Assembly (NCBI RefSeq): GCF_030406725.1
Contig: NZ_CP129107.1
Location: forward strand, 806,001 to 870,000
DNA from: Alteriqipengyuania flavescens
GTDB taxonomy: Bacteria; Pseudomonadota; Alphaproteobacteria; Sphingomonadales; Sphingomonadaceae
DNA length: 64,000 nt
Reading direction: 5' to 3'
This document shows positions 1 through 64,000 of the stretch, piece after piece. Under the pieces are notes generated by a model. The model saw nothing but the letters and a program-made list of their open reading frames with translations, had not been told where the DNA came from and did no database searches. Each line of letters opens with the position of its first letter. The stretch's first letter is position 1. A program made the translations under genes and the position numbers.

Positions 1-19
1 CCTCGAACCCCCATCCCAA

Positions 20-44
20 CCCTTCCCCGCGGGGAAGGGCTTTT
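20..44 (+). terminator. Intrinsic terminator-like hairpin before the capsid gene
   Basis: A perfect 8-bp stem (CCCTTCCC / GGGAAGGG) closes on a CGCG loop and is followed by CTTTTGC, which is terminator-like. It lies about 30 bases before the capsid start, so it would separate capsid transcription from whatever precedes it (normally portal and protease genes, outside this window). Confidence 0.6.
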
Positions 45-73
45 GCTTGCCACCACCACAAGAAGGAATTGCC

Positions 74-1252
74 ATGGACATGAACCCCACGACTCCCGCC
101 GCAGACATCGCTGCCGACCCGATCGAACAGAGTTTCGACATCGTCGCGCGGCAGGCCATTCTCGAAGAAAATCAAAAGGGCGCGGATGCGGCCATCACCG
201 CGCTACGCAGCGATGTCGACGAGGTGAAGGCCCGCGTCGACCGCATCGGCCGCGCCGCGACCCGCCCAGCCATCGCCGGCGCTTCGACCGTCACGACCGA
301 AGTGAAAGGCTTCGTCGACGGCTACCTGCGGCGCGGCTCGACCCACGAGATCAAGTCGATCAGCGGCGCGGTGCCGGGCGACGGCGGTTATGCCGTCCCG
401 CGCGAAATCGATGCGATGATCGCCGCCGAGCTGAAGGAAATCAGCCCGATCCGTGCCATCTCGCAGGTCGTCCAGACCGGCAGCGCGGGCTATCGCAAGC
501 TCGTCACCACCGGTGGCACCGCGTCGGGCTGGGTCTCCGAAACCGCCGGCCGCCCCGAAACCGACAGCCCCCGCTTCGAGGAAGTCGCCCCGCCGACGGG
601 CGAGCTCTACGCCAACCCGGCGGCCAGCCAGGCGATGCTGGACGATGCCGGCTTCGACCTCGAAAGCTGGCTGGCGAGCGAGATCGCCATGGAATTCGCC
701 CGCGCCGAAGGGGCCGCCTTCGTCAGCGGCAGCGGCTTCGACCGACCGAGCGGCTTCCTCAACGCGCCGGCCACCACCGACGGGGATGCCACGCGCAATT
801 TCGGCGCGCTGCAGTATGTCGCCAGCGGCGATGCGGACGGGTTCGACGCGAATGCGGATGCCAAGCTTATCGACCTCGTCCACACGCTGAAGGCCGGGCA
901 TCGCCAGGGGGCCAGCTTCGTGATGAACTCCGCCACCCTGGCCGAGGTCCGCAAGCTCAAGACGGCCGACGGCGCGTTCCTGTGGCAGCCGGGCCTGGTG
1001 GAAGGCCAGCCGGATCGCCTGCTGGGCTACAACGTGGTCGAGGCCGAGGACATGCCGGACATCGGCGCCGGGGAATTCCCGATCGCTTTCGGCAACTTCC
1101 GTGCGGGCTATCTGATCACGGAACGCACCGCAACGCAGATCCTGCGCGATCCTTTCACCAACAAGCCCTTCGTCCACTTCTACGCGACCAAGCGCGTGGG
1201 CGGACAGTTGCTGGATTCCAACGCGATCAAGCTGCTGCGAATCGAAGCGTAA
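74..1252 (+). CDS. GTA/phage major capsid protein, HK97 fold (gp5-like)
   Basis: This 392-residue protein would form the icosahedral head shell. The N-terminal ~70 residues are charged and heptad-like, the usual scaffolding (delta) domain that is cleaved in HK97-type capsids. The rest reads as an HK97 capsid protein: GGYAVPREID then ISPIRAISQ near the domain junction, and a C-terminal segment with QILRDPFTNKPFVHFYATKR. I chose the ATG at 74 because AGAAGGA lies 8 bases upstream; an in-frame ATG at 47 has no ribosome site. It is the first complete gene of a GTA-type cluster on this strand. Terminator-like hairpins lie on both sides, so it may be expressed as its own unit. Confidence 0.93.
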   Translation: MDMNPTTPAADIAADPIEQSFDIVARQAILEENQKGADAAITALRSDVDEVKARVDRIGRAATRPAIAGASTVTTEVKGFVDGYLRRGSTHEIKSISGAVPGDGGYAVPREIDAMIAAELKEISPIRAISQVVQTGSAGYRKLVTTGGTASGWVSETAGRPETDSPRFEEVAPPTGELYANPAASQAMLDDAGFDLESWLASEIAMEFARAEGAAFVSGSGFDRPSGFLNAPATTDGDATRNFGALQYVASGDADGFDANADAKLIDLVHTLKAGHRQGASFVMNSATLAEVRKLKTADGAFLWQPGLVEGQPDRLLGYNVVEAEDMPDIGAGEFPIAFGNFRAGYLITERTATQILRDPFTNKPFVHFYATKRVGGQLLDSNAIKLLRIEA

Positions 1253-1275
1253 GCAGCCCAAAACCCGCGCGGGGA

Positions 1276-1316
1276 ACGGCGCGGCCTTGCCCCCTTGGGC
1301 CGCGCCGTTTTCGCCT
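1276..1316 (+). terminator. Strong hairpin terminator after the capsid gene
   Basis: An 11-bp perfect stem (ACGGCGCGGCC at 1276-1286 with its complement at 1298-1308) is followed by TTTTCGCC and then five T. A second perfect 7-bp hairpin (arms 1324-1330 and 1335-1341, loop TTTG) follows directly. This is likely intrinsic termination or attenuation between capsid and connector genes. Confidence 0.7.
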
Positions 1317-1342
1317 TTTTGTGCGCCCGCTTTGGCGGGCGT

Positions 1343-1416
1343 TTCCTCGGCACTGCTCCCTTCGCGGGGACTTCGTTCCCGCTGCGGGGTGCCTGCGGTC
1401 GGCCGGTCGGCCTCTG
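1343..1416 (+). repeat. Dispersed REP-like element, copy A
   Basis: This roughly 74-base intergenic segment matches a second segment at 49138-49209 on the opposite strand at about 80% by eye without gaps. The core reads CCCTTCGCGGGG, then CTTCG, then a GCTGCGGGG block, and can form an imperfect GC-rich hairpin. It fills the gap between capsid and connector genes. A dispersed palindromic repeat family is the simplest reading; no protein is implied. Confidence 0.55.
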
Positions 1417-1455
1417 GCACCGCCAAGGCGGCGCAATCGTGCCGACAGGATCTTG

Positions 1456-2031
1456 ATGAGGTTATCTATGCGACAGGTCATTTCCACCGCGCCCCTGCCT
1501 GCCGCGGCTCTGGGCGAATTGAAACAGTGGCTGGCGATCTCCACCCCCGCCCAGGACGAGGCCCTCGGCGGCCTCCTGAACAGCGCACTCGACATGTGCG
1601 AGGCCTTTATCGGCCAGCGGCCGATCGAGGCCGAAATGCGCGAGACCGTGGTGGCGGACGGGACGTGGCAATCGCTCCTGACCCGGCCACTGCGCAGTAT
1701 CGACCGCGTGGAGGCCCTGGCGTCGGACGGCTCTGTCGGCAGCGCTCTCGACATGCGCCGGTACGAAATCGACATCGATCTTGAGGCCGTCGGACGCGTC
1801 CGTGCGCGTGAGCCGGGCGTCGGAGCAGTGGCGGTCCACTTCCGTGCCGGGATGGCACCGGACTGGGCAGGCCTTCCCGCAGCCATCCGCCACGGTATCG
1901 TGCGCCTGGCGGCCGCGATGTTCCGCGCCCGCGACGAGGCCGAGGCACCTGCCGCCCTGCCCGCATCCGTCGCCGCCCTGTGGCAGCCTTACCGGCGCAT
2001 GGGCCTCGGCAGCAACGGAGCACGCCGATGA
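1456..2031 (+). CDS. Head-tail connector protein (GTA gp6-like)
   Basis: This 191-residue protein should be the adaptor ring between portal and tail. It has the family pattern: an N-terminal region with ELKQWLAISTPAQDEALGGLLNSALDMCEAFIGQRP, then a beta-rich half, and a C-terminal helix ending in LWQPYRRMGLG. The position directly after the capsid gene matches gp6 in Rhodobacter-type GTAs. Two starts are possible: the ATG at 1456 with AGGA five bases upstream (used here) and the ATG at 1468 with GAGG six bases upstream. The 3' end overlaps the next small frame by four bases (ATGA). Confidence 0.85.
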   Translation: MRLSMRQVISTAPLPAAALGELKQWLAISTPAQDEALGGLLNSALDMCEAFIGQRPIEAEMRETVVADGTWQSLLTRPLRSIDRVEALASDGSVGSALDMRRYEIDIDLEAVGRVRAREPGVGAVAVHFRAGMAPDWAGLPAAIRHGIVRLAAAMFRARDEAEAPAALPASVAALWQPYRRMGLGSNGARR

Positions 2032-2168
2032 TGAAGGTCCGCGCCGCCGCATCCCGGCTGCCGGCCCGGGCCGAAGCAATGGCCCGCAAGCTTGCCGCCG
2101 CCCGCGCGTCCCGCCGCCGCAACTGGCGCGATGCCCGCGCCCTGTGGCCCCTGTTCGGAAAGGACTAG
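2028..2168 (+). CDS. Small basic ORF (46 aa) in the position of GTA gp7
   Basis: This 46-residue Arg/Ala-rich frame starts at a double ATG overlapping the connector stop (ATGA), with GGAG about eight bases upstream, and ends three bases before the tail terminator gene. Its tight coupling on both sides argues that it is translated. I recognise no domain. In the reference GTA order the head-closure protein gp7 (about 110 residues) should sit here, so this may be a reduced or unrelated replacement. It has no Cys, no signal peptide and no membrane segment. Confidence 0.5.
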   Translation: MMKVRAAASRLPARAEAMARKLAAARASRRRNWRDARALWPLFGKD

Positions 2169-2171
2169 GCG

Positions 2172-2561
2172 ATGGAAATTGCCCTTCGCAGCATCGTGCT
2201 GGACTGGCTGCGCGCCGACCCGGCGCTGGCTGCCACACTCAACATCGTCGCCGAGGAGTCCCCGAGGGAAGCCCATGCCCCGTGGGCGGGCATCGTCGCC
2301 AGCGCGTCTGCCGACTGGAGCACCAAGACGCAGACCGGGCGCGAAATCCGCTTCGCCATCGAATTGCACCTGCGCGGCGACGATGCGGACACCGGCGCGC
2401 AGCTGGTCGGAGCCGTCGAACAGCGCTTGCAAGCGCTGCCGGCGGGCCAGCCGGACTTCCGCATCGTGTCGATGCGCTTCCTGCGCGCCCGCACTGAAGC
2501 CCGCCCGCGCAACGCCCGGGCGACCCTGCTCGAATACCGTTTCCGCTGCCTTGCCGACTGA
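2172..2561 (+). CDS. Tail terminator protein, DUF3168 family (GTA gp8-like)
   Basis: This 129-residue protein should cap the tail tube at the head-proximal end. The family pattern is clear: an N-terminal helix (ALRSIVLDWLRADPALA), a central strand-rich segment (REIRFAIELHLRGDD), then VGAVEQRLQALP and a final strand pair (ARATLLEYRF). The length is normal for DUF3168 GTA proteins. It lies between the small 46-residue frame and the tail tube gene, as expected for gp8. Confidence 0.85.
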   Translation: MEIALRSIVLDWLRADPALAATLNIVAEESPREAHAPWAGIVASASADWSTKTQTGREIRFAIELHLRGDDADTGAQLVGAVEQRLQALPAGQPDFRIVSMRFLRARTEARPRNARATLLEYRFRCLAD

Positions 2562-2601
2562 AGGCAGCCGCAGCTTCACCTGACATCACCGGAGAACCAC
2601 C

Positions 2602-3009
2602 ATGACCGCCCAAAAAGGCTCCGCCTTCCTGCTCAAGATCTCGGACGGCGCGCAGCCGCCCGCTTTCGAAACCGTCGCCGGCCTGCGCACCACGCAGATG
2701 TCGATCAACGGCGACACGGTCGTCGTCACCCACAAGGAAAGCGGCGGCTGGCGCGACCTGCTGTCGGGTGCAGGCACACGATCGGTGTCGGTCAGCGCGG
2801 CGGGGATCTTCCTCGGCAGCGCGGCCGAAAGCGCGATCCGCGCCCATGCGCTGGCAGGCACTATCGCGGATTATGAACTGTCGTTCGAAGGCGGCGAGAA
2901 ACTGCGCGGGCGCTTCCTCGTCCAGCGCCTCGACTATGCCGGCGATTTCAACGGAGAGCGGAATTACACGCTGCAACTGGAAAGCTCCGGCGCAGTGGTG
3001 CCGGCGTGA
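2602..3009 (+). CDS. Major tail tube protein, TP901-1 family (GTA gp9-like)
   Basis: This 135-residue protein is the likely tail tube subunit. Typical features are MTAQKGSAFLLKI at the N-terminus, VAGLRTTQMSINGDTVVVTHK, GWRDLLSGAGTRSVSVSAAGIF, and a strand-rich end with NGERNYTLQLESSG. It uses an ATG start with GGAGAA upstream. Its stop overlaps the GTG start of the next gene (GTGA), so the tail genes are translationally coupled. Confidence 0.9.
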   Translation: MTAQKGSAFLLKISDGAQPPAFETVAGLRTTQMSINGDTVVVTHKESGGWRDLLSGAGTRSVSVSAAGIFLGSAAESAIRAHALAGTIADYELSFEGGEKLRGRFLVQRLDYAGDFNGERNYTLQLESSGAVVPA

Positions 3010-3467
3010 CGCGCGCTCAAGTAGCCGCAGGCGGTAGCGCACAGACAGATCCCCGCGCTCAAGAAGCCGCAGGCGGTAGCGCACAAAAAGATCCCCGCGC
3101 TCAAGTAGCCGCAGGCGGTAGCGCAAAAACAGATCCCCGCGCTCAAGTAGCCGCAGGCGGTAGCGCCAACAAAGTGCGCGGCGAGGCGGAAATCGTGGTC
3201 GGCGCGCGCACACTTGTCTTGCGGCCGAGCTTCACCGCGCTCGTCGCTGCGGAAGAGGAGCTTGGTTCGCTGTTTGCGCTGGTCGAACGCGCGGGTGAAG
3301 GCCGCCTGGCCCTCTCCGAAATGGCGACCCTGTTCTGGCACTGCCTGCCGACCGGGGACCGGCCCGACCGAGAGGCGGTGGGCGAAGCGGTGATGGCAAT
3401 GGGCCTTGCCGCCGCAGCCAAACCCCTGCGGACCCTGCTCGGGCAAGTCCTGCAGGGCCGCGCCTGA
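3006..3467 (+). CDS. GTA gp10-family tail assembly protein with a repeated N-terminus
   Basis: The 153-residue product starts at a GTG overlapping the tail tube stop. Residues from about 57 to the end match the gp10 family: VRGEAEIVVGARTLVLRPSFTALVAAEEELGSLF, a later helix with MATLFWHCLP, and a C-terminal helix with LGQVLQ. These proteins act as tail tube/tape measure chaperones by position. The first ~55 residues are four near-identical 14-residue units (RAQVAAGGSA plus a short linker) encoded by a 42-base tandem repeat. A typical gp10 begins close to the EAEIVV strand, so the repeat is an extra N-terminal tail. Confidence 0.8.
   Translation: MTRAQVAAGGSAQTDPRAQEAAGGSAQKDPRAQVAAGGSAKTDPRAQVAAGGSANKVRGEAEIVVGARTLVLRPSFTALVAAEEELGSLFALVERAGEGRLALSEMATLFWHCLPTGDRPDREAVGEAVMAMGLAAAAKPLRTLLGQVLQGRA
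3012..3173 (+). repeat. In-frame 42-bp tandem repeat (about 3.9 copies) in gp10
   Basis: Units start at 3012, 3054, 3096 and 3138 (the last is about 36 bases). Each unit begins CGCGCTCAAG and contains GCCGCAGGCGGTAGCGC, with only a few differences between copies. Since 42 is a multiple of three, copy-number change keeps the gp10 frame open. Confidence 0.9.
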
Positions 3468-3472
3468 GCGCC

Positions 3473-3664
3473 ATGCGCTTTGCCGACAGTGCCCGGCGGC
3501 TGGCCGGGATCACGGCACGCGAACTGGGCTGGAGCCCCGACAGCTTCTGGCAGGCCACGCCCGCGGAGCTGGCCGCGATTGCCGACAGCGGCACGGGGGA
3601 AGCGGGCGAACCGCTCGGCCGCCGCGAATTCGAACGATTGATGGAGCTTGAGCGCGATGGATGA
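3473..3664 (+). CDS. Phage tail assembly chaperone, small GTA type (gp10.1-like)
   Basis: This 63-residue protein follows the gp10-family gene after a five-base gap. It carries the family pattern FADSARRLAGITARELGWSPDSFWQATPAEL, with a Trp in the middle and a charged C-terminal helix (LGRREFERLMELERDG). Such short proteins sit between gp10 and the tape measure in GTA clusters and probably assist tape measure folding. Its 3' end overlaps the ATG of the tape measure gene. Confidence 0.8.
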   Translation: MRFADSARRLAGITARELGWSPDSFWQATPAELAAIADSGTGEAGEPLGRREFERLMELERDG

Positions 3665-4238
3665 GGAATTCGAAACCCTGGTGATCGACGTGCGCGCCGA
3701 CACCGCCGGCTTCCGGGCGGAGATGGAAGGGTTGCGCGGAACGCTCGATACCACGCTGGTGGACGGCTTCGCCAAGGCCGGGACCGTGTTGGAACGCGGC
3801 CTGCTGGGCGCGATCCGCAAGGGTTCGCTCGGTTTCGACGAATTGAAGCGGATCGCTTTCCAGACCCTGTCGGAAATCGCCGCCCAGGCGCTGCAGTCGG
3901 GCCTCGGCGACCTGTTCGGCAGCTCCGGCAAGGGCGGCGGGGGCAGTGTCGGCGGACTGATGGGGACCGCGCTCGGCGCCCTGTTCGGCCTGCCCGGCCG
4001 TGCCACCGGCGGACCGGTTTCGCCCGGCGCGCCCTACCTCGTCGGCGAGCGGGGGCCGGAACTGTTCGTGCCAACCTCCGCCGGCCGCGTGGTGCCGGAT
4101 ATCGCAGGGCAAGGCGGGACGCGCGACGTGCGCGTTGCAATCAACCTCGCCGCCCCGCGCGGGACGGCCGCGCCTGCCGCCCTCAAGCGTTCCGCCCGGC
4201 AAGTCGCCGCCGCGGTCCAGCGCAGCCTCGCCAACTAA
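3657..4238 (+). CDS. Short tail tape measure protein (GTA gp11-like)
   Basis: This 193-residue protein is short for a tape measure, as expected for the short GTA tail (about 220 residues in Rhodobacter). The N-terminal half is helical with EFETLVIDVRADTAGFRAEMEGLRGTLD. The middle is Gly-rich and hydrophobic (GLGDLFGSSGKGGGGSVGG, then LGALFGLPGRATGGPV). The C-terminal part has the frequent tape measure signature YLVGERGPELFVP. I prefer the ATG at 3657; a TTG at 3648 is also in frame. Confidence 0.85.
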   Translation: MDEEFETLVIDVRADTAGFRAEMEGLRGTLDTTLVDGFAKAGTVLERGLLGAIRKGSLGFDELKRIAFQTLSEIAAQALQSGLGDLFGSSGKGGGGSVGGLMGTALGALFGLPGRATGGPVSPGAPYLVGERGPELFVPTSAGRVVPDIAGQGGTRDVRVAINLAAPRGTAAPAALKRSARQVAAAVQRSLAN

Positions 4239-4248
4239 GGAATTCGCC

Positions 4249-6585
4249 ATGGCCTATTGGCTTGCCCGGCAAAGGAACGGGCAGGAGACCGACTTCATCC
4301 AGCGCTTCGACCCGCGTTTCTGGACCGTCGATTTCCCGCGCCCGATGATGGGATCCGTCATCACTACCGCGCCCGATGTGCTCCGCGTCGATCTCGAATG
4401 CCATCACAAGGACGCACTCGCCGGGCTGATCTGGGCGAGCGAGGATACGCTCGACCACCCGCTCCTCGCCTATGTCACGGACCGCAATTACGAGCGCACG
4501 ACGCTGAGCTTCCGCTGGCGTTCGCAAGGCGTCTTGCCGCTCGATGCGGTCGACGGGCCGACGCTGACGATCGAGGGGCGCGATGCGGGCGGGGCGGCGC
4601 GCAGCTGGTTCGTGCGGCTGTGGAATTACGCGAGCGGGACGCCGCACGATGCGCGCATCACCTTGCCTTTCGGCGCGCTGTTCGGGGGCTGGACCGGCGA
4701 TGCGCCGTCGGAACAGGTGAACCCGCGCGACATCGACCGCATGTTCATTACGCTGCCCGTGACCGGTTACGATCCGCGCGCGGCCGACTTCCTGCCATCA
4801 CGCGCGAACGCCTGGGTCGAATTGAGCGAGATCGCCTGCGACGGGGAGCGGGCGATGCTGGAAATCGGCGACGTCATGCTGCCGCCGCACGATATCGGCA
4901 TGTGCACCGCTTACGACGATGCCTACAACCAGACGCCCGCGCGGCTGCTGCGCCAGATGCGCGGTCTCGGCTATCGCGGCGAGTTCGTCCATTACGTCGG
5001 GATGAGCCACTATTTCCGGCTCAAGACGCTCGAAGAGACCAATCTCGTCGTTACACAGAACGCGGCTTTGGCAACGCCGGCCGAAGCCTGGCATCGCGAC
5101 CTGTTTACGCACGCAATCGCTGCAGGATACACGCCGGTCGTGTCGCTCTCCTACGAACTGTTGGCGATGCACTGTCCTTCAGCGTGGCAGCAACGCGACC
5201 TGGCTGGCAATCCGGCCCTGACCGGATGGGATCCCCCTTCCGCCCTGCTCTCTCCGGCCAACGACGAAGCGATGGACTTCCTGCGCGGAACGGCGGCGTT
5301 GTTTGCCATCATCCTGCGGGACATCGGGGCGGAGCTGGAATTCCAGATCGGGGAGCCATGGTGGTGGATCATGCCGGACGGCGCGCCATGCATCTATGAC
5401 GATGCGGCCAGAACCGCGTTGGGCATTGCCGCGTCCGCTCCGCGAATCGACACGTTGCGCCGCGATCTGTCCGCATCCGAAAGGGAATTGCTCGATCGGG
5501 CAGGCCAGATTCTGGCGACCAGCACCCTGTCGATCCGCGACCGGGTCCGAAAGATTTTCGGCTGGACCGGACATGTCCGCCTTCTCGCGTTCACGCCCAC
5601 GGTCCTCGCGAAGGTTACGCCCGAACAATATCGCCTCAATCTGCCGGAAGGCTGGGCCTCGCCCGCATTTTCCCGCCTGCAACTGGAAGATTACGACTGG
5701 CTGACCGCGGGCGCCGATGCCTTGCGCCGCCAGGCCTATGCATTCGTCGATGCGCGGCTCGGCTACCCGCCGGACTTGCAGGACTATCTCGCCGGCTTCG
5801 TGCTGAGGGCGGACAATGCCGACGCGTACTGGCGGCGGATCGATGCAGGGCTCGACGAGGCCCGCAGCCGCAATATCGAGCGGCGCTTCGTGTGGGCGCT
5901 GCCGCAGGTCAATCGCGACGGCTACACCCGCCTTGCGCCATCACGGGAAGACGACATGCAAGCCTTCGACGATGTGCTTTATCCGCTCGCGCTCGGCCGG
6001 GATACGGCGGTGGCGCCCGAATTCTCGACGAATGTCATGGTCACCGCTTCGGGCCACGAGCGCCGGTCAAGTCTGTGGAGCGACAGCCGCCTGCATTTCG
6101 ATGTCGGGCCGGGCATCCGTTCGGAAAACGAGCTGGGCACGCTGATCGCTTTCTTCCGCGCCCGGCGCGGCGCGGCGCGCGGCTTCCGCCTCGGCGACCC
6201 GTTCGACTTCTCCTCCAACGGCATGACCGGGACGCCGACGGCTTTCGACCAGTTGCTCGGCACCGGTGACGGACTGCGCGCCGATTTCCCGCTCATGAAA
6301 TCCTATGGCGAGGCGGACGATCCGCAGCTGCGCCCGATCACCCGCCCGCGCGCCGCCACGGTCCTCGTCAGCGTCGACGGAGTCGTGGTGGGTGACTGGA
6401 CGCTCGAACCCGGCGGCATCGTCCGGCTCGCCAGCGCGCCCGCGGATGGCGCGGAAGTGCGCGCGGGCTTCCTGTTCGACGTGCCGGTCCGCTTTGCCGA
6501 AGACCGGCTCGATGTCAGCGGCACCAGCTTCGCTGCGGGCGAGGCGCCGAGCGTGCCGCTGGTCGAAGTGCGGGAAGTGCGATGA
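4249..6585 (+). CDS. Distal tail protein fusion: large N-terminal region with TIM-barrel-like part plus DUF2460 (gp12-like)
   Basis: The product is 778 residues, while a stand-alone DUF2460 distal tail protein has about 210. Residues ~573-778 look like complete DUF2460 (FDDVLYPLALGRDTAVAPEF, RRGAARGFRLGDPFDFSS, then PLVEVREVR). The ~570 residues before it are extra. Residues ~1-200 are strand-rich and may be a tail-tube or sheath-like decoration. Residues ~235-400 have an alternating strand/helix pattern with VVSLSYELL (E303) and FQIGEPWWW (E369), reminiscent of glycosidase-type TIM barrels. Sphingomonad homologues are, as far as I recall, annotated as non-contractile tail sheath or TIGR02217 proteins. 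It starts at the ATG at 4249, and its stop overlaps the hub gene start (ATGA). Domain assignment of the N-terminal region is inference. Confidence 0.75.
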   Translation: MAYWLARQRNGQETDFIQRFDPRFWTVDFPRPMMGSVITTAPDVLRVDLECHHKDALAGLIWASEDTLDHPLLAYVTDRNYERTTLSFRWRSQGVLPLDAVDGPTLTIEGRDAGGAARSWFVRLWNYASGTPHDARITLPFGALFGGWTGDAPSEQVNPRDIDRMFITLPVTGYDPRAADFLPSRANAWVELSEIACDGERAMLEIGDVMLPPHDIGMCTAYDDAYNQTPARLLRQMRGLGYRGEFVHYVGMSHYFRLKTLEETNLVVTQNAALATPAEAWHRDLFTHAIAAGYTPVVSLSYELLAMHCPSAWQQRDLAGNPALTGWDPPSALLSPANDEAMDFLRGTAALFAIILRDIGAELEFQIGEPWWWIMPDGAPCIYDDAARTALGIAASAPRIDTLRRDLSASERELLDRAGQILATSTLSIRDRVRKIFGWTGHVRLLAFTPTVLAKVTPEQYRLNLPEGWASPAFSRLQLEDYDWLTAGADALRRQAYAFVDARLGYPPDLQDYLAGFVLRADNADAYWRRIDAGLDEARSRNIERRFVWALPQVNRDGYTRLAPSREDDMQAFDDVLYPLALGRDTAVAPEFSTNVMVTASGHERRSSLWSDSRLHFDVGPGIRSENELGTLIAFFRARRGAARGFRLGDPFDFSSNGMTGTPTAFDQLLGTGDGLRADFPLMKSYGEADDPQLRPITRPRAATVLVSVDGVVVGDWTLEPGGIVRLASAPADGAEVRAGFLFDVPVRFAEDRLDVSGTSFAAGEAPSVPLVEVREVR

Positions 6586-7403
6586 GCCGCGTGTTCTTCC
6601 GCGACGAGCTCGAAGGCGTCGCCACCTTCTGGCGGATCGAGCGGCGCGACGGCGTGGCGCTGGGCTTCACCTCGCACGACCGAGCGCTCTGGCTCGATGG
6701 ACTGGAATACCGCGCCGCCCCCGGCATGGTCCCGACCGCGATCAGCCGCCGCGCCGACCTGAGCCGCGACAGCGCCGAAATCGAGGCGGCGCTGACTCAC
6801 GACGCGATCACCGCGAGCGACCTCGAAAGCGGACGCTTCGACGGGGCGCGAATCGTCGTCGGCGTGGTCGACTGGGAAACAGGCGACCATGCCGCGCTCT
6901 ATCACGGATCGATTGGCGGGATCGCCAGCGAGGGGACGCGCTTTTCCGCCGAACTGCGCTCTGCCAAGCACGACCTCCTGCGCGATGTCGTGCCGCGTAC
7001 CAGCCCCACCTGCCGCGCCGCTTTCTGCGGGCCGCAATGCGGGCTGAGCGCCGCGCGGTTCTCGCAGGAGGCCGCAATCGCTTCCGTCGATGCCGATGGC
7101 GAGGCGCTGACAGTCGAGGGGATTGCCGACGTGGGTCGCTACGCACTTGGCAGGTTGCGCTGGATCGACGGCGCGCATGCCGGTTTGTGGACTGAGGTCG
7201 CGGCGGTGCAAGGCGACTCTTTAGTTGTGAGGGTTATGCCCGATCCGCCGCCCGCGCCGGGCGACCGGGTGATCTTGTGCGAAGGCTGCGATCATACGCT
7301 GGCGACATGCGCCACCCGGTTCGGCAATGCCGTGAACTTTCGCGGGGAACCTTTCCTTCCGGGCAACGACCAGCTTGTCCGCCGCCCGCCGGCAAGCGGG
7401 TGA
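6582..7403 (+). CDS. Tail hub protein, DUF2163 family (GTA gp13-like), Fe-S cluster candidate
   Basis: This 273-residue protein matches DUF2163/TIGR02218: an opening with LEGVATFWRIERRDGVALGFTSHDR, a middle with VDWETGDHAALYHGSIGGI, and a Cys-rich C-terminal half (TCRAAFCGPQC, then CEGCDHTLATCATRFGN). The cysteine set agrees with the iron-sulphur cluster reported for the GTA hub. The start overlaps the distal tail stop by four bases and the stop overlaps the peptidase GTG start, so translation is coupled. It should form the ring at the tail tip to which the fibre and peptidase attach. Confidence 0.88.
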   Translation: MSRVFFRDELEGVATFWRIERRDGVALGFTSHDRALWLDGLEYRAAPGMVPTAISRRADLSRDSAEIEAALTHDAITASDLESGRFDGARIVVGVVDWETGDHAALYHGSIGGIASEGTRFSAELRSAKHDLLRDVVPRTSPTCRAAFCGPQCGLSAARFSQEAAIASVDADGEALTVEGIADVGRYALGRLRWIDGAHAGLWTEVAAVQGDSLVVRVMPDPPPAPGDRVILCEGCDHTLATCATRFGNAVNFRGEPFLPGNDQLVRRPPASG

Positions 7404-7822
7404 TCGCTCACGCGGCGCCCGGCCTGCGACTGGCCGAGGCTGCCATTGGGCTGGTCGGGACGCCCTTCCGGCTCGGCGGACGGGATCAGGCCACCGGTCT
7501 CGACTGCGTGGGACTGGTTGCCGAGAGCCTGCTCAGGGCCGGCTTCCCCGTGGCGGCGCCGCATGGATATGCCCTGCGCAATCTTTCGATCGCCCGCTGG
7601 CTGCCATTCGCAGGCAAGGCAGGATTGCGAGTGGCAGTCGGGCCGATCCTGGCCGGCGATGTCGCGCTTTGCCGGCCCGGCCCCGGCCAGCATCACTTGC
7701 TCATACACGTCGCCGGGGACCGCTTCGTTCACGCCCATGCCGCGTTGCGGCAAACGGTTCTAACGCCCGGACCCGTGCCCTGGCCGGTCGAGGCCCGCTG
7801 GCGGCTCCCGCAAGAAGGATAA
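7400..7822 (+). CDS. NlpC/P60-type cell wall peptidase (GTA gp14-like)
   Basis: This 140-residue protein is a tail-associated peptidase expected to open peptidoglycan during DNA delivery. The catalytic Cys is in TGLDCVGLV and the His in GQHHLLIHV, preceded by the usual VGTPFRLGGRD loop. It starts at a GTG overlapping the hub stop (GTGA); a longer in-frame extension upstream overlaps the hub gene and lacks conserved features. Its size is normal for gp14. There is no signal peptide, as expected for a virion component. Confidence 0.85.
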   Translation: MIAHAAPGLRLAEAAIGLVGTPFRLGGRDQATGLDCVGLVAESLLRAGFPVAAPHGYALRNLSIARWLPFAGKAGLRVAVGPILAGDVALCRPGPGQHHLLIHVAGDRFVHAHAALRQTVLTPGPVPWPVEARWRLPQEG

Positions 7823-7828
7823 TCGGTC

Positions 7829-10021
7829 ATGGCAACAGTAGTCTTCGGCGCGGTCGGCACCGCGCTCGGCGGCCCGGTGGGCGGCGCGCTGGGCGCGCTC
7901 CTCGGCCAGCAGGTCGACAATGCGATCTTCAAGGCGCCGGTGCGCCAAGGGCCGCGCCTCAACGAACTGGCGGTGACCACGTCCAGCTACGGCATGCCTA
8001 TCCCCCGCGTTTTCGGGCGCGTGCGGGTACCCGGCACCATCATCTGGGCGACCGAGATTCGCGAAAGCAGCGAAACCAGCGGCGGCGGCAAGGGAAGCCC
8101 ATCGACCACCAGCTACAGCTATTCAGCCAGCTTCGCGGTCGCCGTCGCCAGCCGGCAGGTCGGCGGGATCGGGCGCGTCTGGGCCGACGGCAATCTGCTG
8201 CGGGGCGCTGCGGGCGACCTGAAGATCGGCGGCACCATGCGCGTTCATACGGGCAGCGGCGACCAGGGCCCGGATCCGCTGATCGCCAGCGCCATGGGCG
8301 CGCATTGCCCCTCGTTCCGCGATTGCGCCTATGTCGTGTTCGAAAACCTCCAGTTGCGGGAATTCGGCAGCCGGATCCCGGCCCTGACGTTCGAAGTGCT
8401 CGCCGACGGCGACGAGGTGTCAGCCGCGCAGTTGCTGGAGAAGTTGGGCCGGCCCGTCGAGGACCGCCGTCCCCTGAGCGGCCTGGCGGGGATGACTGAT
8501 GACGGCGGGGGCTTCGCGTCTATCCTAAAGACTCTCGACAGCGTCTATCCCATCGCACTGGATGTCTCGGGGGATGTGCTTTCCCTCGCTGCGGCGGATG
8601 CGGAAGGGCAGCCGGTCCACCAGCTTCCCGAGGCGGCTGCATTATCCGGCGAAGATGACGGCTTTTCCCCCCGCAACGGAAGCGCGCGGATGCGCGCAAG
8701 CGGCGAAGAAGCCGTGCCGACCGCGCTGAGGCACTACGATGCGTCGCGCGATTACCAGCCCGGCGTGCAGCGCGCCGGCGGACGCAGCGAAACGGGTCGC
8801 CCGCAGACTATCGAACTGCCCGCCACCATCGCGGCGGAAGATGCGCGCGGACTTATCGCTGCCGCCGCGGACCGCGCGCGTCAATCGCGCGAACGCTTGA
8901 GCTGGCGTCTCGCCGAGCTGGATCCTGCCATCGGTCCGGGGGCGATCGTCACGCTTCCCGGTCGGCGCGGCACATGGCGCGTCGACGGTTGGGAATGGAT
9001 CGGCAGCGGGGTGGAGCTGGCCCTGACACGTCAGGTGACGCGAACCGCGCTTGCGACAACGCCGGCAGACCCTGGAAAATTCCAACCGATAGAGGACCTC
9101 GCGGCCCTGCCGACAATCCTCCAGGCGTTCGAAGTGCCACCGGCGACCATTCCAAACGGCGCGGGCCGCCGCGTCACCGTCGCTGCCGGCGCTTCCGGCG
9201 CAGGCTGGCCCGGCGCCGCGCTTCACAATGTGGTGGCCGACAGCCTCGTGCCCGTCGGCGGCATCGGACCACGGCAATCGGTGCTCGGGATTCTGGCTGC
9301 CGACCTGCCCTCGTCACCATCCTTACTGCTTGAACCGCAAGCCACGCTCGAGATCGAGCTCGCCAACGCTGTACACACGCTCGACAGCACGACGCCGGAA
9401 TCGCTCATGCTCGGGGCCAACACGCTCAGGGTCGGTGGCGAAATCGTGCAATTCGTCCACGCCGAAAGAATGGATGGCTCCGTGTGGCGCCTCACCGGCC
9501 TGCTTCGCGGAAGGCGTGGGACGGAGGGCGCTGCCATGGCGGGCGCGACCGCGGGCACCGATGTGGCCCTGCTAAACGCGAATGTAATCGAAATCACGGA
9601 GGAGGCATTGCCATCCTGGTCGGTGGCACTCGCCGCGCTCGGCCTCGGCGATGCGGAGCCCGTGCTGGCCCAGATCGACCATCGCGGCGCTTCCTTCGCG
9701 CCCCCCGCCCCGGTCCATCCGCGTATCGTCAGGTCCGGCACCGGTCAGATGAGCTTGTCATGGATGCGGCGCGCGCGGGGAGGCTGGGACTGGTCGGGTG
9801 CCGTGGAAATACCCCTCGTCGAAGACCGGGAAGCCTACCGGGTCGGTATCGGCGACATCGACGCCCCGCTGCGGTTCTGGGACGTGGAGACCCCGAAGCT
9901 GAATATCTCGATCGATCAGTGGGGCAGCTTCCGAACCGATTACGCCGGACTGGCTCTATGGGTGCGGCAACTCGGCACCTTTGGACAGTCTCCCCCCACC
10001 CTTCTGACAGTTTTGGCCTGA
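7829..10021 (+). CDS. GTA host-specificity / baseplate 'megatron' protein, short form (gp15-like)
   Basis: The 730-residue protein corresponds to the C-terminal part of Rhodobacter gp15. It has a hydrophobic Gly/Ala N-terminus (GAVGTALGGPVGGALGALLG), then SYGMPIPRVFGRVRVPGTIIWA and ASRQVGGIGRVWADGNLLRG. A phage-tail domain follows, with RQSRERLSWRLAEL, and a late RLTGLLRGRRGTE motif. Reference gp15 is about 1,300 residues and includes a GTA TIM-barrel domain that I do not see here, while the upstream gp12 fusion contains barrel-like sequence. It should contact the recipient surface. It starts at the ATG at 7829, six bases after the peptidase stop. Confidence 0.85.
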   Translation: MATVVFGAVGTALGGPVGGALGALLGQQVDNAIFKAPVRQGPRLNELAVTTSSYGMPIPRVFGRVRVPGTIIWATEIRESSETSGGGKGSPSTTSYSYSASFAVAVASRQVGGIGRVWADGNLLRGAAGDLKIGGTMRVHTGSGDQGPDPLIASAMGAHCPSFRDCAYVVFENLQLREFGSRIPALTFEVLADGDEVSAAQLLEKLGRPVEDRRPLSGLAGMTDDGGGFASILKTLDSVYPIALDVSGDVLSLAAADAEGQPVHQLPEAAALSGEDDGFSPRNGSARMRASGEEAVPTALRHYDASRDYQPGVQRAGGRSETGRPQTIELPATIAAEDARGLIAAAADRARQSRERLSWRLAELDPAIGPGAIVTLPGRRGTWRVDGWEWIGSGVELALTRQVTRTALATTPADPGKFQPIEDLAALPTILQAFEVPPATIPNGAGRRVTVAAGASGAGWPGAALHNVVADSLVPVGGIGPRQSVLGILAADLPSSPSLLLEPQATLEIELANAVHTLDSTTPESLMLGANTLRVGGEIVQFVHAERMDGSVWRLTGLLRGRRGTEGAAMAGATAGTDVALLNANVIEITEEALPSWSVALAALGLGDAEPVLAQIDHRGASFAPPAPVHPRIVRSGTGQMSLSWMRRARGGWDWSGAVEIPLVEDREAYRVGIGDIDAPLRFWDVETPKLNISIDQWGSFRTDYAGLALWVRQLGTFGQSPPTLLTVLA

Positions 10022-10032
10022 GGACACCCGAT

Positions 10033-10485
10033 ATGACCGAACCCATTGCATTTGCATCCCTCACGAGCCGGCATAGCCTGCCGCTATTGTTCCCGGGCCA
10101 GGCGGCCAAGGAGGCGACCCTCAACGAAGCGATCGTGCGTCTCGACTGTCTCGTCCACCCCGTCATTCTTGGGGAAGCCCTATCCGACCCCGCGAATCCG
10201 AATGATGGGGACGCCTGGATTGTCGGCCCTGCAGCAGGCGGCGCATTCGCCGGGCGTGACGATGCAGTCGCCTTCTACGCCGCAGGCGCGTGGCATTTCC
10301 TCGATGCTTCCCCGGGATTGGTCGTATTCGACGCCAATTTGGCGATTTTCCGGCGATTCGATGCAGGTTGGCAACAGCCCACCGATATCTCGGACCCATC
10401 GGGCGGGACGAGCGTTGACAACGAAGCACGGGTGGCTATCGGCGAGATATGCCAACTGTTGCGGGAAGCAGGACTTCTCGCGTAA
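10033..10485 (+). CDS. DUF2793 protein, likely tail/fibre accessory at the end of the GTA cluster
   Basis: The 150-residue product fits DUF2793: FASLTSRHSLPLLFPGQAAKEATLNEAIVRLD, then DGDAWIVGPAAGGAFAGRDDAVAFYAAGAWHF. Such proteins are common at the distal end of phage and GTA clusters and are usually thought to be surface or fibre parts. It starts at the ATG at 10033 with GAGG about 11 bases upstream, so spacing is long. It ends the + strand GTA cluster; a hairpin follows. Confidence 0.75.
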   Translation: MTEPIAFASLTSRHSLPLLFPGQAAKEATLNEAIVRLDCLVHPVILGEALSDPANPNDGDAWIVGPAAGGAFAGRDDAVAFYAAGAWHFLDASPGLVVFDANLAIFRRFDAGWQQPTDISDPSGGTSVDNEARVAIGEICQLLREAGLLA

Positions 10486-10495
10486 GGGGGCGTAA

Positions 10496-10512
10496 CGGGA
10501 AATTTTTTCCCG
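10496..10512 (+). terminator. Hairpin after the GTA cluster
   Basis: CGGGAAA and TTTCCCG form a perfect 7-bp stem around TTT, eleven bases after the DUF2793 stop. There is no T run after the stem, so termination would be weak or rely on the T-rich arm. Confidence 0.4.
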
Positions 10513-10577
10513 CGTCCGAAACCAATCGCAAGGGCGACCGTTGAAGGCCGTCCGTAATATCACAAGGGGAATTGGAC

Positions 10578-11684
10578 ATGAGGCAGTATTTGTTGAGTGC
10601 AGTTGCACTCGGCGCCATCGTCGGCGCGCCCGCAATGGCGCAAGACACTGGCGCGTATGCCGGTATCGAAGGGGGCGTCGTGTTCCCTGACGATATCGAA
10701 TACGAAGCGGCCGGAATCGACAACGCAGTCGAAATCGACCACGACATGGGCTTCGACGTCGGCGGTATCGTCGGCTACGACTTCGGCGGTTTCCGCATCG
10801 AGGGCGAAGGCTCGTGGAAAAAAGCCAACGTCGACACGATCATCGCCAACGTGGGCTCTGCTCCAGGCACCTTCGACGGTGACGGCGATCTCCAGATCTT
10901 CAGCGCCATGCTGAACGGCCTGGTCGACTTCGGTAGCGATGATGGGGTCAACTTCTTCGCAGGTGCCGGCCTCGGTATCGCCGAAGTTCAGACCGATTTC
11001 ACCAATCGTCCTGCAGGTTCGTACATCGTGCAGGAAGATTACGACGAATTCGCATGGCAGCTCCTCGCCGGCCTGCGCTTCCCGCTTAGCGATCGTGTCG
11101 ATCTCGGGGTCAAGTATCGTTACTTCAACGTGGAAGACATCGATACCGCCACAGAAGCGGGCGATGCCGTTGGCTTCGACGTTTCGACTCACTCGGTGCT
11201 GGCACAGCTCCTGGTGAACTTCGGCGGGACCCCGGCTCCGGTGGTCGTGCCGACCGCACCGCCGCCGCCGCCGCCGCCGCCGCCCCCGCCCCCGCCGCCC
11301 CCGCCGCCGCCGCCGCCGGTTGTTCAGGCTCCTTGCGAAACGGGCCCGTACATCGTGTTCTTCGACTGGGATCGGTCGGACATCACTCCGGAAGCGGCCC
11401 AGACGCTGAACCAGGCTATCGCGGCTTACGGCAACTGCGGCACCGCCCGCATCATGCTCGCCGGTTACACCGACACGTCGGGTTCGAAGCAATACAACAT
11501 GGGTCTCGCAGCCCGTCGCAACGCTTCGGTCCGCGAATACATGACGGCCCGCTCGGTCCCGGCAAGCCGGATCACCAGCGAAGCCTTCGGTGAAGAAAAC
11601 CTGCGCGTTCCGACCGCCGACGGCGTTCGCGAACTGCAGAACCGTCGCGTCGAAATCATGTACGGCCCCAACTCGGGCATGTAA
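10578..11684 (+). CDS. OmpA-type outer membrane protein with a poly-proline linker
   Basis: The 368-residue protein has a signal peptide ending APAMAQ, an eight-strand porin-like barrel (residues ~25-215, with YAGIEGGVVFP and FDVGGIVGYDFGGFRIEGEGSW), a run of about 20 prolines, and a C-terminal OmpA peptidoglycan-binding domain (IVFFDWDRSDITPEA, AGYTDTSGSKQYN, LQNRRVEIMYG). It would anchor the outer membrane to the wall. The ATG at 10578 has AAGGGGA seven bases upstream; a TTG at 10572 is less likely. It is followed by a strong terminator, so it is probably monocistronic and well expressed. Confidence 0.93.
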   Translation: MRQYLLSAVALGAIVGAPAMAQDTGAYAGIEGGVVFPDDIEYEAAGIDNAVEIDHDMGFDVGGIVGYDFGGFRIEGEGSWKKANVDTIIANVGSAPGTFDGDGDLQIFSAMLNGLVDFGSDDGVNFFAGAGLGIAEVQTDFTNRPAGSYIVQEDYDEFAWQLLAGLRFPLSDRVDLGVKYRYFNVEDIDTATEAGDAVGFDVSTHSVLAQLLVNFGGTPAPVVVPTAPPPPPPPPPPPPPPPPPPPPVVQAPCETGPYIVFFDWDRSDITPEAAQTLNQAIAAYGNCGTARIMLAGYTDTSGSKQYNMGLAARRNASVREYMTARSVPASRITSEAFGEENLRVPTADGVRELQNRRVEIMYGPNSGM

Positions 11685-11712
11685 CACTTCGACACGTCGA
11701 AAAATTCGAGAA

Positions 11713-11739
11713 GGGGCCGGAGCGATCCGGCCCCTTTTT
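11713..11739 (+). terminator. Strong intrinsic terminator after the OmpA gene
   Basis: A perfect 9-bp stem (GGGGCCGGA / TCCGGCCCC) with loop GCGA is followed by TTTTT. It lies 28 bases after the stop codon. Confidence 0.9.
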
Positions 11740-11776
11740 CGTTGGTGGCATGACCATCAGCCTCAAGGAGCCGACC

Positions 11777-12316
11777 ATGCGCCCCCAGACCATTGCCGCC
11801 AGTTTTGCCAGTCTTGCCCTGCTGGGTACGGCCGCATGCGCCACTTACTCGGAAGTGCCGACCGATCGCGCGGCAGAAGCACGGCTTAGCTATGCTAACG
11901 GCCTACCAGCTGGCACAGCCCAGTTCTATGTGACCGGCGCCGGGGAGTTGCGCGTCACCGGTGCCTTCGCGGGGTTGAGCGATGGACCGCACGGCTTCCA
12001 CCTTCACACGACCGGCTCCTGCGATGCGCCCGGCTTCCAGAGCGCCGGAGGCCACCTCAATCCGTACAGTCGGGAGCATGGCACGGATAACCCGGCCGGC
12101 GCGCATTTGGGCGACCTGCCAAACCTGATCGCCGCCGACGACGGCACGGCCCGGATTACCGCAGTCGTGTCGGACGATGCAGACGCCGCGCTTGCAGCGA
12201 TCTTCGATGGCGATGGCACGGCCGTAATGATCCACGCAGGCGCAGACGACTATTCCAGCGACCCGGCCGGCGATGCCGGATCCCGCATTGCCTGCGGCGT
12301 GGTCGTCCGGCGCTGA
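11777..12316 (+). CDS. sodC: Cu/Zn superoxide dismutase, lipoprotein form
   Basis: This 179-residue protein should convert superoxide to peroxide in the periplasm. The signal peptide ends in a lipobox (LLGTAAC), so it is likely lipid-anchored. Metal-site motifs are present: GPHGFHLHTTGSCD, AGGHLNP and HGTDNPAGAHLGDLPNL, and the C-terminal GSRIACGVV supplies the disulphide cysteine. The ATG at 11777 is set by AAGGAG six bases upstream; an in-frame ATG at 11750 lacks a site. It stands alone after the OmpA terminator and converges with the MFS gene. Confidence 0.92.
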   Translation: MRPQTIAASFASLALLGTAACATYSEVPTDRAAEARLSYANGLPAGTAQFYVTGAGELRVTGAFAGLSDGPHGFHLHTTGSCDAPGFQSAGGHLNPYSREHGTDNPAGAHLGDLPNLIAADDGTARITAVVSDDADAALAAIFDGDGTAVMIHAGADDYSSDPAGDAGSRIACGVVVRR

Positions 12317-12335
12317 GCGCCAGCTCTCCTGAATC

Positions 12336-13955
12336 TCAGTCGATCTCCTCGCCGGCCGCTCGGGCCCGCTCGATGACACTGTTACCGGCCGCCGGTACGA
12401 GCTTCAGTGCTGCCAGCAGCAGAACGAAGCCGAGTGGGGCCACCACCAACGTGGAAAGCATCCCGGTGCTAAGGCCGCCCGGGGTTACGGCCGAGACATA
12501 GCCGGCCATGAACGGGCCGATGCCCAGGCCTACTAGCGTGGTCGAAAGGAAGAAGATCGCCGTCGCCATCCCGCGCATCCGCGGAAGGACCAGCGCCTGG
12601 CTGCTTGCAGCGGCGGCGCCGAGCGCGGATGCGGACGTCATCTGCGCCACGAAGCTGGCGATGTAGAAGGTCGTCAGATCGGTAGTCGTGTATGCGATAA
12701 CGATCGGCGGCAGCGACGTCACCAATCCGAACATGATGACCATCACCCGCCCGTTGGCAAACCGTTCGAGCAAGGAGTCCGCCATCCGCCCGCCCAGGAT
12801 CACGCCGAGAAAACCGGCGACAGCGGAAGGCGCGCCGAGGAACCAGCCCAGTTCGGTCTTGGCAGCGCCTAGGTTGCGCTCGGCGAAGGGGGCACCCCAG
12901 TACGATGCCGAGTAGGCCATGAACGCCACCGTGCCGTAGCCGAGGACCACGGTGAGGAAGGCGGGCGATCCCCAGGTAAGGCTGAAGGTCGGATAATCCC
13001 GGGCGCGCAAGGCAGTGGCCCAGCTGAAGACGGCGTAATAGCCGACACCGAGGAACAGCCACTGGTCGCTGATTCCCGGGACGATCGACGATGTCGCGCC
13101 GGCGGTCAGCTTGGACAGAACGACGGCGAGGATCGCAAAGCCGGCGAGCCCTGCAAGGTTGAGCAAAAGGGCGCCCGCGCCCTGCCTTGCCGCGCCGAAG
13201 ATCGTGAACGGCGGAATGACCGCGAGCAATTCTTCGAAGAAACCCTTGAAGGGCTTGGGGTTCTCGGGAGTCGGAAGACCGTCGATCGCGCCGCGGACAG
13301 GTTCCTTCAGCGAAACCACCCAGAGAGCGAGAAGCAGCCCCGGGATGCCGACAGACAAAAATGCAGCCTGCCAACCGGCCAGGCCGAGAGGCCCGCCGCC
13401 CGGATAAGCCTCGTTCCAGTTCTCGACGACCAAGCCGCCGATCAGCAGCGAAATACCGCCGCCGATGTACAGGCCGCTGGAATAGATCGCGAGAGCTGTG
13501 GCCCTCAGGCGGGCAGGGAACCAGTCGGCGATCAGCGAATAGGCCGACGGGCTTGCCGTCGCTTCCCCGACGCCGACACCGACCCGTGCGATGGTCAGCG
13601 TGGTGGCATTCTTTGCGAAGCCCGACAGTGCAGTCATCGTCGACCACAGGAACAGGCCGACGCTCAACAGTCGGACACGCTTCCAGCTATCGGCAAGCTT
13701 ACCCAGCGGAATTCCGAAAAGGGCGTAGAAGACGGCGAAGGCTGTGCCGTAGAGAAAACCGAGGTAATCGTCGGCAACCCCGAGATCCGCTTTGATGTCG
13801 TTTGCAAGGATGGACAGGATCTGCCGATCGATGAAATTCAGCACGTAGACCAGAACTAGCACGCTGAGAGCGTACCAGCTGTAGGTCGGCACCTTGTTAT
13901 TGGCTGGAGACGTCGCAGGCGTGTGCTCGCTGTCCTGTCCGGGCATTGCTGACAT
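12336..13955 (-). CDS. MFS transporter, Spinster-like family
   Basis: A 539-residue membrane protein with about 12 predicted helices. The first helix carries VLNFIDRQILSILANDIKADLGVADDYLGFLYG, typical of Spinster-type MFS carriers, followed by the loop motif GKLADSWKRVRLL. In Sphingomonadales such carriers are very common and mostly uncharacterised; substrates may be lipids, sugars or drugs. Its ATG overlaps the queC stop by one base (TGATG), so the two are translationally coupled. Whether the substrate relates to queuosine precursors is unknown. Confidence 0.85.
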   Translation of the reverse strand: MSAMPGQDSEHTPATSPANNKVPTYSWYALSVLVLVYVLNFIDRQILSILANDIKADLGVADDYLGFLYGTAFAVFYALFGIPLGKLADSWKRVRLLSVGLFLWSTMTALSGFAKNATTLTIARVGVGVGEATASPSAYSLIADWFPARLRATALAIYSSGLYIGGGISLLIGGLVVENWNEAYPGGGPLGLAGWQAAFLSVGIPGLLLALWVVSLKEPVRGAIDGLPTPENPKPFKGFFEELLAVIPPFTIFGAARQGAGALLLNLAGLAGFAILAVVLSKLTAGATSSIVPGISDQWLFLGVGYYAVFSWATALRARDYPTFSLTWGSPAFLTVVLGYGTVAFMAYSASYWGAPFAERNLGAAKTELGWFLGAPSAVAGFLGVILGGRMADSLLERFANGRVMVIMFGLVTSLPPIVIAYTTTDLTTFYIASFVAQMTSASALGAAAASSQALVLPRMRGMATAIFFLSTTLVGLGIGPFMAGYVSAVTPGGLSTGMLSTLVVAPLGFVLLLAALKLVPAAGNSVIERARAAGEEID

Positions 13956-14680
13956 CAGGCGTTCTCTCCGATTGGCGGCGCATCGGCCGGATAGGGCAGC
14001 GGGTCGACAAGCCCCGCCTTGGCAAAGCCGGCGCGGCGAAGCCGGCAGCTGTCGCAGGCGCCGCAGGGGCGCCCGTCGTCACGCGGATCGTAACACGACC
14101 AGCTCATGCCTGCATTCAGGCCAAGCCGTGCCGCCTCCGCCGCGATGTCGGCCTTGCCCATATACTGGAGCGGGGCGTGAACGGTGAAGCCTTCCCCTTC
14201 GACGCCCTGCCTGGTGGCAAGATGCGCGGTCCGGGCGAAGCTTTCGATGAATTCCGGACGGCAGTCGGGATAACCCGAATAATCTAGCGCGTTGACCCCG
14301 ATGAAAACGTCGCGCGCGCCCGCTGCCTCGGCAAAAGCGATTGTCAGCGAAAGGAAAACCAGATTGCGGGCGGGCACGTAGGTGACGGGAATGTCCTCGC
14401 CCACTCCGTCCTTAGGCACCGCGATGTCGTCAGTCAGTGCAGAACCGCCAAACCTGGACAGGTCGAGCGGCAGGACGACATGGCGTGCAACGCCTATGGC
14501 TGAAGCGACTTCCCGCGCCGCGTCCAATTCGCGCCGGTGGCGCTGGTGGTAGTCGATCGAGAGGGCGTGGATCGCATAGCCCCGTTCGCGCATCAGCCCG
14601 GCGACGACCATGGAATCGAGCCCGCCGGACAGCAGCAGCACGCCGCGCCTTTCGGTGGTTTCGGAATGGCCGCTGCTCAT
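13955..14680 (-). CDS. queC: 7-cyano-7-deazaguanine synthase
   Basis: This 241-residue enzyme makes preQ0 from carboxy-deazaguanine, ATP and ammonia in queuosine synthesis. The N-terminal PP-loop LLSGGLDSMV binds ATP, and the C-terminal zinc-binding set is SCYDPRDDGRPCGACDSC. YVPARNLVFLSLTIAFAE is also conserved. I use the ATG at 14680; an upstream TTG adds 12 low-complexity residues. Other queuosine genes (queD, queE, queF) are not in this window. The gene is coupled to the MFS gene downstream. Confidence 0.93.
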   Translation of the reverse strand: MSSGHSETTERRGVLLLSGGLDSMVVAGLMRERGYAIHALSIDYHQRHRRELDAAREVASAIGVARHVVLPLDLSRFGGSALTDDIAVPKDGVGEDIPVTYVPARNLVFLSLTIAFAEAAGARDVFIGVNALDYSGYPDCRPEFIESFARTAHLATRQGVEGEGFTVHAPLQYMGKADIAAEAARLGLNAGMSWSCYDPRDDGRPCGACDSCRLRRAGFAKAGLVDPLPYPADAPPIGENA

Positions 14681-14731
14681 GCCACTTGGGCTAGACCCGG
14701 TGCGCGCGCCTGACAAGCGTCGGTAGGCAGA

Positions 14732-15127
14732 TCAACGGCAGCTGCCGGTCCGACGCGCCTCCACGTCCCATGCGAAAGGCATGCCGCCACGGATCCCCTG
14801 GGTATCGATCTGGACGAGGCCGTCCGTCTCCTTGCGCACGAGATTGCGGCCGTATCCGCGTCCCTGGCAGGTGTAATTCACATCCACCTCCTTCGCGCCG
14901 TCCTTGACCGTGAAATAGCTGCACGTGAGGCCCGGGTGGCCGATTTGCAGCAACTCGCTACCGGTTCGCAGGCAGACGCGCTGTGGCGGTTCGCCATCGC
15001 GGAACCTGAGGACGTAGCTGCCCTTTTCCAGCGAGCGCAGCATGGCCAGTTCCGGCGCCTGCGCGGACGCCGGCATCGCGGCGAAAGACAAGGCGCCGAA
15101 TGCGGCAAGCGCCGTCAGTCTGGACAT
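14732..15127 (-). CDS. Small secreted protein, DUF3617-like
   Basis: The 131-residue protein has a clear signal peptide (LTALAAFGALSFAAMPASAQA) and four cysteines in the mature part, likely two periplasmic disulphides. The arrangement (LEKGSYVLRFRDG, RVCLRTG, LTCSYFTVKDGAKEVDVNYTCQGRGYG) resembles DUF3617 proteins, of unknown function. The start at 15127 is certain: AAAGGAGG lies five bases upstream. It lies between queC and hslO on the same strand but with larger gaps. Confidence 0.75.
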   Translation of the reverse strand: MSRLTALAAFGALSFAAMPASAQAPELAMLRSLEKGSYVLRFRDGEPPQRVCLRTGSELLQIGHPGLTCSYFTVKDGAKEVDVNYTCQGRGYGRNLVRKETDGLVQIDTQGIRGGMPFAWDVEARRTGSCR

Positions 15128-15193
15128 AATCGCCTCCTTTCCTCGAGGCCGAATAATCGCGACCAACTGGCCGGTCTGCGCCTCAATTCCGCC

Positions 15194-16105
15194 TTAAGCT
15201 TCAAGCGCGAACTTGCGTGAACAGAAGGCGCAATCGACGGTTATCGTTCCCTCCTCGTCACGCATCTCTGCCTGTTCGTCTTTCGGGAAGCGCGCAATCA
15301 CGGACTCGAAGTGCTCGACCGTGCAGCGGCAGCCGCGATGCAGCAGCGGTCCCTGCTCTACCAGGACTTGCTCCTCCTCGTGAAAAAGCCGCCAGATCAC
15401 CGATTCCAGCGACAGGTTGCTGTCGAGCAATTCCTCACCCGTCACGCTGCCGCCCATGATCGAGACATGCTCCCACTCGCGGTGCTCTTCGCGAGTGGCA
15501 ATGCGATCGCGGCCGTCTTCCCCTTCGGCAAGATGCTGCAGCAGGAGTCCCGCAGCCATGCAATTGTCGCCGTCGCAATCGACGGTGATCCGCAGCATGG
15601 TGGGCACTTGTTCCGATTGGTCGAAATAGGTTTCGCACGCCTCGGCAATCGACGAGCCTTCCAGCGGCACGATGCCCTGGTACCGTTCCTCTGCGACGGC
15701 AAGATCGAACGTCACGGCGAGGTACCCTTCCCCGAATAAACGCTCCAACGACCGGTCGACCCCCAGATCGGCGACAGCGGCAGGGTCGTAGTCGACATAG
15801 CCGCGCAGCTCCCCATCACGGTAATCGCAAACGAGCAGCGACACCGGTCCCGACTTCGCCTGCGCCTGCAGGGTGAGCTGGCTGCCCTCGTCCTTGAGCA
15901 GGCTGCCGACGAGCGCCGTCACGGTCACCGCTTCGCCCAGCAGGTGGCGGATGGGCGGCGGATAATTATGCGCCGAAAGGATGCGTTCCAGCACCGGCCC
16001 GATACGCACCGCACGGCCACGTGCGTTGCGCGCCGGCAGGCTGAAGGACAGAGTGTGATCGATAAACAGTTCGGCCGAAGGGGATTGTTCGTTCATGCCG
16101 CGCAT
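15194..16105 (-). CDS. hslO: Redox-regulated chaperone Hsp33
   Basis: The 303-residue protein is a holdase that is activated by oxidation. The C-terminal zinc switch is present as GCRC and, about 30 residues later, CAFC. The N-terminal part has the substrate-binding fold with ILSAHNYPPPIRHLLGEAVTVTALVGSLLKDEGSQLTLQAQAKSGPVSLLV. Starts at 16105 and 16096 are both possible and neither has a strong ribosome site. It lies directly downstream of argF-argD on the same strand. Confidence 0.93.
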   Translation of the reverse strand: MRGMNEQSPSAELFIDHTLSFSLPARNARGRAVRIGPVLERILSAHNYPPPIRHLLGEAVTVTALVGSLLKDEGSQLTLQAQAKSGPVSLLVCDYRDGELRGYVDYDPAAVADLGVDRSLERLFGEGYLAVTFDLAVAEERYQGIVPLEGSSIAEACETYFDQSEQVPTMLRITVDCDGDNCMAAGLLLQHLAEGEDGRDRIATREEHREWEHVSIMGGSVTGEELLDSNLSLESVIWRLFHEEEQVLVEQGPLLHRGCRCTVEHFESVIARFPKDEQAEMRDEEGTITVDCAFCSRKFALEA

Positions 16106-16150
16106 ATGGGCGCGGCGTCGCGCGTTTTTAAGTCCCGGCCGGAAAGCGGT

Positions 16151-17080
16151 TCAGATTTGCGCGAAACACCAGCGCAGGATCGATTTCTGAGCGTGCAGAC
16201 GGTTTTCCGCTTCGTCGAACACGACCGACGCTTCGCTCTCGAACACCCCTTCGCTCACCTCGTCGCCGACATGGGCTGGCAGGCAGTGGAGGAAGATCGC
16301 GTCGTCCTTCGCCTCGGCCATCAGCGCGGCATCGACCCGGAAAGGCTCCATCGCTGCCAGCTTCGAATCGGCGTGTACCTGCCCCATCGAAATCCACGTA
16401 TCGGTCACCAGCACGTCCGCGCCGCGGGCAGCGGCGGCGGCATCCTGTGTCAGCGTGACCGCGGCGCCATTGGCGCGCGCCATGGCGACGAACTCCTCAT
16501 CCGGCTCGTAACCGGCCGGGGTCGCCACGCGCACATTGAACTTGAAGATCCCTGCCGCCTCCAGGATCGAATGCAGCACGTTGTTGCCATCCCCGAACCA
16601 GGCGAGCTCAAGCCCCGGCAGTGCCTTTCCCTGCTCGATCAGCGTCATCAGGTCGGCGACGATCTGGCACGGGTGGGACCGATCGGTCAGGCCGTTGATT
16701 ACCGGCACGTCGGCATGGCGAGCGAGTTCCTCCGCTTTCGCGTGATCGTCCGTCCGGATCATGATCGCATCGACCATCCGGCTGAGTACCCTCGCCGTAT
16801 CGGCGATACTCTCCCCGCGCCCGAGCTGGCTCGTCCCCGCATCGAGGATCAGCGCGCTGCCGCCAAGCTGCCGCATCGCGACATCGAAACTGACGCGTGT
16901 CCGGGTCGAGCTCTTCTCGAAAATCATGCCCAGAACATGGCCCGCGAGCGGCGCGTCCTTGTCCGGCCTGCCACGCGGGAAGATGACGCGCGCAGCCTTG
17001 CGCTCCTGCGCGTCGCGGAGGATCGCGGCGAGCCCGTCGCCGCCCGCATCGCCAAGGTCGAGGAAGCTGCGCGCCGTCAT
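16151..17080 (-). CDS. argF: Ornithine carbamoyltransferase
   Basis: This 309-residue cytosolic enzyme joins ornithine and carbamoyl phosphate to give citrulline in arginine synthesis. Carbamoyl phosphate motifs SSTRTR and HPCQ are present, as is the ornithine-side HCLPA near the C-terminus. The length is normal. It starts eight bases after the argD stop, so argD-argF form an operon with hslO 45 bases downstream. Confidence 0.96.
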
Positions 17081-17088
17081 GGCACCCC

Positions 17089-18279
17089 CTAGCCGGCGGG
17101 AACGACGAAATCCGCCGCCCCGGCCGAAAGCTTTTCGAAGAATTCGTCGATTTCCGCATCGCCGATCACCAGCGGCGGCAGGATACGCAACGTCTGGTCG
17201 CCGGCAGCCACGGTCAGCAGGTCATGATTGTCGCGCAGATGCACCATGAAAGGGCGGCTCTCCACCTTCATGCGCAGGCCCAGCATCAAGCCCATGCCGC
17301 GCACATGGTCGAACAGGTCGGGATAGTTGCCGATGAACTGTTCGAGCCGGCTGCGGATCTTTTCCCCCTTGGCGCGGACTTCGGCGAGAAATTCGTCATT
17401 CGCCACGGCATCGAGCACGGCCATGCCCGCGGCCATCGCCAGCGGGTTGCCGCCGTAGGTCGAACCGTGGGTGCCGAAACCCATTCCGCGCGCGGCTTTT
17501 TCGGTCGCCATGCAGGCGCCGAACGGGAAACCGCCGCCAATGCCCTTGGCGGTAGCGACCACGTCGGGCGTGATGCCGTATTGTTCGTAGGCATACAGCG
17601 TCCCGGTGCGCGCGACGCCGCATTGCACCTCGTCGAGAGCCAGCATCAGGTCATGCTCGTCCGCCAGGGCACGCAGGCCCTGCATGAATTCCATGCTGGC
17701 CGGGCGGATGCCGCCCTCGCCCTGGATCGGCTCGACCAGGAAGCCGGCCGTCTTCGGCCCGACCGCTGCCTTCGCGGCCTCAAGATCGTCGAATTCGACA
17801 TAGCGGAACCCGCCGAGGAGCGGCTGGAAGCCCTTGTGCATCTTTTCCTGGTTGGACGCGCTGATGGTGGCCATGGTGCGGCCGTGGAATGCGTTGGCGA
17901 AGGTGATGATTTCCGTCCGGTTCGCATCGCCATCGTCGTGCTGGTGATAGGCGCGCACTGTCTTGATCGCAGTTTCCACCGCTTCGGCACCGGAGTTCGT
18001 GAAGAACACCGTGTCGGCAAAGGTCAGGTCGACCAGCCGCTGGGCCAGCGCTTCTCCCTGCGGGCTGCCGTAGAGGTTCGAGACATGCATGAGTTCGGCG
18101 GCCTGGCGCTGGATGGCACCGATCAGCCCCTCGTGACTGTGGCCGAGCAGGTTGACCGCGATCCCGCTGGCGAAATCGAGATAGCGTGTGCCGTCCTCGT
18201 CGATCAGGTGGCAGTGCTCTCCCCGTACGGGGCGCACGTCGCAACGCGGGTAGACGGGCATGAGGGGCGTGATGGACAT
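17089..18279 (-). CDS. argD: Acetylornithine/succinyldiaminopimelate aminotransferase
   Basis: A 396-residue PLP enzyme of arginine (and possibly lysine) synthesis. Features: [38 protein letters not shown], and the PLP lysine in [11 protein letters not shown]. The start at 18279 gives the usual [20 protein letters not shown] opening; an ATG at 18300 adds seven residues. It is first in the argD-argF pair. Confidence 0.95.
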
Positions 18280-18404
18280 GTCTTGGGCTAATCCTTGCAT
18301 TTCGAATTCTGTTTCAAACGCAAAATGGCGACCCCATGCGGGCCGCCATTCGCGCTGTCTTGCAGCAGTCCTGGACCGGAATTCCGGCCCGGAACGGCAG
18401 ACGG

Positions 18405-19160
18405 TCAGCCCTGCGCAGGGACGAGATTGACCGCCGAATACTTGCCGCGTCGGTCGACTTCGAGGTCGAATTCGAAGCGGTCGCCCTCGTTGATCTCGCT
18501 GAGACCCGAGCGTTCCACCGCGCTGATGTGCACGAAGGCATCCGGCTGGCCATCGTCGCGGGTGATGAAGCCGAAGCCCTTCATCGAGTTGAAGAACTTC
18601 ACGGTGCCGCTGGCTTTCTCGCCGGTCAGCTCGCGCCGCGGGGCAGCGTTGTTCTGCACGGCGATGACTTCGCCGACAACCTGCAGGTCCGCTGCCGACA
18701 CCTTGCCGCCGCGGTCCACGAGGTTGAACTGCAGTTCCTGACCTTCGGCGAGCCCTTCGAGGCCTGCGCGTTCCACTGCGCTGATGTGGACGAATACGTC
18801 CTCGCCGCCGGCATCCTGCTGGATGAAGCCGAAGCCCTTCTGGGCGTTGAAGAACTTCACCTTGCCGGAACCGGTGCCGACGACCTGTGCGGGCATGCCA
18901 CCGCGCTGGCCGCCACCGCCGCCACCGCCACGGAAGCCACCGCCTCCGCCGCCACCGCGATAGCCGCCGCCGCCGCCGCCGCCGAAACGGTCGCCGCCAC
19001 CGAAACGGTCGCCGCCACCGCCACCGAAGCGGTCACCACCACCGCCAAAACGGTCGCCGCCACCGAAATCGGACGGCCCGCCGAACGGATCGAAATTGTC
19101 TTCGCCGATATTGTCCCGCTTGTCGCGTCCGCGGCCGCGCCGGCCCCTGTCAAAACCCAT
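18405..19160 (-). CDS. Double cold-shock-domain protein with a Gly-rich N-terminal tail
   Basis: The 251-residue protein has two cold-shock domains, each with the RNP1-type KGFGFI and VFVHISAVER or AFVHISAVER blocks (residues ~98-165 and ~183-250). The first ~90 residues are low complexity: DRFGGG repeated several times and then YRGG, FRGG and QRGG units, resembling RGG boxes. It should bind RNA or single-stranded DNA and may act as an RNA chaperone. It stands alone, divergent from the TerC gene, with a 236-base gap upstream. The repeated GGC/GGT codons create long spurious open frames on the other strand. Confidence 0.9.
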   Translation of the reverse strand: MGFDRGRRGRGRDKRDNIGEDNFDPFGGPSDFGGGDRFGGGGDRFGGGGGDRFGGGDRFGGGGGGGYRGGGGGGGFRGGGGGGGQRGGMPAQVVGTGSGKVKFFNAQKGFGFIQQDAGGEDVFVHISAVERAGLEGLAEGQELQFNLVDRGGKVSAADLQVVGEVIAVQNNAAPRRELTGEKASGTVKFFNSMKGFGFITRDDGQPDAFVHISAVERSGLSEINEGDRFEFDLEVDRRGKYSAVNLVPAQG

Positions 19161-19396
19161 AATACTTCAAACACCCAAATCGCCGCCCGCTTGATTCGCC
19201 GGTCCGGAAAGCAGACGGTAACCCCCCGGATCGTCACGCACGACAGGCCAGCCGGCCCGATACAACGCACGCTGTGAGCCTGTGCATAACCCAAGAAGTT
19301 GCCACACGCGAATAAAATTGGCTGAAAAGCCCAAAGTCGCATGCGGAGAGGGCGAAACCTGTTGTGGGGAAGTCGCACCCACGCCATGGGGCGGGC

Positions 19397-20197
19397 ATGG
19401 AAATCATGAGCCTTCTGAGCGATCCGGCCGCCTGGGCCGCGCTGTTCACCCTGATCGTCCTCGAGGTCATTCTGGGGGTCGACAATCTCATCTTCATCGC
19501 GATCCTGTCGAACAAGTTGCCGGAGCACCAGCAACAGCGTGCACGCCGCATCGGCCTGGCTCTGGCGCTGGTCCTGCGCATCGGGATGCTCATGCTGATC
19601 GGCTGGCTGGTGACACTTCAGCAACCGCTGTTCGATCTCGGCCTGGTCGGCGCTGCCAACGAATATGGCGAGCCGTCCTTCGAAACGGCTTTTTCCGGCC
19701 GCGACCTTATCCTGTTGGCAGGCGGCCTGTTCCTGCTGTGGAAGGCCACGAAGGAAATCCACCATTCCATGGAGCCGGAAGACAACACCGGCGACCTGCT
19801 CGACAAGACACCCGGCAAGACGGCCGTGACTGCCACCTTCGGCGCCGTGATCGCGCAGATCGTGGCGATCGACCTCGTCTTTTCCGTCGATTCGATCCTG
19901 ACCGCAGTAGGCATGACCGACGAAATCCCGATCATGGTCACTGCGGTGGTCATTACCGTCGGTATCATGATGATCGCCGCCGATCCCCTCGCTAGGTTCA
20001 TCGAGAAGAACCCGACGCTGGTCATGCTGGCGCTGGCGTTCCTCGTGATGATCGGCCTGGTTTTGGTCGCGGACGGATTCGGGTTCCATGTGCCGAAGGG
20101 ATATATCTACGCTGCGATGGGCTTTTCCGTCGGCGTCGAAATCCTGAACATTGTCCAGCGGAACCGGCGACGCAGATTGGCGCAAGAGGCAGGCTAG
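19397..20197 (+). CDS. TerC-family integral membrane protein
   Basis: This 266-residue protein has about seven membrane helices and the family signatures [21 protein letters not shown] and [16 protein letters not shown], in which membrane-buried Asp residues are expected to bind a cation. Members have been linked to manganese export or metal loading of exported enzymes, but the substrate here is not determined. The ATG at 19397 is used; the ATG at 19406 is possible. It is followed after six bases by a small membrane protein gene. Confidence 0.88.
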
Positions 20198-20203
20198 CGT
20201 TCC

Positions 20204-20602
20204 GTGACAGACCTGTTGCTTCAGTTCGGCGGCTCGCTGGCGGCTATCCTGGCCCTTTTCCTCCTGGCGGGCTGGCTGAAGCTCGGCGGGGTCGGGCAAA
20301 TCGACGGTCCCGAGCATGCGATGGTGCTGGCGAGCGAGGTCGACCTGCATTTCGCCCCGAGGGACGTGATCGTGGATCGCGAAGGCCGCGCGGCTTTGCT
20401 GACCGACGGCGCGGCGGTGATGCTGCTGATGCCGCACGGCAACAAGTTTGTCGGCCGCGTGCTCGGCCCGGCTGCCCGGGTCGAGCGGACGGACGAAGGG
20501 CTATCCGTGCACAGCGGCGAGCGGCTGCACCGTTCGGTCGGGCTCGCTCTCGACGACCAAGAGGCGGAGGCTTGGTTCGCGCGGCTTCGCGCTCTAAACT
20601 AA
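20204..20602 (+). CDS. Small membrane-anchored protein of unknown function
   Basis: The 132-residue frame starts at a GTG six bases after the TerC stop and ends four bases before the next gene. One N-terminal membrane helix (LAAILALFLLAGWLKLGG) is followed by a soluble domain with alternating strands (HAMVLASEVDLHFAPRDVIVDREGRAALLTD). I do not recognise a named family. The tight spacing suggests it is co-transcribed with TerC and the sterol-desaturase-family gene. Confidence 0.7.
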   Translation: MTDLLLQFGGSLAAILALFLLAGWLKLGGVGQIDGPEHAMVLASEVDLHFAPRDVIVDREGRAALLTDGAAVMLLMPHGNKFVGRVLGPAARVERTDEGLSVHSGERLHRSVGLALDDQEAEAWFARLRALN

Positions 20603-20606
20603 CGCC

Positions 20607-21527
20607 GTGCCCGATTTCTCACCCACCGAATACGCCGTGCCCGGCTTCGTCCTGCTCGTGCTGGCCGAAATGGTCTGGGCCCGGCTGCGGCGGCCCGAGG
20701 CCTACGAACCGCGCGACACGCTGACCAGCCTCGTCTTCGGACTCGGCAGCACCGTTTCGGGGTTGCTGTTCGGCGGCCTCTTCCTCCTCCTCTACCTTGC
20801 GCTGTGGGAATACCGGCTGTTCGATATCGGCTGGGCGTGGTGGGCCTGGGCGCTGTGCTTCGTGCTGGACGACCTTGCCTATTACTGGATTCACCGGGCC
20901 GGCCACCGGATCCGCTGGTTCTGGGCGAGCCACGTGAACCGCCATTCGAGCCAGCATTACAATCTGTCCACCGCCCTGCGTCAAAGCTGGACCGGGTTCC
21001 TGACGCTGGGTTTTGCATTCAAGCTGCCGCTGGTGCTGCTCGGCTTCCACCCGGTGATGATCGCGATCTGCGGCGGCTTCAACCTGATCTACCAGTTCTG
21101 GATCCACACCGAATCGATAGGTCGGATGCCGCGCTGGTTCGAAGCGGTGATGAACACACCCAGCCACCACCGCGTCCACCACGCCACCAATCCGCGCTAT
21201 CTCGACCGCAATTATGCAGGGGTCTTCATCGTGTGGGACCGGATGTTCGGCACATTCCAGCCCGAGGTGGACGATGCGGACGAGCCGATCCGCTACGGCA
21301 TCGTCAGGCAGCTCGGCACGTTCAACCTCCTGTGGTCCGTCTTCCACGAATGGGTCGGCATCGCGCAGGACATGTGGCGCGCGCCGTGGCGGCACAAGCT
21401 ATCCTACCTGCTGCGCGAACCCGGCTGGAGCCATGACGGCAGCCGCCAGACCAGCGACACGATCCGCGCGCGCTGGCTGGAACGGAGGGGCGAAGGCTCC
21501 GGACCCGGAAATTCCCCGCAAGCTTAA
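20607..21527 (+). CDS. Sterol desaturase / fatty acid hydroxylase superfamily protein
   Basis: A 306-residue membrane di-iron protein. The histidine clusters are present in order: WIHRAGH, HVNRHSSQHYN, and SHHRVHHATN, with an additional His in FWIHTES. The N-terminal half contains three or four membrane helices. It starts at a GTG at 20607, four bases after the previous stop. Substrate is not predictable; in sphingomonads, lipid or carotenoid hydroxylation is possible. Confidence 0.88.
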   Translation: MPDFSPTEYAVPGFVLLVLAEMVWARLRRPEAYEPRDTLTSLVFGLGSTVSGLLFGGLFLLLYLALWEYRLFDIGWAWWAWALCFVLDDLAYYWIHRAGHRIRWFWASHVNRHSSQHYNLSTALRQSWTGFLTLGFAFKLPLVLLGFHPVMIAICGGFNLIYQFWIHTESIGRMPRWFEAVMNTPSHHRVHHATNPRYLDRNYAGVFIVWDRMFGTFQPEVDDADEPIRYGIVRQLGTFNLLWSVFHEWVGIAQDMWRAPWRHKLSYLLREPGWSHDGSRQTSDTIRARWLERRGEGSGPGNSPQA

Positions 21528-21581
21528 ATCGTTGCGCCCCTTTAATCGCTCGCTTAATCCTTGTGGCCGAGGAGAGCGAGC

Positions 21582-23165
21582 ATGGATGAATTCGACGTCA
21601 TCGTCGTCGGCGGCGGCAGTGCGGGCAGTGCGGCGGCCGGGCGGTTGGCAGCAGCGGGCAAGAGCGTTTGCCTGCTGGAGGCCGGCGGCCGGAACGACAA
21701 TTTCCTGATCAAGACGCCGGGCTTCATGCCCTTCCTGCGCGACAGCTCCAACTATCGCTACGACACGGTCCCGCAGAGGGGGCTGAAGGGCCGCATCGGC
21801 TACCAGCCGCGCGGGCGCGGCCTCGGCGGGTCGAGCGCGATCAACGCGATGCTCTATATCCGCGGCAACCGTTTCGATTACGACCAGTGGGCCGAGCTCG
21901 GCTGCGACGGCTGGGCCTATGACGATGTCTTGCCCTATTTCAAGAAAGCCGAATGCAACGTGCGCGGGCAGAGCGAATACCATGGCGGCGACGGGCCGCT
22001 GTGGGTGAGCGACCAGAAATACGCGAACCCCGCCAGCAAGGCTTTCGTCGAAAGTGCAGCCTCGCTCCAGCTGCCGCGCAACACTGACTTCAACGGCGAG
22101 AAACAGGCCGGTTTCGGCATGTACCAGGTGACCCAGAAAGACGGCGAGCGATGGTCGGCCAGCCGCGCCTATATCGAGCCGCTACGGAATCGGAAGAATC
22201 TCGACGTGCGCATCGGCGTGACGGTCCAGCGGCTGGAGATCGCGGACGGCCGCGTCACCGGCGTGACCTACTCCGTCGGCAAGAAGGAGCGCACGGTCAC
22301 GGCGCGCGGCGGCGTGATCCTGAGCGCAGGCGCCTTCAATTCGCCGCAAATCCTCATGCTGTCGGGCATCGGGCCGGGCGCGCACCTGCACGAACACGGC
22401 ATCGACGTGGTCGACGACCGTGCCGCCGTTGGTAGCGACCTGCAGGACCATATCGACTACGTCTCCAGCTGGGAGACCGAGTCGAAGGAGCCTATCGGCG
22501 ACAGCATCGCCGGCAGCATCCGCATGGTGAAGGCGATGATCGAGCACCGCCGCCAGCGCACCGGGATCATGACCACCCCCTATGCCGAAAGCGGCGGCTT
22601 CTGGACCGTGATGCCCGATGCGCCCGCTCCCGACGTCCAGTGGCATTTCGTGCCAGCGATGCTGGAGGATCACGGGCGTGAAAAGGTGAAAGGCCACGGT
22701 TTCTCGCTCCACGCCTGCGTGCTGCGCCCGGAAAGCCGCGGCACGGTGCGGCTGGGAAGTCGCAACGCCGCCGACGCGCCCCGGATCGACCCCAATTTCC
22801 TCGACGACGAGCGCGACATCGCGACGCTGCGCGCAGGCGTGCGCCTGTCGCACCGGATCGCGTCCGCCCCGCCGCTGTCGGACTATGCGCCGAAGGACCG
22901 CTATCCCATCGACCTCGACGACGACGGGCAGCTCGACGATCTCATCCGGAGCCGCGCCGACACGGTCTACCACCCGGTCGGCACCTGCCGCATGGGCGCC
23001 GACGAGGCTTCGGTCGTCGATCCCCGGCTCAAGGCGCGCGGAGTCGACGGGCTGTGGATTGCCGATGCCAGCATCATGCCCCGCCTCGTCAGCGGCAACA
23101 CCAACGCGCCCAGCATCATGATCGGCGAACGCTGCGCCGACTTCGTGAAGGACGCGCTCGGTTGA
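21582..23165 (+). CDS. GMC-family FAD-dependent oxidoreductase (choline dehydrogenase-like)
   Basis: The 527-residue enzyme has an N-terminal FAD motif [29 protein letters not shown], the GMC signature region ([26 protein letters not shown]), the second signature [17 protein letters not shown], and the C-terminal catalytic region [10 protein letters not shown] with [18 protein letters not shown]. It oxidises an alcohol to an aldehyde; the substrate is not clear and no betaine genes are adjacent. The ATG at 21582 is preceded by AGGAG. Confidence 0.92.
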
Positions 23166-23173
23166 AGTTCGCT

Positions 23174-23206
23174 AAAAAAAGGGACCGGAGCTTGCACTCC
23201 GATCCC
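23174..23206 (-). terminator. Intrinsic terminator downstream of amtB
   Basis: Read on the - strand, a stem GGGATCGGAG / CTCCGGTCCC (one mismatch) at 23181-23206 is followed by seven T. It lies about 80 bases after the amtB stop. A second near-perfect 13-bp hairpin sits between them at 23234-23276. Both also separate the convergent GMC gene. Confidence 0.8.
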
Positions 23207-23286
23207 AAGGATATTCCGCAGGAGGAACATCGGTTGGCGAGGCCGGTGAGGAGAGAGAGTTCCCGGCCCCGCCAATCTGGTAAAGG

Positions 23287-24642
23287 TCAGTTGTAGGCGC
23301 GCTCCCCGTGTTCGGAGATGTCGAGGCCGTTGACTTCGGTCTCTTCATCGACCCGCAGCCCGGTGACGAGCTTGGCGATGAAGCCGGCGACCAGCGTTCC
23401 GATCGTGGCCCACGCGATAGTCACGACCACGCCTTCGGCCTGGATGAAGAGCTGCGCGAGCGTTGCGGTCGATCCGTCTCCGGGGCCGCCGATGAACGGC
23501 TGGTAGACGATGCCAGTACCCAGCGCTCCGACGATGCCGCCCACGCCGTGAATGCCGAAGGCATCGAGGCTGTCGTCGTAGCCGAACTTCTGCTTCACCT
23601 TGGCGACGAAGAAGTAGCACACGATCGAAGACGCGATGCCGAGCAGGATCGCACCGAACGGACCGCTGTTGCCGGCAGCCGGGGTCACGGCGACGAGGCC
23701 GGCGATCACGCCCGAACAGAAGCCCAGCGCGCTGCCCTTGTGCCCGGCCAGCCGCTCGATCACCATCCAGGTCAGCGCCCCTGCCGCCGTGGCGACGAAG
23801 GTGTTGATCATGGCGAGGCCGGCGACACCGTCAGCTTCCAGTTCGGAGCCGGCGTTGAAGCCGAACCAGCCAACCCACAGCAGGCCGGTGCCGATCATCG
23901 TCATCGTCAGGCTGTGCGGCGGCATGGGCTCGGCCGGATAGCCGCGGCGCTTGCCGAGGAGATAGGCGAGCACGAGGCCCGACACACCCGCGTTGATGTG
24001 GACCACGGTCCCGCCGGCAAAATCGAGCGCACCGGCATCGAACAGCAGGCCGCCATCCCACCACACCATGTGGGCGATGGGGAAATAGACGATGGTCAGC
24101 CAGATCGGCACGAACACCATCACCGCAGTGAACTTCATCCGCTCCGCCGTCGCGCCCAGGATCAGGGCGGCGGTGATGGCCGCAAAGGTCATCTGGAAGC
24201 TGATGAAGACATATTCGCTGATGACTTCGTCGCTGAAGGTGGCCGCCGTGCTGTCGGCAGTCGTCCCGGTCAGGAACAGGTTGCCCCAGCTGAAGAAGCT
24301 GTTGCCTTCAGGGCCGAAGGCGGTGGAATACCCCCACATTACCCACACCAGCATCGCGAGCGCGGCGGTGGCGCCGATCTGGGTCATGGTGCTGAGCATG
24401 TTCTTCGATCGCGTCAGGCCGCCGTAGAACAGGGCGAGGCCAGGCAGGATCATGAGCAGGACGAGGATGGTGGAGGTCATCATCCAGCCGTTGTTGCCGG
24501 GGTTGGCGACGGCAGTCGCCGCCTCGGTCGTAGCGCCCGCGATCGGCGTACCTGCTTCGGTTGCAGCATCCTGCGCCCATGCGGCAGAGGCGGAAACGAT
24601 GCTGCCGGCGGCAGCGCAGAAACCCGTGACTTTCTTGAGCAC
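23287..24642 (-). CDS. amtB: Ammonium transporter
   Basis: The 451-residue protein has a signal peptide (CAAAGSIVSASAAWAQ) and 11 membrane helices, with the Amt pattern ILPGLALFYGGL and, later, HINAGVSGLVLAYLLGKRRGY and GIHGVGGIVGALGTGI. It admits ammonium, gated by GlnK. The start is a GTG at 24642: AGGAGG lies six bases upstream and overlaps the glnK stop, so the earlier TTG is not the start. It is coupled to glnK and is probably under nitrogen control. Confidence 0.95.
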   Translation of the reverse strand: MLKKVTGFCAAAGSIVSASAAWAQDAATEAGTPIAGATTEAATAVANPGNNGWMMTSTILVLLMILPGLALFYGGLTRSKNMLSTMTQIGATAALAMLVWVMWGYSTAFGPEGNSFFSWGNLFLTGTTADSTAATFSDEVISEYVFISFQMTFAAITAALILGATAERMKFTAVMVFVPIWLTIVYFPIAHMVWWDGGLLFDAGALDFAGGTVVHINAGVSGLVLAYLLGKRRGYPAEPMPPHSLTMTMIGTGLLWVGWFGFNAGSELEADGVAGLAMINTFVATAAGALTWMVIERLAGHKGSALGFCSGVIAGLVAVTPAAGNSGPFGAILLGIASSIVCYFFVAKVKQKFGYDDSLDAFGIHGVGGIVGALGTGIVYQPFIGGPGDGSTATLAQLFIQAEGVVVTIAWATIGTLVAGFIAKLVTGLRVDEETEVNGLDISEHGERAYN

Positions 24643-24653
24643 GTCGGTCCTCC

Positions 24654-24992
24654 TCAAAGTGCCGCGTCGCCGGTTTCGCCGGTGCGGATGCGGGTGGTGG
24701 ACGAAAGGTCGAGGACGAAGATCTTGCCGTCGCCGATACTGTCGGTGCTGGCAACTTCCTGGATTTTCTCGACCACTTGCGGCGCCAGCGCATCGCTCGC
24801 GGCGATCTCCAGCTTGACCTTGGGCAGCATGTTGGTGGCGTATTCCGCGCCGCGGTAGATTTCGGTCTGGCCCTTCTGGCGGCCGAAACCCTTTACTTCG
24901 GACACGGTCATCCCAGCGACCCCGATCTCGCCGAGGGCTTCGCGCACCTCGTCGAGCTTGAACGGCTTGATGATGGCGACGATGTATTTCAC
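24654..24992 (-). CDS. glnK: Nitrogen regulatory protein P-II
   Basis: A 112-residue PII protein, exactly the standard length. The T-loop has GQTEIYRGAEYATN with Tyr51 as the uridylylation site, and the end reads STTRIRTGETGDAAL. The start is a GTG at 24992, giving the MKYIVAIIKPFKLDEVREAL opening; longer in-frame starts add non-conserved residues. It precedes amtB by 11 bases, which makes GlnK rather than GlnB likely. A sigma-54 promoter lies 65 bases upstream. Confidence 0.95.
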   Translation of the reverse strand: MKYIVAIIKPFKLDEVREALGEIGVAGMTVSEVKGFGRQKGQTEIYRGAEYATNMLPKVKLEIAASDALAPQVVEKIQEVASTDSIGDGKIFVLDLSSTTRIRTGETGDAAL

Positions 24993-25056
24993 GTGAGCGC
25001 CCCCCTGTTGCGATATGGAAACCCGGACCCGCGCAAGACGCGCCCTTCGCACTTGC

Positions 25057-25072
25057 AGCAAGAGCCGTGCCA
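25057..25072 (-). promoter_or_regulatory. Sigma-54 (RpoN) promoter of glnK-amtB
   Basis: On the - strand the sequence TGGCACGGCTCTTGCT agrees fully with the -24/-12 consensus TGGCACG-N4-TTGCW. It lies 65 bases before the glnK start, which implies transcription starting near 25046 and activation by NtrC under nitrogen limitation. I did not find a clear NtrC site upstream. Confidence 0.85.
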
Positions 25073-25159
25073 GAATGTAAGAAAAGGCAATACGGGGCGC
25101 AGGCGGCGCAATTTGCAATCAGCGAGAGCCCGGCCGAGTCACATTTTTATGCAGCTGCC

Positions 25160-25873
25160 TTAATTTTCGGCACCGGCTTTCGGCAGCCGCAGGTGCGCAT
25201 AGACGGGCAAATGGTCGCTGCTTACCGCGGCGAGGTCGCTGCCGTGCACATCGGTGTGGGAGACCCGCCAATGGTCGCTCACCACGATCCGGTCGAGCGT
25301 GCCGAGCGGGCGATGCGCGGGGAAGGACCGACCCGGCGACAGCACGGTCCAGTCCTGCCCGCCGAACGCCCTCAGCGCGCCCTTGTTGGGCAGCCATTCG
25401 TTGAAATCGCCCATCAGCACGGTCGGACATTCGGCTTCGTCGGCACAGTGTTCGATCACCGTGCGCAGCTGTTCGCGTCGCCTCAGGCCCGTGAGGCACA
25501 GGTGCATGCCGACCATGCGGACCCGGCGCCCGCCCACCGACAGGTCGGCCCGCACCGCCCCGCGCGGTTCGATCGTCGGCAAGTCGACGCGGCAGGTGCC
25601 CGTGACCTCTATCCCTTCGCGCAGCAGCAGCGCATTGCCGTGCCAGCCGAGCGAATGGGGCCGCTCCGCCACCGCGGCGGCGTGCCAGCCGTGGCGTTTC
25701 AGCATGTCTTTCGGCAGCACCGATGCGCGATTGCCGAAGCGCATGTCGGCTTCCTGCAAGGCGACGATGTCGGCGTCGATCTCGTCGATGACCGCCAGGA
25801 TGCGCGCCGGGTCGCGGCGGCGGTCCCGCCCCACGGCCTTGCGGATATTGTAGCTGGCGACGGTCAGTTCCAT
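25160..25873 (-). CDS. Endonuclease/exonuclease/phosphatase (EEP) family protein
   Basis: This 237-residue protein has the DNase I-like fold: VASYNIRKAVG, DIVALQEAD with the metal-binding Glu, GMHLC, VLMGDFNEW with catalytic Asp/Asn, and SDHLPVYAHL with the final Asp-His. There is no signal peptide, so it acts in the cytosol. Possible substrates are phospholipid head groups, nucleic acid or inositol phosphates. It lies downstream of prfC on the same strand with a 21-base gap. Confidence 0.87.
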   Translation of the reverse strand: MELTVASYNIRKAVGRDRRRDPARILAVIDEIDADIVALQEADMRFGNRASVLPKDMLKRHGWHAAAVAERPHSLGWHGNALLLREGIEVTGTCRVDLPTIEPRGAVRADLSVGGRRVRMVGMHLCLTGLRRREQLRTVIEHCADEAECPTVLMGDFNEWLPNKGALRAFGGQDWTVLSPGRSFPAHRPLGTLDRIVVSDHWRVSHTDVHGSDLAAVSSDHLPVYAHLRLPKAGAEN

Positions 25874-25894
25874 GCGTACCCTTCGGCCGTGAAC

Positions 25895-27418
25895 CTAGCG
25901 TTCTTTCGTCGCGGAGAAAGTCAGCTTGGGATTTTTCTCTTCCTGGTAGCCGACGTCCCAGGGCGACTTCGCCATGAAGACGAGGTCGCCGTCGCGGTCC
26001 TTGGCCAGGTTGGCGCGATTGAACTTCTCGAATTCATCCATCGCAGCCTGATCGCCTTTCAGCCAGCGCGCGGTGGCAAAGGGAGAGGCTTCGAGCTTCG
26101 CTTCCACCTTGTATTCGGCCGACAGCCGGCTGATCAGCACCTCGAGCTGCAGCTGGCCGACCACGCCGACAATCCACTGCCCGCCGATTTCCGGATAGAA
26201 GACCTGGATCACCCCTTCTTCGGACAGGTCGTCCAGCGCCTTGCGAAGCTGCTTGGTCTTGGTCGGATCGACCAGCTGTACACGGCGCAGGATTTCCGGC
26301 GCGAAGTTGGGCAGGCCGGTGAAGCGAATCTCGTTCTTCTCGCTCAGCGTGTCGCCCACACGGAGCGTGCCGTGGTTGGGGATGCCGATGATGTCTCCGG
26401 GATGCGCCGTGTCGGCAATCTCGCGGTCCTGCGCGAAGAACAGGATCGGCGAATGTACCGCGATCGGCTTGCCCAGCCCGCTCGGCGTCAGCTTCATACC
26501 GCGTTTGAACGTGCCCGACACCTGCCGCATGAACGCGATGCGGTCGCGGTGGTTGGGGTCCATGTTGGCCTGGACCTTGAAAATGAAGCCCGTCACCTCG
26601 TCCCGACCCGGATCGACCTGCGCCTCGCCCGCCGGCTGGGGACGCGGCGGGGGCGCGAATTTCGCGATCGCCTCGATCAGTTCGGTCACGCCGAAATTCT
26701 TCAGCGCAGAGCCGAAATAGACAGGCGTCAGGTCGCCGGCGCGATAAGCCTCCAGGTCGAATTCGGGATAACCGACCTGCGCCAGCTCGGCCTCTTCCGC
26801 GAAATTCTCCGGTATCGACGGATCGCTGTCGACCGTGCCGAGGAATTCTTTCGACGGCCCTTCCGGCCGCGCGACCGCTCCGCTTTCGAAATCCAGCACG
26901 CCTTCGAACTGGCCGCCCATGCCGATAGGAAAGGCCTGCGGGCTGACGTCGAGCGCCAGCATGTCGGCGATCTCGTCGAGCAATTCGAAAACCGGCCGCC
27001 CTTCGCGGTCGACCTTGTTGACGAAGGTGATGATCGGCACGCTGCGCAGACGGCAGACTTCGAACAGTTTGCGCGTCTGCGGCTCGATCCCCTTGGCCGC
27101 GTCGATTACCATGATGGCAGAATCGACAGCCGTCAGGGTGCGGTAGGTGTCTTCGGAGAAATCCTCGTGCCCCGGTGTGTCGAGCAGGTTGAACGTGATG
27201 CCGTCACGCTCGAACGTCATGACCGAGGAGGTCACGGAGATACCGCGCTGCTGTTCGATCTTCATCCAGTCCGAGCGCGCGCGCCGGGCCGCCCCGCGCG
27301 CCTTGACCTCGCCCGCGAGATGAATCGCGCCGCCGGTCAGCAGCAGCTTCTCGGTCAGCGTGGTCTTGCCGGCGTCGGGGTGCGAAATGATCGCGAAGGT
27401 TCTGCGTTCGGAGGACAT
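25895..27418 (-). CDS. prfC: Peptide chain release factor 3
   Basis: The 507-residue GTPase releases RF1/RF2 from the ribosome. It has a P-loop in AIISHPDAGKTTLTEKLLL, switch II in LLDTPGHEDFSEDTYRTL, TFVNKVDREGR, and the RF3 C-terminal region (GVIQVFYPEIGGQWIVGVVGQLQLEVL). I chose the ATG at 27418, giving MSSERRTFAIISHPDAGK; an upstream frame from 27475 is low complexity. The ribosome site is weak. Confidence 0.95.
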   Translation of the reverse strand: MSSERRTFAIISHPDAGKTTLTEKLLLTGGAIHLAGEVKARGAARRARSDWMKIEQQRGISVTSSVMTFERDGITFNLLDTPGHEDFSEDTYRTLTAVDSAIMVIDAAKGIEPQTRKLFEVCRLRSVPIITFVNKVDREGRPVFELLDEIADMLALDVSPQAFPIGMGGQFEGVLDFESGAVARPEGPSKEFLGTVDSDPSIPENFAEEAELAQVGYPEFDLEAYRAGDLTPVYFGSALKNFGVTELIEAIAKFAPPPRPQPAGEAQVDPGRDEVTGFIFKVQANMDPNHRDRIAFMRQVSGTFKRGMKLTPSGLGKPIAVHSPILFFAQDREIADTAHPGDIIGIPNHGTLRVGDTLSEKNEIRFTGLPNFAPEILRRVQLVDPTKTKQLRKALDDLSEEGVIQVFYPEIGGQWIVGVVGQLQLEVLISRLSAEYKVEAKLEASPFATARWLKGDQAAMDEFEKFNRANLAKDRDGDLVFMAKSPWDVGYQEEKNPKLTFSATKER

Positions 27419-27528
27419 GGCTGGCCGCTTAGCCGCACCGCCGCCGCGCGTCCACGACGCAGCACCGACGGACAACCGAATGGCTAGAAATCGCTGCTAT
27501 CCGCCAACCGTATTCGATGGGGGTCGGA

Positions 27529-28098
27529 ATGAGGAAATCACTCGCCACACTGGCGCTGCTTGCGCTTGCCGGCTGCGGCAGCGAATTGCCGCCGAACACC
27601 TACGACCTGCCGGCCGAGGAGGTATTCCAGCGCCTTGTCGCCGGCGACCTGGAGGAGTTCAAGCGGGCGCGCAAATGCAGCATTCCGATCATGTTCCAGC
27701 AGCAGGCGGTGCTGGGCAAGTCCGTTAGCTGGCAGGTCCTGGGCGATGGCGGACAACTGGCGCGGTTCGGCGTCGAGCTGGTGCCGACCGAAAACGGCGC
27801 GTCCGAAGTGAAAATCGATATTCCGAGCCACCCGCAGGGCGGCGAAATCCACGATGGCGACAAGTTCGTACCCTATCCGGCCTTGCGCCAGCCGCTCCGC
27901 CCCGCCGTGGAAGAACTCGTCGCTTCCAAGGTCCAGCAGCGTCCCTACAACGCGCAAGCGGTGCCGCGCTCGCCGGACGACAGCGTGTGCGACGTTCAGC
28001 GCGGTAGCGCCGAAAGCGGGGTCGATTTTCGCACTAGCCGCAGCAGCAATCGCGGCAGCGGTATGGCGGACGAGGTCTCCGACGACTGGGGCGAGTGA
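27529..28098 (+). CDS. Putative lipoprotein of unknown function
   Basis: The 189-residue protein has a short signal peptide ending in the lipobox LLALAGC, so it is likely lipid-anchored in the envelope. The mature part contains AEEVFQRLVAGDLEEFKRARKCSIPIMFQQQAV and ends in a Ser/Arg-rich, probably disordered tail. I do not recognise the family. The ATG at 27529 follows a GGGGGTCGGA stretch. It diverges from prfC and converges with pheT. Confidence 0.7.
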   Translation: MRKSLATLALLALAGCGSELPPNTYDLPAEEVFQRLVAGDLEEFKRARKCSIPIMFQQQAVLGKSVSWQVLGDGGQLARFGVELVPTENGASEVKIDIPSHPQGGEIHDGDKFVPYPALRQPLRPAVEELVASKVQQRPYNAQAVPRSPDDSVCDVQRGSAESGVDFRTSRSSNRGSGMADEVSDDWGE

Positions 28099-28101
28099 CG
28101 T

Positions 28102-30498
28102 CTAGCCGCGCAGTTCCGCACCAAGCTTCGCCGCCGCGGCCACGACCTTGTCGGAAACCGCCTTCAGCTCGGCATCGGTGAAGCTTTTCTCGCCCGGCTG
28201 GAGCGTGGCTTCGATGGCGACGCTTTTCCTGCCTTCGGGGACGCCCTGCCCTGCGAACACGTCGAACACGCGCGCGGCGACGATGGCCTGCTTGTCTGCG
28301 CCCTTCACCGCGCGCTCCAGCTCGCCGGCAGCGAGATCGTCCGGCACCAAGAAGGCGAAATCGCGCTTCACCGGCTGCAGCGCGGGCGGAGCATAAGGCG
28401 CGCGGGCGAAGCCGGGCGCTTTCTTCGGCGCAGGGATCGCATCGAGAAACAGCTCGGCAACCACGACCGGCCCGTCGATGTCGAACGCTTCCAGCGTGCG
28501 CGGGTGCAGCGCGCCAAACCGGGCGAGCACGGCTTTCGGGCCGAGGCGGAGCGTGCCGGACTGGCCCGGATGGAACTGCGCGCCCGCCTCGCCCATCACT
28601 TGCAGGCGGTCGACCGGCGCACCGGCGACTTCGAGCAATCGCTCGGCCATGCCCTTGGCATCGTAGGCATCGAAGGGCGCGGCCTTGCCGCTGTCCCAGC
28701 CGCGCGGCGTCTTCTCGCCCGCAAGCAGGACGGCCAGCGTCTCGCGCTCGTCGCTCGTACCGTCAGCGCCCCGGAAATAGCGGCGGCCGAGTTCGAACAC
28801 GCGCACACCGGCAGCCCCGCGGTCGCGGTTGCGCTTGGCAGCGCCCAGCAGGCCCGGGATGAGCGAGGGCCGCATGACCTTGAGGTCTTCGCTAATCGGG
28901 TTCTCCAGCGCCCACAGCGGCGCGTCGCCTTGCGCGAAATGCGCGGCCTCCGCTTCGGGCAGGAACGACCAGGTGATCGCCTCGTGCAGGCCCGCCGCGG
29001 CAGCCGCGCGGCGCATCTTGCGGGCGCGAAGTTGCTCGCGCGTGGCGGTGGGTTTGGCAACCCCTTCGACGCGCGGCAAGGGCGTGCTCTCGACCTTGTC
29101 GAGCCCGTGGATGCGCACGACTTCCTCGACCAGGTCGGCGGCGCCTTCGACATCGTGACGGCGCAAGGGCACGCTGACGCTCCAGTCGGGCGCCACGTCG
29201 AAATCGAGCGCGGCGAGGATGCGGCGCTGTTCGCCTTCGGCAATCTCGACACCTCCCAGCGTCCGGGCCAGCTGCGGATCATAGGCCACCGTCATCCGCT
29301 CGGCCGGTGGCGAACCGGCGCGCACCACCTCGGTCGGCTGGCCGCCGCAGGTCTTCACGATCAGGTCGGTCAGCAGCGCAAGGCCATCGTCGAGGAAAGC
29401 CGGATCGACACCACGCTCGAACCGCGTGCGGGCATCGCTGGCAAGGCCGAGCTTGCGGCCCGTCACGCCAATGGCTTCGGGATCGAAATAGGCGATCTCG
29501 AGCAGCAGGTCTGTGGTGCCTTCGGTCGCGCCCGAATGTTCCCCGCCCATGATACCGGCGATGTCGTGCACGCCATTGTCATCGGCGATCACGGTCATGG
29601 TGTCATCGAGCGTGTAGGTCTTCTCGTTGAGCGCCTCGACCGTCTCACCATCGTGCGCGCGGCGCGCGACGACAGCGCCCGACAGTTTCGCAAGGTCGTA
29701 GACATGGGCCGGGCGGCCGAAGGCGAGCATCAGGTAATTGGTCGCATCGACCAGCGGCGAGATCACGCGCTGGCCGGCCGCAAGCAGGCGGCGCTGCATC
29801 CATTCCGGGCTGGAGCCGGTGTTGTCGACGCCGCGGATGACACGGCCATAAAAGGCCGGGCAGCCTTGCGGATCGTCGATGCGAATTTCGACCGGGCAAG
29901 CGCCCTCGCCCGCTATCGATGGTACTTCGACAGCCTTGTAAGTGCCGAGACCCGCCGCCGCGAGATCGCGGGCAATCCCCATCACGCCCATGCAATCGGG
30001 CCGGTTGGGGGTAATGGCGACATCCAACACCGGGCTTGCCGCGTGATAATCCGCGAAGCTCGTGCCGACGGGCGCATCGGCAGGCAGTTCGATGATACCG
30101 TCATGCTCGTCGCCGAGTTCCAGTTCGCGCACCGAGCACATCATGCCGTTCGATTCGACGCCGCGGATCTTCGACTTGCGCAGTTCCATGCCATTGGCCG
30201 GCACCACCGCACCGGGCAGGCCCAGCACGCCCTTCATCCCGGCACGGGCATTAGGCGCGCCGCAGACGACCTGCAGCGGATCGCCTTCGCCCGTATCCAC
30301 AGAAAGGACCTGTAGCTTGTCGGCATCCGGGTGCGGACCAGCGGTCAGCACTTCGGCCACACGGAAACCGGCAAGTTTGTCTGCCGGATCGTCGATCCCT
30401 TCGACCTCGTGGCCGATGGCGTTCAGCGCAGCGGCGATCTCTGTCACTCCCGCCTCGGTGTCGAGGAAATGCTTCAGCCATTCGAGCGAGAACTTCAT
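28102..30498 (-). CDS. pheT: Phenylalanyl-tRNA synthetase beta subunit
   Basis: The 798-residue subunit has an N-terminal region ([36 protein letters not shown]), a tRNA-binding OB fold with [26 protein letters not shown], the B3/B4 editing and B5 domains, and a C-terminal anticodon-binding FDX-ACB domain ([18 protein letters not shown]). The ATG at 30498 overlaps the pheS stop by four bases (ATGA), so the subunits are translationally coupled. Confidence 0.97.
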
Positions 30499-31598
30499 GA
30501 TGCCGCTCCTACGCCGCCGGAAAGGGTCGGCTGGTCGAAGGCGCTGAACCCGTAATGGTTGAGCCAGCGCCCATCGCCGTCGAAGAAGGCGCGCAGATCG
30601 TCCATGCCGTATTTCAGCATCGCCAGCCGGTCGACGCCAAGGCCCCAAGCGAAGCCTTGCCATTCGGCCGGGTCCAGCCCGGCCATTTCGATGACCCGGC
30701 GGTTGACCATGCCGCTGCCGAGCAGCTCCATCCAGCCGTGGCCCGGCGCATCGCCGTCACCGCCGAGTACCCTTTTGCCGCCGACATCCTGCCAGCCGAC
30801 ATCCACTTCCACTGAAGGCTCGGTGAAGGGGAAATAGCTGGGGCGAAGGCGCAGCACGATGTCGTCGCGCTCGAAAAAGGCCTTGAGAAAGGTCTCCAGC
30901 GTCCACCTCAGGTGGCCCAAGTGGATGTCGCGATCGATCACCAGCCCTTCGACCTGGTGGAACATGGGCGTGTGCGTGGCGTCGCTGTCGCTGCGATAGA
31001 CGCGGCCGGGCGCGATGATGCGGATCGGCGCGCCCTGTGCCTTCATCGCGCGGATCTGCACCGGCGAGGTATGCGTCCTCAAGAGCATCCGGTTCCCGTC
31101 GGCATCACGGTCTGGGAAGTAGAACGTGTCGTGCATTGCGCGCGCGGGGTGCGTTTCCGCCATGTTGAGCGCAGTGAAATTGTGCCAGTCGTCCTCGATC
31201 TCCGGCCCGGTCGCGACGGAAAAGCCCATGTCGGCGAAGATTTCCGCCAGCTCGTCCATCACCTGGCTGACGGGGTGGACGCTGCCCTTCGCCGCGTGGG
31301 GTGCAGGCAGGGTGAGGTCCAGCGTCTCGCTGGCAAGGCGCGCGTCGAGAGCGGCATCGTCGAGCGCGGCCTTGCGCGCCGCAATGGCATCGGCGACCTG
31401 TGTGCGCGTGCCCTGGATCTTCGGGCCTTCGCTTTGCCGCTGCTCCGGCGTCATCCCGCCCAATGTCTTCAGCAGGGCGCTGACCCAGCCCTTCTTGCCG
31501 AGCGCCTCGATGCGGATCGCCTCCAGCGCATCGCCGGTTTCGGATGCGGCGATCGCGCCCAGCGTGTCGGAAAGCCGTGTGTCGGTATCGTCTGCCAT
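30495..31598 (-). CDS. pheS: Phenylalanyl-tRNA synthetase alpha subunit
   Basis: This 367-residue class II synthetase subunit carries the catalytic core: [61 protein letters not shown], and a C-terminal [18 protein letters not shown]. The N-terminal ~85 residues form the helical arm. It lies 178 bases downstream of rplT, in the conserved rpmI-rplT-pheS-pheT order. Confidence 0.97.
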
Positions 31599-31737
31599 GG
31601 TGCCCTATCTGGTCTTCGGGGGTCCGGTGTCAGGTTGGTTCGTTACGGTCCAATACGAAGAAGCGCCACCCCCGCCTTGGCAGGAGCAGCGCTTCGTGCC
31701 GTAGTCCGTCAGGACGACATCAATCAGGCGGGAAGCG

Positions 31738-31790
31738 CCCCGGATCGGGTCCGGGGCAGGCTGACCCTCTCCCGGCTTAGGCCGGGAGAG
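31738..31790 (-). promoter_or_regulatory. Two consecutive hairpins at the rplT-pheS junction
   Basis: One perfect 10-bp hairpin (arms 31767-31776 and 31781-31790, loop around the rplT stop) is followed by a second 7-bp hairpin (CCCCGGA / TCCGGGG within 31738-31756). Neither has a T run. They could end part of the transcripts or protect the 3' end, reducing pheST relative to ribosomal protein mRNA. Function is inferred. Confidence 0.5.
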
Positions 31791-32136
31791 CGTCCTTGGC
31801 CTGCTTGATGATCGTCTTAAAGGCTGCGCCCTCATTCATGGCGAGGTCGGCCATCACCTTGCGGTCGAGCTCGATCCCGGCAAGCTTGGTGCCGTGGATG
31901 AACTGCGAATAGGTCAGGCCTTCGGCGCGGACAGCCGCGTTGATGCGCTGGATCCACAGGGCGCGGAAGTTGCGCTTCTTAACCTTGCGGTCGCGATAGG
32001 CGTACTGGCCGGCCTTTTCGACCGCCTGGCGCGCGACGCGGATGGTGTTCTTGCGGCGGCCGCGATAGCCCTTGGCCTGGTCCAACAGCCGCTTGTGCTT
32101 CTGGCGCGTGGTAACGCCGCGTTTGATGCGAGGCAT
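31777..32136 (-). CDS. rplT: Ribosomal protein bL20
   Basis: The 119-residue protein has the usual basic N-terminal extension ([41 protein letters not shown]) and globular C-terminus ([26 protein letters not shown]). It is an assembly protein of the large ribosomal subunit. The start at 32136 follows AAGGAACAG. It is second in rpmI-rplT-pheS-pheT, with an unusual inverted repeat upstream. Confidence 0.97.
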
Positions 32137-32164
32137 AATTCTGTTCCTTAATCAGTCACATGGT

Positions 32165-32249
32165 CCGGGCCTGCCCTCGCCCCCGCCCTTCCACCCGGAT
32201 GATACCCGGCAGGCTCAGGGTGGAAGGGCGGGGGCGAGGGTAGGCCCGG
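32165..32249 (-). repeat. Very long inverted repeat between rpmI and rplT
   Basis: Arms 32165-32196 and 32218-32249 are complementary over 32 bases with only one G.U pair, including a perfect GC-rich 23-bp core. The loop is about 21 bases. In RNA this would be an extremely stable hairpin between the L35 and L20 coding regions. Confidence 0.9.
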
Positions 32250-32271
32250 CAGCGGCGTTAGCCGCCCAATA

Positions 32272-32475
32272 TCAATCCAGCCCGTAAGGGGCCCATTTCT
32301 TCACGGCCTTGACGTCGCACTTGGCGAGAACGTCGGTGCCGCGGTTCTGGCGGATGTACTTCGCATTGTGGCTGATCAGGCGGTGGCGCTTGCCGGCGAC
32401 ACCGTGCTTGACCTTGCCGTTAGCGGTGATCTTGAAGCGTTTCTTCACACCGCTCTTGGTCTTGAGCTTGGGCAT
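32272..32475 (-). CDS. rpmI: Ribosomal protein bL35
   Basis: A 67-residue basic ribosomal protein with the typical opening [25 protein letters not shown] and middle [17 protein letters not shown]. The ATG at 32475 has AGGAG six bases upstream; the ATG two codons earlier directly abuts the AGGAG and is not usable. infC is not in the window upstream; an SDR gene is there instead. Confidence 0.96.
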
Positions 32476-32605
32476 TTTCATCTCCTGTCAGAGACACGTC
32501 CGAACCAGCCCTGGCAGCCCTAACGGCCAGACCGGCAGATGAATCACGTGTCGGTGAAGGGCGCGCATCTAGCGGATGCTGCGCGAAATGCAAGGCCTGC
32601 GCCCG

Positions 32606-33367
32606 TCAGGCGTCGTAGATCATCTTGACCGTCATCCCGCCGTCGATGACGATCTGCTGTCCGGTCACGAAGCCTGCGCCGGCAAGCCATTCGACCGCCT
32701 CCGCGATGTCCGCCACCGTGCCGACCCGTCCGGCGGGATGCTGCGACTTCGCGGTCTTGGAATGCCCGGCCTCGCTGCGCTCGCCTTCCTTCTGCCACGG
32801 GCCGGTTTCGATCCATCCCGGAAGGATCGCGTTGGCGCGCACTTCCGGCCCGAGCGAGACGGCGAGCGCGTGAGTGAGCGCGGATACGCCGCCTTTCGCC
32901 GCGCTATAGGCAAAGGTGTTCTCCTCGCTCATCAATGCGCGGGTGGAGGAGATATTGGCGATGCTCGCCCCGTCGCCGCGCCGCAGCAACGGCAGGGCCT
33001 CGCGGCTGCACAGGAAGGCGGCGGTCAGGCTCGCGTCGATCCAGCCCTGCCAGCTTTCCAGCGACAGGTCCTCCAGCTTTCCTGCATAGGGATCGGCGAT
33101 CCCGGCGTTGTTCACCAGCACGCCCAGCGCCTCGCCATCGAGCCAGGCGTCGACGGCGGTGAAAGCCTTCCTGGTCGTGCTTTCCCGCCCCACGTCGCAG
33201 GCATGGGTGAGCAATTGCGCTTGCGGATAGGCTGCCGAAAGTTCGGCCAGCGCGTCCCCGTCCTTGTCGAGCGCCGCGACGCGCCAGCCGAGGCCGAGGA
33301 AATGGACTGCGCAGCCGCGGCCGATGCCGTTGCCCGCGCCGGTGATGCAGATCGTTTTCGTGGTCAT
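32606..33367 (-). CDS. Short-chain dehydrogenase/reductase
   Basis: A 253-residue classical SDR with cofactor motif TGAGNGIGRG, the NNAG motif in VLVNNAGIADPYAG, and the active site S...YSAAK (ANISSTRALMSEENTFAYSAAKGG). It ends with the usual VTGQQIVIDGGMTVKMIYDA. The substrate is unknown. The ATG at 33367 gives the MTTKTICITGAG opening; a long upstream extension is low complexity. It lies downstream of the inositol-phosphatase family gene on the same strand. Confidence 0.87.
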   Translation of the reverse strand: MTTKTICITGAGNGIGRGCAVHFLGLGWRVAALDKDGDALAELSAAYPQAQLLTHACDVGRESTTRKAFTAVDAWLDGEALGVLVNNAGIADPYAGKLEDLSLESWQGWIDASLTAAFLCSREALPLLRRGDGASIANISSTRALMSEENTFAYSAAKGGVSALTHALAVSLGPEVRANAILPGWIETGPWQKEGERSEAGHSKTAKSQHPAGRVGTVADIAEAVEWLAGAGFVTGQQIVIDGGMTVKMIYDA

Positions 33368-33390
33368 GGTCAGCCCAACGAACGAGCCGG

Positions 33391-34182
33391 TCAGGAGTGC
33401 CCCATCGCCTCCAGCACATCGTCTAGCCGCGCGGGATCGCCGAGCGCGAGGACGGTGCCGTCGCTGTCCGCATCGAGCGGGTTGCCCTGCCAGTCGCTCA
33501 TCGTCCCGCCGGCGCCCTCCACGATGGGGACCAGTGCGGCATAATCGTAGATGGCCAGCCCGGCTTCGCACACGATGTCGAGATGGCCGCCGGCAAGCAG
33601 GCCGTAATTGTAGCAATCGCCGCCGTAGACGATCGTCCCCTGGCGGACATTGCCTCCGATCGCGCCGGCCAGCCGCATGTACGGTTCCGCCTGGCCGGCG
33701 TTGAAATAATGCGGGCTGCTGGTTGCCAACACGGCGCCTTCCAGTGCGGCGCAGCTTCGAGTGCGGACCGGCTTGCCGTTGAAACTCGTCCCTTCCCCGA
33801 TGCGACCGGCCCAGCGCTCCCTTGCGACCGCCTGGTCGATGATGCCGAGGACGGGCCAGCCGTCCTGCACCAGCGCGATCAGCGTGCCGAAGATCGGCCG
33901 ACCGGCCATGAAGCTGATCGTCCCGTCGATCGGGTCGAGCACCCAGCGGCGCCCGGCGCCTTCGTTGGAAAGCCCGTATTCCTCACCGAGGATACCGTCA
34001 CCGGGCCGCTCGGCTTCCAGGATGGCGCGAATGGCCGCCTCGGCCGCCTTGTCGGCTTCGGTCACCGGAGAGCGGTCGGCCTTGCGCTCGTGCGACCATT
34101 CGCCGCGGAACAGCGGACGGATCGCTTCGCCCGCCGCATCGGCGAGACGGTGCGCCAGCTTCAGATCGTCGGCAGTCGCCAT
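33391..34182 (-). CDS. Inositol monophosphatase family protein (HisN-like histidinol phosphatase)
   Basis: This 263-residue metal-dependent phosphatase has EADKAAEAAIRAIL, GEEYG, the metal site WVLDPIDGTISFMAG, and the C-terminal IYDYAALVPIVEGAGG. The sequence fits the HisN-type histidinol phosphatase subfamily of alphaproteobacteria better than inositol phosphatase, but this is judgement from motif style only. It starts one base after the prs stop, so the two form an operon. Confidence 0.85.
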   Translation of the reverse strand: MATADDLKLAHRLADAAGEAIRPLFRGEWSHERKADRSPVTEADKAAEAAIRAILEAERPGDGILGEEYGLSNEGAGRRWVLDPIDGTISFMAGRPIFGTLIALVQDGWPVLGIIDQAVARERWAGRIGEGTSFNGKPVRTRSCAALEGAVLATSSPHYFNAGQAEPYMRLAGAIGGNVRQGTIVYGGDCYNYGLLAGGHLDIVCEAGLAIYDYAALVPIVEGAGGTMSDWQGNPLDADSDGTVLALGDPARLDDVLEAMGHS

Positions 34183-34183
34183 T

Positions 34184-35119
34184 TCAGTCGAACAGGCTGG
34201 AGACGCTGGCCTCGTCGGCGATGCGGCGCATGGCTTCGCCCAGCAGCGGGGCGACGGTGAGCGTGCGGATGCGCTGCGAATCGTCCGCCGCATCGGTCGC
34301 CCGGATCGTGTCGGTGATGACGAGTTCCTTCAGCGCACTCTTGTCCACGCGGGCCACCGCGCCGCCAGACAGCACGCCGTGGGTGATGTAGGCCGCCACG
34401 CTCGATGCGCCTTCGTCCAGCAGCGCCTGCGCCGCGTTGCACAGCGTGCCGCCCGAATCGACGATATCATCGATCAGGATGCAGTGCCGGCCCTTCACGT
34501 CGCCGATGATGTTCATCACTTCGCTTTCGCCCGGACGGTCGCGGCGTTTGTCGACGATAGCGAGCGGCGCGTTGTCGAGCCGCTTGGCGAGCGCCCGTGC
34601 GCGCACCACGCCGCCGACATCGGGGGAGACAACCATAAGGTCCTGGTCGCCGTAGCGCGCCTGGATGTCGGCTGCCATCACGGGCGCTGCGTAGAGGTTG
34701 TCGGTCGGGATATCGAAGAAGCCCTGGATCTGCCCCGCGTGCAGGTCCACCGACAGCACGCGGTCGGCCCCGGCTTCGGTAATCAGGTTTGCCACCAGCT
34801 TGGCCGAGATCGGCGTGCGCGGGCCGGGTTTGCGGTCCTGCCTGGCATAGCCGAAATAGGGCACCACCGCAGTGATCCGCTTGGCCGAGGCTCGCTTGAG
34901 CGCATCGATGCCGATCAGCAGTTCCATGAGGTGGTCGTTGGCCGGGAAACTGGTCGACTGGACCAGGAAAACGTCCTCGCCGCGCACGTTCTCGTGGATT
35001 TCGATGAAGATCTCTTCGTCGGCGAAGCGGCGCACGCTGGCATCGGTCAGCGGCATTTCCAGATAGCCGGCGATGGCCCGGGCGAGCGGCAGGTTCGAAT
35101 TGCCGGCCATGATCTTCAT
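34184..35119 (-). CDS. prs: Ribose-phosphate pyrophosphokinase
   Basis: The 311-residue enzyme makes PRPP from ribose 5-phosphate and ATP. It has [73 protein letters not shown], and the PRPP-binding loop [18 protein letters not shown]. Length is normal. PRPP feeds histidine, purine and pyrimidine synthesis, which fits the downstream HisN-like gene. Confidence 0.96.
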
Positions 35120-35264
35120 GTCTGCGAATCTCCGTAGGGTATGGGTGTGCCGACGGGCTTAGGCGCGGGGCCGGCTATTGCAACCGCCCGCCGCCCGCTT
35201 TCCCCGCCGCGAGGGCGTTCGGATGGGTTGCTCGCCCCTTGTCCAGCGAGGGCACCCGCCCGCG

Positions 35265-35340
35265 TCAGACGCGGTGTTCGCCCTTGATCCAGCGCACGCT
35301 TTCGCCAGCAGTGCGCAGGACTGTCGCCCGGAAATCGGAC
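35265..35340 (-). repeat. Degenerate second copy of the glpX 3' end
   Basis: Ninety-eight bases downstream of the glpX stop, the - strand again encodes a tail ending VRWIKGEHRV followed by TGA and a CGC-rich stretch, as at the end of glpX itself. The two copies differ at several third codon positions, so the duplication is old. The second tail is in a different frame from glpX. Confidence 0.75.
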
Positions 35341-35362
35341 ACCCGGCTCTCGCCCGCTTGCG

Positions 35363-36343
35363 TCAGACGCGGTGCTCGCCCTTTATCCACCGCACCGTGC
35401 CGGACGAGGCGCGCATGACCACGCTTTCGGTCGTCATCAGCCCGCCGCGTCGGCGCTTTACCCCGTCGAGCAGCGATCCGTCGGTCACGCCGGTGGCGGC
35501 AAAGATGCAGTCGCCGCGGGCGAGGTCTTCCAGCTTGTAGATGCGGTCGAAGTCGCTGTCGGGGATGCCCCATTTGCGGGCGCGCGCCTTTTCGTCCTCG
35601 TTGCGGAAGACCAGGCGGCCGTTGAACTGGCCGCCGACGCAGCGCAGGGCGGCGGCGGCCAGCACGCCTTCAGGCGCCCCGCCGGTGCCCATGTACATAT
35701 CGATGGTCGTGTCCTCGTCCGTCGTCGCGATGACGCCGGCAACGTCCCCGTCGCCGATCAGCACGACCCCGCAGCCCAGCTCGCGCAGTTCGGCGATGAT
35801 ATTGGCGTGGCGCGGCCGGTCGAGCACGCAGACGATAATCCCGGAGGGCTCGACGCCCTTGGCCGCCGCGACCGCCTTCACATTCTCGGTGGGCGATCTG
35901 GCGAGGTCGATCACGCCCTCGGGATAGCCGGGGCCGACCGCGATCTTTTCCATGTAGGTATCGGGCGCGTTGAGCAGGCAGCCTTCCTCCGCCGCGGCCA
36001 GCACGGCAAGCGCGTTGGGGCCGGCCTTGGCCGTGATCGTGGTGCCTTCGAGCGGGTCGAGCGCGATGTCGATCTTCGGGCCCTTGCCGGGCGCGCCGCC
36101 GACCTTTTCGCCGATATAGAGCATCGGCGCCTCGTCACGCTCGCCTTCCCCGATGACCACCGTGCCGTCCATGTAAAGCTCGTCGAACGCGGCGCGCATG
36201 GCCTCCACCGCAGCGGCGTCGGCCGCCTTTTCGTCGCCGCGGCCGATCAGCTTGCTCGCGGCGATGGCGGCCGATTCCGTCACCCGGACCATTTCGAGCA
36301 CGAGGACACGGTCGAGGACGCTGGACGCGGTGGTCTTATTCAT
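35363..36343 (-). CDS. glpX: Class II fructose-1,6-bisphosphatase
   Basis: A 326-residue enzyme of gluconeogenesis. Typical blocks are VLDRVLVLEMVRVTESAAIAAS, VVIGEGERDEAPMLYIGEKVG, DIALDPLEGTTITAKAGPNALAVLA, and GTGGAPEGVLAAAALRCVGGQF. The ATG at 36343 gives MNKTTASS. In related genomes it often follows hom directly; here a + strand gene intervenes. A repeated copy of its 3' end lies downstream. Confidence 0.95.
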   Translation of the reverse strand: MNKTTASSVLDRVLVLEMVRVTESAAIAASKLIGRGDEKAADAAAVEAMRAAFDELYMDGTVVIGEGERDEAPMLYIGEKVGGAPGKGPKIDIALDPLEGTTITAKAGPNALAVLAAAEEGCLLNAPDTYMEKIAVGPGYPEGVIDLARSPTENVKAVAAAKGVEPSGIIVCVLDRPRHANIIAELRELGCGVVLIGDGDVAGVIATTDEDTTIDMYMGTGGAPEGVLAAAALRCVGGQFNGRLVFRNEDEKARARKWGIPDSDFDRIYKLEDLARGDCIFAATGVTDGSLLDGVKRRRGGLMTTESVVMRASSGTVRWIKGEHRV

Positions 36344-36441
36344 TGGCAATTCACCCGTTCTGGCAGAGGGCCACGGCAGCGTGCATAGCTATTCATGGCC
36401 GGTGCCGCGGCGCTTAGCCAGAGGCGAGGGGAAAGTCGAGC

Positions 36442-37068
36442 GTGCGAATTGACCGGTTGGCCCCGCTGGCAGCCCTGCCCCTTCTTCTGTTGCATTCACC
36501 GGCGCTGGCACAGGACCTCGACGCCCCGCCGGAACCGGGCACAGTGGAGAGCCTTGGCGTCTATCGCGCCGCGCCGCCCGACGAAATCGACCTGACTCAG
36601 GACGACCGGACCGAGCTTCCCGCCGATGCCGCCACCCCTGCCCAGCAGGAGGAATGCCGCAGGCAGCAGGAGGCGGCGATCGTGCGCGAGGAGATCGTGG
36701 TGTGCGGCGAGGTGGCCGACCAGTCCCAGTACCGGACGATGTCGCGCAAGGACGCACAGGCGCGATATGCCCGCGAAACCAATACGCAGGGCGCGTTCGG
36801 CGCGCCCGACCATGCACCCGACATTGCGGGCCCCGGCATCTTTCGCGGAAAGCCGACCATCAGCGGCGTTTGCCTGCCGCTGTCCTGCCCGAAGGCCCTG
36901 CCGCGTTTCATCGACGTTACCGCCTTGCCGATGGCCCCCGCCGGGTCCGACGCCGACCGGATCGCGCGCGGCCTGCCGCCGCTAGGCAACGAGACCGGCA
37001 CCCCACAAGAGGCTGACGAAGAAGCGCCGGCTGAGCCGGAAGACGAGGACGGATCAGTCGGCGAGTAA
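36442..37068 (+). CDS. Secreted or periplasmic protein of unknown function
   Basis: The 208-residue protein has a signal peptide (LAPLAALPLLLLHSPALAQ) and an acidic, Pro-rich mature chain. A central block EECRRQQEAAIVREEIVVCGE and later SGVCLPLSCPKALPRF contain cysteines that may form disulphides. I do not recognise the family. It starts at a GTG at 36442 after GAGGGGA, and its last 15 bases overlap convergently with the end of hom. It interrupts the usual hom-glpX pair. Confidence 0.72.
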   Translation: MRIDRLAPLAALPLLLLHSPALAQDLDAPPEPGTVESLGVYRAAPPDEIDLTQDDRTELPADAATPAQQEECRRQQEAAIVREEIVVCGEVADQSQYRTMSRKDAQARYARETNTQGAFGAPDHAPDIAGPGIFRGKPTISGVCLPLSCPKALPRFIDVTALPMAPAGSDADRIARGLPPLGNETGTPQEADEEAPAEPEDEDGSVGE

Positions 37069-38400
37069 CTGCAGCGCCAGCGGCGCGTCGGTCAACACGT
37101 CCGATCCGCCGAGCGCTTCGAGCGCATCGCGCACGCAGCTTTCGCGGCCGTGGTGCGAGACCATCATCACCAGTACCTCGCCGCCGTCGGCCGACTGGCC
37201 GCGCTGCATCATCGTTTCGATCGACACCCCGGCATCGCGCATCGCGGCGGTCAGTTCGGCCAGCACGCCGGGCCGGTCGTAGACGCTGAAGCGCAGGTAG
37301 AAGCGCGCCTCGTTGGCGCCGTGGTCGGCGCGCCGGGCCTCCATCAGCCGATCCGTCGGCACAGCGAAGGCCGGGCCGGTCATGCCACGCGCGAGATCGA
37401 CCAGGTCAGCAGCCACCGCGCTCGCCGTCGGCTCGGCCCCCGCGCCCGCACCCTGGAACAGCAGGCGGCCGGCGAAATCGCCTTCCACCACCACCGCGTT
37501 GGTCGGGCCGGTCACATGGGCCAGCGGATGACCGAGCGGGACCAGCATCGGAGCGACCTTCTGCAGCAATGCGCCTTCTGCCCCGCCGCTCGGCCGCGCC
37601 ATGGCGACGAGGCGGATGACGTGGCCGAGCCGCGCCGCTTCCGCCACGTCGGCAGGGCGCAACCGGTCGATCCCCTCCGTCTTCACGCCGGCGAAATCGA
37701 GCTGCGTGCCGAAACCGATCGCGGCGAGGATGGCGAGCTTGTGCGCCGCGTCAATCCCGCCGATGTCGAAGCTGGGGTCCGCCTCGGCGTAGCCCTTCTC
37801 TTGCGCCTCGCCGAGGACGTCGGCAAAGGCGCGCCCGCTCGTTTCCATCTCGCTGAGGATGAAATTGCTGGTCCCGTTGAGGATGCCGTAGAGCCGCTCG
37901 ACCCGGTTGGCCGCCGCGCCTTCACGCAGCCCCTTCACCACCGGGATCCCGCCCGCAACCGCCGCCTCGAAAAGAAGCGCGGCATCGTTGGCTTCGGCAA
38001 GCTGGGCAAGCTCGTGCCCGTGCTCGGCGATCAGCGCCTTGTTCGCCGTGACGAAGGCCTTGCCGGCGCCGAGCGTGGCCCGCGCGAGATCGAGCGCGGC
38101 GCCGGACGACCCGCCGACCACTTCCACCACCACGTCGACATCGCCGCGCGCAGCAAGCGCCGTCATGTCGTTTTCCCAGGCGAAGCCCGACAGGTCGACA
38201 CCGCGATCCCGTCCCCGCTCCCTGGCGGATACCGCAGTCACCGCCAGCGAAACGCCGCCACGTTCGGCCAGAAGCGCGCTGTTCCCTTCGATCAGGCGCA
38301 GCAACCCCACCCCGACCGTGCCGAGGCCGGCAAGCCCGATCCTGAGCGGTTGTGTCATGTCGTCGATCATTCCGTCGGCCATCGTCATCGCCTCGCCCAT
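37054..38400 (-). CDS. hom: Homoserine dehydrogenase
   Basis: The 448-residue enzyme reduces aspartate semialdehyde to homoserine. The N-terminal Rossmann motif is GLAGLGTVGVGLL; AAVAGGIPVVKGLREG, YGILNGTSNFILSEME and YAEADPSFDIGGIDAAHKLAILA form the catalytic part. A C-terminal ACT domain (FYLRFSVYDRPGVLAELTAAMRDAGVSIE) suggests threonine feedback. Several in-frame ATGs exist near the start; the one at 38358 (MTQPLRIGLAGLG) is also plausible. The 3' end overlaps the opposite gene by 15 bases. Confidence 0.94.
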   Translation of the reverse strand: MGEAMTMADGMIDDMTQPLRIGLAGLGTVGVGLLRLIEGNSALLAERGGVSLAVTAVSARERGRDRGVDLSGFAWENDMTALAARGDVDVVVEVVGGSSGAALDLARATLGAGKAFVTANKALIAEHGHELAQLAEANDAALLFEAAVAGGIPVVKGLREGAAANRVERLYGILNGTSNFILSEMETSGRAFADVLGEAQEKGYAEADPSFDIGGIDAAHKLAILAAIGFGTQLDFAGVKTEGIDRLRPADVAEAARLGHVIRLVAMARPSGGAEGALLQKVAPMLVPLGHPLAHVTGPTNAVVVEGDFAGRLLFQGAGAGAEPTASAVAADLVDLARGMTGPAFAVPTDRLMEARRADHGANEARFYLRFSVYDRPGVLAELTAAMRDAGVSIETMMQRGQSADGGEVLVMMVSHHGRESCVRDALEALGGSDVLTDAPLALQLLAD

Positions 38401-38445
38401 AGCGCAGCCGCGCCCGATGGCGAGACAGTTAAGCTAGTGAGATGG

Positions 38446-39303
38446 CTAGGTGCGGTTGCGCAGACAGGGCCCAAGACCGTCGCGCACGACGCGGTAGTCG
38501 GATTCGGCCCGCGCACGGTCCTGCGCGCTTTCGGTCAGCAAAACGCCGGACGGCAGGCTATCCGGGAGGCTGCAGGCGAGGCGATACCACTCGAGAGTGC
38601 CATTGGCGGGCGCCGCCGCCGACTGATCGACGATCTCGCTCCATGACACGCCCCAGCGCGGCTGCTGCCCCGGGCGGCGCAGGATCGTCGCGGTGACCGT
38701 GGCGTCGTCGGGGCTCGCAAAGAAAATTTGCGTCTCCGATTCGCCGGCCAGGTTGCCAGGCACGGACAGCACGTCGCGCACGCCCGACACGCGCGGCGGC
38801 GCGTCCGCGGCGCTCAGCTGGGACATCACAGCCAAGGTCTGCTCGATCAGGCTCGGCGTTGCCGGAAGCTGCGCATCGGGCGCGATCAGCTGGATTTCGC
38901 CCGGAACGCGCCCCACCTTTGCGAAGACGATGACCGGAGCCTTTTCGATCTTGGGAGGTTCGCCTTCGGCATCCAGCGGCAGGTCGACGAGATAGGTAAG
39001 GACTTCGCCCACCGGTGCCTGCGAATACAGCAGCCGCTGCGTCTCCCCCTCGACGTAGAAGCGCACCATGCCTGGCGCGACATTCGGCGCGCGCTCCGGC
39101 TTCAGCGCGACCGCCTCGGCGATATTGACCACCGCGACCAGATCCGCCGCTTCGCCATAGGTGACGAAATCGGCGTAGGTCGGCGCCGGGCCCGCCGCGA
39201 CCGGCGGCAGGCTGCGGATCTCGTCGCCGCCCCCGCCGATGCAGGCAGAAACTGCGAGAGCCAGCGGCGGAAGGGCGAGCAGGTTGAAAAGGCGCTTGGG
39301 CAT
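38446..39303 (-). CDS. Putative lipoprotein of unknown function
   Basis: The 285-residue protein has a signal peptide ending LALAVSAC, a lipobox. The mature chain is mostly soluble, with FVTYGEAADLVAVVNIAEAVAL and VIVFAKVGRVPGEIQLIAPDAQLPATPSL. Two C-terminal cysteines (LACSLPDS and GPCLRNRT) may pair. No family recognised. It sits 45 bases before the hom start on the same strand, so it may be transcribed with hom. Confidence 0.7.
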   Translation of the reverse strand: MPKRLFNLLALPPLALAVSACIGGGGDEIRSLPPVAAGPAPTYADFVTYGEAADLVAVVNIAEAVALKPERAPNVAPGMVRFYVEGETQRLLYSQAPVGEVLTYLVDLPLDAEGEPPKIEKAPVIVFAKVGRVPGEIQLIAPDAQLPATPSLIEQTLAVMSQLSAADAPPRVSGVRDVLSVPGNLAGESETQIFFASPDDATVTATILRRPGQQPRWGVSWSEIVDQSAAAPANGTLEWYRLACSLPDSLPSGVLLTESAQDRARAESDYRVVRDGLGPCLRNRT

Positions 39304-39631
39304 GGTCTCTCCGGTAACGGGACGGCGATGAACGGAACCTATCTGGCGTGCAGGAGGTTGCGAGTAAAGACGGCCTTCAAAGCGGACCGGCGCGCGTTAA
39401 CCTTTCGATAAACCGTTTGCGTTGCCGCGAGCTATCCCGCTAAGGGGCGCCCGTCCGGAGCCGGGACGTACAAGGGCTTCGGGCCGGGCCATCGCGGCCT
39501 TCGGGGAGTTGGATTGCGCCGCCTTCGCGGACATTCTCGCTAGACTCGGAGACGGCAGAAGGGGATGTTATCTCCCCGACTCGACCAAACGCGTTGGGTC
39601 CTTGGGATTGGCAATGGAGTGATGCAACTGA
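39304..39631 (+). other. 328-base divergent intergenic region upstream of tonB
   Basis: It separates the lipoprotein gene on the - strand from tonB on the + strand and should hold both promoters. I see a small hairpin (GGGGA / TCCCC near 39560-39576) but no clear Fur box or recognisable sigma-70 promoter. GGAG 12 bases before the tonB ATG is the likely ribosome site. Confidence 0.5.
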
Positions 39632-40339
39632 ATGGCTTATGCTGACCAACAGATGAGCGGGAACAAGATTGTCTCGATCATTATCGTTGCGCTCATCCAT
39701 ATCCTCGTCGGTTACGTCTTGATCAGCGGCCTCGCCCTTTCTGCGGCGAAGAACGTGATCGAACGTGTGACCACGGTGGATATCGAAGAGCCGGAACCCG
39801 AGCCGACGGAAGAGCCGCCGCCGCCGGACGAGCCGCCGCCGGAAACGGTGCCGCCGCCAGTCACCGTGCCGCCGCCGCCGACGCAGATTAATCGGGCGCA
39901 GCCCGATCGCCAGACGACGTCGGAATCGCCGCCGCCGCGGCCTCCGGCCAGCTCCGCGCCGCCTCCGGGCCCGCCTCCGGGTCCGCCGCCGCCACCGCCT
40001 CCGCCGCCTCCTCCTCCGCCCCCGCCCCCGCCGCCTTCTCAGGCACGTGGTGTGCAGCCGGACAACCAAGGGCGCTGGGCAGGCCAGATCCAGAGCAACT
40101 ATCCTTCGCGCGCCCTTCGTGCCGGCGACGAGGGTACCGTCCGGCTCACCGTTCGTGTCGGCTCGAACGGTCGGGTGGAAAGTTGCAGCGTGACCGGGTC
40201 TTCGGGCTCCAGCGCGCTGGACGATGCGGCCTGTCGCGGGATGGAACGCTATGCTCGCTTCAAACCGGCCCTGAACGACGCGGGTCAGCCGATCTCGTCG
40301 TCCTACAGTACCGCCATTCGCTACCAGATCCCGCGTTGA
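39632..40339 (+). CDS. tonB: TonB energy transducer
   Basis: A 235-residue TonB: one N-terminal membrane helix (IVSIIIVALIHILVGYVLISGLAL), a periplasmic Pro-rich region with EPEPEPTEEPPPP and a long proline run, and a C-terminal domain (SNYPSRALRAGDEGTVRLTVRVGSNGRVESCSVTGSSG, then ARFKPALNDAG). It passes proton-motive energy to outer membrane receptors. It is first in a tonB-exbB-exbD-exbD set. Confidence 0.95.
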   Translation: MAYADQQMSGNKIVSIIIVALIHILVGYVLISGLALSAAKNVIERVTTVDIEEPEPEPTEEPPPPDEPPPETVPPPVTVPPPPTQINRAQPDRQTTSESPPPRPPASSAPPPGPPPGPPPPPPPPPPPPPPPPPPSQARGVQPDNQGRWAGQIQSNYPSRALRAGDEGTVRLTVRVGSNGRVESCSVTGSSGSSALDDAACRGMERYARFKPALNDAGQPISSSYSTAIRYQIPR

Positions 40340-40392
40340 TGGCGGCGGCGTAGCTAGATTTACGAATTCAATTTTCTGAGAGGAAATTCGCA

Positions 40393-41214
40393 ATGCTTAT
40401 CGAAATCATGGCCGCCGCAGGCGGTGAAGAAGTGAAGAACCAGTTCGGTTTCTGGGAAGCCATGGAACAGGGCGGTCCGATCGCCTGGGCCATCTTCGGC
40501 GTCCTTGTGATCATGTCGGTCGGTTCCTTTTACATCCTGTTCACCAAGCTGTTCGAACAGCAGAAGGTGATGAACCAGTACAAGGACACCCGCTCCAAGT
40601 TCTGGCGTGCGGGCAGCATCGACGAAGGTGCGACGAAGCTCGAAAAGAACAGTGCCTGGCGCCAGCTTGTCGACGATGCGCGTGAAGCCAAGTCGGAACA
40701 CGCCAAGATGACCGACGACGTGGAAGCCCACGACTGGCTGCACGGCTCGATGGCTCGCAGCGAAGCAGCGATCAACGCGAAGCTCGCCGGCGGCCTGCCG
40801 TTCCTCGCATCGGTCGGTGCAACGGCACCGTTCGTCGGCCTGCTCGGTACGGTGATCGGTATCTACCGCGCTCTCATCAACATCGGCCTCGCCGGTTCGG
40901 CCTCGATCGACAAGGTTGCCGGCCCCGTCGGTGAAGCGCTGATCATGACCGCCATCGGCCTGCTCGTGGCCGTGCCGGCCGTGCTTGCCTACAACTGGCT
41001 GCAGAGCCGCAACCGTCGCATCGCCGCGATGCTCAGCGGTTTCTCGAACGAACTGATGGCCAACATCACTTCGAACGGTGCGGTGAAGCCGAAGGTGATG
41101 ACCGCTACGTCGACCCAGGCAGCCGGCAAGGCAGCTGCCACGAAGCCGACCACGGCGACGGCAGCCCGTCCGGCGACGACCACGACGACCACGACGACCA
41201 AGCCGAAGGCATAA
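40393..41214 (+). CDS. exbB: ExbB/TolQ/MotA-type proton channel protein
   Basis: This 273-residue protein has three membrane helices: GPIAWAIFGVLVIMSVGSFYILF, then GGLPFLASVGATAPFVGLLGTVIGIYRAL, and ALIMTAIGLLVAVPAVLAYNW, the standard ExbB signatures. The C-terminal ~35 residues are a Lys/Ala/Thr-rich tail ending in repeated TTT and K, probably disordered and cytoplasmic. It follows tonB by 53 bases and precedes two exbD copies. Confidence 0.95.
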   Translation: MLIEIMAAAGGEEVKNQFGFWEAMEQGGPIAWAIFGVLVIMSVGSFYILFTKLFEQQKVMNQYKDTRSKFWRAGSIDEGATKLEKNSAWRQLVDDAREAKSEHAKMTDDVEAHDWLHGSMARSEAAINAKLAGGLPFLASVGATAPFVGLLGTVIGIYRALINIGLAGSASIDKVAGPVGEALIMTAIGLLVAVPAVLAYNWLQSRNRRIAAMLSGFSNELMANITSNGAVKPKVMTATSTQAAGKAAATKPTTATAARPATTTTTTTTKPKA

Positions 41215-41235
41215 CGGCGCCTCGTCAATTGCGAT

Positions 41236-41262
41236 GAGAGGGCGGCCATGAGCCGCCCTCTC
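41236..41262 (+). terminator. Stable hairpin between exbB and the first exbD
   Basis: A perfect 11-bp stem (GAGAGGGCGGC / GCCGCCCTCTC) with loop CATGA lies 21 bases after exbB. There is no T run; it may partly terminate transcription or stabilise the upstream mRNA, which would lower ExbD relative to ExbB, as the ExbB pentamer:ExbD stoichiometry needs. Confidence 0.6.
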
Positions 41263-41297
41263 CCGACAAAACGAAGTTTTGAGACAGGACGAAAACC

Positions 41298-41831
41298 ATG
41301 GCAATTTCAATGGGCGGCGGCGGTGAAGAGACGCCGATGTCGGACATCAACACGACGCCACTCGTGGACGTCATGCTGGTGCTCCTGATCATCTTTCTCA
41401 TCGCCGTTCCTGTCGCCATCCAGACGATCGAAAAGCTGAATATCCCGGTGTTCGAGTCGATCGAATCGAAGGACAAGGTGGAAAATCTGCAGCTGACCGT
41501 CAGCACCACCGACGATGCCGGCCGCAGCGCCGGCGAGCCGGGTTACCAGGGCGCCTCGCGCAATGGCGATTGCCGCGTCTACTTCAACAATATCGCGCCG
41601 GTGGATTCGACCCAGCTTTACGAGCGTGCCGTCGGCCGCATCGACAATCTGATCGAGCAGGCAGGTAGCGTGGAAGCCTTGGTCGAAGACCCGGAGCGTA
41701 TTCCGCAGGTCCACATCCGCGGCGACGCAAACGCACCTTGGCGCTGCATCGCAGGCACGATCTACCAGGTGCAGGCAGCCGGTTTTCCGGTCGTCGGCTT
41801 CATTTCCAATCCGACCGAGCCCGGCATCTAA
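41298..41831 (+). CDS. exbD: ExbD/TolR-type transporter protein, copy 1
   Basis: The 177-residue protein has a short cytoplasmic end, one membrane helix with the conserved Asp (MSDINTTPLVDVMLVLLIIFLIAVPVAIQ), and a periplasmic domain. The periplasmic part has an insert with two Cys (NGDCRVYFNN and APWRCIAGT). It ends VQAAGFPVVGFISNP, matching the ExbD C-terminal strand. It forms the proton channel with ExbB. Confidence 0.92.
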   Translation: MAISMGGGGEETPMSDINTTPLVDVMLVLLIIFLIAVPVAIQTIEKLNIPVFESIESKDKVENLQLTVSTTDDAGRSAGEPGYQGASRNGDCRVYFNNIAPVDSTQLYERAVGRIDNLIEQAGSVEALVEDPERIPQVHIRGDANAPWRCIAGTIYQVQAAGFPVVGFISNPTEPGI

Positions 41832-41876
41832 GCCGCGCATACGGTACGGATAGAAAGAGTTAAGGAGTAACACCCC

Positions 41877-42341
41877 ATGGCAATGTCAGGCGGCAAGGAC
41901 GATGGCAGCCCGATGATGGAAATGAACACGACGCCGTTGATCGACGTCATGCTCGTTCTCCTCATCATGTTCATCATCACCATTCCCGTGGCGACGCACT
42001 CGGTCGACATCGACATGCCGGTGCCGAACGACCAGCCGCTCCCGGACCAGCCGGATCCGATCAAGAACAAGATCCTGCTGACCGAAGACGACCGCATCCT
42101 GTGGAACGGTGACGAGATCAACCAGCAGCAGCTGGTGAACCTTCTCGCGGAAACGCTTCGTTTCGAAGTCGAGCCGGAACTGCAGTACGAACCCTATCCG
42201 GCCGCAAGTTATGACCGGGCGGCCAAGGTCCTGCAGATCATCAAGACGTCCGGCGTGAGCAAGTTCGGCTTCGTCGGCAACGAACAGTATCGCAACTTCG
42301 GCACGGGTGGCCCCGCCAACCCCGTGGGCGGCGCCAACTAG
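41877..42341 (+). CDS. exbD: ExbD/TolR-type transporter protein, copy 2
   Basis: A 154-residue ExbD with MEMNTTPLIDVMLVLLIMFIITIPVATHSVDIDMP covering the membrane helix and its Asp, followed by a periplasmic domain with KILLTEDDRILWNGDEIN and the ending IIKTSGVSKFGFVGNEQY. Two different ExbDs beside one ExbB are typical of sphingomonads and xanthomonads. It starts 45 bases after copy 1 and is followed by an intrinsic terminator. Confidence 0.93.
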   Translation: MAMSGGKDDGSPMMEMNTTPLIDVMLVLLIMFIITIPVATHSVDIDMPVPNDQPLPDQPDPIKNKILLTEDDRILWNGDEINQQQLVNLLAETLRFEVEPELQYEPYPAASYDRAAKVLQIIKTSGVSKFGFVGNEQYRNFGTGGPANPVGGAN

Positions 42342-42366
42342 GCTCCGCGACCAGAGAAACACCGGG

Positions 42367-42391
42367 AAGGGCGGCTTCGGCCGCCCTTTTT
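42367..42391 (+). terminator. Intrinsic terminator of the tonB-exbBDD operon
   Basis: A perfect stem GGGCGGC / GCCGCCC closes a TTCG tetraloop and is followed by five T. It lies about 28 bases after the second exbD stop. Confidence 0.92.
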
Positions 42392-42504
42392 GTTGCGCGC
42401 CGCATGTGACGTTCGTCCGAGGCCGACGCATCGCGCTCCAAACAGCCCCGATGCATTCGCCACCCCATATAATACGTTATTACATCCAATGTGGGAGGTG
42501 AGCG

Positions 42505-42925
42505 ATGACCGACACGCGATCCGGCACGATGGGCGAGATGAACACCACGCCGCTGATCGACGTGCTGCTGGTCCTCCTGGTCATGTTCATTATCACCATC
42601 CCGGTCGCCACCCACTCGGTCGATATCGATATCGGTGCCGACGGGACGCCGCCCGTCATCCCGATCGATCCGATCAAGAACAAGGTTGTCATCACGACCG
42701 ACGGCGCCCTCCTTTGGAACGGCGAGCCGACCGGAGAGGCCGGCCTGATGCAGGCGCTGCAAGACACCAAGTCGATGCGACCCGCGCCCGAATTGTAGTT
42801 CGAGGCCTTCGCCGATGCGCCCTACAACGCTGCCGCTCGCACGCTGCGGCTGGTGAAGGCGAGCGGGGTGAGCAATTTCGGCTTCGTCGGCAACGAACCG
42901 CCAGTTCGCCGCTGCCGCCGAATAA
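42505..42925 (+). pseudogene. Third exbD copy, broken by a nonsense codon and a frameshift
   Basis: The frame opens as a good ExbD (MGEMNTTPLIDVLLVLLVMFIITIPVATHS) but stops at TAG at 42796 after 97 residues. The next bases continue in the same frame with FEAFADAPYNAAARTLRLVKASGVSNFGFVGNE, clearly the ExbD C-terminal part; the aligned intact copy has Gln at the stop, so CAG to TAG is likely. A second lesion, an apparent extra C near 42898, moves the last ten residues (RQFAAAAE) to another frame. It lies beyond the operon terminator. A truncated 97-residue product with an intact membrane helix could still be made. Confidence 0.85.
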
Positions 42926-42937
42926 GCGCAAGCACGG

Positions 42938-45412
42938 CTAGTTCTTGTCAACCTCCGGTCGCTCCGGCCGCTCCGGCCGCATGGCTGAGGCGGCGAGGCT
43001 TTCCGCCTCCAGTAGCAATTCGTCGTCGGCAGAGCCCTGCGGGGTGCTTTCCCGTCCGATCATTACCATGATCGGCACCGCGAGCGGGCTGACCCGGTCG
43101 AGTTCGACATGGACCAGTCGCTCCGCCGCATGATCGAGCACGTCGCCCAGCCGCCCGACGTCGGTCATCAGCGTGCGGGCATCGGCCCAGGCGGCTTCCA
43201 GCAGGACGTGGTCCGGCTCGTACTTCCGCAGCACGTCGTAGATCAGGTCGGTCGAAAACGTGACCTGCTTGCCGGTCTTGCGCTTGCCCGGGTGCTGGCG
43301 CTCCACGAGGCCCCCTATCACCGCAACCTCCCGAAAGGCGCGGCGCAGCAAATGCGACTGCTGGACCCAGTCGACGAACTCGTCGGCCAGGATGTCGGGC
43401 GACAGCAGCGGCGCGTGTTCGGTCACCGGGCGAAGGCCCCACACGGCAAGGCAATAATCGTTGGCGTTGAAACCCAGCGGCTTGAGCCCGCGATCCTCCA
43501 TCCGCTTGGTCACCAGCATGCCGAGCGACTGGTTCGCGTTCCAACCGGCGAAGGTGTAATAGACGCTGTAGTGCCGCTTCGCATGGGGGAAGCTTTCCAC
43601 CAGCAGCCGGCCCGGCGCGGGCATTTCGCTGCGCCAGTCCTGCACCTCGAGCCATTCGCGCACGTCGTCCGGGAAGCGGCCCCAGCCGGCCCGGTCGTCC
43701 AGCATCGCCTGCACCCGGTCTGCCAAATGCGTGGTCAGCGGCATGCGCGCGCCGCCATAGGAGGGGATCATCGCAGATTCCTTCGACGCACGGACGATCA
43801 CCTCCATGTCGCGGATCTGTTCGACTTCCAGGCTCGTGCCGGAAAAGAAGAACGTGTCGCCCGGCGATAGCTGCGCCGCGAAGCGTTCCTCCACCCGGCC
43901 GAGCGACCGCCCGTTGCGGAAGCGCACCTCCAGCATCTCGGAATCGATGATGATCCCGGCATTGAGCCGATGCTTCGCTGCCATTTCCGGATGGGTCAGA
44001 CGCCACATGCCGGCCCTGTCACGCGTGATGCGCTGGAACCGGTCGTAGGCCTTAAGCGCATAGCCGCCGGTGGCCACGAAGCCGAGCACGCGCTGCCACA
44101 CCGCCTCGTCCACCCACGCATAGGCGAGGCTGGAGCGGACTTCGGCCAGCAGCGCAGCCTCTTCGAACGGGGCCGCGCAGGCGCAGGCCATCACGTGCTG
44201 GGCGAGCACGTCGAGCCCGCCGGGGCGGAAGTCCTCGCCGTCGCGCCGGCCCTCGTCGACCGCCTCCTTGGCCGCGGTCGCTTCGAGGAACTCGAACCGG
44301 TTGCCGGGCACGAGCAGCGCGCGGCTCGGCTGGTCGAGGCGGTGGTTGGCGCGGCCGATGCGTTGCAGCAGGCGGCTGGAGCCCTTGGGCGCGCCCATCT
44401 GCACGACGAGGTCGATGTCGCCCCAGTCGACGCCGAGATCGAGGCTGGCCGTCGCCACCAGCGCGCGCAGCTCGCCGCGCGCCATCGCCCCTTCCACCTT
44501 GCGGCGCGCCTCCTTAGACAGGCTGCCGTGGTGGATGCCGATGGGCAGGTTCTCCCCGTTCGCGTCCCACAGGTGCTGGAAGATGTACTCCGCCAGGAAG
44601 CGCGTGTTGGTGAAGACCAGCGTGGTGCGGTTCTGGCGGATGAGGTCGTAGAGCTGCGGGATGGCCCAGGTCGCCGCATGGCCGCCCCACGGCACGCGCT
44701 CCTCTTCCGGCAGCAGGATCTCCACCTCGGCGGGCGCGCCCTCCTCGCCTTCCACGAGTTCGACCGTATCGAGGTCACCCCACGGGGCGAGCCACTCGCG
44801 AAACCCTTCCGCATTAGCCACTGTCGCCGACAGGGCTGCGCGCCGGAGGCCGGGCGCAATGGCCTGCAACCGCGCCAGCGAGAGCGCGAGCAAGTCCCCG
44901 CGCTTGCCGGTGGCGAAGGCGTGGATCTCGTCGATCACGATCCGCTTGAGGCCTGCGAACAGCTCGAAACTGTCGGGATAGCTGAGCAGCAGGGAGAGCG
45001 ACTCGGGCGTGGTCAGCAGGACGTGCGGCGGCTTCTCCCGCTGCCGGCGCTTGCGATCCGACGGCGTGTCGCCGCTGCGCGTCTCGACCCTGATCGGCAG
45101 GCCCATTTCCTCGATCGGTGCGATGAGGTTGCGCTGCACGTCATGCGCGAGGGCCTTGAGCGGACTGACATAGAGCGTGTGCAGCCCTGCCGGCGGCTCG
45201 GCGTCGCCAAGGCGCGAAGGCGTGAAGTCGGAGAGCGTCGGCAGGAAGCCCGCCAGCGTCTTACCCGCGCCCGTATCCGCCACCAGCAGCGCATGGCGCC
45301 CCGCATCGCTCGCCGCCAGCATGGCGCTCTGGTGCCGCCGCACCCGCCACCCGCGCCCTGCGAACCACTGCGCGATCTCCGGCGGTGTAGGATCGGTGTT
45401 GGAGCTACCCAC
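42938..45412 (-). CDS. Ligase-associated DEXH-box DNA helicase, Lhr-like
   Basis: The 824-residue protein is a superfamily 2 helicase: Q-motif region RRHQSAMLAA, Walker A ADTGAGKTLAGF, PLKALAHDV, DEIH in IVIDEIHAF, SAT in ALSATVAN, then VFTNTRFLAEYIFQHL, SLDLGVDWGDIDLVVQMGAP and RIGRANHRLD. The C-terminal half matches the Lhr-core winged helix region. The family usually accompanies an ATP-dependent DNA ligase and a metallo-beta-lactamase nuclease, but neither is in the window. It lies downstream of the phosphomannomutase gene on the same strand. Confidence 0.9.
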   Translation of the reverse strand: MGSSNTDPTPPEIAQWFAGRGWRVRRHQSAMLAASDAGRHALLVADTGAGKTLAGFLPTLSDFTPSRLGDAEPPAGLHTLYVSPLKALAHDVQRNLIAPIEEMGLPIRVETRSGDTPSDRKRRQREKPPHVLLTTPESLSLLLSYPDSFELFAGLKRIVIDEIHAFATGKRGDLLALSLARLQAIAPGLRRAALSATVANAEGFREWLAPWGDLDTVELVEGEEGAPAEVEILLPEEERVPWGGHAATWAIPQLYDLIRQNRTTLVFTNTRFLAEYIFQHLWDANGENLPIGIHHGSLSKEARRKVEGAMARGELRALVATASLDLGVDWGDIDLVVQMGAPKGSSRLLQRIGRANHRLDQPSRALLVPGNRFEFLEATAAKEAVDEGRRDGEDFRPGGLDVLAQHVMACACAAPFEEAALLAEVRSSLAYAWVDEAVWQRVLGFVATGGYALKAYDRFQRITRDRAGMWRLTHPEMAAKHRLNAGIIIDSEMLEVRFRNGRSLGRVEERFAAQLSPGDTFFFSGTSLEVEQIRDMEVIVRASKESAMIPSYGGARMPLTTHLADRVQAMLDDRAGWGRFPDDVREWLEVQDWRSEMPAPGRLLVESFPHAKRHYSVYYTFAGWNANQSLGMLVTKRMEDRGLKPLGFNANDYCLAVWGLRPVTEHAPLLSPDILADEFVDWVQQSHLLRRAFREVAVIGGLVERQHPGKRKTGKQVTFSTDLIYDVLRKYEPDHVLLEAAWADARTLMTDVGRLGDVLDHAAERLVHVELDRVSPLAVPIMVMIGRESTPQGSADDELLLEAESLAASAMRPERPERPEVDKN

Positions 45413-45576
45413 GCGCGCTCCTCACCGATGGAACACTTGGAACACGGTCCTGGCGGAAATCCGGGGGGCAGGCGGGCGGGGACCTCATGCCGGGAGAAAC
45501 GGGCGGAGAGCAGGATTGGTGCCGTACCGAGAACATGGCACCACTTTGCTATGCTGAACGGGCGTAGGAAAGTGCC

Positions 45577-46980
45577 TTAGTGCCCCACGCTTTCGCCGCG
45601 TTCGAGGCCGCTCAGCGCCAGCTGTTCGTCGATCTGCGCCATCAGCCGCGCGAGGCCTTCCTCGCTGTCGCTTTCGGCGCGGGCGACGAGGACGTCCTGC
45701 GTGTTCGACGCGCGCAGCAGCCACCAGCCGTCGTCGGTGGTGACGCGCACCCCGTCGGTCGTGTCGGCGTTCGCGTCACTGCCGGCGATGCGGCCCGCGA
45801 CCTCGTCGATGGCGGCGAACTTGCGGCTCTCGTCCACCTGGAAGCGCATTTCCGGCGTGTTGATCATGTCCGGCATGTCGGCCCGCAGCTGCGTGACCGA
45901 CTTGCCGAGCCGCGCGGCGGCGGCGATAAGGCGCACACCGGCGTACAGCGCGTCGTCGAAACCGTAATAATCGTCCGCAAAGAACACGTGGCCGCTCATT
46001 TCCCCGGCAAGAGGCGCGGCCGTTTCCTTCATTTTGGACTTAATAAGGCTGTGCCCGGTCTTCCACATCACCGGCTTTCCGCCGTGCGCCGCGACATGGT
46101 CGAACAGGGCGCGGCTGGCCTTCACATCGGCGATAACCGTGCTGTTAGGTAGTTTTCCGAGGAGGTCTTCGGCGTAGATCATCAGTAACTGATCCCCCCA
46201 GATGACGCGGCCTTCGCCGTCGATCGCGCCGATACGGTCGCCGTCGCCGTCGAATGCCACTCCGAAGTCGAGGTTCTTGTCCGCGACGAGGGCTTTGAGG
46301 TCGGCCAGGTTGGCCTCGACAGTGGGATCTGGATGATGATTGGGAAACGCACCATCGACATCGGTATAAAGCAGGTGATGCTCGCCCGGCAGCCGCGCGG
46401 CGAGCTTTTCGAGCGCGGGGCCGGCGGCGCCGTTGCCGGCATCCCAGCCGACGCGCATCCCGGCCAGCGCATCGGCATCGATACCGTCCAGTCCGGAAAG
46501 GATGCGGTCGATATAGGCGTCCATGATATCGACGCTCTCGACCTCTCCGGTCCCGTCGGCCCATTCGCCCGCGGCGCTCATCCGGCCGAGCCGCTGGATA
46601 TCCTCGCCGAAGAACGGCCGGCCAAGAAATACCATCTTGAAGCCGTTGTAATTGGCGGGATTGTGGCTGCCAGTTATCTGAATGCCGCCATCCACCTCTT
46701 CGGCTGAGGCTTCCGCGTAATAGAGCATCGGCGTGGCGCTCATGCCGATGCGCCGCACGTCGCACCCGGCGGCGGTGAGGCCTTCGACCAGCGCATGTTC
46801 GAGGATGGGGGAGCTTGTCCGCCCGTCATACCCGACCGCGACTTTCTTGCCCCCTTCGGCGCGCAGCATGGTGCCGAAAGTGCGGCCGATGGCGCGCGCA
46901 TCGTCTGCGCCCAGCGTTTCGCCGACGATTCCGCGAATGTCGTATTCGCGCAAGGTGGTGGGGTCGAAGGTATGGCTCAT
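45577..46980 (-). CDS. Phosphomannomutase/phosphoglucomutase
   Basis: The 467-residue enzyme moves phosphate between C1 and C6 of mannose or glucose. Motifs in order: REYDIRGIVGETL, the phosphoserine loop TGSHNPANYNGFK, metal site FDGDGDRIGAID, the sugar loop GEMSGHVFF, and the C-terminal phosphate site RASNTQDVLVARAES. The ATG at 46980 overlaps the stop of the J-domain gene by four bases. It supplies sugar nucleotides for envelope polysaccharide. Confidence 0.93.
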   Translation of the reverse strand: MSHTFDPTTLREYDIRGIVGETLGADDARAIGRTFGTMLRAEGGKKVAVGYDGRTSSPILEHALVEGLTAAGCDVRRIGMSATPMLYYAEASAEEVDGGIQITGSHNPANYNGFKMVFLGRPFFGEDIQRLGRMSAAGEWADGTGEVESVDIMDAYIDRILSGLDGIDADALAGMRVGWDAGNGAAGPALEKLAARLPGEHHLLYTDVDGAFPNHHPDPTVEANLADLKALVADKNLDFGVAFDGDGDRIGAIDGEGRVIWGDQLLMIYAEDLLGKLPNSTVIADVKASRALFDHVAAHGGKPVMWKTGHSLIKSKMKETAAPLAGEMSGHVFFADDYYGFDDALYAGVRLIAAAARLGKSVTQLRADMPDMINTPEMRFQVDESRKFAAIDEVAGRIAGSDANADTTDGVRVTTDDGWWLLRASNTQDVLVARAESDSEEGLARLMAQIDEQLALSGLERGESVGH

Positions 46981-47297
46981 GGGATGGTATCCTCGGTCGG
47001 GTCGGGTGGCGGAGCTTCGCGGGGAAGCTCGCCCAGCAAAAGGTCGCGCGCAGCGTTGAGTTCCTGCAGACGCGCAGTTGAGCCGCCGCGGTCGGGATGG
47101 ACCAGTGCGGCCATGCGGCGGTGGGCGGCGCGAATGTCCTTGTGGGTGGCAGTAGCCGACACGCCGAGCAGCTTGCGCGCCTTGAACACGGCCTGCCCGC
47201 GCGTGGGCTGCGCGCTCAGGTATTCCCACGGCCACTTGCCCAGCGCCCAGCGGACCACGATGCAGATCGCTGCGGCGATGATGACCAGCTTGGTCAC
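46977..47297 (-). CDS. Membrane-anchored J-domain protein
   Basis: A 106-residue protein with an N-terminal membrane helix (LVIIAAAICIVVRWALG) and a J domain bearing the HPD motif (AALVHPDRGGST) in the middle of RAAHRRMAALVHPD and LQELNAARDLLL. It is a candidate DnaK partner at the inner membrane. It starts two bases after the mipZ stop and overlaps the phosphomannomutase gene, so mipZ, this gene and the mutase gene are co-translated. Confidence 0.88.
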   Translation of the reverse strand: MTKLVIIAAAICIVVRWALGKWPWEYLSAQPTRGQAVFKARKLLGVSATATHKDIRAAHRRMAALVHPDRGGSTARLQELNAARDLLLGELPREAPPPDPTEDTIP

Positions 47298-47299
47298 GG

Positions 47300-48112
47300 T
47301 CAGGCCGTCTCCAGCTCTGCCGCCGCATGGGCCGGTTGCGGCAGATTGAGCGCTTTCAGCAGCACCCTCAGTTCCTGCCGCGCGACGAGGTGGCTGGTGC
47401 CAAGCTCGCCCAGGTGTCCCTTGTCGAGCAGCGTCAGCCCGGCGGGGAACAGGGCGCGATAGATCACGCGTTCGGACAGGCCGTGCGCGGTGCGGAAACC
47501 GACGCGCTTCGACATTTCGGCCAGCGCCTGGTCCAGCCGGCGCTGGTTCTTGGCCTCGACATGGCCGGTGCGATTGCGCACGACCAGCCAGTCCATCGCG
47601 CGCCGCCCCTGCTCCATCCCGGCGCGGCTGCGCTTGAGGCGCGCTTCCCAGATCAGCTCGGCATAGAAGGACAGTTTGCGGACCTTGAAATTGTCGGGAT
47701 CGACCTGGCCGATGAGGTCGAAATCGACGAAGCTGTCGTTGAGCGGGGTGACCAGCGTATCGGCGTCGGTCGCCGCGTGGCGGGCCACCGGATCGTCGCG
47801 CCCGGGCGTGTCGATGATTACGAAATCGCAGCCATCGGACAGCTCGGAGAGCTTGGCGTCATAGGCATCGGTGTCGGTCGTATCGAGCACGTCGAAAACG
47901 GGACCGGGCAGCTCGATCTTCCGCTCACGCGCCAGGTCGCGGCGGTTTTCGAGATAGCGGTAAAGCGTGCGCTGGCGCGGATCGATATCCAGCGCGGCAA
48001 CCTTCGCGCCCTGGTAGGACAGCGCGACGGCCACGTGCACGGCGGTGGTCGACTTGCCGGTGCCGCCCTTCTCATTGGCGAATACGATACGATGTGCGCT
48101 ACCGGTGGCCAT
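47300..48112 (-). CDS. mipZ: MipZ-type ATPase, division-plane positioning
   Basis: This 270-residue ParA-like ATPase has a deviant Walker A (NEKGGTGKST), the switch region FVIIDTPGRDDPVAR, and the alphaproteobacterial MipZ pattern TPLNDSFVDFDLIGQVDP and AMDWLVVRNRTGH. In Caulobacter it forms a gradient from ParB at the poles and blocks FtsZ rings there. The ATG at 48112 is preceded by GGGGAGG. It diverges from panC. Confidence 0.92.
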   Translation of the reverse strand: MATGSAHRIVFANEKGGTGKSTTAVHVAVALSYQGAKVAALDIDPRQRTLYRYLENRRDLARERKIELPGPVFDVLDTTDTDAYDAKLSELSDGCDFVIIDTPGRDDPVARHAATDADTLVTPLNDSFVDFDLIGQVDPDNFKVRKLSFYAELIWEARLKRSRAGMEQGRRAMDWLVVRNRTGHVEAKNQRRLDQALAEMSKRVGFRTAHGLSERVIYRALFPAGLTLLDKGHLGELGTSHLVARQELRVLLKALNLPQPAHAAAELETA

Positions 48113-48238
48113 CGGCCTCCCCTTTCTGGCCTCCGCACGGCCCTGCCCCGGGCGATGCGAAAGCGTGATTGCGAAACCCGCCCGCGCCCCGCTAGGGACG
48201 AGGACCTGTTCGCACGTCCATAGAGGAGGGCTGCCCAA

Positions 48239-49117
48239 GTGGAAACCGTCACCGACCTCGCTTCGCTGCGCCAGGCTGTGGATGAATTGCGCGCCGCGGG
48301 GACAAGTTCCGCCACCGTGGCGCTGGTGCCGACGATGGGCGCGCTGCACGAAGGCCACCTGACGCTGGTGCGTGAGGCGGCGAAACGCGCCGATGCAGTC
48401 GTCGCCAGCATTTTCGTCAACCCGACCCAGTTCGGCCCGAACGAGGACCTGGACGCCTATCCCCGCCAGCTGGCCGAGGACAGCGCCATGCTGCAAGCCG
48501 AAGGCGTCGCGCTGCTGTGGGCGCCGACGGTGGAGGCGATGTACCCGGCGGGCTTTGCCACCACCATCGCGGTCGCCGATGTCAGCGAAGGGCTGTGCGG
48601 GGCCTCCCGCCCCGGCCATTTCGACGGGGTGGCGACGGTGGTGAACAAGCTGTTCGCGCAAGTCCGCCCGGACATGGCGCTGTTCGGCGAAAAGGACTGG
48701 CAGCAACTCGCCGTGATCCGCCGGATGGCGCGCGATCTCGACCTTACCATGCCGCATGTCGATGCAATCCACGGCGTGCCGACCGTGCGCGAGGAAGACG
48801 GCCTCGCCCTGTCGAGCCGCAACCGCTACCTCTCGGCAGATCAGCGCGCGTCTGCCGCGACCCTGCCCGCCGAAATGCGCAAGGCGATTGCCGCGATCGA
48901 GGCGGGAAGTGACGTTCCCGCGACGCTGGCGGCGCTGGAGGCACACTTGCTGCAAGCAGGGTTCGCCAGCGTCGATTACGCCACGCTGGCCGACGCCATG
49001 TCGCTCGCGCCGCTGGCCGAGACCCCGCGCGCAGACGCACGCCTGCTCGTCGCTGCACGCATCGGGACCACCCGCCTGATCGACAACATGGCGGTGCGAC
49101 CGGGCAGCGGCCGGTAA
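48239..49117 (+). CDS. panC: Pantothenate synthetase
   Basis: A 292-residue enzyme joining pantoate and beta-alanine with ATP. Motifs: VPTMGALHEGHLTLVREA, ASIFVNPTQFGPNEDLDAYPR, GASRPGHFDGVATVVNKLF, FGEKDWQQLAVIRRM, and EDGLALSSRNRYLS. It starts at a GTG with AGGAGG nine bases upstream. It is the last core gene before the island boundary. Confidence 0.95.
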   Translation: METVTDLASLRQAVDELRAAGTSSATVALVPTMGALHEGHLTLVREAAKRADAVVASIFVNPTQFGPNEDLDAYPRQLAEDSAMLQAEGVALLWAPTVEAMYPAGFATTIAVADVSEGLCGASRPGHFDGVATVVNKLFAQVRPDMALFGEKDWQQLAVIRRMARDLDLTMPHVDAIHGVPTVREEDGLALSSRNRYLSADQRASAATLPAEMRKAIAAIEAGSDVPATLAALEAHLLQAGFASVDYATLADAMSLAPLAETPRADARLLVAARIGTTRLIDNMAVRPGSGR

Positions 49118-49137
49118 CATCGGCCTGCAGGGCCGAC

Positions 49138-49209
49138 AAAGGGCGACCGCCCGCCCGCAGCGGCCCCGCAGCCGGAGCGGAGCCCCCGCGAAGGGACCAG
49201 CCGCGAGGA
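49138..49209 (-). repeat. Dispersed REP-like element, copy B
   Basis: It matches the element at 1343-1416 without gaps at about 80% by eye, sharing TCCCTTCGCGGGG and GCTGCGGGG. It lies between panC and the attachment-like sequence. Confidence 0.55.
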
Positions 49210-49223
49210 TAGAGATGCAAGAA

Positions 49224-49244
49224 CTGCAGCGGTTAGCGGGAATC
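49224..49244 (-). repeat. Imperfect copy of the tRNA-Gly 3' end (candidate distal att site)
   Basis: These 21 bases match 58061-58081, the 3' end of the tRNA-Gly gene including its CCA, at 19 of 21 positions in the same orientation, with 7 of the next 10 also matching. Integration at a tRNA 3' end would leave exactly such a copy at the far end of an island. Confidence 0.65.
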
Positions 49245-49271
49245 CGCCCCACATTTTCCGCCCTTCCGAGG

Positions 49272-49284
49272 CCGCAGAAAACCG
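49272..49284. repeat. 13-bp inverted copy of a motif at the other island end
   Basis: CCGCAGAAAACCG here is the exact reverse complement of CGGTTTTCTGCGG at 58035-58047. Both lie just inside the candidate att sites, 28 and 13 bases away. They may be integrase arm-type sites. Confidence 0.5.
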
Positions 49285-49359
49285 TGGTTTTCAAGAACTG
49301 TGGGAAGGTGTGTAGCCCGCTGTGTGAGAAGGTCAAGCATACTTCATCGCGGACCTAGC

Positions 49360-49953
49360 CTACAGTCTAACTTTCTCAGATCGCTTGTAGAGTCCGGTGA
49401 GGTCACAGTGAGAAACGCGAAACTGGCTCCGGCGCTTGAGCTCTGGTGTCATCGTGGACGCGTTCACCAGCTTGATAGCGGGATCGTAATAGACCTGCCC
49501 GGTGGCAAAGGCCTTGAGGAACATCAGGAAGTCTGTTTCTTCGCACAGAAGGACCTGAGGGCCGTAGCAATATCCGGACGGCGGGGTGCGAAACAGGGAG
49601 GGCACTTAGGCCGCCTGCGCATGCTTGCGGTTCCAGTGCGCCATCATGCCTTTGAAGCTCCAGCTCGCCGCGATTTCATCCTGGTCGCGGATCAGAATCA
49701 ACTCACCATTAAGATCGGTGATCTTCCCGGTTATTTCGTCATAGCCTGACTGCGTCATGCGCAGTCCGGTCAGCGGATGGTGCTTACGCTGGCAATCGTA
49801 CCGGCCACCGAAGTTGATACGGTCAGCTTTCCGGGACTGATCGGCATATCCGAAGCGCCGCATGAAAGCATCGACGCCCTCTGTGCGGTAGATGCCCCCG
49901 GTGGGTTCAGGTGTCATCAGCGTAACCGGCGACTTCGCCTTGAAGGACAGGAA
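49360..49953 (-). pseudogene. MvaI/BcnI-type restriction endonuclease, broken by an in-frame stop
   Basis: Two adjacent frames read as one protein: residues from FLSFKAKSPVTLMTPEPTGG through ADRINFGGRYDC and DEIAASWSFKGMMAHWNRKHAQAA, then TAA at 49606, then immediately in the same frame VPSLFRTPPSG, YGPQVLLCEETDFLMFLKAF and KRRSQFRVSHCDL. This is the C-terminal part of an MvaI/BcnI-type enzyme as I remember the family; a Tyr codon changed to TAA would explain the stop. The conserved N-terminal nuclease part upstream of 49953 is not recognisable, so the gene is also truncated. No partner methyltransferase is seen. Confidence 0.7.
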
Positions 49954-50038
49954 GTCGCGCGACAAAACCGTTCGCGAGACAGGGCTTAGCCATCGATAAC
50001 GGGTCGCTCCACGCGATCGCCAGCCGGTCCAGGTCGAT

Positions 50039-50060
50039 TTATTCAACAGCCATTGAATAA
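50039..50060 (+). promoter_or_regulatory. Palindromic operator of the TetR efflux operon
   Basis: TTATTCAA, six bases, TTGAATAA is a perfect 22-bp palindrome ending 42 bases before the tetR start. Its size and position fit a TetR-family operator overlapping the promoter, so the repressor likely controls its own operon. Confidence 0.75.
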
Positions 50061-50102
50061 CGAAATACGGTGCCTTATGTTGCAGCGCACAAGGAGCGGT
50101 GA

Positions 50103-50732
50103 ATGGCTGAACGACGCGGGCGTGGGCGCCCCAGAGAAAACGATAGCGACACCAGTGCGGCAATTTCGCGCGTCGCCATGCAGCGCTTTGCCGCGCAGGG
50201 TTTCGACGCCACCACGCTGCGCGAGATCGCCGGCGATGCCGGGGTCGACGTCGCGCTGATTTCCTATCGCTTTGGCGGGAAGCTGGGCTTGTGGAAGAAT
50301 ATCGTCTCGCAGGCCGGTACAGGCCTGCGCGAAGCGCTCGAACGGACTCTGGACGATAGCGAGATAACCGGCGCGCACAAGCGGCTCGAGAATTCGGCCC
50401 ATGCCTTCCTCGCTTATCTTCTCCATCGACCAGAGGTCCCGCGCCTGCTACTGCGTGACATAACGATCGATAGCGATCGCTCGAAATGGCTGCTTGAGAC
50501 GCTTTCTCTGCCCCTTCACCAGCATTTTATCGAGTTGGCGCAGGCCGCAGCGAATGAGCGGGACACGGCCCCGGCGCACCTCGAGTTCCGGGTGGCGAGT
50601 TTCATCTATTCCGCCGCCAGCACCGTCGCCCGGCGCGAACGCCTCGGCAAGCTTGTCGGGGGCATGGAAGACGATGCGCAGTTTGCAGCCGCGCTCGAAG
50701 AGGTGCTCGTCGAGGGAGCGATGATTCCGTGA
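50103..50732 (+). CDS. TetR-family transcriptional repressor
   Basis: A 209-residue regulator with an N-terminal helix-turn-helix (AMQRFAAQGFDATTLREIAGDAGVDVALISYRFGGKLGLW) and a helical ligand-binding C-terminal domain (AHAFLAYLLHRPEVPRLLLRDITIDSDRSKWLL). AAGGAG lies seven bases before the ATG. Its stop overlaps the MFS GTG start (GTGA), which makes it the first gene of a four-gene operon. It likely binds the palindrome upstream and releases it when a drug-like ligand binds. Confidence 0.92.
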   Translation: MAERRGRGRPRENDSDTSAAISRVAMQRFAAQGFDATTLREIAGDAGVDVALISYRFGGKLGLWKNIVSQAGTGLREALERTLDDSEITGAHKRLENSAHAFLAYLLHRPEVPRLLLRDITIDSDRSKWLLETLSLPLHQHFIELAQAAANERDTAPAHLEFRVASFIYSAASTVARRERLGKLVGGMEDDAQFAAALEEVLVEGAMIP

Positions 50733-52414
50733 CCACTCGCACTGCCCTCGTCGACACAGTGGACGGTTACCGGTTCAAGCCGCACGAGATGCCGATCCTC
50801 CCCGGCTCTCCGGCCAATCCCGACCATCCTCCGGCGCGCCGCGCGGCCTATCTCGCTATCGGCATCTTCATGGCCCTGGTGGGCGGCGCGCAAAACGGTT
50901 TCCTGCTCGCCAATGCCCCGGCGCTCCAGGCCGAATTCGCGCTGACACCGGTCGAGACAGGCTGGCTGACGGTGGCCTTCTATTCGACCTACGCCACCAT
51001 GAGCATGCTGTTGTTCCGCGTGCGGCAGGAATTCGGCATCCAGCCCTTCGTGCGCTGGGCCATGGCGGGGCTCGTCGCGGCCAATTTCGTGCAGATGATC
51101 GGTCCCGGCTACTATCCCGAACTCGCCGCGCGCGCGGTTGCGGGCATCACCGCTAGCGGACTGTCGGCGCTCGCCGTCTATTACCTCATGCAGGGTCTGC
51201 CCGCAGCCATGCGCGTCGGCGGGCTGGTCATCTCGCTCGGCCTGACACAGGTCGCCTTCCCGCTGACCCGCGCTCTGTCGCCGGCGCTGCTGGTCGATGG
51301 CGATATCAGCCATATCTTCCAGTTCCAATTCGCGCTGTCGCTGCTCGGCCTGGGAATGGTTTACTGGCTGCGCCTGCCGCCGGGCATCCGCAAGCAAACC
51401 TTCGAGAAGCTCGATATCCCTAGTATCGCCTTGTTCATCGTCGGGGTCGCCGCATTGTGCGCCTTCCTGATTCAGGGCCGCATCCAATGGTGGGACACGC
51501 CGTGGCTCGGCTACGCGCTGGCGATCAGCATCCTCGCGCTGGGCGGGTGCTTCCTCATCGAAGCCAACCGCAAGAGCCCCATGCTCGACCTCAGCTGGCT
51601 GTCGAGCCGCTCCATCCTCGCGCTCGCGCTGATCGGGGCGACGGTGCGCATCCTCGTTGCCGAACAAGGCTTCGGAGCGAGCGGGATGTTCGCCGCGCTA
51701 GGGTACGGCAACGAGCAGCTGACCGGCTATTTCTGGGTGCTGGCCGGGGCAACCTTCGGCGGCATGGCGCTGTCGGTGGTGCGGCTCGACCCCAAGGACC
51801 TCACCCGGCCCGTGCTATTCGCGATCCTCGTCATCTGCATCGCTGCCTTTGCCGATACGCGCACCGGGGTGATGACACGGCCGCAGGACCTCTACCTCAC
51901 GCAGGCCGCCATCGCCTTCGCGGCGGTCTTCGCCATGGGACCGATCATGATGGAGGGCATGCTGCGCGCGCTTGCGGCGGGCCAGAGCTACGTCATCAGC
52001 TTCATCGCTATCTTCTCGCTCTCGCAATCGATCGGCGGCCTTGCGGGTATTTCGCTGCTGTCCGCCTTCCATACCGTGCGCCTGAAGACGCATCTTATCG
52101 ACGCCGGAAGCACGCTCACCCTCGCGAACCAGCAACTGGGTCAGGCTCTCGGCAATGCCGCACAGCGCGCCGCTCCGCTCCAGGGCGATCCCGCGCTCCA
52201 GCAACAGGCGGCCGCATCGAGTGTCTCGCAGGAAGTTGGCCGAGAAGCTGCCGTGCTCGCTTTCAACGACGTATTCTTTCTCATCGGTACGCTCTCGGCG
52301 GTGACTTTCGCTGTCGTCTTCGTGCCGTGGCTAATCAACAAGATCCGTGGGCGTAACCCGCTTGCCAAGGAACTGGCCTTCATGGAGGCCATGCTCGCAA
52401 GGACCAGACAATGA
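50729..52414 (+). CDS. MFS efflux transporter, DHA2 / EmrB-like
   Basis: A 561-residue carrier with about 14 membrane helices, preceded by a ~45-residue cytosolic leader. Blocks such as LAIGIFMALVGGAQNGFLLANAPALQAEFALTPVETGWL, VAGITASGLSALAVYYL and LGLTQVAFPLTRALSPALL fit the DHA2 family that works with a membrane fusion protein. It starts at a GTG overlapping the tetR stop and overlaps the HlyD gene by four bases. It would export drugs or other hydrophobic compounds. Confidence 0.88.
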   Translation: MTTRTALVDTVDGYRFKPHEMPILPGSPANPDHPPARRAAYLAIGIFMALVGGAQNGFLLANAPALQAEFALTPVETGWLTVAFYSTYATMSMLLFRVRQEFGIQPFVRWAMAGLVAANFVQMIGPGYYPELAARAVAGITASGLSALAVYYLMQGLPAAMRVGGLVISLGLTQVAFPLTRALSPALLVDGDISHIFQFQFALSLLGLGMVYWLRLPPGIRKQTFEKLDIPSIALFIVGVAALCAFLIQGRIQWWDTPWLGYALAISILALGGCFLIEANRKSPMLDLSWLSSRSILALALIGATVRILVAEQGFGASGMFAALGYGNEQLTGYFWVLAGATFGGMALSVVRLDPKDLTRPVLFAILVICIAAFADTRTGVMTRPQDLYLTQAAIAFAAVFAMGPIMMEGMLRALAAGQSYVISFIAIFSLSQSIGGLAGISLLSAFHTVRLKTHLIDAGSTLTLANQQLGQALGNAAQRAAPLQGDPALQQQAAASSVSQEVGREAAVLAFNDVFFLIGTLSAVTFAVVFVPWLINKIRGRNPLAKELAFMEAMLARTRQ

Positions 52415-53526
52415 CCGACCCGAACCCTTCCGAAACCGAACCCGAAACCATGACCGAAGACGCACCCGCGCCCGAGCAGGAGGCCGGGTGGTCGCCCAAT
52501 CCCTCACGCCTCCGGATCGTGGTGGCGGTCGGGGCGATCCTCCTCGGTGTGCTCGTGGCGCTGTTCGCATGGGACCTCCCGCCCTTCGACGGTGGCGACG
52601 AGACGACCAACAACGCCTATGTCCGCGGCCGCACCACGGTCGTCAGCCCGCAGGTTGCAGGCTATCTCGTCGAAGTGCCGGTGGCGGACTTCCAGCGCGT
52701 GGAGAAGGGCGAATTGCTCGCCCGGATCGACGATGCGCCTTTCCAGCAGAAGCTGCAGCAGGGCGCCGCCAACACGGCAGCGCAGCAAGCGACGCTGGCC
52801 AATAGCGCGCAAAGCCTGCGCTCGGCACAGGCGCAGCTCGAAGCGCAGGATGCCGCCGTCGCTGCGGCCCGCGCCGGGTTGCAGAAAGCGCAGGCCGACA
52901 TGAACCGCATTGCCGAACTGGTTGGCGAAGGCTCGGTTTCGCTGCGCGAACGCGACCAGGCCCGCGCGGCACTGCAGCAGGCGCAGGCTGGCGTGAGGCA
53001 GGCGCAGGCGCAGCGCGCCATTGCGGCGGAGAATGTGCGTTCGGTTACCGTGGGGCGCGGGGCGCTCGAAGCGCAGGTCGCCGGGGCGGAGGCCTCCAAG
53101 GGGCTCGCCGAGTTCGAACTCTCGCGCACCGAAATCCGCGCGCCGCGTGCCGGTCGCCTGAGCGAGGTCAGCGCGCGCGTTGGCCAGTTGGTCACTGCCG
53201 GAACACAGCTCATGTACATCGTGCCCGACGATCTGTGGGTCGTGGCGAATTTCAAGGAAACACAGACCGCGAACATGGCTGTCGGCCAGCGCGCCACGCT
53301 CGAAATCGACGCGCTGGGCGGTCTCGAACTCACTGGCCGCGTGCAGAGCATTGCGCCGGCGGCGAGCAGCGAATTCAGCCTTGTGAAGCCCGACACCGGT
53401 GCAGGCAATTTCGTCAAAGTGCCCCAGCGTATCGCCGTGCGCATCGTGCTCGACAAGGGCCAGGACGCCGCACAGCGGCTCGGCCCGGGCATGTCGGTCG
53501 TCGCCACTGTACATACGGAAGACTGA
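52411..53526 (+). CDS. HlyD/EmrA-type membrane fusion protein
   Basis: The 371-residue protein has one membrane helix (LRIVVAVGAILLGVLVALFAW), a biotinyl-lipoyl half (RTTVVSPQVAGYLVEVPVADFQRVEKGELLARID), a long helical hairpin rich in Ala/Gln, and the second half lipoyl (LSRTEIRAPRAGRLSEVSARVGQLVTAGTQLMYIV). It links the MFS carrier to the outer membrane channel. Its stop overlaps the ATG of the next gene by one base. Confidence 0.92.
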   Translation: MTDPNPSETEPETMTEDAPAPEQEAGWSPNPSRLRIVVAVGAILLGVLVALFAWDLPPFDGGDETTNNAYVRGRTTVVSPQVAGYLVEVPVADFQRVEKGELLARIDDAPFQQKLQQGAANTAAQQATLANSAQSLRSAQAQLEAQDAAVAAARAGLQKAQADMNRIAELVGEGSVSLRERDQARAALQQAQAGVRQAQAQRAIAAENVRSVTVGRGALEAQVAGAEASKGLAEFELSRTEIRAPRAGRLSEVSARVGQLVTAGTQLMYIVPDDLWVVANFKETQTANMAVGQRATLEIDALGGLELTGRVQSIAPAASSEFSLVKPDTGAGNFVKVPQRIAVRIVLDKGQDAAQRLGPGMSVVATVHTED

Positions 53527-54896
53527 TGATGACGAGCCGATCACTTGCCGTCCTGGCGACTTGCGCCCTTGCTCTCTCGGCCTGCGCGCCTGCGTTGCAG
53601 GAAGCCCCGCTTGGCGCGGCGGTTGCCCCGCCGACCGGGTGGCGAACCAGTCTCGAGGTGACCGCTCCTGTTGAAAGGGACTGGTGGCACGCCTTCGGTG
53701 ACCCGCAGCTTTCGCGGCTTGTCGAACAGGCCCGGCTCAACAATCCCGACGTGCAGATTGCCGCGGCTCGGGTCGAAGAGGCGCGCGCGACCGAGCTGGC
53801 CTCGCGCGGCTTCCTGCTTCCCGCAGTTGGCGCAGGCGTCGAGGGCGGCGTCCGGCGCGAGGTTTCGCCTTTCGGCCAGCCGCAGACCTCCGTTGCCGCA
53901 CAGCCTGCATTCCGTGCTTCCTACGAACTCGATCTCTTCGGCAAGAATGCCGCCCGCGTCGATGCGGCCGAGGCTGGCGTTGCCGCAAGCGCTGCAGGCG
54001 CGGAAGCGGCGCGGCTATCGGTAAGCGCGGCAACCGCCAGCGGCTACATCACCCTGCTGGCGCTAGACAAGCGGCTCTCCGTGCTCGAGGAAACGCTGGC
54101 TGCACGGCAGGAGGCGGTAAAGTTCGCCCGCGACCGGGCCGAAGTCGGCTACACCTCCCAGCTACCCCTCAGGCAGGCCGAGGCCGAGTATCAGGCCACC
54201 GCACAGCTCGTCCCGCAACTCAAAGCGCAGATCGCGCGGCAGGAAAACGCTCTCTCAGTACTGACCGGCGAGTTGCCGGGCACCATCGAGCGGGGCGGGA
54301 CGCTGGCGGACCTGCGCCAGCCACCCGCACCTGCGATCCTTCCATCAGAGCTGCTGCGCCGCCGTCCGGATGTCGCTGCAGCGGAGTACCGCATTGCGGC
54401 GGCAGATGCGCAAATGCGCGTGGCCCGCGCCGATTTCATGCCCTCCATCGACCTCGGGGCAGCGGCTGGTGTGGCGCTTTCCGACCTGCTTGCCGATCCC
54501 ATCAGTGTCTGGTCGCTGGGTGGCAGCATCCTTGCTCCGATCTTCCAGGGCGGGAAGCTTCAGGCACAGCTCGATGGTGCGACAGCGCAACGGGACCAGG
54601 CGGCCTGGGCCTACCGCTCAGCCGTCCTCAACGCATTTCGCGAAGTAGAGGATCGCATGGCGGTGCTGGCAAATCTGAAAGAGCAGGAAACTGCACTCGA
54701 GGCCCAGCAGGTGGCCGTGGCCGATGCATTGCGCCATGCTCGCAACCGCTATCGTGCCGGCTACACACCCTACATCGAGCAGGTCGATGCACAGCGTGCC
54801 TTGCTGGGCGTCGAGCTGTCGCTGGTGCAGACCAGGGCCGATGAACTGACCGCGCTGGTCGGGCTCTATCAGGCTGTGGGTGGGGCGCCAGAATAA
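53526..54896 (+). CDS. Outer membrane efflux lipoprotein, NodT family
   Basis: A 456-residue TolC-like channel with a lipobox (CALALSAC), then NPDVQIAAARVEEARATELASRGFLLPAVGAG and the repeated helical region, LLRRRPDVAAAEYRIAAADAQMRVARADFMPSIDLGAAAG being the family signature. It starts at an ATG ATG overlapping the HlyD stop and completes a tetR-MFS-HlyD-OMF operon. A short palindromic hairpin follows. Confidence 0.92.
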   Translation: MMTSRSLAVLATCALALSACAPALQEAPLGAAVAPPTGWRTSLEVTAPVERDWWHAFGDPQLSRLVEQARLNNPDVQIAAARVEEARATELASRGFLLPAVGAGVEGGVRREVSPFGQPQTSVAAQPAFRASYELDLFGKNAARVDAAEAGVAASAAGAEAARLSVSAATASGYITLLALDKRLSVLEETLAARQEAVKFARDRAEVGYTSQLPLRQAEAEYQATAQLVPQLKAQIARQENALSVLTGELPGTIERGGTLADLRQPPAPAILPSELLRRRPDVAAAEYRIAAADAQMRVARADFMPSIDLGAAAGVALSDLLADPISVWSLGGSILAPIFQGGKLQAQLDGATAQRDQAAWAYRSAVLNAFREVEDRMAVLANLKEQETALEAQQVAVADALRHARNRYRAGYTPYIEQVDAQRALLGVELSLVQTRADELTALVGLYQAVGGAPE

Positions 54897-55260
54897 ATGC
54901 ACCAAGACCTTCGGGCTTGCGACTGAGAAAAGCTGCTTTTCTACCATGATCGGTCAGAGGAACTCGTTGCCGGAGCGCTGCTGAAGGTCCGCTTTCACGC
55001 GAACTCGAGGAAAGTCCCAATGTCCGAATTTGGGGCGCAAAGCCGTCGTTCAGACGCTGAAGTTCAAATGCCTTCGCACGCCACCACACTGGGAAAAATC
55101 CGTCCGTCCAGCGTCGCTGTTCGAGGTCGGTAGGTAGCGGGGAAAAGCCCTTCGGCGGCCTCGTGACACGAGGCAAAAATGAACAAGCTGAACGAGCAAC
55201 CGGACGAGACCGGCACCGATTGCCATCTCCATAGCGACAAGCGCAGTCCGCCGGATCGCC
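54897..55260 (+). other. Intergenic stretch with a hairpin, a small ORF and an inverted repeat
   Basis: AGAAAAGC-T-GCTTTTCT (54926-54942) is a perfect palindrome suited to ending the efflux operon. A second perfect hairpin, CCTCGTG-A-CACGAGG (55159-55173), lies five bases before an ATG at 55179 that opens a 38-residue frame (to 55295) starting MNKLNEQPDETGTDCH. That frame overlaps the exonuclease start in another frame. Nothing else is recognisable here. Confidence 0.5.
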
Positions 55261-56067
55261 GTGGTCGACACCGAAACGACGGGCCTAGCCGTTGAGCGCC
55301 ACCAGATCATCGAATTATGCGTCGCCATCGTGCTGGTGAACGACGCCGGACACATCATCGCTGTCGAAGTCGTCAGGAGCGGACTGGTCGATCCGGGTCA
55401 CCCGCTGCCGGTAGAGATCGTGGAACTGACCGGTCTCACCGATACCGATCTCGCCGGTCGATCAATCGACAACGATCAAGTCGCAGAAATGCTGGCATCC
55501 TGCGATGGCGCTATGGTGTTCAATACGGGCTTTGACAGGCCTCACCTTGAAAAGTTGATCGGTCGGCACGTCCCCGTGGCATGGGGTTGCGCAATGGCTG
55601 ACGTGCCGTGGCGCAAGCTTGGGTTCGAGCCAGGACCGCAAGGGTACGTTTTGATGCAGGCGGGTTACTACATGCCTCGGGCTCATCGCGCGAAGGACGA
55701 TGTCCTCGCGCTCGTCGAATTGCTCGACCACGTCTGCGCAGACGGCGAAACCGTCATGGCCAAGGCTCTGGCGGCAATGGACGCTCCAACGTGGAGGTTC
55801 GAGGCACAGGGGGCGCCATATGGCTATAAAGACGACCATTTACCGGACGAGGGACGGTGCGCAGATCATGCAGGTCGAGCCGTGCCGGATGAGCCGCAGC
55901 AAGCCGATTATGCTGGTCACGACAGATCGACGCCAGGCCTTCCGGCTCGACAAACGGTGCCTGCTGCGATCGTGCGCCGTGCCATCGCGTGCGAAGGTCG
56001 AGCGCGGCGTCGAACGCGCATGGCAGGACATCCGCGCTGCGATGAGCACGGTCGAGGTCGATCCTGA
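55261..56067 (+). CDS. DEDDh-family 3'-5' exonuclease (DnaQ-like), ends uncertain
   Basis: The 268-residue frame has ExoI VDTETTGL (D3, E5), ExoII in FNTGFDRPHLEKL (D92), and ExoIII-type HRAKDD (H142, D147), so the active site looks complete. The only start, a GTG at 55261, puts the first catalytic Asp at residue 3 and cuts the beta strand before it; the in-frame extension upstream (RRIA before VVDTETTGL) looks like real protein but has no ATG. A frameshift linking it to the 38-residue frame at 55179 would solve this. The last ~80 residues overlap a better-looking gene and are probably not genuine. It lies inside the island. Confidence 0.65.
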   Translation: MVDTETTGLAVERHQIIELCVAIVLVNDAGHIIAVEVVRSGLVDPGHPLPVEIVELTGLTDTDLAGRSIDNDQVAEMLASCDGAMVFNTGFDRPHLEKLIGRHVPVAWGCAMADVPWRKLGFEPGPQGYVLMQAGYYMPRAHRAKDDVLALVELLDHVCADGETVMAKALAAMDAPTWRFEAQGAPYGYKDDHLPDEGRCADHAGRAVPDEPQQADYAGHDRSTPGLPARQTVPAAIVRRAIACEGRARRRTRMAGHPRCDEHGRGRS

Positions 56068-56134
56068 GCTGTGGGAAGCCGGCTATTTCAGCCTGTTCAC
56101 CGATGCGCAGGCCTTCGCCGACTTCATGGCCTGA
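55820..56134 (+). CDS. Unknown 104-aa protein overlapping the exonuclease 3' end
   Basis: This frame starts at an ATG within the exonuclease gene and runs MAIKTTIYRTRDGAQIMQVE to a natural-looking end (EAGYFSLFTDAQAFADFMA). Composition is balanced, with Trp and Cys (RLDKRCLLRSCAV), more like protein than the exonuclease frame over the same bases. I do not recognise a family. The overlap of about 250 bases suggests the real exonuclease ends near 55830-55850. Confidence 0.5.
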   Translation: MAIKTTIYRTRDGAQIMQVEPCRMSRSKPIMLVTTDRRQAFRLDKRCLLRSCAVPSRAKVERGVERAWQDIRAAMSTVEVDPELWEAGYFSLFTDAQAFADFMA

Positions 56135-56223
56135 CCGGCTTCACATCTCCCTTCACCATTACGCAGGCGGCGTCTCCAACAGGAGGCGCCGCCTGTCTCG
56201 TTTTTCAGAACAGGATTTTCAGC

Positions 56224-56885
56224 ATGCCCCATTCCCATAGACGCCATCCGCGGGTGCTGTGCTCGCTCGCGATCATCCGCGATCCCGGCGAAAGCAGCCC
56301 GCGATCCGCTATACGATCGACCGCCATCTTCACTGTCCGCCGCGAACAAAAGGGCGGCGCAAGGTTCGCTATCGATCACCGCGCGTTCGATCGGACAGCG
56401 AACCGGGCCGATATTCTGGCCGGACTGGCCGAGCGCATTCCGGAAGGAGCGACCGTGATCGCGCGCGCATCCAAGACATCACAGCATTACCTTCGGCACG
56501 CATTTGCAGCCGGCGGGCCGCTGCCGCCAGCTGACTTGCAACTGCTTCAGCGTGGCCGCCCGGACCTCGATATTCTCCCGCTCGAATGCGCAAACAGCGT
56601 GCTGGAAGAGATTTCTGCCGCATACCGGATCGAGACCAGGCCAGCGATGGAGCATGGCGAAACCTGCGCGATCATGTCGAACTGGACTGTCTCCTGCTCG
56701 CTATCGCGAAGGTCGGATGGTTAGTTGCGCAGGGCACGAATGGCCTGCGGCTTGAGCCTGCCATCGTGACACTGGTCGAGGGGTTCTTGCGACGACGCCC
56801 GGAACATGGGCTGGCTGACGAATTGCGAGCGTACATCGATTGCATGCACGGCAAGATCGCCGAGGGTTTTGATATCGCGGCCTGA
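56224..56885 (+). pseudogene. Unknown gene split by an apparent frameshift
   Basis: From the ATG at 56224 the frame runs to 56724 and looks like protein up to about YRIETRP (CSLAIIRDPG, IPEGATVIARASKTSQHYLRHAFAAGG, LECANSVLEEISAAYRI). From about 56640 the protein-like reading moves to the -1 frame: SDGAWRNLRDHVELDCLLLAIAKVGW continuing to 56885. A single-base lesion between about 56620 and 56660 would join them into a ~220-residue protein. The pattern is faintly like a degenerate DnaQ fold without acidic active-site residues, which is speculation. A programmed shift cannot be excluded. Confidence 0.5.
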
Positions 56886-57025
56886 GGCTTCGTCCTTCAA
56901 ATGCGGCGGACTGGAGACATTCAGACATCGCCAGTCCGGTACAGCATAGGACTATTCCTGTGTGCCTAGACACTCCACAAAAAGAAACGCTAGCGAACTA
57001 AAGCTGAACAATCTGAGCGCCTCGA

Positions 57026-58017
57026 TCATGCCAGAAACCGATCCGCTGCGTTACGCCCAGACGCGGATCCAGCACGCGAGCGCTTGTTCAGGTGCAGGAG
57101 ATTTACCCGGGGCGGTGTCGGGATATGTCCGGTGACATTGGGCACCTCGCGCTCGAGGACCGCGAGCCTTTCGGCCAGTTCCCGCTCTTCGCCAAGAGCA
57201 AGCGCACGGCGATTGTAGTTTCGGCCGCCGGTGGTGCGTTGGCTGTGGCCTACGTGACGTGCAAGCAGTGCTTCGCTCACATCCTCGCCAGCCATTGCAC
57301 TATAGTGAAAAGTCCGCTGCGAATGGTAGTCGGCATGCTTACCAGCAAACGCGCCAGAAATCGGACGTATTCATCGATGTCCGCAGGCCCGTAATCCGAC
57401 ATAACCTTATCACCCGTAAGCCAGGCGAATGCCTCGAGCATATGGCGGGTCTTGTTATTGTCCGGTTGCGAGCCATTCGCCTCAAACATCATATCGTGCA
57501 ACTCGTCCAACTGCTCGCTGAATCGCACGGTGGTGGTTTTCGCGAAAAACAGGTTCCCCTCGTCTTTCTGGGCAGGCGATGATTCCGCAGGGTCAGCCCG
57601 GGCAGCATCCAGAGGATTAGGGGCAGAATTTCCAAAGGCTGACCGCAGGCTGGTAGGCGAGTCTTCGGCAAGTAATTGGTGCGGCCCGCTGCGCGCTTGC
57701 TGCTCGTCGATCGTCAGATGGCCGCGCTCGATTTTCGGCGTCATCAGCATAAGCAACTCGTCCCATCTCGCGGCCAGCCGACGAACGAGACGACGCGCCT
57801 CGACCGGATCGGCTGTGCCCAACGCTTTGCTTATAGGATGGCTACAGCCAAAACGGCCGGATTTCTGCGGCGAAAGTGATAGCGGGGTCCGCGACGCACA
57901 AGATAGCTGTGCTAACCCACCCCAGCGATCCCGGACACCGAACGCGTTCGGTGTTTCCGCTTCCATCACACAACTCATGTGAGAAGCCATGTGAGAAGTA
58001 ATGGGTGGTGTGCGCAT
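57026..58017 (-). pseudogene. Tyrosine recombinase (integrase), internally deleted
   Basis: The 5' part (start at the ATG at 58017, to 57277) has an integrase-like N-terminus: HPISKALGTADPVEARRLVRRLAARWDELL, then RFSEQLDELHDMMFEANGSQPDNNKTRHMLEAFAWL, and stops at WLARM. The next - strand frame (57026-57295) carries only the last part, with LLARHVGHSQRTTGGRNYNRR, the final catalytic block including the Tyr. The central catalytic Arg-Lys-HxxR region is missing, so the enzyme should be inactive. Its place beside the tRNA-Gly 3' end fits an island integrase. Confidence 0.7.
57976..57998. repeat. Direct repeat of an 11-base motif near the tRNA end
   Basis: CATGTGAGAAG occurs twice in a row with one base between. 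TGTGAGAAG also occurs at 49323-49331 near the other end. Spacing and duplication resemble integrase arm-type sites. It also lies within the 5' coding part of the integrase remnant. Confidence 0.4.
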
Positions 58018-58034
58018 TACCGCCTCCAAAGTGG

Positions 58035-58047
58035 CGGTTTTCTGCGG
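58035..58047. repeat. 13-bp motif, inverted copy at 49272-49284
   Basis: CGGTTTTCTGCGG lies between the integrase remnant and the tRNA-Gly 3' end, in a local tandem of GCGGTTTT. The exact reverse complement lies at the other end of the island. Confidence 0.5.
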
Positions 58048-58061
58048 TTTTTTCAGAAGGC

Positions 58062-58135
58062 TGGAGCGGGTAGCGGGAATCGAACCCGCATAACCAGCTT
58101 GGAAGGCTGGGGCTTTACCACTAAGCTATACCCGC
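58062..58135 (-). tRNA. tRNA-Gly (anticodon UCC)
   Basis: On the - strand a full cloverleaf folds: acceptor GCGGGTA / TACCCGC, D-arm GCTT/AAGC, anticodon stem CCAGC/GCTGG with loop CTTCCAA (anticodon TCC), T-arm GCGGG/CCCGC with loop TTCGATT, discriminator T, and a CCA encoded in the DNA. The length is 74 including CCA. Confidence 0.97.
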
Positions 58136-58231
58136 TCGGGCGCCGTCAGGCGGGGCGAGCATTGCCATCCAATCCCCGGACACGCAAGCGCCAGTTGCCG
58201 GCGCACGAGGCCGCCGTTCAGCCAGCCCCGA

Positions 58232-58876
58232 TCAGTCTGACGGCGTAACGGCCTTGGTGATCGTCTCGCTCAGCGTTTCGGTCGGCTGCGCTTGGGGTGC
58301 GTCGTCCTCTTCCGCCTCCGCCTCGAAATTCGCGAGCCCGCCGCTCTCCGCGATCACGATATCTACCCGGCGGTTCCTGGCGCGGCCTTCTTCATCGGGC
58401 TCCCCATCGGGCAGCGCGTTGGGCGCGACCGGGTTCTGCTCCCCGAAGGATACGATGGTGATCCGGCTTTCGGCCACGCCCTTCTCGACCATGTAGTCGG
58501 CAACCGCCTGCGCCCGGGCTTCCGAGGCGCGCAGATTGGCGGCGTCGTTGCCGCCTGCGTCGCTGTGCCCGCCGAGGGTGATCGGCCAGCCCTTCGCCAC
58601 CTGCTCGCTTTCCAGCAAGCTATCGATCGCCGCGCGGGCCTCTGCGGCAAGCTCGGCCCCGCCTTCGGGAAAGCCGACCGTGGCAGACAGCGGCTCCAGC
58701 GCGATGGGCACCGCGGTCTCCGCCTCCACGTCGGGCCGCAGGATCGAGGCCGTGCCGGTCGCGCTGGGCGTGGCGGTAGGCTCCGGGTCTGCGCTGTCCT
58801 GCCCACTGTTGTTGCAGGCCGCCAGCGCCAGCAGGCTGGAGGCTGCAAGAGCGGTTCGTAACCTTGTCGTGTTCAT
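58232..58876 (-). CDS. OmpA-domain lipoprotein
   Basis: The 214-residue protein has a lipobox (SLLALAAC) and an OmpA-type peptidoglycan-binding domain: WPITLGGHSDAGGNDAANLRASEARAQAVADYMVEKGV, and ARNRRVDIVIAE. A low-complexity linker follows the signal, and an acidic tail ends the protein. It starts 11 bases after the antiporter stop on the same strand, so the two may be co-transcribed. It should anchor the outer membrane to the wall. Confidence 0.88.
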   Translation of the reverse strand: MNTTRLRTALAASSLLALAACNNSGQDSADPEPTATPSATGTASILRPDVEAETAVPIALEPLSATVGFPEGGAELAAEARAAIDSLLESEQVAKGWPITLGGHSDAGGNDAANLRASEARAQAVADYMVEKGVAESRITIVSFGEQNPVAPNALPDGEPDEEGRARNRRVDIVIAESGGLANFEAEAEEDDAPQAQPTETLSETITKAVTPSD

Positions 58877-58887
58877 CCGGTCCCCCG

Positions 58888-60789
58888 TCATGCCGGCTGC
58901 GGCTTGTCGCCGCCTGGATCGCGCTTGCGGGATTTCACTTCCGCCTTGCGCTGCTTGACTTCTTCCGCGCGGTTCTCGTCCGGCGGAGCGAAAGTGATGA
59001 CAATGTCGCCATCACGCGGCTCAGGCGTGGCGGCATGGGTGAAGAAGCGGATATTCCCGCCCTCGCGGATCACCAGCAGGCGTTCCGTACCTTCGGGCAG
59101 TTTCGCCAGCGCATCTTCGAAATCGAACTTTTCCGACAGCTTGGTTTTGCGGAAGGTCCAGCCCTGCGCTTCCAGCCGCTGGACATCCTCCACCCCGTGG
59201 CCAGCGGAGAAAACTGCGCGCCCGCGCAGGCTTTCGGGCAGCGAGCGATGGTCTTCCTCGTCCGCATCCTCGCCCAGCTGGTAGACCTTGTCGCGGCCGA
59301 TCTCGTGCGCGAATTCGTTGCAGACCAGCGCGTTGTACGCCTCGTTGTCGGTCGCAGCGAGCAGCGACTGGAACGGGGTCAGGTCGAGATTATGCTCCGT
59401 CGCCTCGTTAAGGATTTCGCCGTGGTAGGTCGGCACGCCCTGCTTGCGAGCCTCTTTCAGCCGCTGCCAGCTGGAATCGACGATCATCACCGGCGTTTCC
59501 AGCCCTTGCAGCTGTTTCGCCAGCGCGATGGTCCAGCGGTTGGAGCCGACGATGAGGAGGCCGGGCCGCGTCGCGCCTTTCACGCCGAGCAGTTTGGCGA
59601 CCAGATCGATGGTGAAGCCGTGCGCCACCACGGTCGCCACCACGACCGCGAAGCTGAGGCCGATGAGGAGCTCGCCGCCCGTAAAGCCCAGCTCGCCCAG
59701 CCGCAGCGCGAACAGGCCGGAGATAGCGACCAGCACGATACCGCGCGGCGCGATCCAGGCGAGGAACAGGCGTTCGTTCCATGGCACGCTGCTGCCCAGC
59801 AGGCTAATCAGCACGGTCGCCGGGCGGACGATGAAGAGGAGCGTCAGCAGGAAAGCGCCGAAGCGCCACGTCGTGCCGAGATAGACGAGGTCGTCCATCC
59901 TGAGCGAGGAGGACAGCAGGATGAAGATGCCCGACACCAGCAGGACGGCGATATTCTCCTTGAAGGGATGGATGCTGCGCAGCGAGCTGACGTTCATGTT
60001 GGCGAGCGCGACGCCCATCACGGTCACCGCGACCAGCCCGGCTTCGTGCTCTATCAGATTCGAAATCACGAACACGCCGATGACGACCGTGAACAGCACG
60101 GGGACCTTGAGGTATTCCGGCACCAGCCCGCGCGGGAAGGCGTAGGCAATGATTCGCGCGGCGAAATAGCCGATGAGGCCGGCAAGGACGGCGGCGATGA
60201 TCATCGGCGGGACGACGTCGATCAGCGACGCGCTGGGCGATTCGGCCACCTTGCGGAAATATTCGTAGGCGATCACCGCGCACAATGCGCCGGTGGGATC
60301 GTTCACGATGGCTTCCCACTTCAGGATCGAGGCGGGCCGCGTCTTGACTGCCGACTGGCGCAGCAGCGGAATGACCACCGTCGGGCCTGTCACCACAAGG
60401 ATGCCGCCGAACAGCACGGCGACGGGCAGTTGCAGGCCGGCGATGTAATAGCCGGCAGCCGAACCGAAGGCCCAGCCGAAGATTACGCCCAGCGTGGCGA
60501 GCCTTCCGACCGCTTCGCCCGAATGCCTCAGCTCGCGGAAATCGAGACTGAGTCCGCCTTCGAAGAGGATCAGAGCCACGCCGACGGCCACCATGGGCTC
60601 CAGCAAGTCGCCAAAGGTCCCCCGCGGGTCCAGCGCCAGCCCCGGCGCAAAATAGGCAAGCACCGGTCCCGCGAGGAAGCCGGCCAGCAGCATAAGGACG
60701 ATGGCGGGCTTGCCGGTGCGCCACGCAACCCATTGCGCACCGATGCCCAGCACGCCCACGGCTGCGATCACGACTGCTTGATTGGCCAT
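58888..60789 (-). CDS. Cation/proton antiporter, CPA family, with cytosolic regulatory part
   Basis: The 633-residue protein has about 12 membrane helices in residues 1-390 (ALILFEGGLSLDFRELRHSGEAV, VTGPTVVIPLLRQSAVKTRPASILKWEAIVNDPTGALCAVIAY with the Asn-Asp ion site, WIAPRGIVLVAISGLFALRLGE). A nucleotide-binding Rossmann part follows (GLLIVGSNRWTIALAKQLQG), with a TrkA-C-like end (RDGDIVITFAPPDE). Na+ or K+ for H+ exchange is likely. The ATG at 60789 follows GGGGGAG. Confidence 0.88.
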   Translation of the reverse strand: MANQAVVIAAVGVLGIGAQWVAWRTGKPAIVLMLLAGFLAGPVLAYFAPGLALDPRGTFGDLLEPMVAVGVALILFEGGLSLDFRELRHSGEAVGRLATLGVIFGWAFGSAAGYYIAGLQLPVAVLFGGILVVTGPTVVIPLLRQSAVKTRPASILKWEAIVNDPTGALCAVIAYEYFRKVAESPSASLIDVVPPMIIAAVLAGLIGYFAARIIAYAFPRGLVPEYLKVPVLFTVVIGVFVISNLIEHEAGLVAVTVMGVALANMNVSSLRSIHPFKENIAVLLVSGIFILLSSSLRMDDLVYLGTTWRFGAFLLTLLFIVRPATVLISLLGSSVPWNERLFLAWIAPRGIVLVAISGLFALRLGELGFTGGELLIGLSFAVVVATVVAHGFTIDLVAKLLGVKGATRPGLLIVGSNRWTIALAKQLQGLETPVMIVDSSWQRLKEARKQGVPTYHGEILNEATEHNLDLTPFQSLLAATDNEAYNALVCNEFAHEIGRDKVYQLGEDADEEDHRSLPESLRGRAVFSAGHGVEDVQRLEAQGWTFRKTKLSEKFDFEDALAKLPEGTERLLVIREGGNIRFFTHAATPEPRDGDIVITFAPPDENRAEEVKQRKAEVKSRKRDPGGDKPQPA

Positions 60790-60869
60790 TGCTCCCCCGG
60801 TGTCGCGATTGCGCGATTGTGACACTAAAGCCCTGCGTCGCGGCAGGTTCCCGCCTCAGTCCCCCCGCC

Positions 60870-61413
60870 TCAGTCTCCGGGGTAAGCGAGAATCGCGCTG
60901 GTGGCGACCCCTTGCTCCCGGAGCGCACGCGCCCCGCCGAGGTCGGGCAGGTCGATCAGGAAATGGGCGCCCGTGAGCGAGCCGCCGGCCTGCCGGACGA
61001 GCTGCGCTGCGGCAAGCGCGGTGCCGCCCGTGGCAATGAGGTCGTCGACCAGGGCAACCGTGCCGCCTGCCGCCCTGCGGCATGACGGTGGGATCGAGTT
61101 CGAGCCGGGCGGTCCCGTATTCCAGCGCATAGTCGACGCCGAGCGTCTCGACCGGCAGCTTGCCCGGCTTGCGCAGCGGCACGAAGCCAATGCCCAGCCG
61201 TGCGGCCACCGCGGCACCGAAGATGAAGCCCCGCGCTTCCATGCCGGCGACGAGCTTCGCGCCGTCATCCGCCACGCGGTCCGCCAGATGCGAAACCGCC
61301 CCTGCCAGCCCCGAAGGATCGGCGAGGAGCGGCGAGATATCACGGAACTGGATGCCCGGCTTGGGAAAGTCGGGCACCGTGCGGATCAGCGCGGCAAGCG
61401 CTTCTGCCCTCAC
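60870..61413 (-). pseudogene. apt: Adenine phosphoribosyltransferase, interrupted by a frameshift
   Basis: The product has the Apt N-terminal half (LIRTVPDFPKPGIQFRDISPLLADP, GMEARGFIFGAAVAARLGIGFVPLRKPGKLPVETL) in one frame up to MPQGG, and the PRPP-binding half (GGTVALVDDLIATGGTALAAAQLV, ending ILAYPGD) in another. The switch needs one extra base in the GC-rich stretch 61074-61080 (CCGCAGGGC on the - strand). Without it the gene would be 180 residues, the usual Apt length. The start is a GTG overlapping the petC stop (GTGA). It is a real mutation or a sequencing error. Confidence 0.85.
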
Positions 61414-62288
61414 CCTTGCAGCGGGCCCTTCTTCGCGCCCTTCGGCTTCACTGCGGCCCAGATCTGCTGCTTCGACAGGTAAGCCAGCACGGTCGCGAAG
61501 ACGAGGAAGATGATCCACCAGAAGCCGGTCTGCTTGCGCTTCACCAGCATGGGTTCGGCGGTCCATTCCATGAAGGCGGATACGTCGGCGGCCATCTGCG
61601 GGATAGTGGCTTCGGTGCCGTCGTCATAGGTGACCTGACCCGTGGTCGTAAGCGGCGGGGCCATGGCGAGGTTGAGGTTGGCGAAATACGGGTTGAAGTA
61701 GAGGTTCTGGCCCGGCCGCGCGCTTTCCGGCAGCACTTCGCCATCCTTATTCTTGTAGCCCACCGGGTCGGTATAGCCGGTCAGCAGCGAATAGACGTAG
61801 TTCACCCCGTCGTGCCGTGCCTTCGTCATTAGCGAAAGGTCGGGCGGGATCGCGTTGTTGTTCGCTGCGGCGGCGGCCACGTTGTTGGGGTACGGCGAGG
61901 GGAAGTAATCCGTCGGCAGGCCCGGACGGGTCGTCGCTTCACCGGTGTTCGGATCGATGCCGGGCACCTGCTTGGTGGCGGCGATCGCCTTGATCTGTTC
62001 CTCGTTGTAACCGAGCTGCTCCAGGTCGCGGAAGGCCACGAACTTCATCGAGTGGCAGGCCGAGCAGACTTCCGAATAGACCTTGTAGCCGCGCTGCAGC
62101 TGCGCGATGTCCCACGATCCGAAGGCGCCGTTGGTCTTCAGGTCGAGATGCTTGGGATGCTTGTGGAAGGCATGCTCCAGCGATTCCTCGGCCGGCTCGG
62201 TGGCCCAGGTATAGGCCCCGGTGACGAAGGCGATCAGGGCGACGAGGGCGAAAACGAGCCCCGTGGCGATTCCGAATAGGCGGACCAT
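61410..62288 (-). CDS. petC: Cytochrome c1 of the bc1 complex
   Basis: The 292-residue protein has an N-terminal membrane helix, a heme site (VYSEVCSACHSMKFVAFRDLEQLGY), a ligand region NLYFNPYFANLNLAMAPPL, and a C-terminal membrane anchor (QTGFWWIIFLVFATVLAYLSKQQIWAAVKPK). It passes electrons from the Rieske protein to cytochrome c. It is third in petA-petB-petC and is followed by the overlapping apt. Confidence 0.95.
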   Translation of the reverse strand: MVRLFGIATGLVFALVALIAFVTGAYTWATEPAEESLEHAFHKHPKHLDLKTNGAFGSWDIAQLQRGYKVYSEVCSACHSMKFVAFRDLEQLGYNEEQIKAIAATKQVPGIDPNTGEATTRPGLPTDYFPSPYPNNVAAAAANNNAIPPDLSLMTKARHDGVNYVYSLLTGYTDPVGYKNKDGEVLPESARPGQNLYFNPYFANLNLAMAPPLTTTGQVTYDDGTEATIPQMAADVSAFMEWTAEPMLVKRKQTGFWWIIFLVFATVLAYLSKQQIWAAVKPKGAKKGPLQG

Positions 62289-62314
62289 AGCGTTGTCTTT
62301 CCTGTCTCGTCTTC

Positions 62315-63607
62315 TCAGACCGCCGGAGCGGTGTTTTCGCCCAGCACGGCCTTCTTGTCCTCACCCAGCACCGCCTCGGTGATCGAGTACGGCAGCGGCT
62401 CGGGCCGCTCGATCGAGGAGACGATCGGCAGGATCACCAGGAAGTGGAGGAAGTAGTAGATCGTCGCCAGCTGGCTCAGCATCACGTAGGGCTCTTCCGC
62501 CGGGGCGCCGCCGCAGTAGAACAGTACCGCCATCGCCGGGATCAGGCCGAACCAGAAGAACTTGCGGAACAGCGGGCGATAATGGCCGCTTCGCACCGGG
62601 CTGCGGTCCAGCCAGGGCAGCAGGAACCACATCAGGATCGCCGCAAACATCGCCAGCACGCCCCACAGCTTCGCCGGGAGGATGAAGTCGAAGGTGAAGG
62701 CGCGCAGGATCGCGTAGAACGGCCAGAAATACCATTCGGGCACGATGTGCGCCGGCGTGGAGACCGGGTTCGCCTCGATATAGTTGTCCGGGTGGCCGAG
62801 GTAATTCGGCAGGTAGAACACCATGATCGAGAACAGGATCAGGAACACGCCCAGGCCGAAGGCATCCTTCGCCGTGTAATACGGGTGGAAGGGCACGGTG
62901 TCGCTTTCCTGCTTCACCTCGATCCCCGTCGGGTTGGACGAACCCGGGATATGCAGCGCCCAGACGTGGAGGATGACGACACCCAGGGTCACGAACGGCA
63001 GCAGGAAGTGCAGGCTGAAGAAGCGGTTGAGCGCGGCGTCGTCGGGCGCATAGCCGCCCAGCAGCCAGATCTGCAGCGGTTCGCCCACCAGCGGGATCGC
63101 GCCGAACAGGCCGGTGATCACTTTCGCGCCCCAGAAGCTCATCTGGCCCCACGGCAGGACGTAGCCCATGAAGGCAGTCGCCATGGCGAGGAGGAAGATC
63201 ACCACGCCGAGGATCCAGATCATCTCGCGCGGGGCCTTGTACGAGGAGTAGAAGAAGCCGCGGAAGATGTGGAGGTAGAGGACGACGAAGAAGAAGCTCG
63301 CCCCGTTGGCGTGCATGTAGCGGATCATCCAGCCCCAGTTGATGTCGCGCATGATGTGTTCGGTCTTCGCGAACGCGACGCTGGCGTCGGCGGCATAGTG
63401 CATCGCGAGCACGATGCCGGTGACGATCTGCAGCACGAGGCAGAAGCCGGCGAGGACGCCGAAATTCCACATGTAGTTGAGGTTGCGCGGCACCGGATAG
63501 CCCGCGCCCACCGCGTTGTAGACCAGCCGCGGCAGGGGCAGCTTTTCATCCACCCATTTCGTGAAGCCGTTGGCCGGCGTGTATTCCTTTGCCCAGGGAA
63601 AGCTCAT
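62315..63607 (-). CDS. petB: Cytochrome b of the bc1 complex
   Basis: This 430-residue membrane protein has the Qo/Qi core: NYMWNFGVLAGFCLVLQIVTGIVLAMHY, RYMHANGASFFFVVLYLHIFRGFFY, WGAKVITGLFGAIPLVG, and LLPFVTLGVVILHVWALHIPGSSNPTG with the later heme His, then PEWYFWPFYAILRAF (PEWY). The ATG at 63607 lies 11 bases after the petA stop. The length is normal for alphaproteobacterial cytochrome b. Confidence 0.96.
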   Translation of the reverse strand: MSFPWAKEYTPANGFTKWVDEKLPLPRLVYNAVGAGYPVPRNLNYMWNFGVLAGFCLVLQIVTGIVLAMHYAADASVAFAKTEHIMRDINWGWMIRYMHANGASFFFVVLYLHIFRGFFYSSYKAPREMIWILGVVIFLLAMATAFMGYVLPWGQMSFWGAKVITGLFGAIPLVGEPLQIWLLGGYAPDDAALNRFFSLHFLLPFVTLGVVILHVWALHIPGSSNPTGIEVKQESDTVPFHPYYTAKDAFGLGVFLILFSIMVFYLPNYLGHPDNYIEANPVSTPAHIVPEWYFWPFYAILRAFTFDFILPAKLWGVLAMFAAILMWFLLPWLDRSPVRSGHYRPLFRKFFWFGLIPAMAVLFYCGGAPAEEPYVMLSQLATIYYFLHFLVILPIVSSIERPEPLPYSITEAVLGEDKKAVLGENTAPAV

Positions 63608-63618
63608 GGTATCCTGCC

Positions 63619-64000
63619 TCAGCCGATCGTCACGGTGGTGTCGGAGATGGTGTATTCGGGCACCTCCAGGTTCGTCGGCGCCGGACCTTTGCGGATGCGC
63701 CCGGCGGTGTCGTAGTGCGAGCCGTGGCACGGGCAGAAATACCCGCCGAACTCGCCCTTGTTCTCACCTTCGGCGGCGCCCAGCGGCACACAACCGAGGT
63801 GGGTGCACACGCCCATGGTGATGAGCAGGTCGCGGTGCCCTTCCAGCGTCCGGTCCTCGAGCGACTGCGGATCGCGCAGGCTGCCGACCGGCACGGAGTT
63901 CGCCTCGGCCATTTCGGTCTCGGTCAGGCGGCGGACGAAAACCGGCTGCTTGCGGAAGATCGCCTTGATCGCCTGGCCGGGCTCGATCGCCCCGACATCG
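63619..64000 (-). CDS. petA: Rieske iron-sulphur subunit of the bc1 complex (5' end outside the window)
   Basis: The visible C-terminal ~127 residues include the 2Fe-2S ligands CTHLGC and CPCHGSHYD, and the ending [14 protein letters not shown]. The frame stays open to the window edge; the membrane anchor and start lie beyond 64000. An internal ATG at 63912 is not the start, since conserved sequence (FVRRLTETE) precedes it. Confidence 0.93.

Follow-up and report, generated by a model that had tools for sequence, protein, structure and literature searches.

A predicted gene transfer agent tail tip in Sphingomonadales with an N4-sheath-type module fused to the distal tail protein and a short megatron

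Structure and entry have been described for the gene transfer agent (GTA) RcGTA of Rhodobacter (PMC7296036). RcGTA and R4C alike contain six copies of the distal tail protein (Dit), three of the hub and three of the megatron (PMC10276861, PMC7296036). The RcGTA megatron is divided into an iris region (residues 1-46), an adhesin-like domain (47-229), a peripheral domain (230-744), a central domain (745-984) and a fibre-binding part (985-1304) (PMC7296036), and the peripheral domain of the R4C megatron is predicted to be mannanase-like (PMC10276861). It has been proposed that RcGTA crosses the capsule by means of many oligosaccharide-binding sites on the distal tail protein, the hub, the megatron and the fibres (PMC7296036).

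A second point of reference is the podovirus N4, in which gp64:gp65 heterodimers form a six-fold non-contractile sheath round the tail tube, with gp65 as the receptor-binding protein; most of the sheath copies might come off and encounter the polysaccharide layer (PMC12633501). A lateral tail fibre that the Vequintavirinae and their relatives have in common is a homologue of N4 Gp64, in which Phyre2 predicts a poly-GlcNAc deacetylase domain; the paper in question names ECA as receptor (PMC8594841). A review table lists phi92 Gp142 as a glycosidase (PMC5380687), and phage phiAxp-3 has an N4-like sheath protein with LPS as receptor, the LPS-binding part being residues 795-1195 (PMC5862860). No measured glycosidase activity of N4 gp64 or gp65 was found in the portions of the literature examined.

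In this study, we analysed a stretch of 64,000 nucleotides from Alteriqipengyuania flavescens (contig NZ_CP129107.1, positions 806,001 to 870,000), hereafter the window. It carries an RcGTA-like head-tail cluster on one strand, with genes for terminase, portal, protease, capsid, tail tube, tape measure, distal tail protein, hub, peptidase and megatron (Table 1). The protease, portal and terminase genes lie upstream of the tail genes, as does the capsid gene, within the window, and the cluster also encodes a gp10-like protein. The assignment of gp11 as tape measure protein is weak by NCBIfam (22.5 bits, cut-off 220) and clearer by PHROGs. The open frames of gp12 and gp15 are both intact, and neighbouring frames overlap by a few bases at gp12/gp13 and gp13/gp14. 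Judged from its genes, the locus is probably the tail-tip operon of a Sphingomonadales GTA with a layout unlike that of RcGTA, an assessment that applies to the explanation below as a whole.

Table 1. Features of the tail-tip region, in window coordinates.
Feature	Position	Strand	Size or residues	Evidence
gp9 tail tube protein	2602..3009	+		Pfam
gp11 probable tape measure protein	3648..4238	+	196 aa	NCBIfam, PHROGs
gp12 fusion gene, NCTSP module and distal tail protein (start codon ATG)	4249..6585	+	778 aa	Pfam, NCBIfam, PHROGs, PDB matches, AF2
NCTSP_N domain, beta-rich in AF2 model	4297..4869	+	residues 17-207	Pfam E 1.7e-90
TIM-barrel_NCTSP domain	4882..5925	+	residues 212-559	Pfam E 1.7e-153, AF2, Foldseek, VIA-align
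Glu303 codon, invariant, after barrel strand 3	5155..5157	+	residue 303	alignments, AF2
Glu369 codon (QIGEPWWW), invariant, directly after strand 4, candidate catalytic residue	5353..5355	+	residue 369	alignments, AF2
Glu480 codon (LEDYDW), invariant, last residue of strand 6, candidate catalytic residue	5686..5688	+	residue 480	alignments, AF2
DUF2460 / TIGR02217 distal tail protein domain	5968..6573	+	residues 574-775	Pfam, NCBIfam, PDB Rcc01695 E 6.3e-42
gp13 baseplate hub protein	6582..7403	+		Pfam, NCBIfam
gp14 NlpC/P60 cell-wall peptidase	7403..7822	+		Pfam
gp15 short megatron, without peripheral TIM-barrel domain	7829..10021	+	730 aa	Pfam, NCBIfam, phmmer, AF2, VIA-align
gp15 site at which the barrel-bearing peripheral domain starts in RcGTA-type megatrons	8399..8458	+	residues ~191-210	profile segments
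DUF2793 gene adjoining the megatron, possible fibre/tip part	10033..10485	+		Pfam, PHROGs

A sequence-only reading of this DNA had described gp12 as enlarged by an extra N-terminal region that looked in part like a glycosidase-type TIM barrel, with acidic residues at 303 and 369. Each of these points has been borne out. A surplus of about 565 residues stands upstream of the distal tail protein part, and three full Pfam domains follow one another in the order NCTSP_N, TIM-barrel_NCTSP and DUF2460 (E 8.7e-71 to 1.7e-153). The protein belongs to the NCTSP family, as PF23844 and PF23845 match with 301.8 and 511.2 bits (cut-offs 27) over profile positions 1-191 of 191 and 1-348 of 348; its C-terminal part, the only part that NCBIfam recognises, is an Rcc01695-type distal tail protein (TIGR02217, 191.8 bits, cut-off 136.65, residues 572-775). 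A PDB sequence search with gp12 matched Rcc01695, N4 Gp64 and the N4 sheath. Residues 572-775 align with Rcc01695 (6TBA) and, at E 5.6e-35, with the R4C Dit (8GTC), whereas those two proteins are only 210 and 214 aa long and have no N-terminal module. The AF2 model, built from an alignment of 64 sequences from the window and related loci, has a pLDDT of 90.8, falling below 50 at residues 593-609 in the distal tail part; it places a beta-rich domain first, then the barrel, then the distal tail protein, which is modelled with less certainty in places. As NCTSP and DUF2460 are already catalogued in Pfam, the parts themselves are known. In the portions of the literature searched, neither their fusion nor a megatron devoid of the barrel was found described for GTAs of Sphingomonadales.

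The N-terminal module is homologous to the N4 sheath (gp65 major, gp64 minor; PDB 9YF4, 9YF5 and 9LC0) in both sequence and fold. By phmmer against the proteins of the N4-type phage vB_Eco_SPSP, gp12 residues 8-91 and 215-294 correspond to gp65 47-130 and 374-457, and gp12 297-564 to gp64 136-413; no counterpart to gp12 was detected past about gp65 residue 457. The LPS-binding part of the phiAxp-3 protein (795-1195, PMC5862860) lies outside the portion homologous to gp12. In the same N4-like phage, the NCTSP profile covers gp65 48-423 and gp64 110-410, a split which suggests that strands 1-2 of the barrel are contributed by one protein and the remainder by the other. In contrast to the N4 sheath, gp12 is one chain and not two, it is fused to a distal tail protein, and its carrier is a GTA and not a podovirus. 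The sequence-only reading had considered a sheath-type layer joined to the distal tail protein; this idea agrees both with the Pfam assignment and with the homology to the non-contractile sheath of N4.

In the AF2 model, the barrel consists of eight strands (216-221, 245-250, 295-301, 364-368, 442-448, 476-480, 511-514 and 545-549, read from the predicted secondary structure). Catalytic residues of sugar-cleaving TIM barrels often sit at the ends of strands 4 and 6. Conserved acidic residues occupy these strand ends in gp12 (Glu369 and Glu480), as is expected of a glycoside hydrolase barrel, and together with Glu303 they are invariant in an alignment of eight proteins, five of which are 29-34% identical to gp12, as well as in the 64-row alignment. 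In a Foldseek search with the gp12 model, the N4 gp64 chain came first (E 2.4e-23), followed by gp65 and the R4C distal tail protein and then by dextranase, GH31 enzymes and PgaB. VIA-align likewise placed the barrel closest to N4 gp64 (Z 29.1, rmsd 2.5, 300 residues), with sugar-active barrels below it at Z 19-23, including beta-galactosidase 1kwg (Z 22.9), beta-amylase 3voc (Z 22.4) and the C-terminal glycoside hydrolase domain of PgaB, 4p7l (Z 22.4, rmsd 3.8, 310 residues). The identity between PgaB and the gp12 barrel is 11%, and the likeness in the model would be one of fold. Thus, the gp12 barrel resembles glycoside hydrolases by predicted fold, and glycan cleavage is perhaps its activity. 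As a separate observation, the RcGTA and R4C megatrons were absent from the 50 VIA-align matches listed for gp12, and nothing is concluded from this absence.

The same module recurs in other tails in different settings. In the RcGTA-type layout (A), a distal tail protein, a hub, a peptidase and a GTA_TIM megatron are encoded, all four genes being found in 11 of 12 loci, whereas in the layout of the gp12 locus (B) the distal tail protein carries the NCTSP module and the megatron is short. In a third layout (C), known from phages and prophages, the module is fused to the hub (11 loci, of which L005 and L370 represent one place). Nine of these loci show a separate distal tail protein and 10 a short-type megatron, the others being truncated where the locus ends. 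The Lokivirus phages Loki and Halfdan have an annotated distal tail protein gene followed by one for an NCTSP protein of about 900 aa, and in L296-L304 the module is split over two genes, as in N4-like phages. The phi92 gp142 protein and related lateral tail fibre proteins, as well as Lokivirus and Acinetobacter phage proteins, share NCTSP_N and the barrel with gp12 at approximately 25-38% identity; unlike gp12, the four of these phage proteins examined have no distal tail domain. Altogether 426 phage records match gp12, among them N4-like gp64, phi92 gp142 (whose annotation notes a similarity to rV5 gp034) and their relatives, as well as Acinetobacter, Pseudomonas and Campylobacter phage records, and only one, an unverified scaffold of 5.4 kb, reaches at least 80% coverage of gp12. 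One adhesion module thus seems to have been plugged into the distal tail protein, the hub or the sheath of different tails.

We consider it probable that six glycan-engaging adhesin or glycosidase modules surround the tail tip of this GTA, although activity, receptor and position are all inferred. Given the hexameric distal tail protein of RcGTA and R4C, six NCTSP modules, as opposed to three megatron barrels, would by analogy be present at the tip. Carried by the distal tail protein, from which alone their position is deduced, they would encircle the tip, and the barrel clefts with Glu369 and Glu480 would bind, and perhaps cleave, surface polysaccharide. The particle would then cross the glycan layer, and the hub and the megatron iris would dock on the outer membrane. 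The listing of the phi92 homologue as a glycosidase (PMC5380687) favours this view, whereas the deacetylase domain predicted for gp64 (PMC8594841) and the location of LPS binding in the phiAxp-3 protein (PMC5862860) weigh against it. A less likely, though by no means negligible, possibility is that the module is purely structural, a dead enzyme whose six copies fold back as a sheath or collar and stiffen or shield the tail tube. The closest structure is indeed the six-fold non-contractile sheath of N4 (PMC12633501), and the Pfam domain names say sheath. However, a mere scaffold would not need the strand-end acidic residues that are invariant across eight proteins, including the divergent ones; other phages fuse the module to the hub or carry it without either tail domain, settings in which it is hard to picture a sheath along the tube; and in N4 the same protein doubles as a receptor-binding part.

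The fusion in gp12 is accompanied by a change in gp15. The earlier reading had found gp15 shortened and had seen no TIM barrel in it, and the analysis confirms both. No match to GTA_TIM (PF13547) was found by profile search in gp15 or anywhere in the genome, and the AF2 model of gp15 (pLDDT 85.8), with a long N-terminal helix followed chiefly by strands and a few helices, was read as containing no alpha/beta barrel. Against the GTA_megatron model NF048004, gp15 scores 371.8 bits at a cut-off of 800 and therefore falls outside the RcGTA-type megatrons as a whole protein. It does keep the iris helix and the adhesin-like, central and fibre-binding parts of the RcGTA (Rcc01698) and R4C megatrons, its model matching 6TBA with Z 27.4 over 332 residues and the 8GTC megatron with Z 25.8 over 638 residues spread across 65-1438. 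By phmmer, gp15 residues 9-193 correspond to 20-204 of the RcGTA megatron and residues 290-674 to 857-1248; set against the domain limits of that protein, these segments identify the peripheral domain as the missing part. Among the RcGTA-type long megatrons, the first profile segment ended at 191-197 and the second started at 209-329 in all 12 examined. Judged from these profile segments, the module site of the megatron is clean at its start and looser at its end.

It had been proposed that the barrel was relocated from gp15 to gp12. The sizes invite such a view, about 570 residues being gone from gp15 and about 565 gained in gp12, as do the glycosidase type of both barrels and the fact that the two never occurred together in the loci surveyed below. 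Nevertheless, we reject physical relocation as highly improbable. By hhalign, the NCTSP barrel matched GTA_TIM with 1.4% probability and the full NCTSP module matched GTA_TIM and the whole peripheral domain with 0.6% and 0.4%, whereas the module matched N4-like gp64 with 100% (E 1.3e-70); these profiles are shallow (Neff 2.1-3.1), so that the two barrels may still share a remote common origin. A GTA_TIM profile built here and run with filters off found nothing with E <0.8 among NCTSP barrels and nothing with E <1 among 79 short gp15 frames. The order of the Foldseek matches given above, headed by N4 proteins and the Dit of R4C, also argues against relocation. On the simplest interpretation, the locus lacks one barrel and carries another, of the N4 family, elsewhere, which, from the sequence comparisons, looks like a replacement.

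The earlier reading had called for a survey of the fusion across Sphingomonadales, and such a survey supports an arrangement that is common in the order. Among 147 Sphingomonadales genomes, 77 carry the NCTSP barrel and none carries GTA_TIM; DUF2460 occurs in 80, including all of those 77. In a class-wide sample of 289 genomes, NCTSP was found in five, GTA_TIM in 32 and both in none. A further set of 390 loci, retrieved with either barrel family as bait and overlapping among themselves, comprised 238 with an NCTSP barrel and a short megatron, 28 with GTA_TIM and a long megatron, and none with both barrels; the remaining 124 had neither barrel or lacked a complete megatron within the retrieved sequence. 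No description of this mutual exclusion was found in the portions of the literature searched.

The fusion also appears to be maintained. As read from the profile matches, NCTSP and DUF2460 share a single open frame of at least 600 aa in 73 of the 77 genomes. Of 455 related loci, 80 were kept for counts of gene order and gp15 length; gp12, gp13, gp14 and gp15 lay in order on one strand in all 80, and of the gp15 frames of at least 300 aa in 79 loci, 76 were 713-738 residues long and three were shorter (353, 407 and 530). By a simple Nei-Gojobori estimate on 14 non-overlapping pairs with dS <1.2 (out of 300 pairs, 45 sequences), omega was 0.10-0.36 for the whole gp12 gene and 0.14-0.41 for the barrel, and the NCTSP module is under purifying selection. 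Least credible of all is the idea of a prophage remnant in decay, fused by accident. In its favour are the split or interrupted frames in four of the 77 genomes (G296, G312, G389 and G393) and the in-frame loss of part of the module in G320 and G381, two of the 73; against it stand the intact frames in the gp12 locus and in 73 of the 77 genomes, the collinearity of the loci and omega values of at most 0.41 in all three domains across the 14 pairs.

Phylogenetic trees were also searched for a donor. In the megatron tree, every layout formed one side of a branch (SH-aLRT 88, 96 and 89), and in the distal tail protein tree neither the fused group nor the RcGTA group held together, both being divided in two. 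In the NCTSP tree, the GTA copies were not nested within the phage copies, the GTA grouping itself being weak (52/16). No direction of transfer could be read from the three trees.

The relatives of gp12 also offer a lead on the receptor, since coliphages that exploit the NfrA-dependent NGR glycan possess homologues of its module. NfrA_C was detected in 19 of the 147 order genomes, of which 99 belong to the family of the window's genome and 48 lie outside it. Outside the family, 14 of 15 genomes with NCTSP and two of 33 others had NfrA_C (Fisher p 3.5e-9), or, counted by genus, nine genera had both, two NfrA_C only, none NCTSP only and 10 neither (p 2e-4), p values that, like those given below for NfrB, overstate the evidence because the genomes are related. 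Inside the family there was no association (two of 62 NCTSP genomes and one of 37 others), and a profile search found no NfrA_C in the window's genome. NfrA itself thus cannot be the rule and was rejected as a general receptor, since NfrA_C is missing from 60 of the 62 NCTSP genomes of the family and from the window's genome. In the class sample, NfrA_C was found in 11 of 289 genomes, three of them among the 32 with GTA_TIM; one weak match (E 9.5e-7) belonged to G133, a genome with layout C.

NfrB has a role in the synthesis of the NfrA-dependent glycan, as its NCBIfam name also implies. In two of three NfrA_C loci examined (L391 and L392, not L393), the adjacent gene encodes an NfrB-like glycosyltransferase that has a c-di-GMP-binding motif. 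NfrB-like enzymes, called at E 1e-60 or better with all scores below the model cut-off of 1170 bits (E. coli alone being positive among 14 control genomes), occur in 103 of the 147 order genomes, in 73 of 77 with NCTSP and 30 of 70 without it (p 1.6e-12), and within the family in 59 of 62 with and 28 of 37 without it (p 0.008). The window's genome is one of them, with a gene at contig positions 511503-512933 that scores 570 bits to NF011307 and has no NfrA_C neighbour. The link between NCTSP and NfrB is confounded by ancestry, and GTA presence itself may be a correlate, so these associations are a lead on the receptor and not proof. We know of no link between the NGR glycan and the Acinetobacter, Pseudomonas and Campylobacter phages matched by gp12. 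As gp12 matches both the NGR-using coliphages and other phages, and phiAxp-3 uses LPS (PMC5862860), we regard the module as a putative glycan-engaging head, possibly an enzyme. A tentative proposal, which we think rather unlikely to hold in full, is that Sphingomonadales GTAs recognise their recipients via the glycan class of N4, phi92 and rV5-like phages, an NfrB-type product displayed by NfrA or another exporter, with the NCTSP barrel as a binding or cutting head that lytic coliphages and this domesticated particle for DNA transfer have inherited in common.

GTA particles are thought to carry DNA between cells, and the tail tip described here hints at how they may recognise recipient cells. 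If our reading is correct, the GTAs of an alphaproteobacterial order other than that of RcGTA use a different tail tip, with a barrel of the N4-sheath family on a six-fold and not a three-fold part, and no case was found in which this barrel and that of RcGTA co-occur. If the proposal on the NfrB-type glycan were also true, glycan production would decide which cells within a population become recipients. The module, its residues and the candidate receptor pathway can now be named in asking how these particles choose their recipients.

Two Sphingomonadales genomes (contigs G298:C14 and G305:C6; loci L371 and L372) carry a second tail set beside the GTA fusion, in which the distal tail protein is separate and the NCTSP module is fused to the hub; this second set is perhaps a prophage. 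The GTA layout with the NCTSP-distal tail fusion also occurs in many IMG/VR contigs of about 13-16 kb that are catalogued as viral (L139-L218). A phage scaffold of human faecal origin (MT840053, L138; unverified) is of the same GTA type.

At the head end of the cluster in the window's genome, a DUF6127 protein domain is coded close to the protease gene (locus L390). The conserved domain of the gp10-like protein begins at residue 58, after its opening repeats. Elsewhere in this genome, the NfrB-family glycosyltransferase frame has as neighbours an Alph_Pro_TM gene and an ORF with no assignment.

Coordinates of features in the window and its genome (G000)
Feature	Position	Remark
NfrB-family glycosyltransferase frame	G000:C1:511503-512933	570 bits to NF011307
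GIY-YIG nuclease domain	L390:7540-7761 (G000:C1 about 803539-803760)	between terminase and portal genes of the GTA cluster
Short-unit repeats (RAQVAAGGSA...; several near-copies)	window 3006-3170	open the gp10-like protein

In N4-like phages (loci L288, L296-L304 and L318), the NCTSP barrel is divided over two genes, the gp65-like protein comprising the N-terminal domain and the first part of the barrel, and the gp64-like protein the remainder. This split suggests that the NCTSP barrel of these phages is assembled from two chains.
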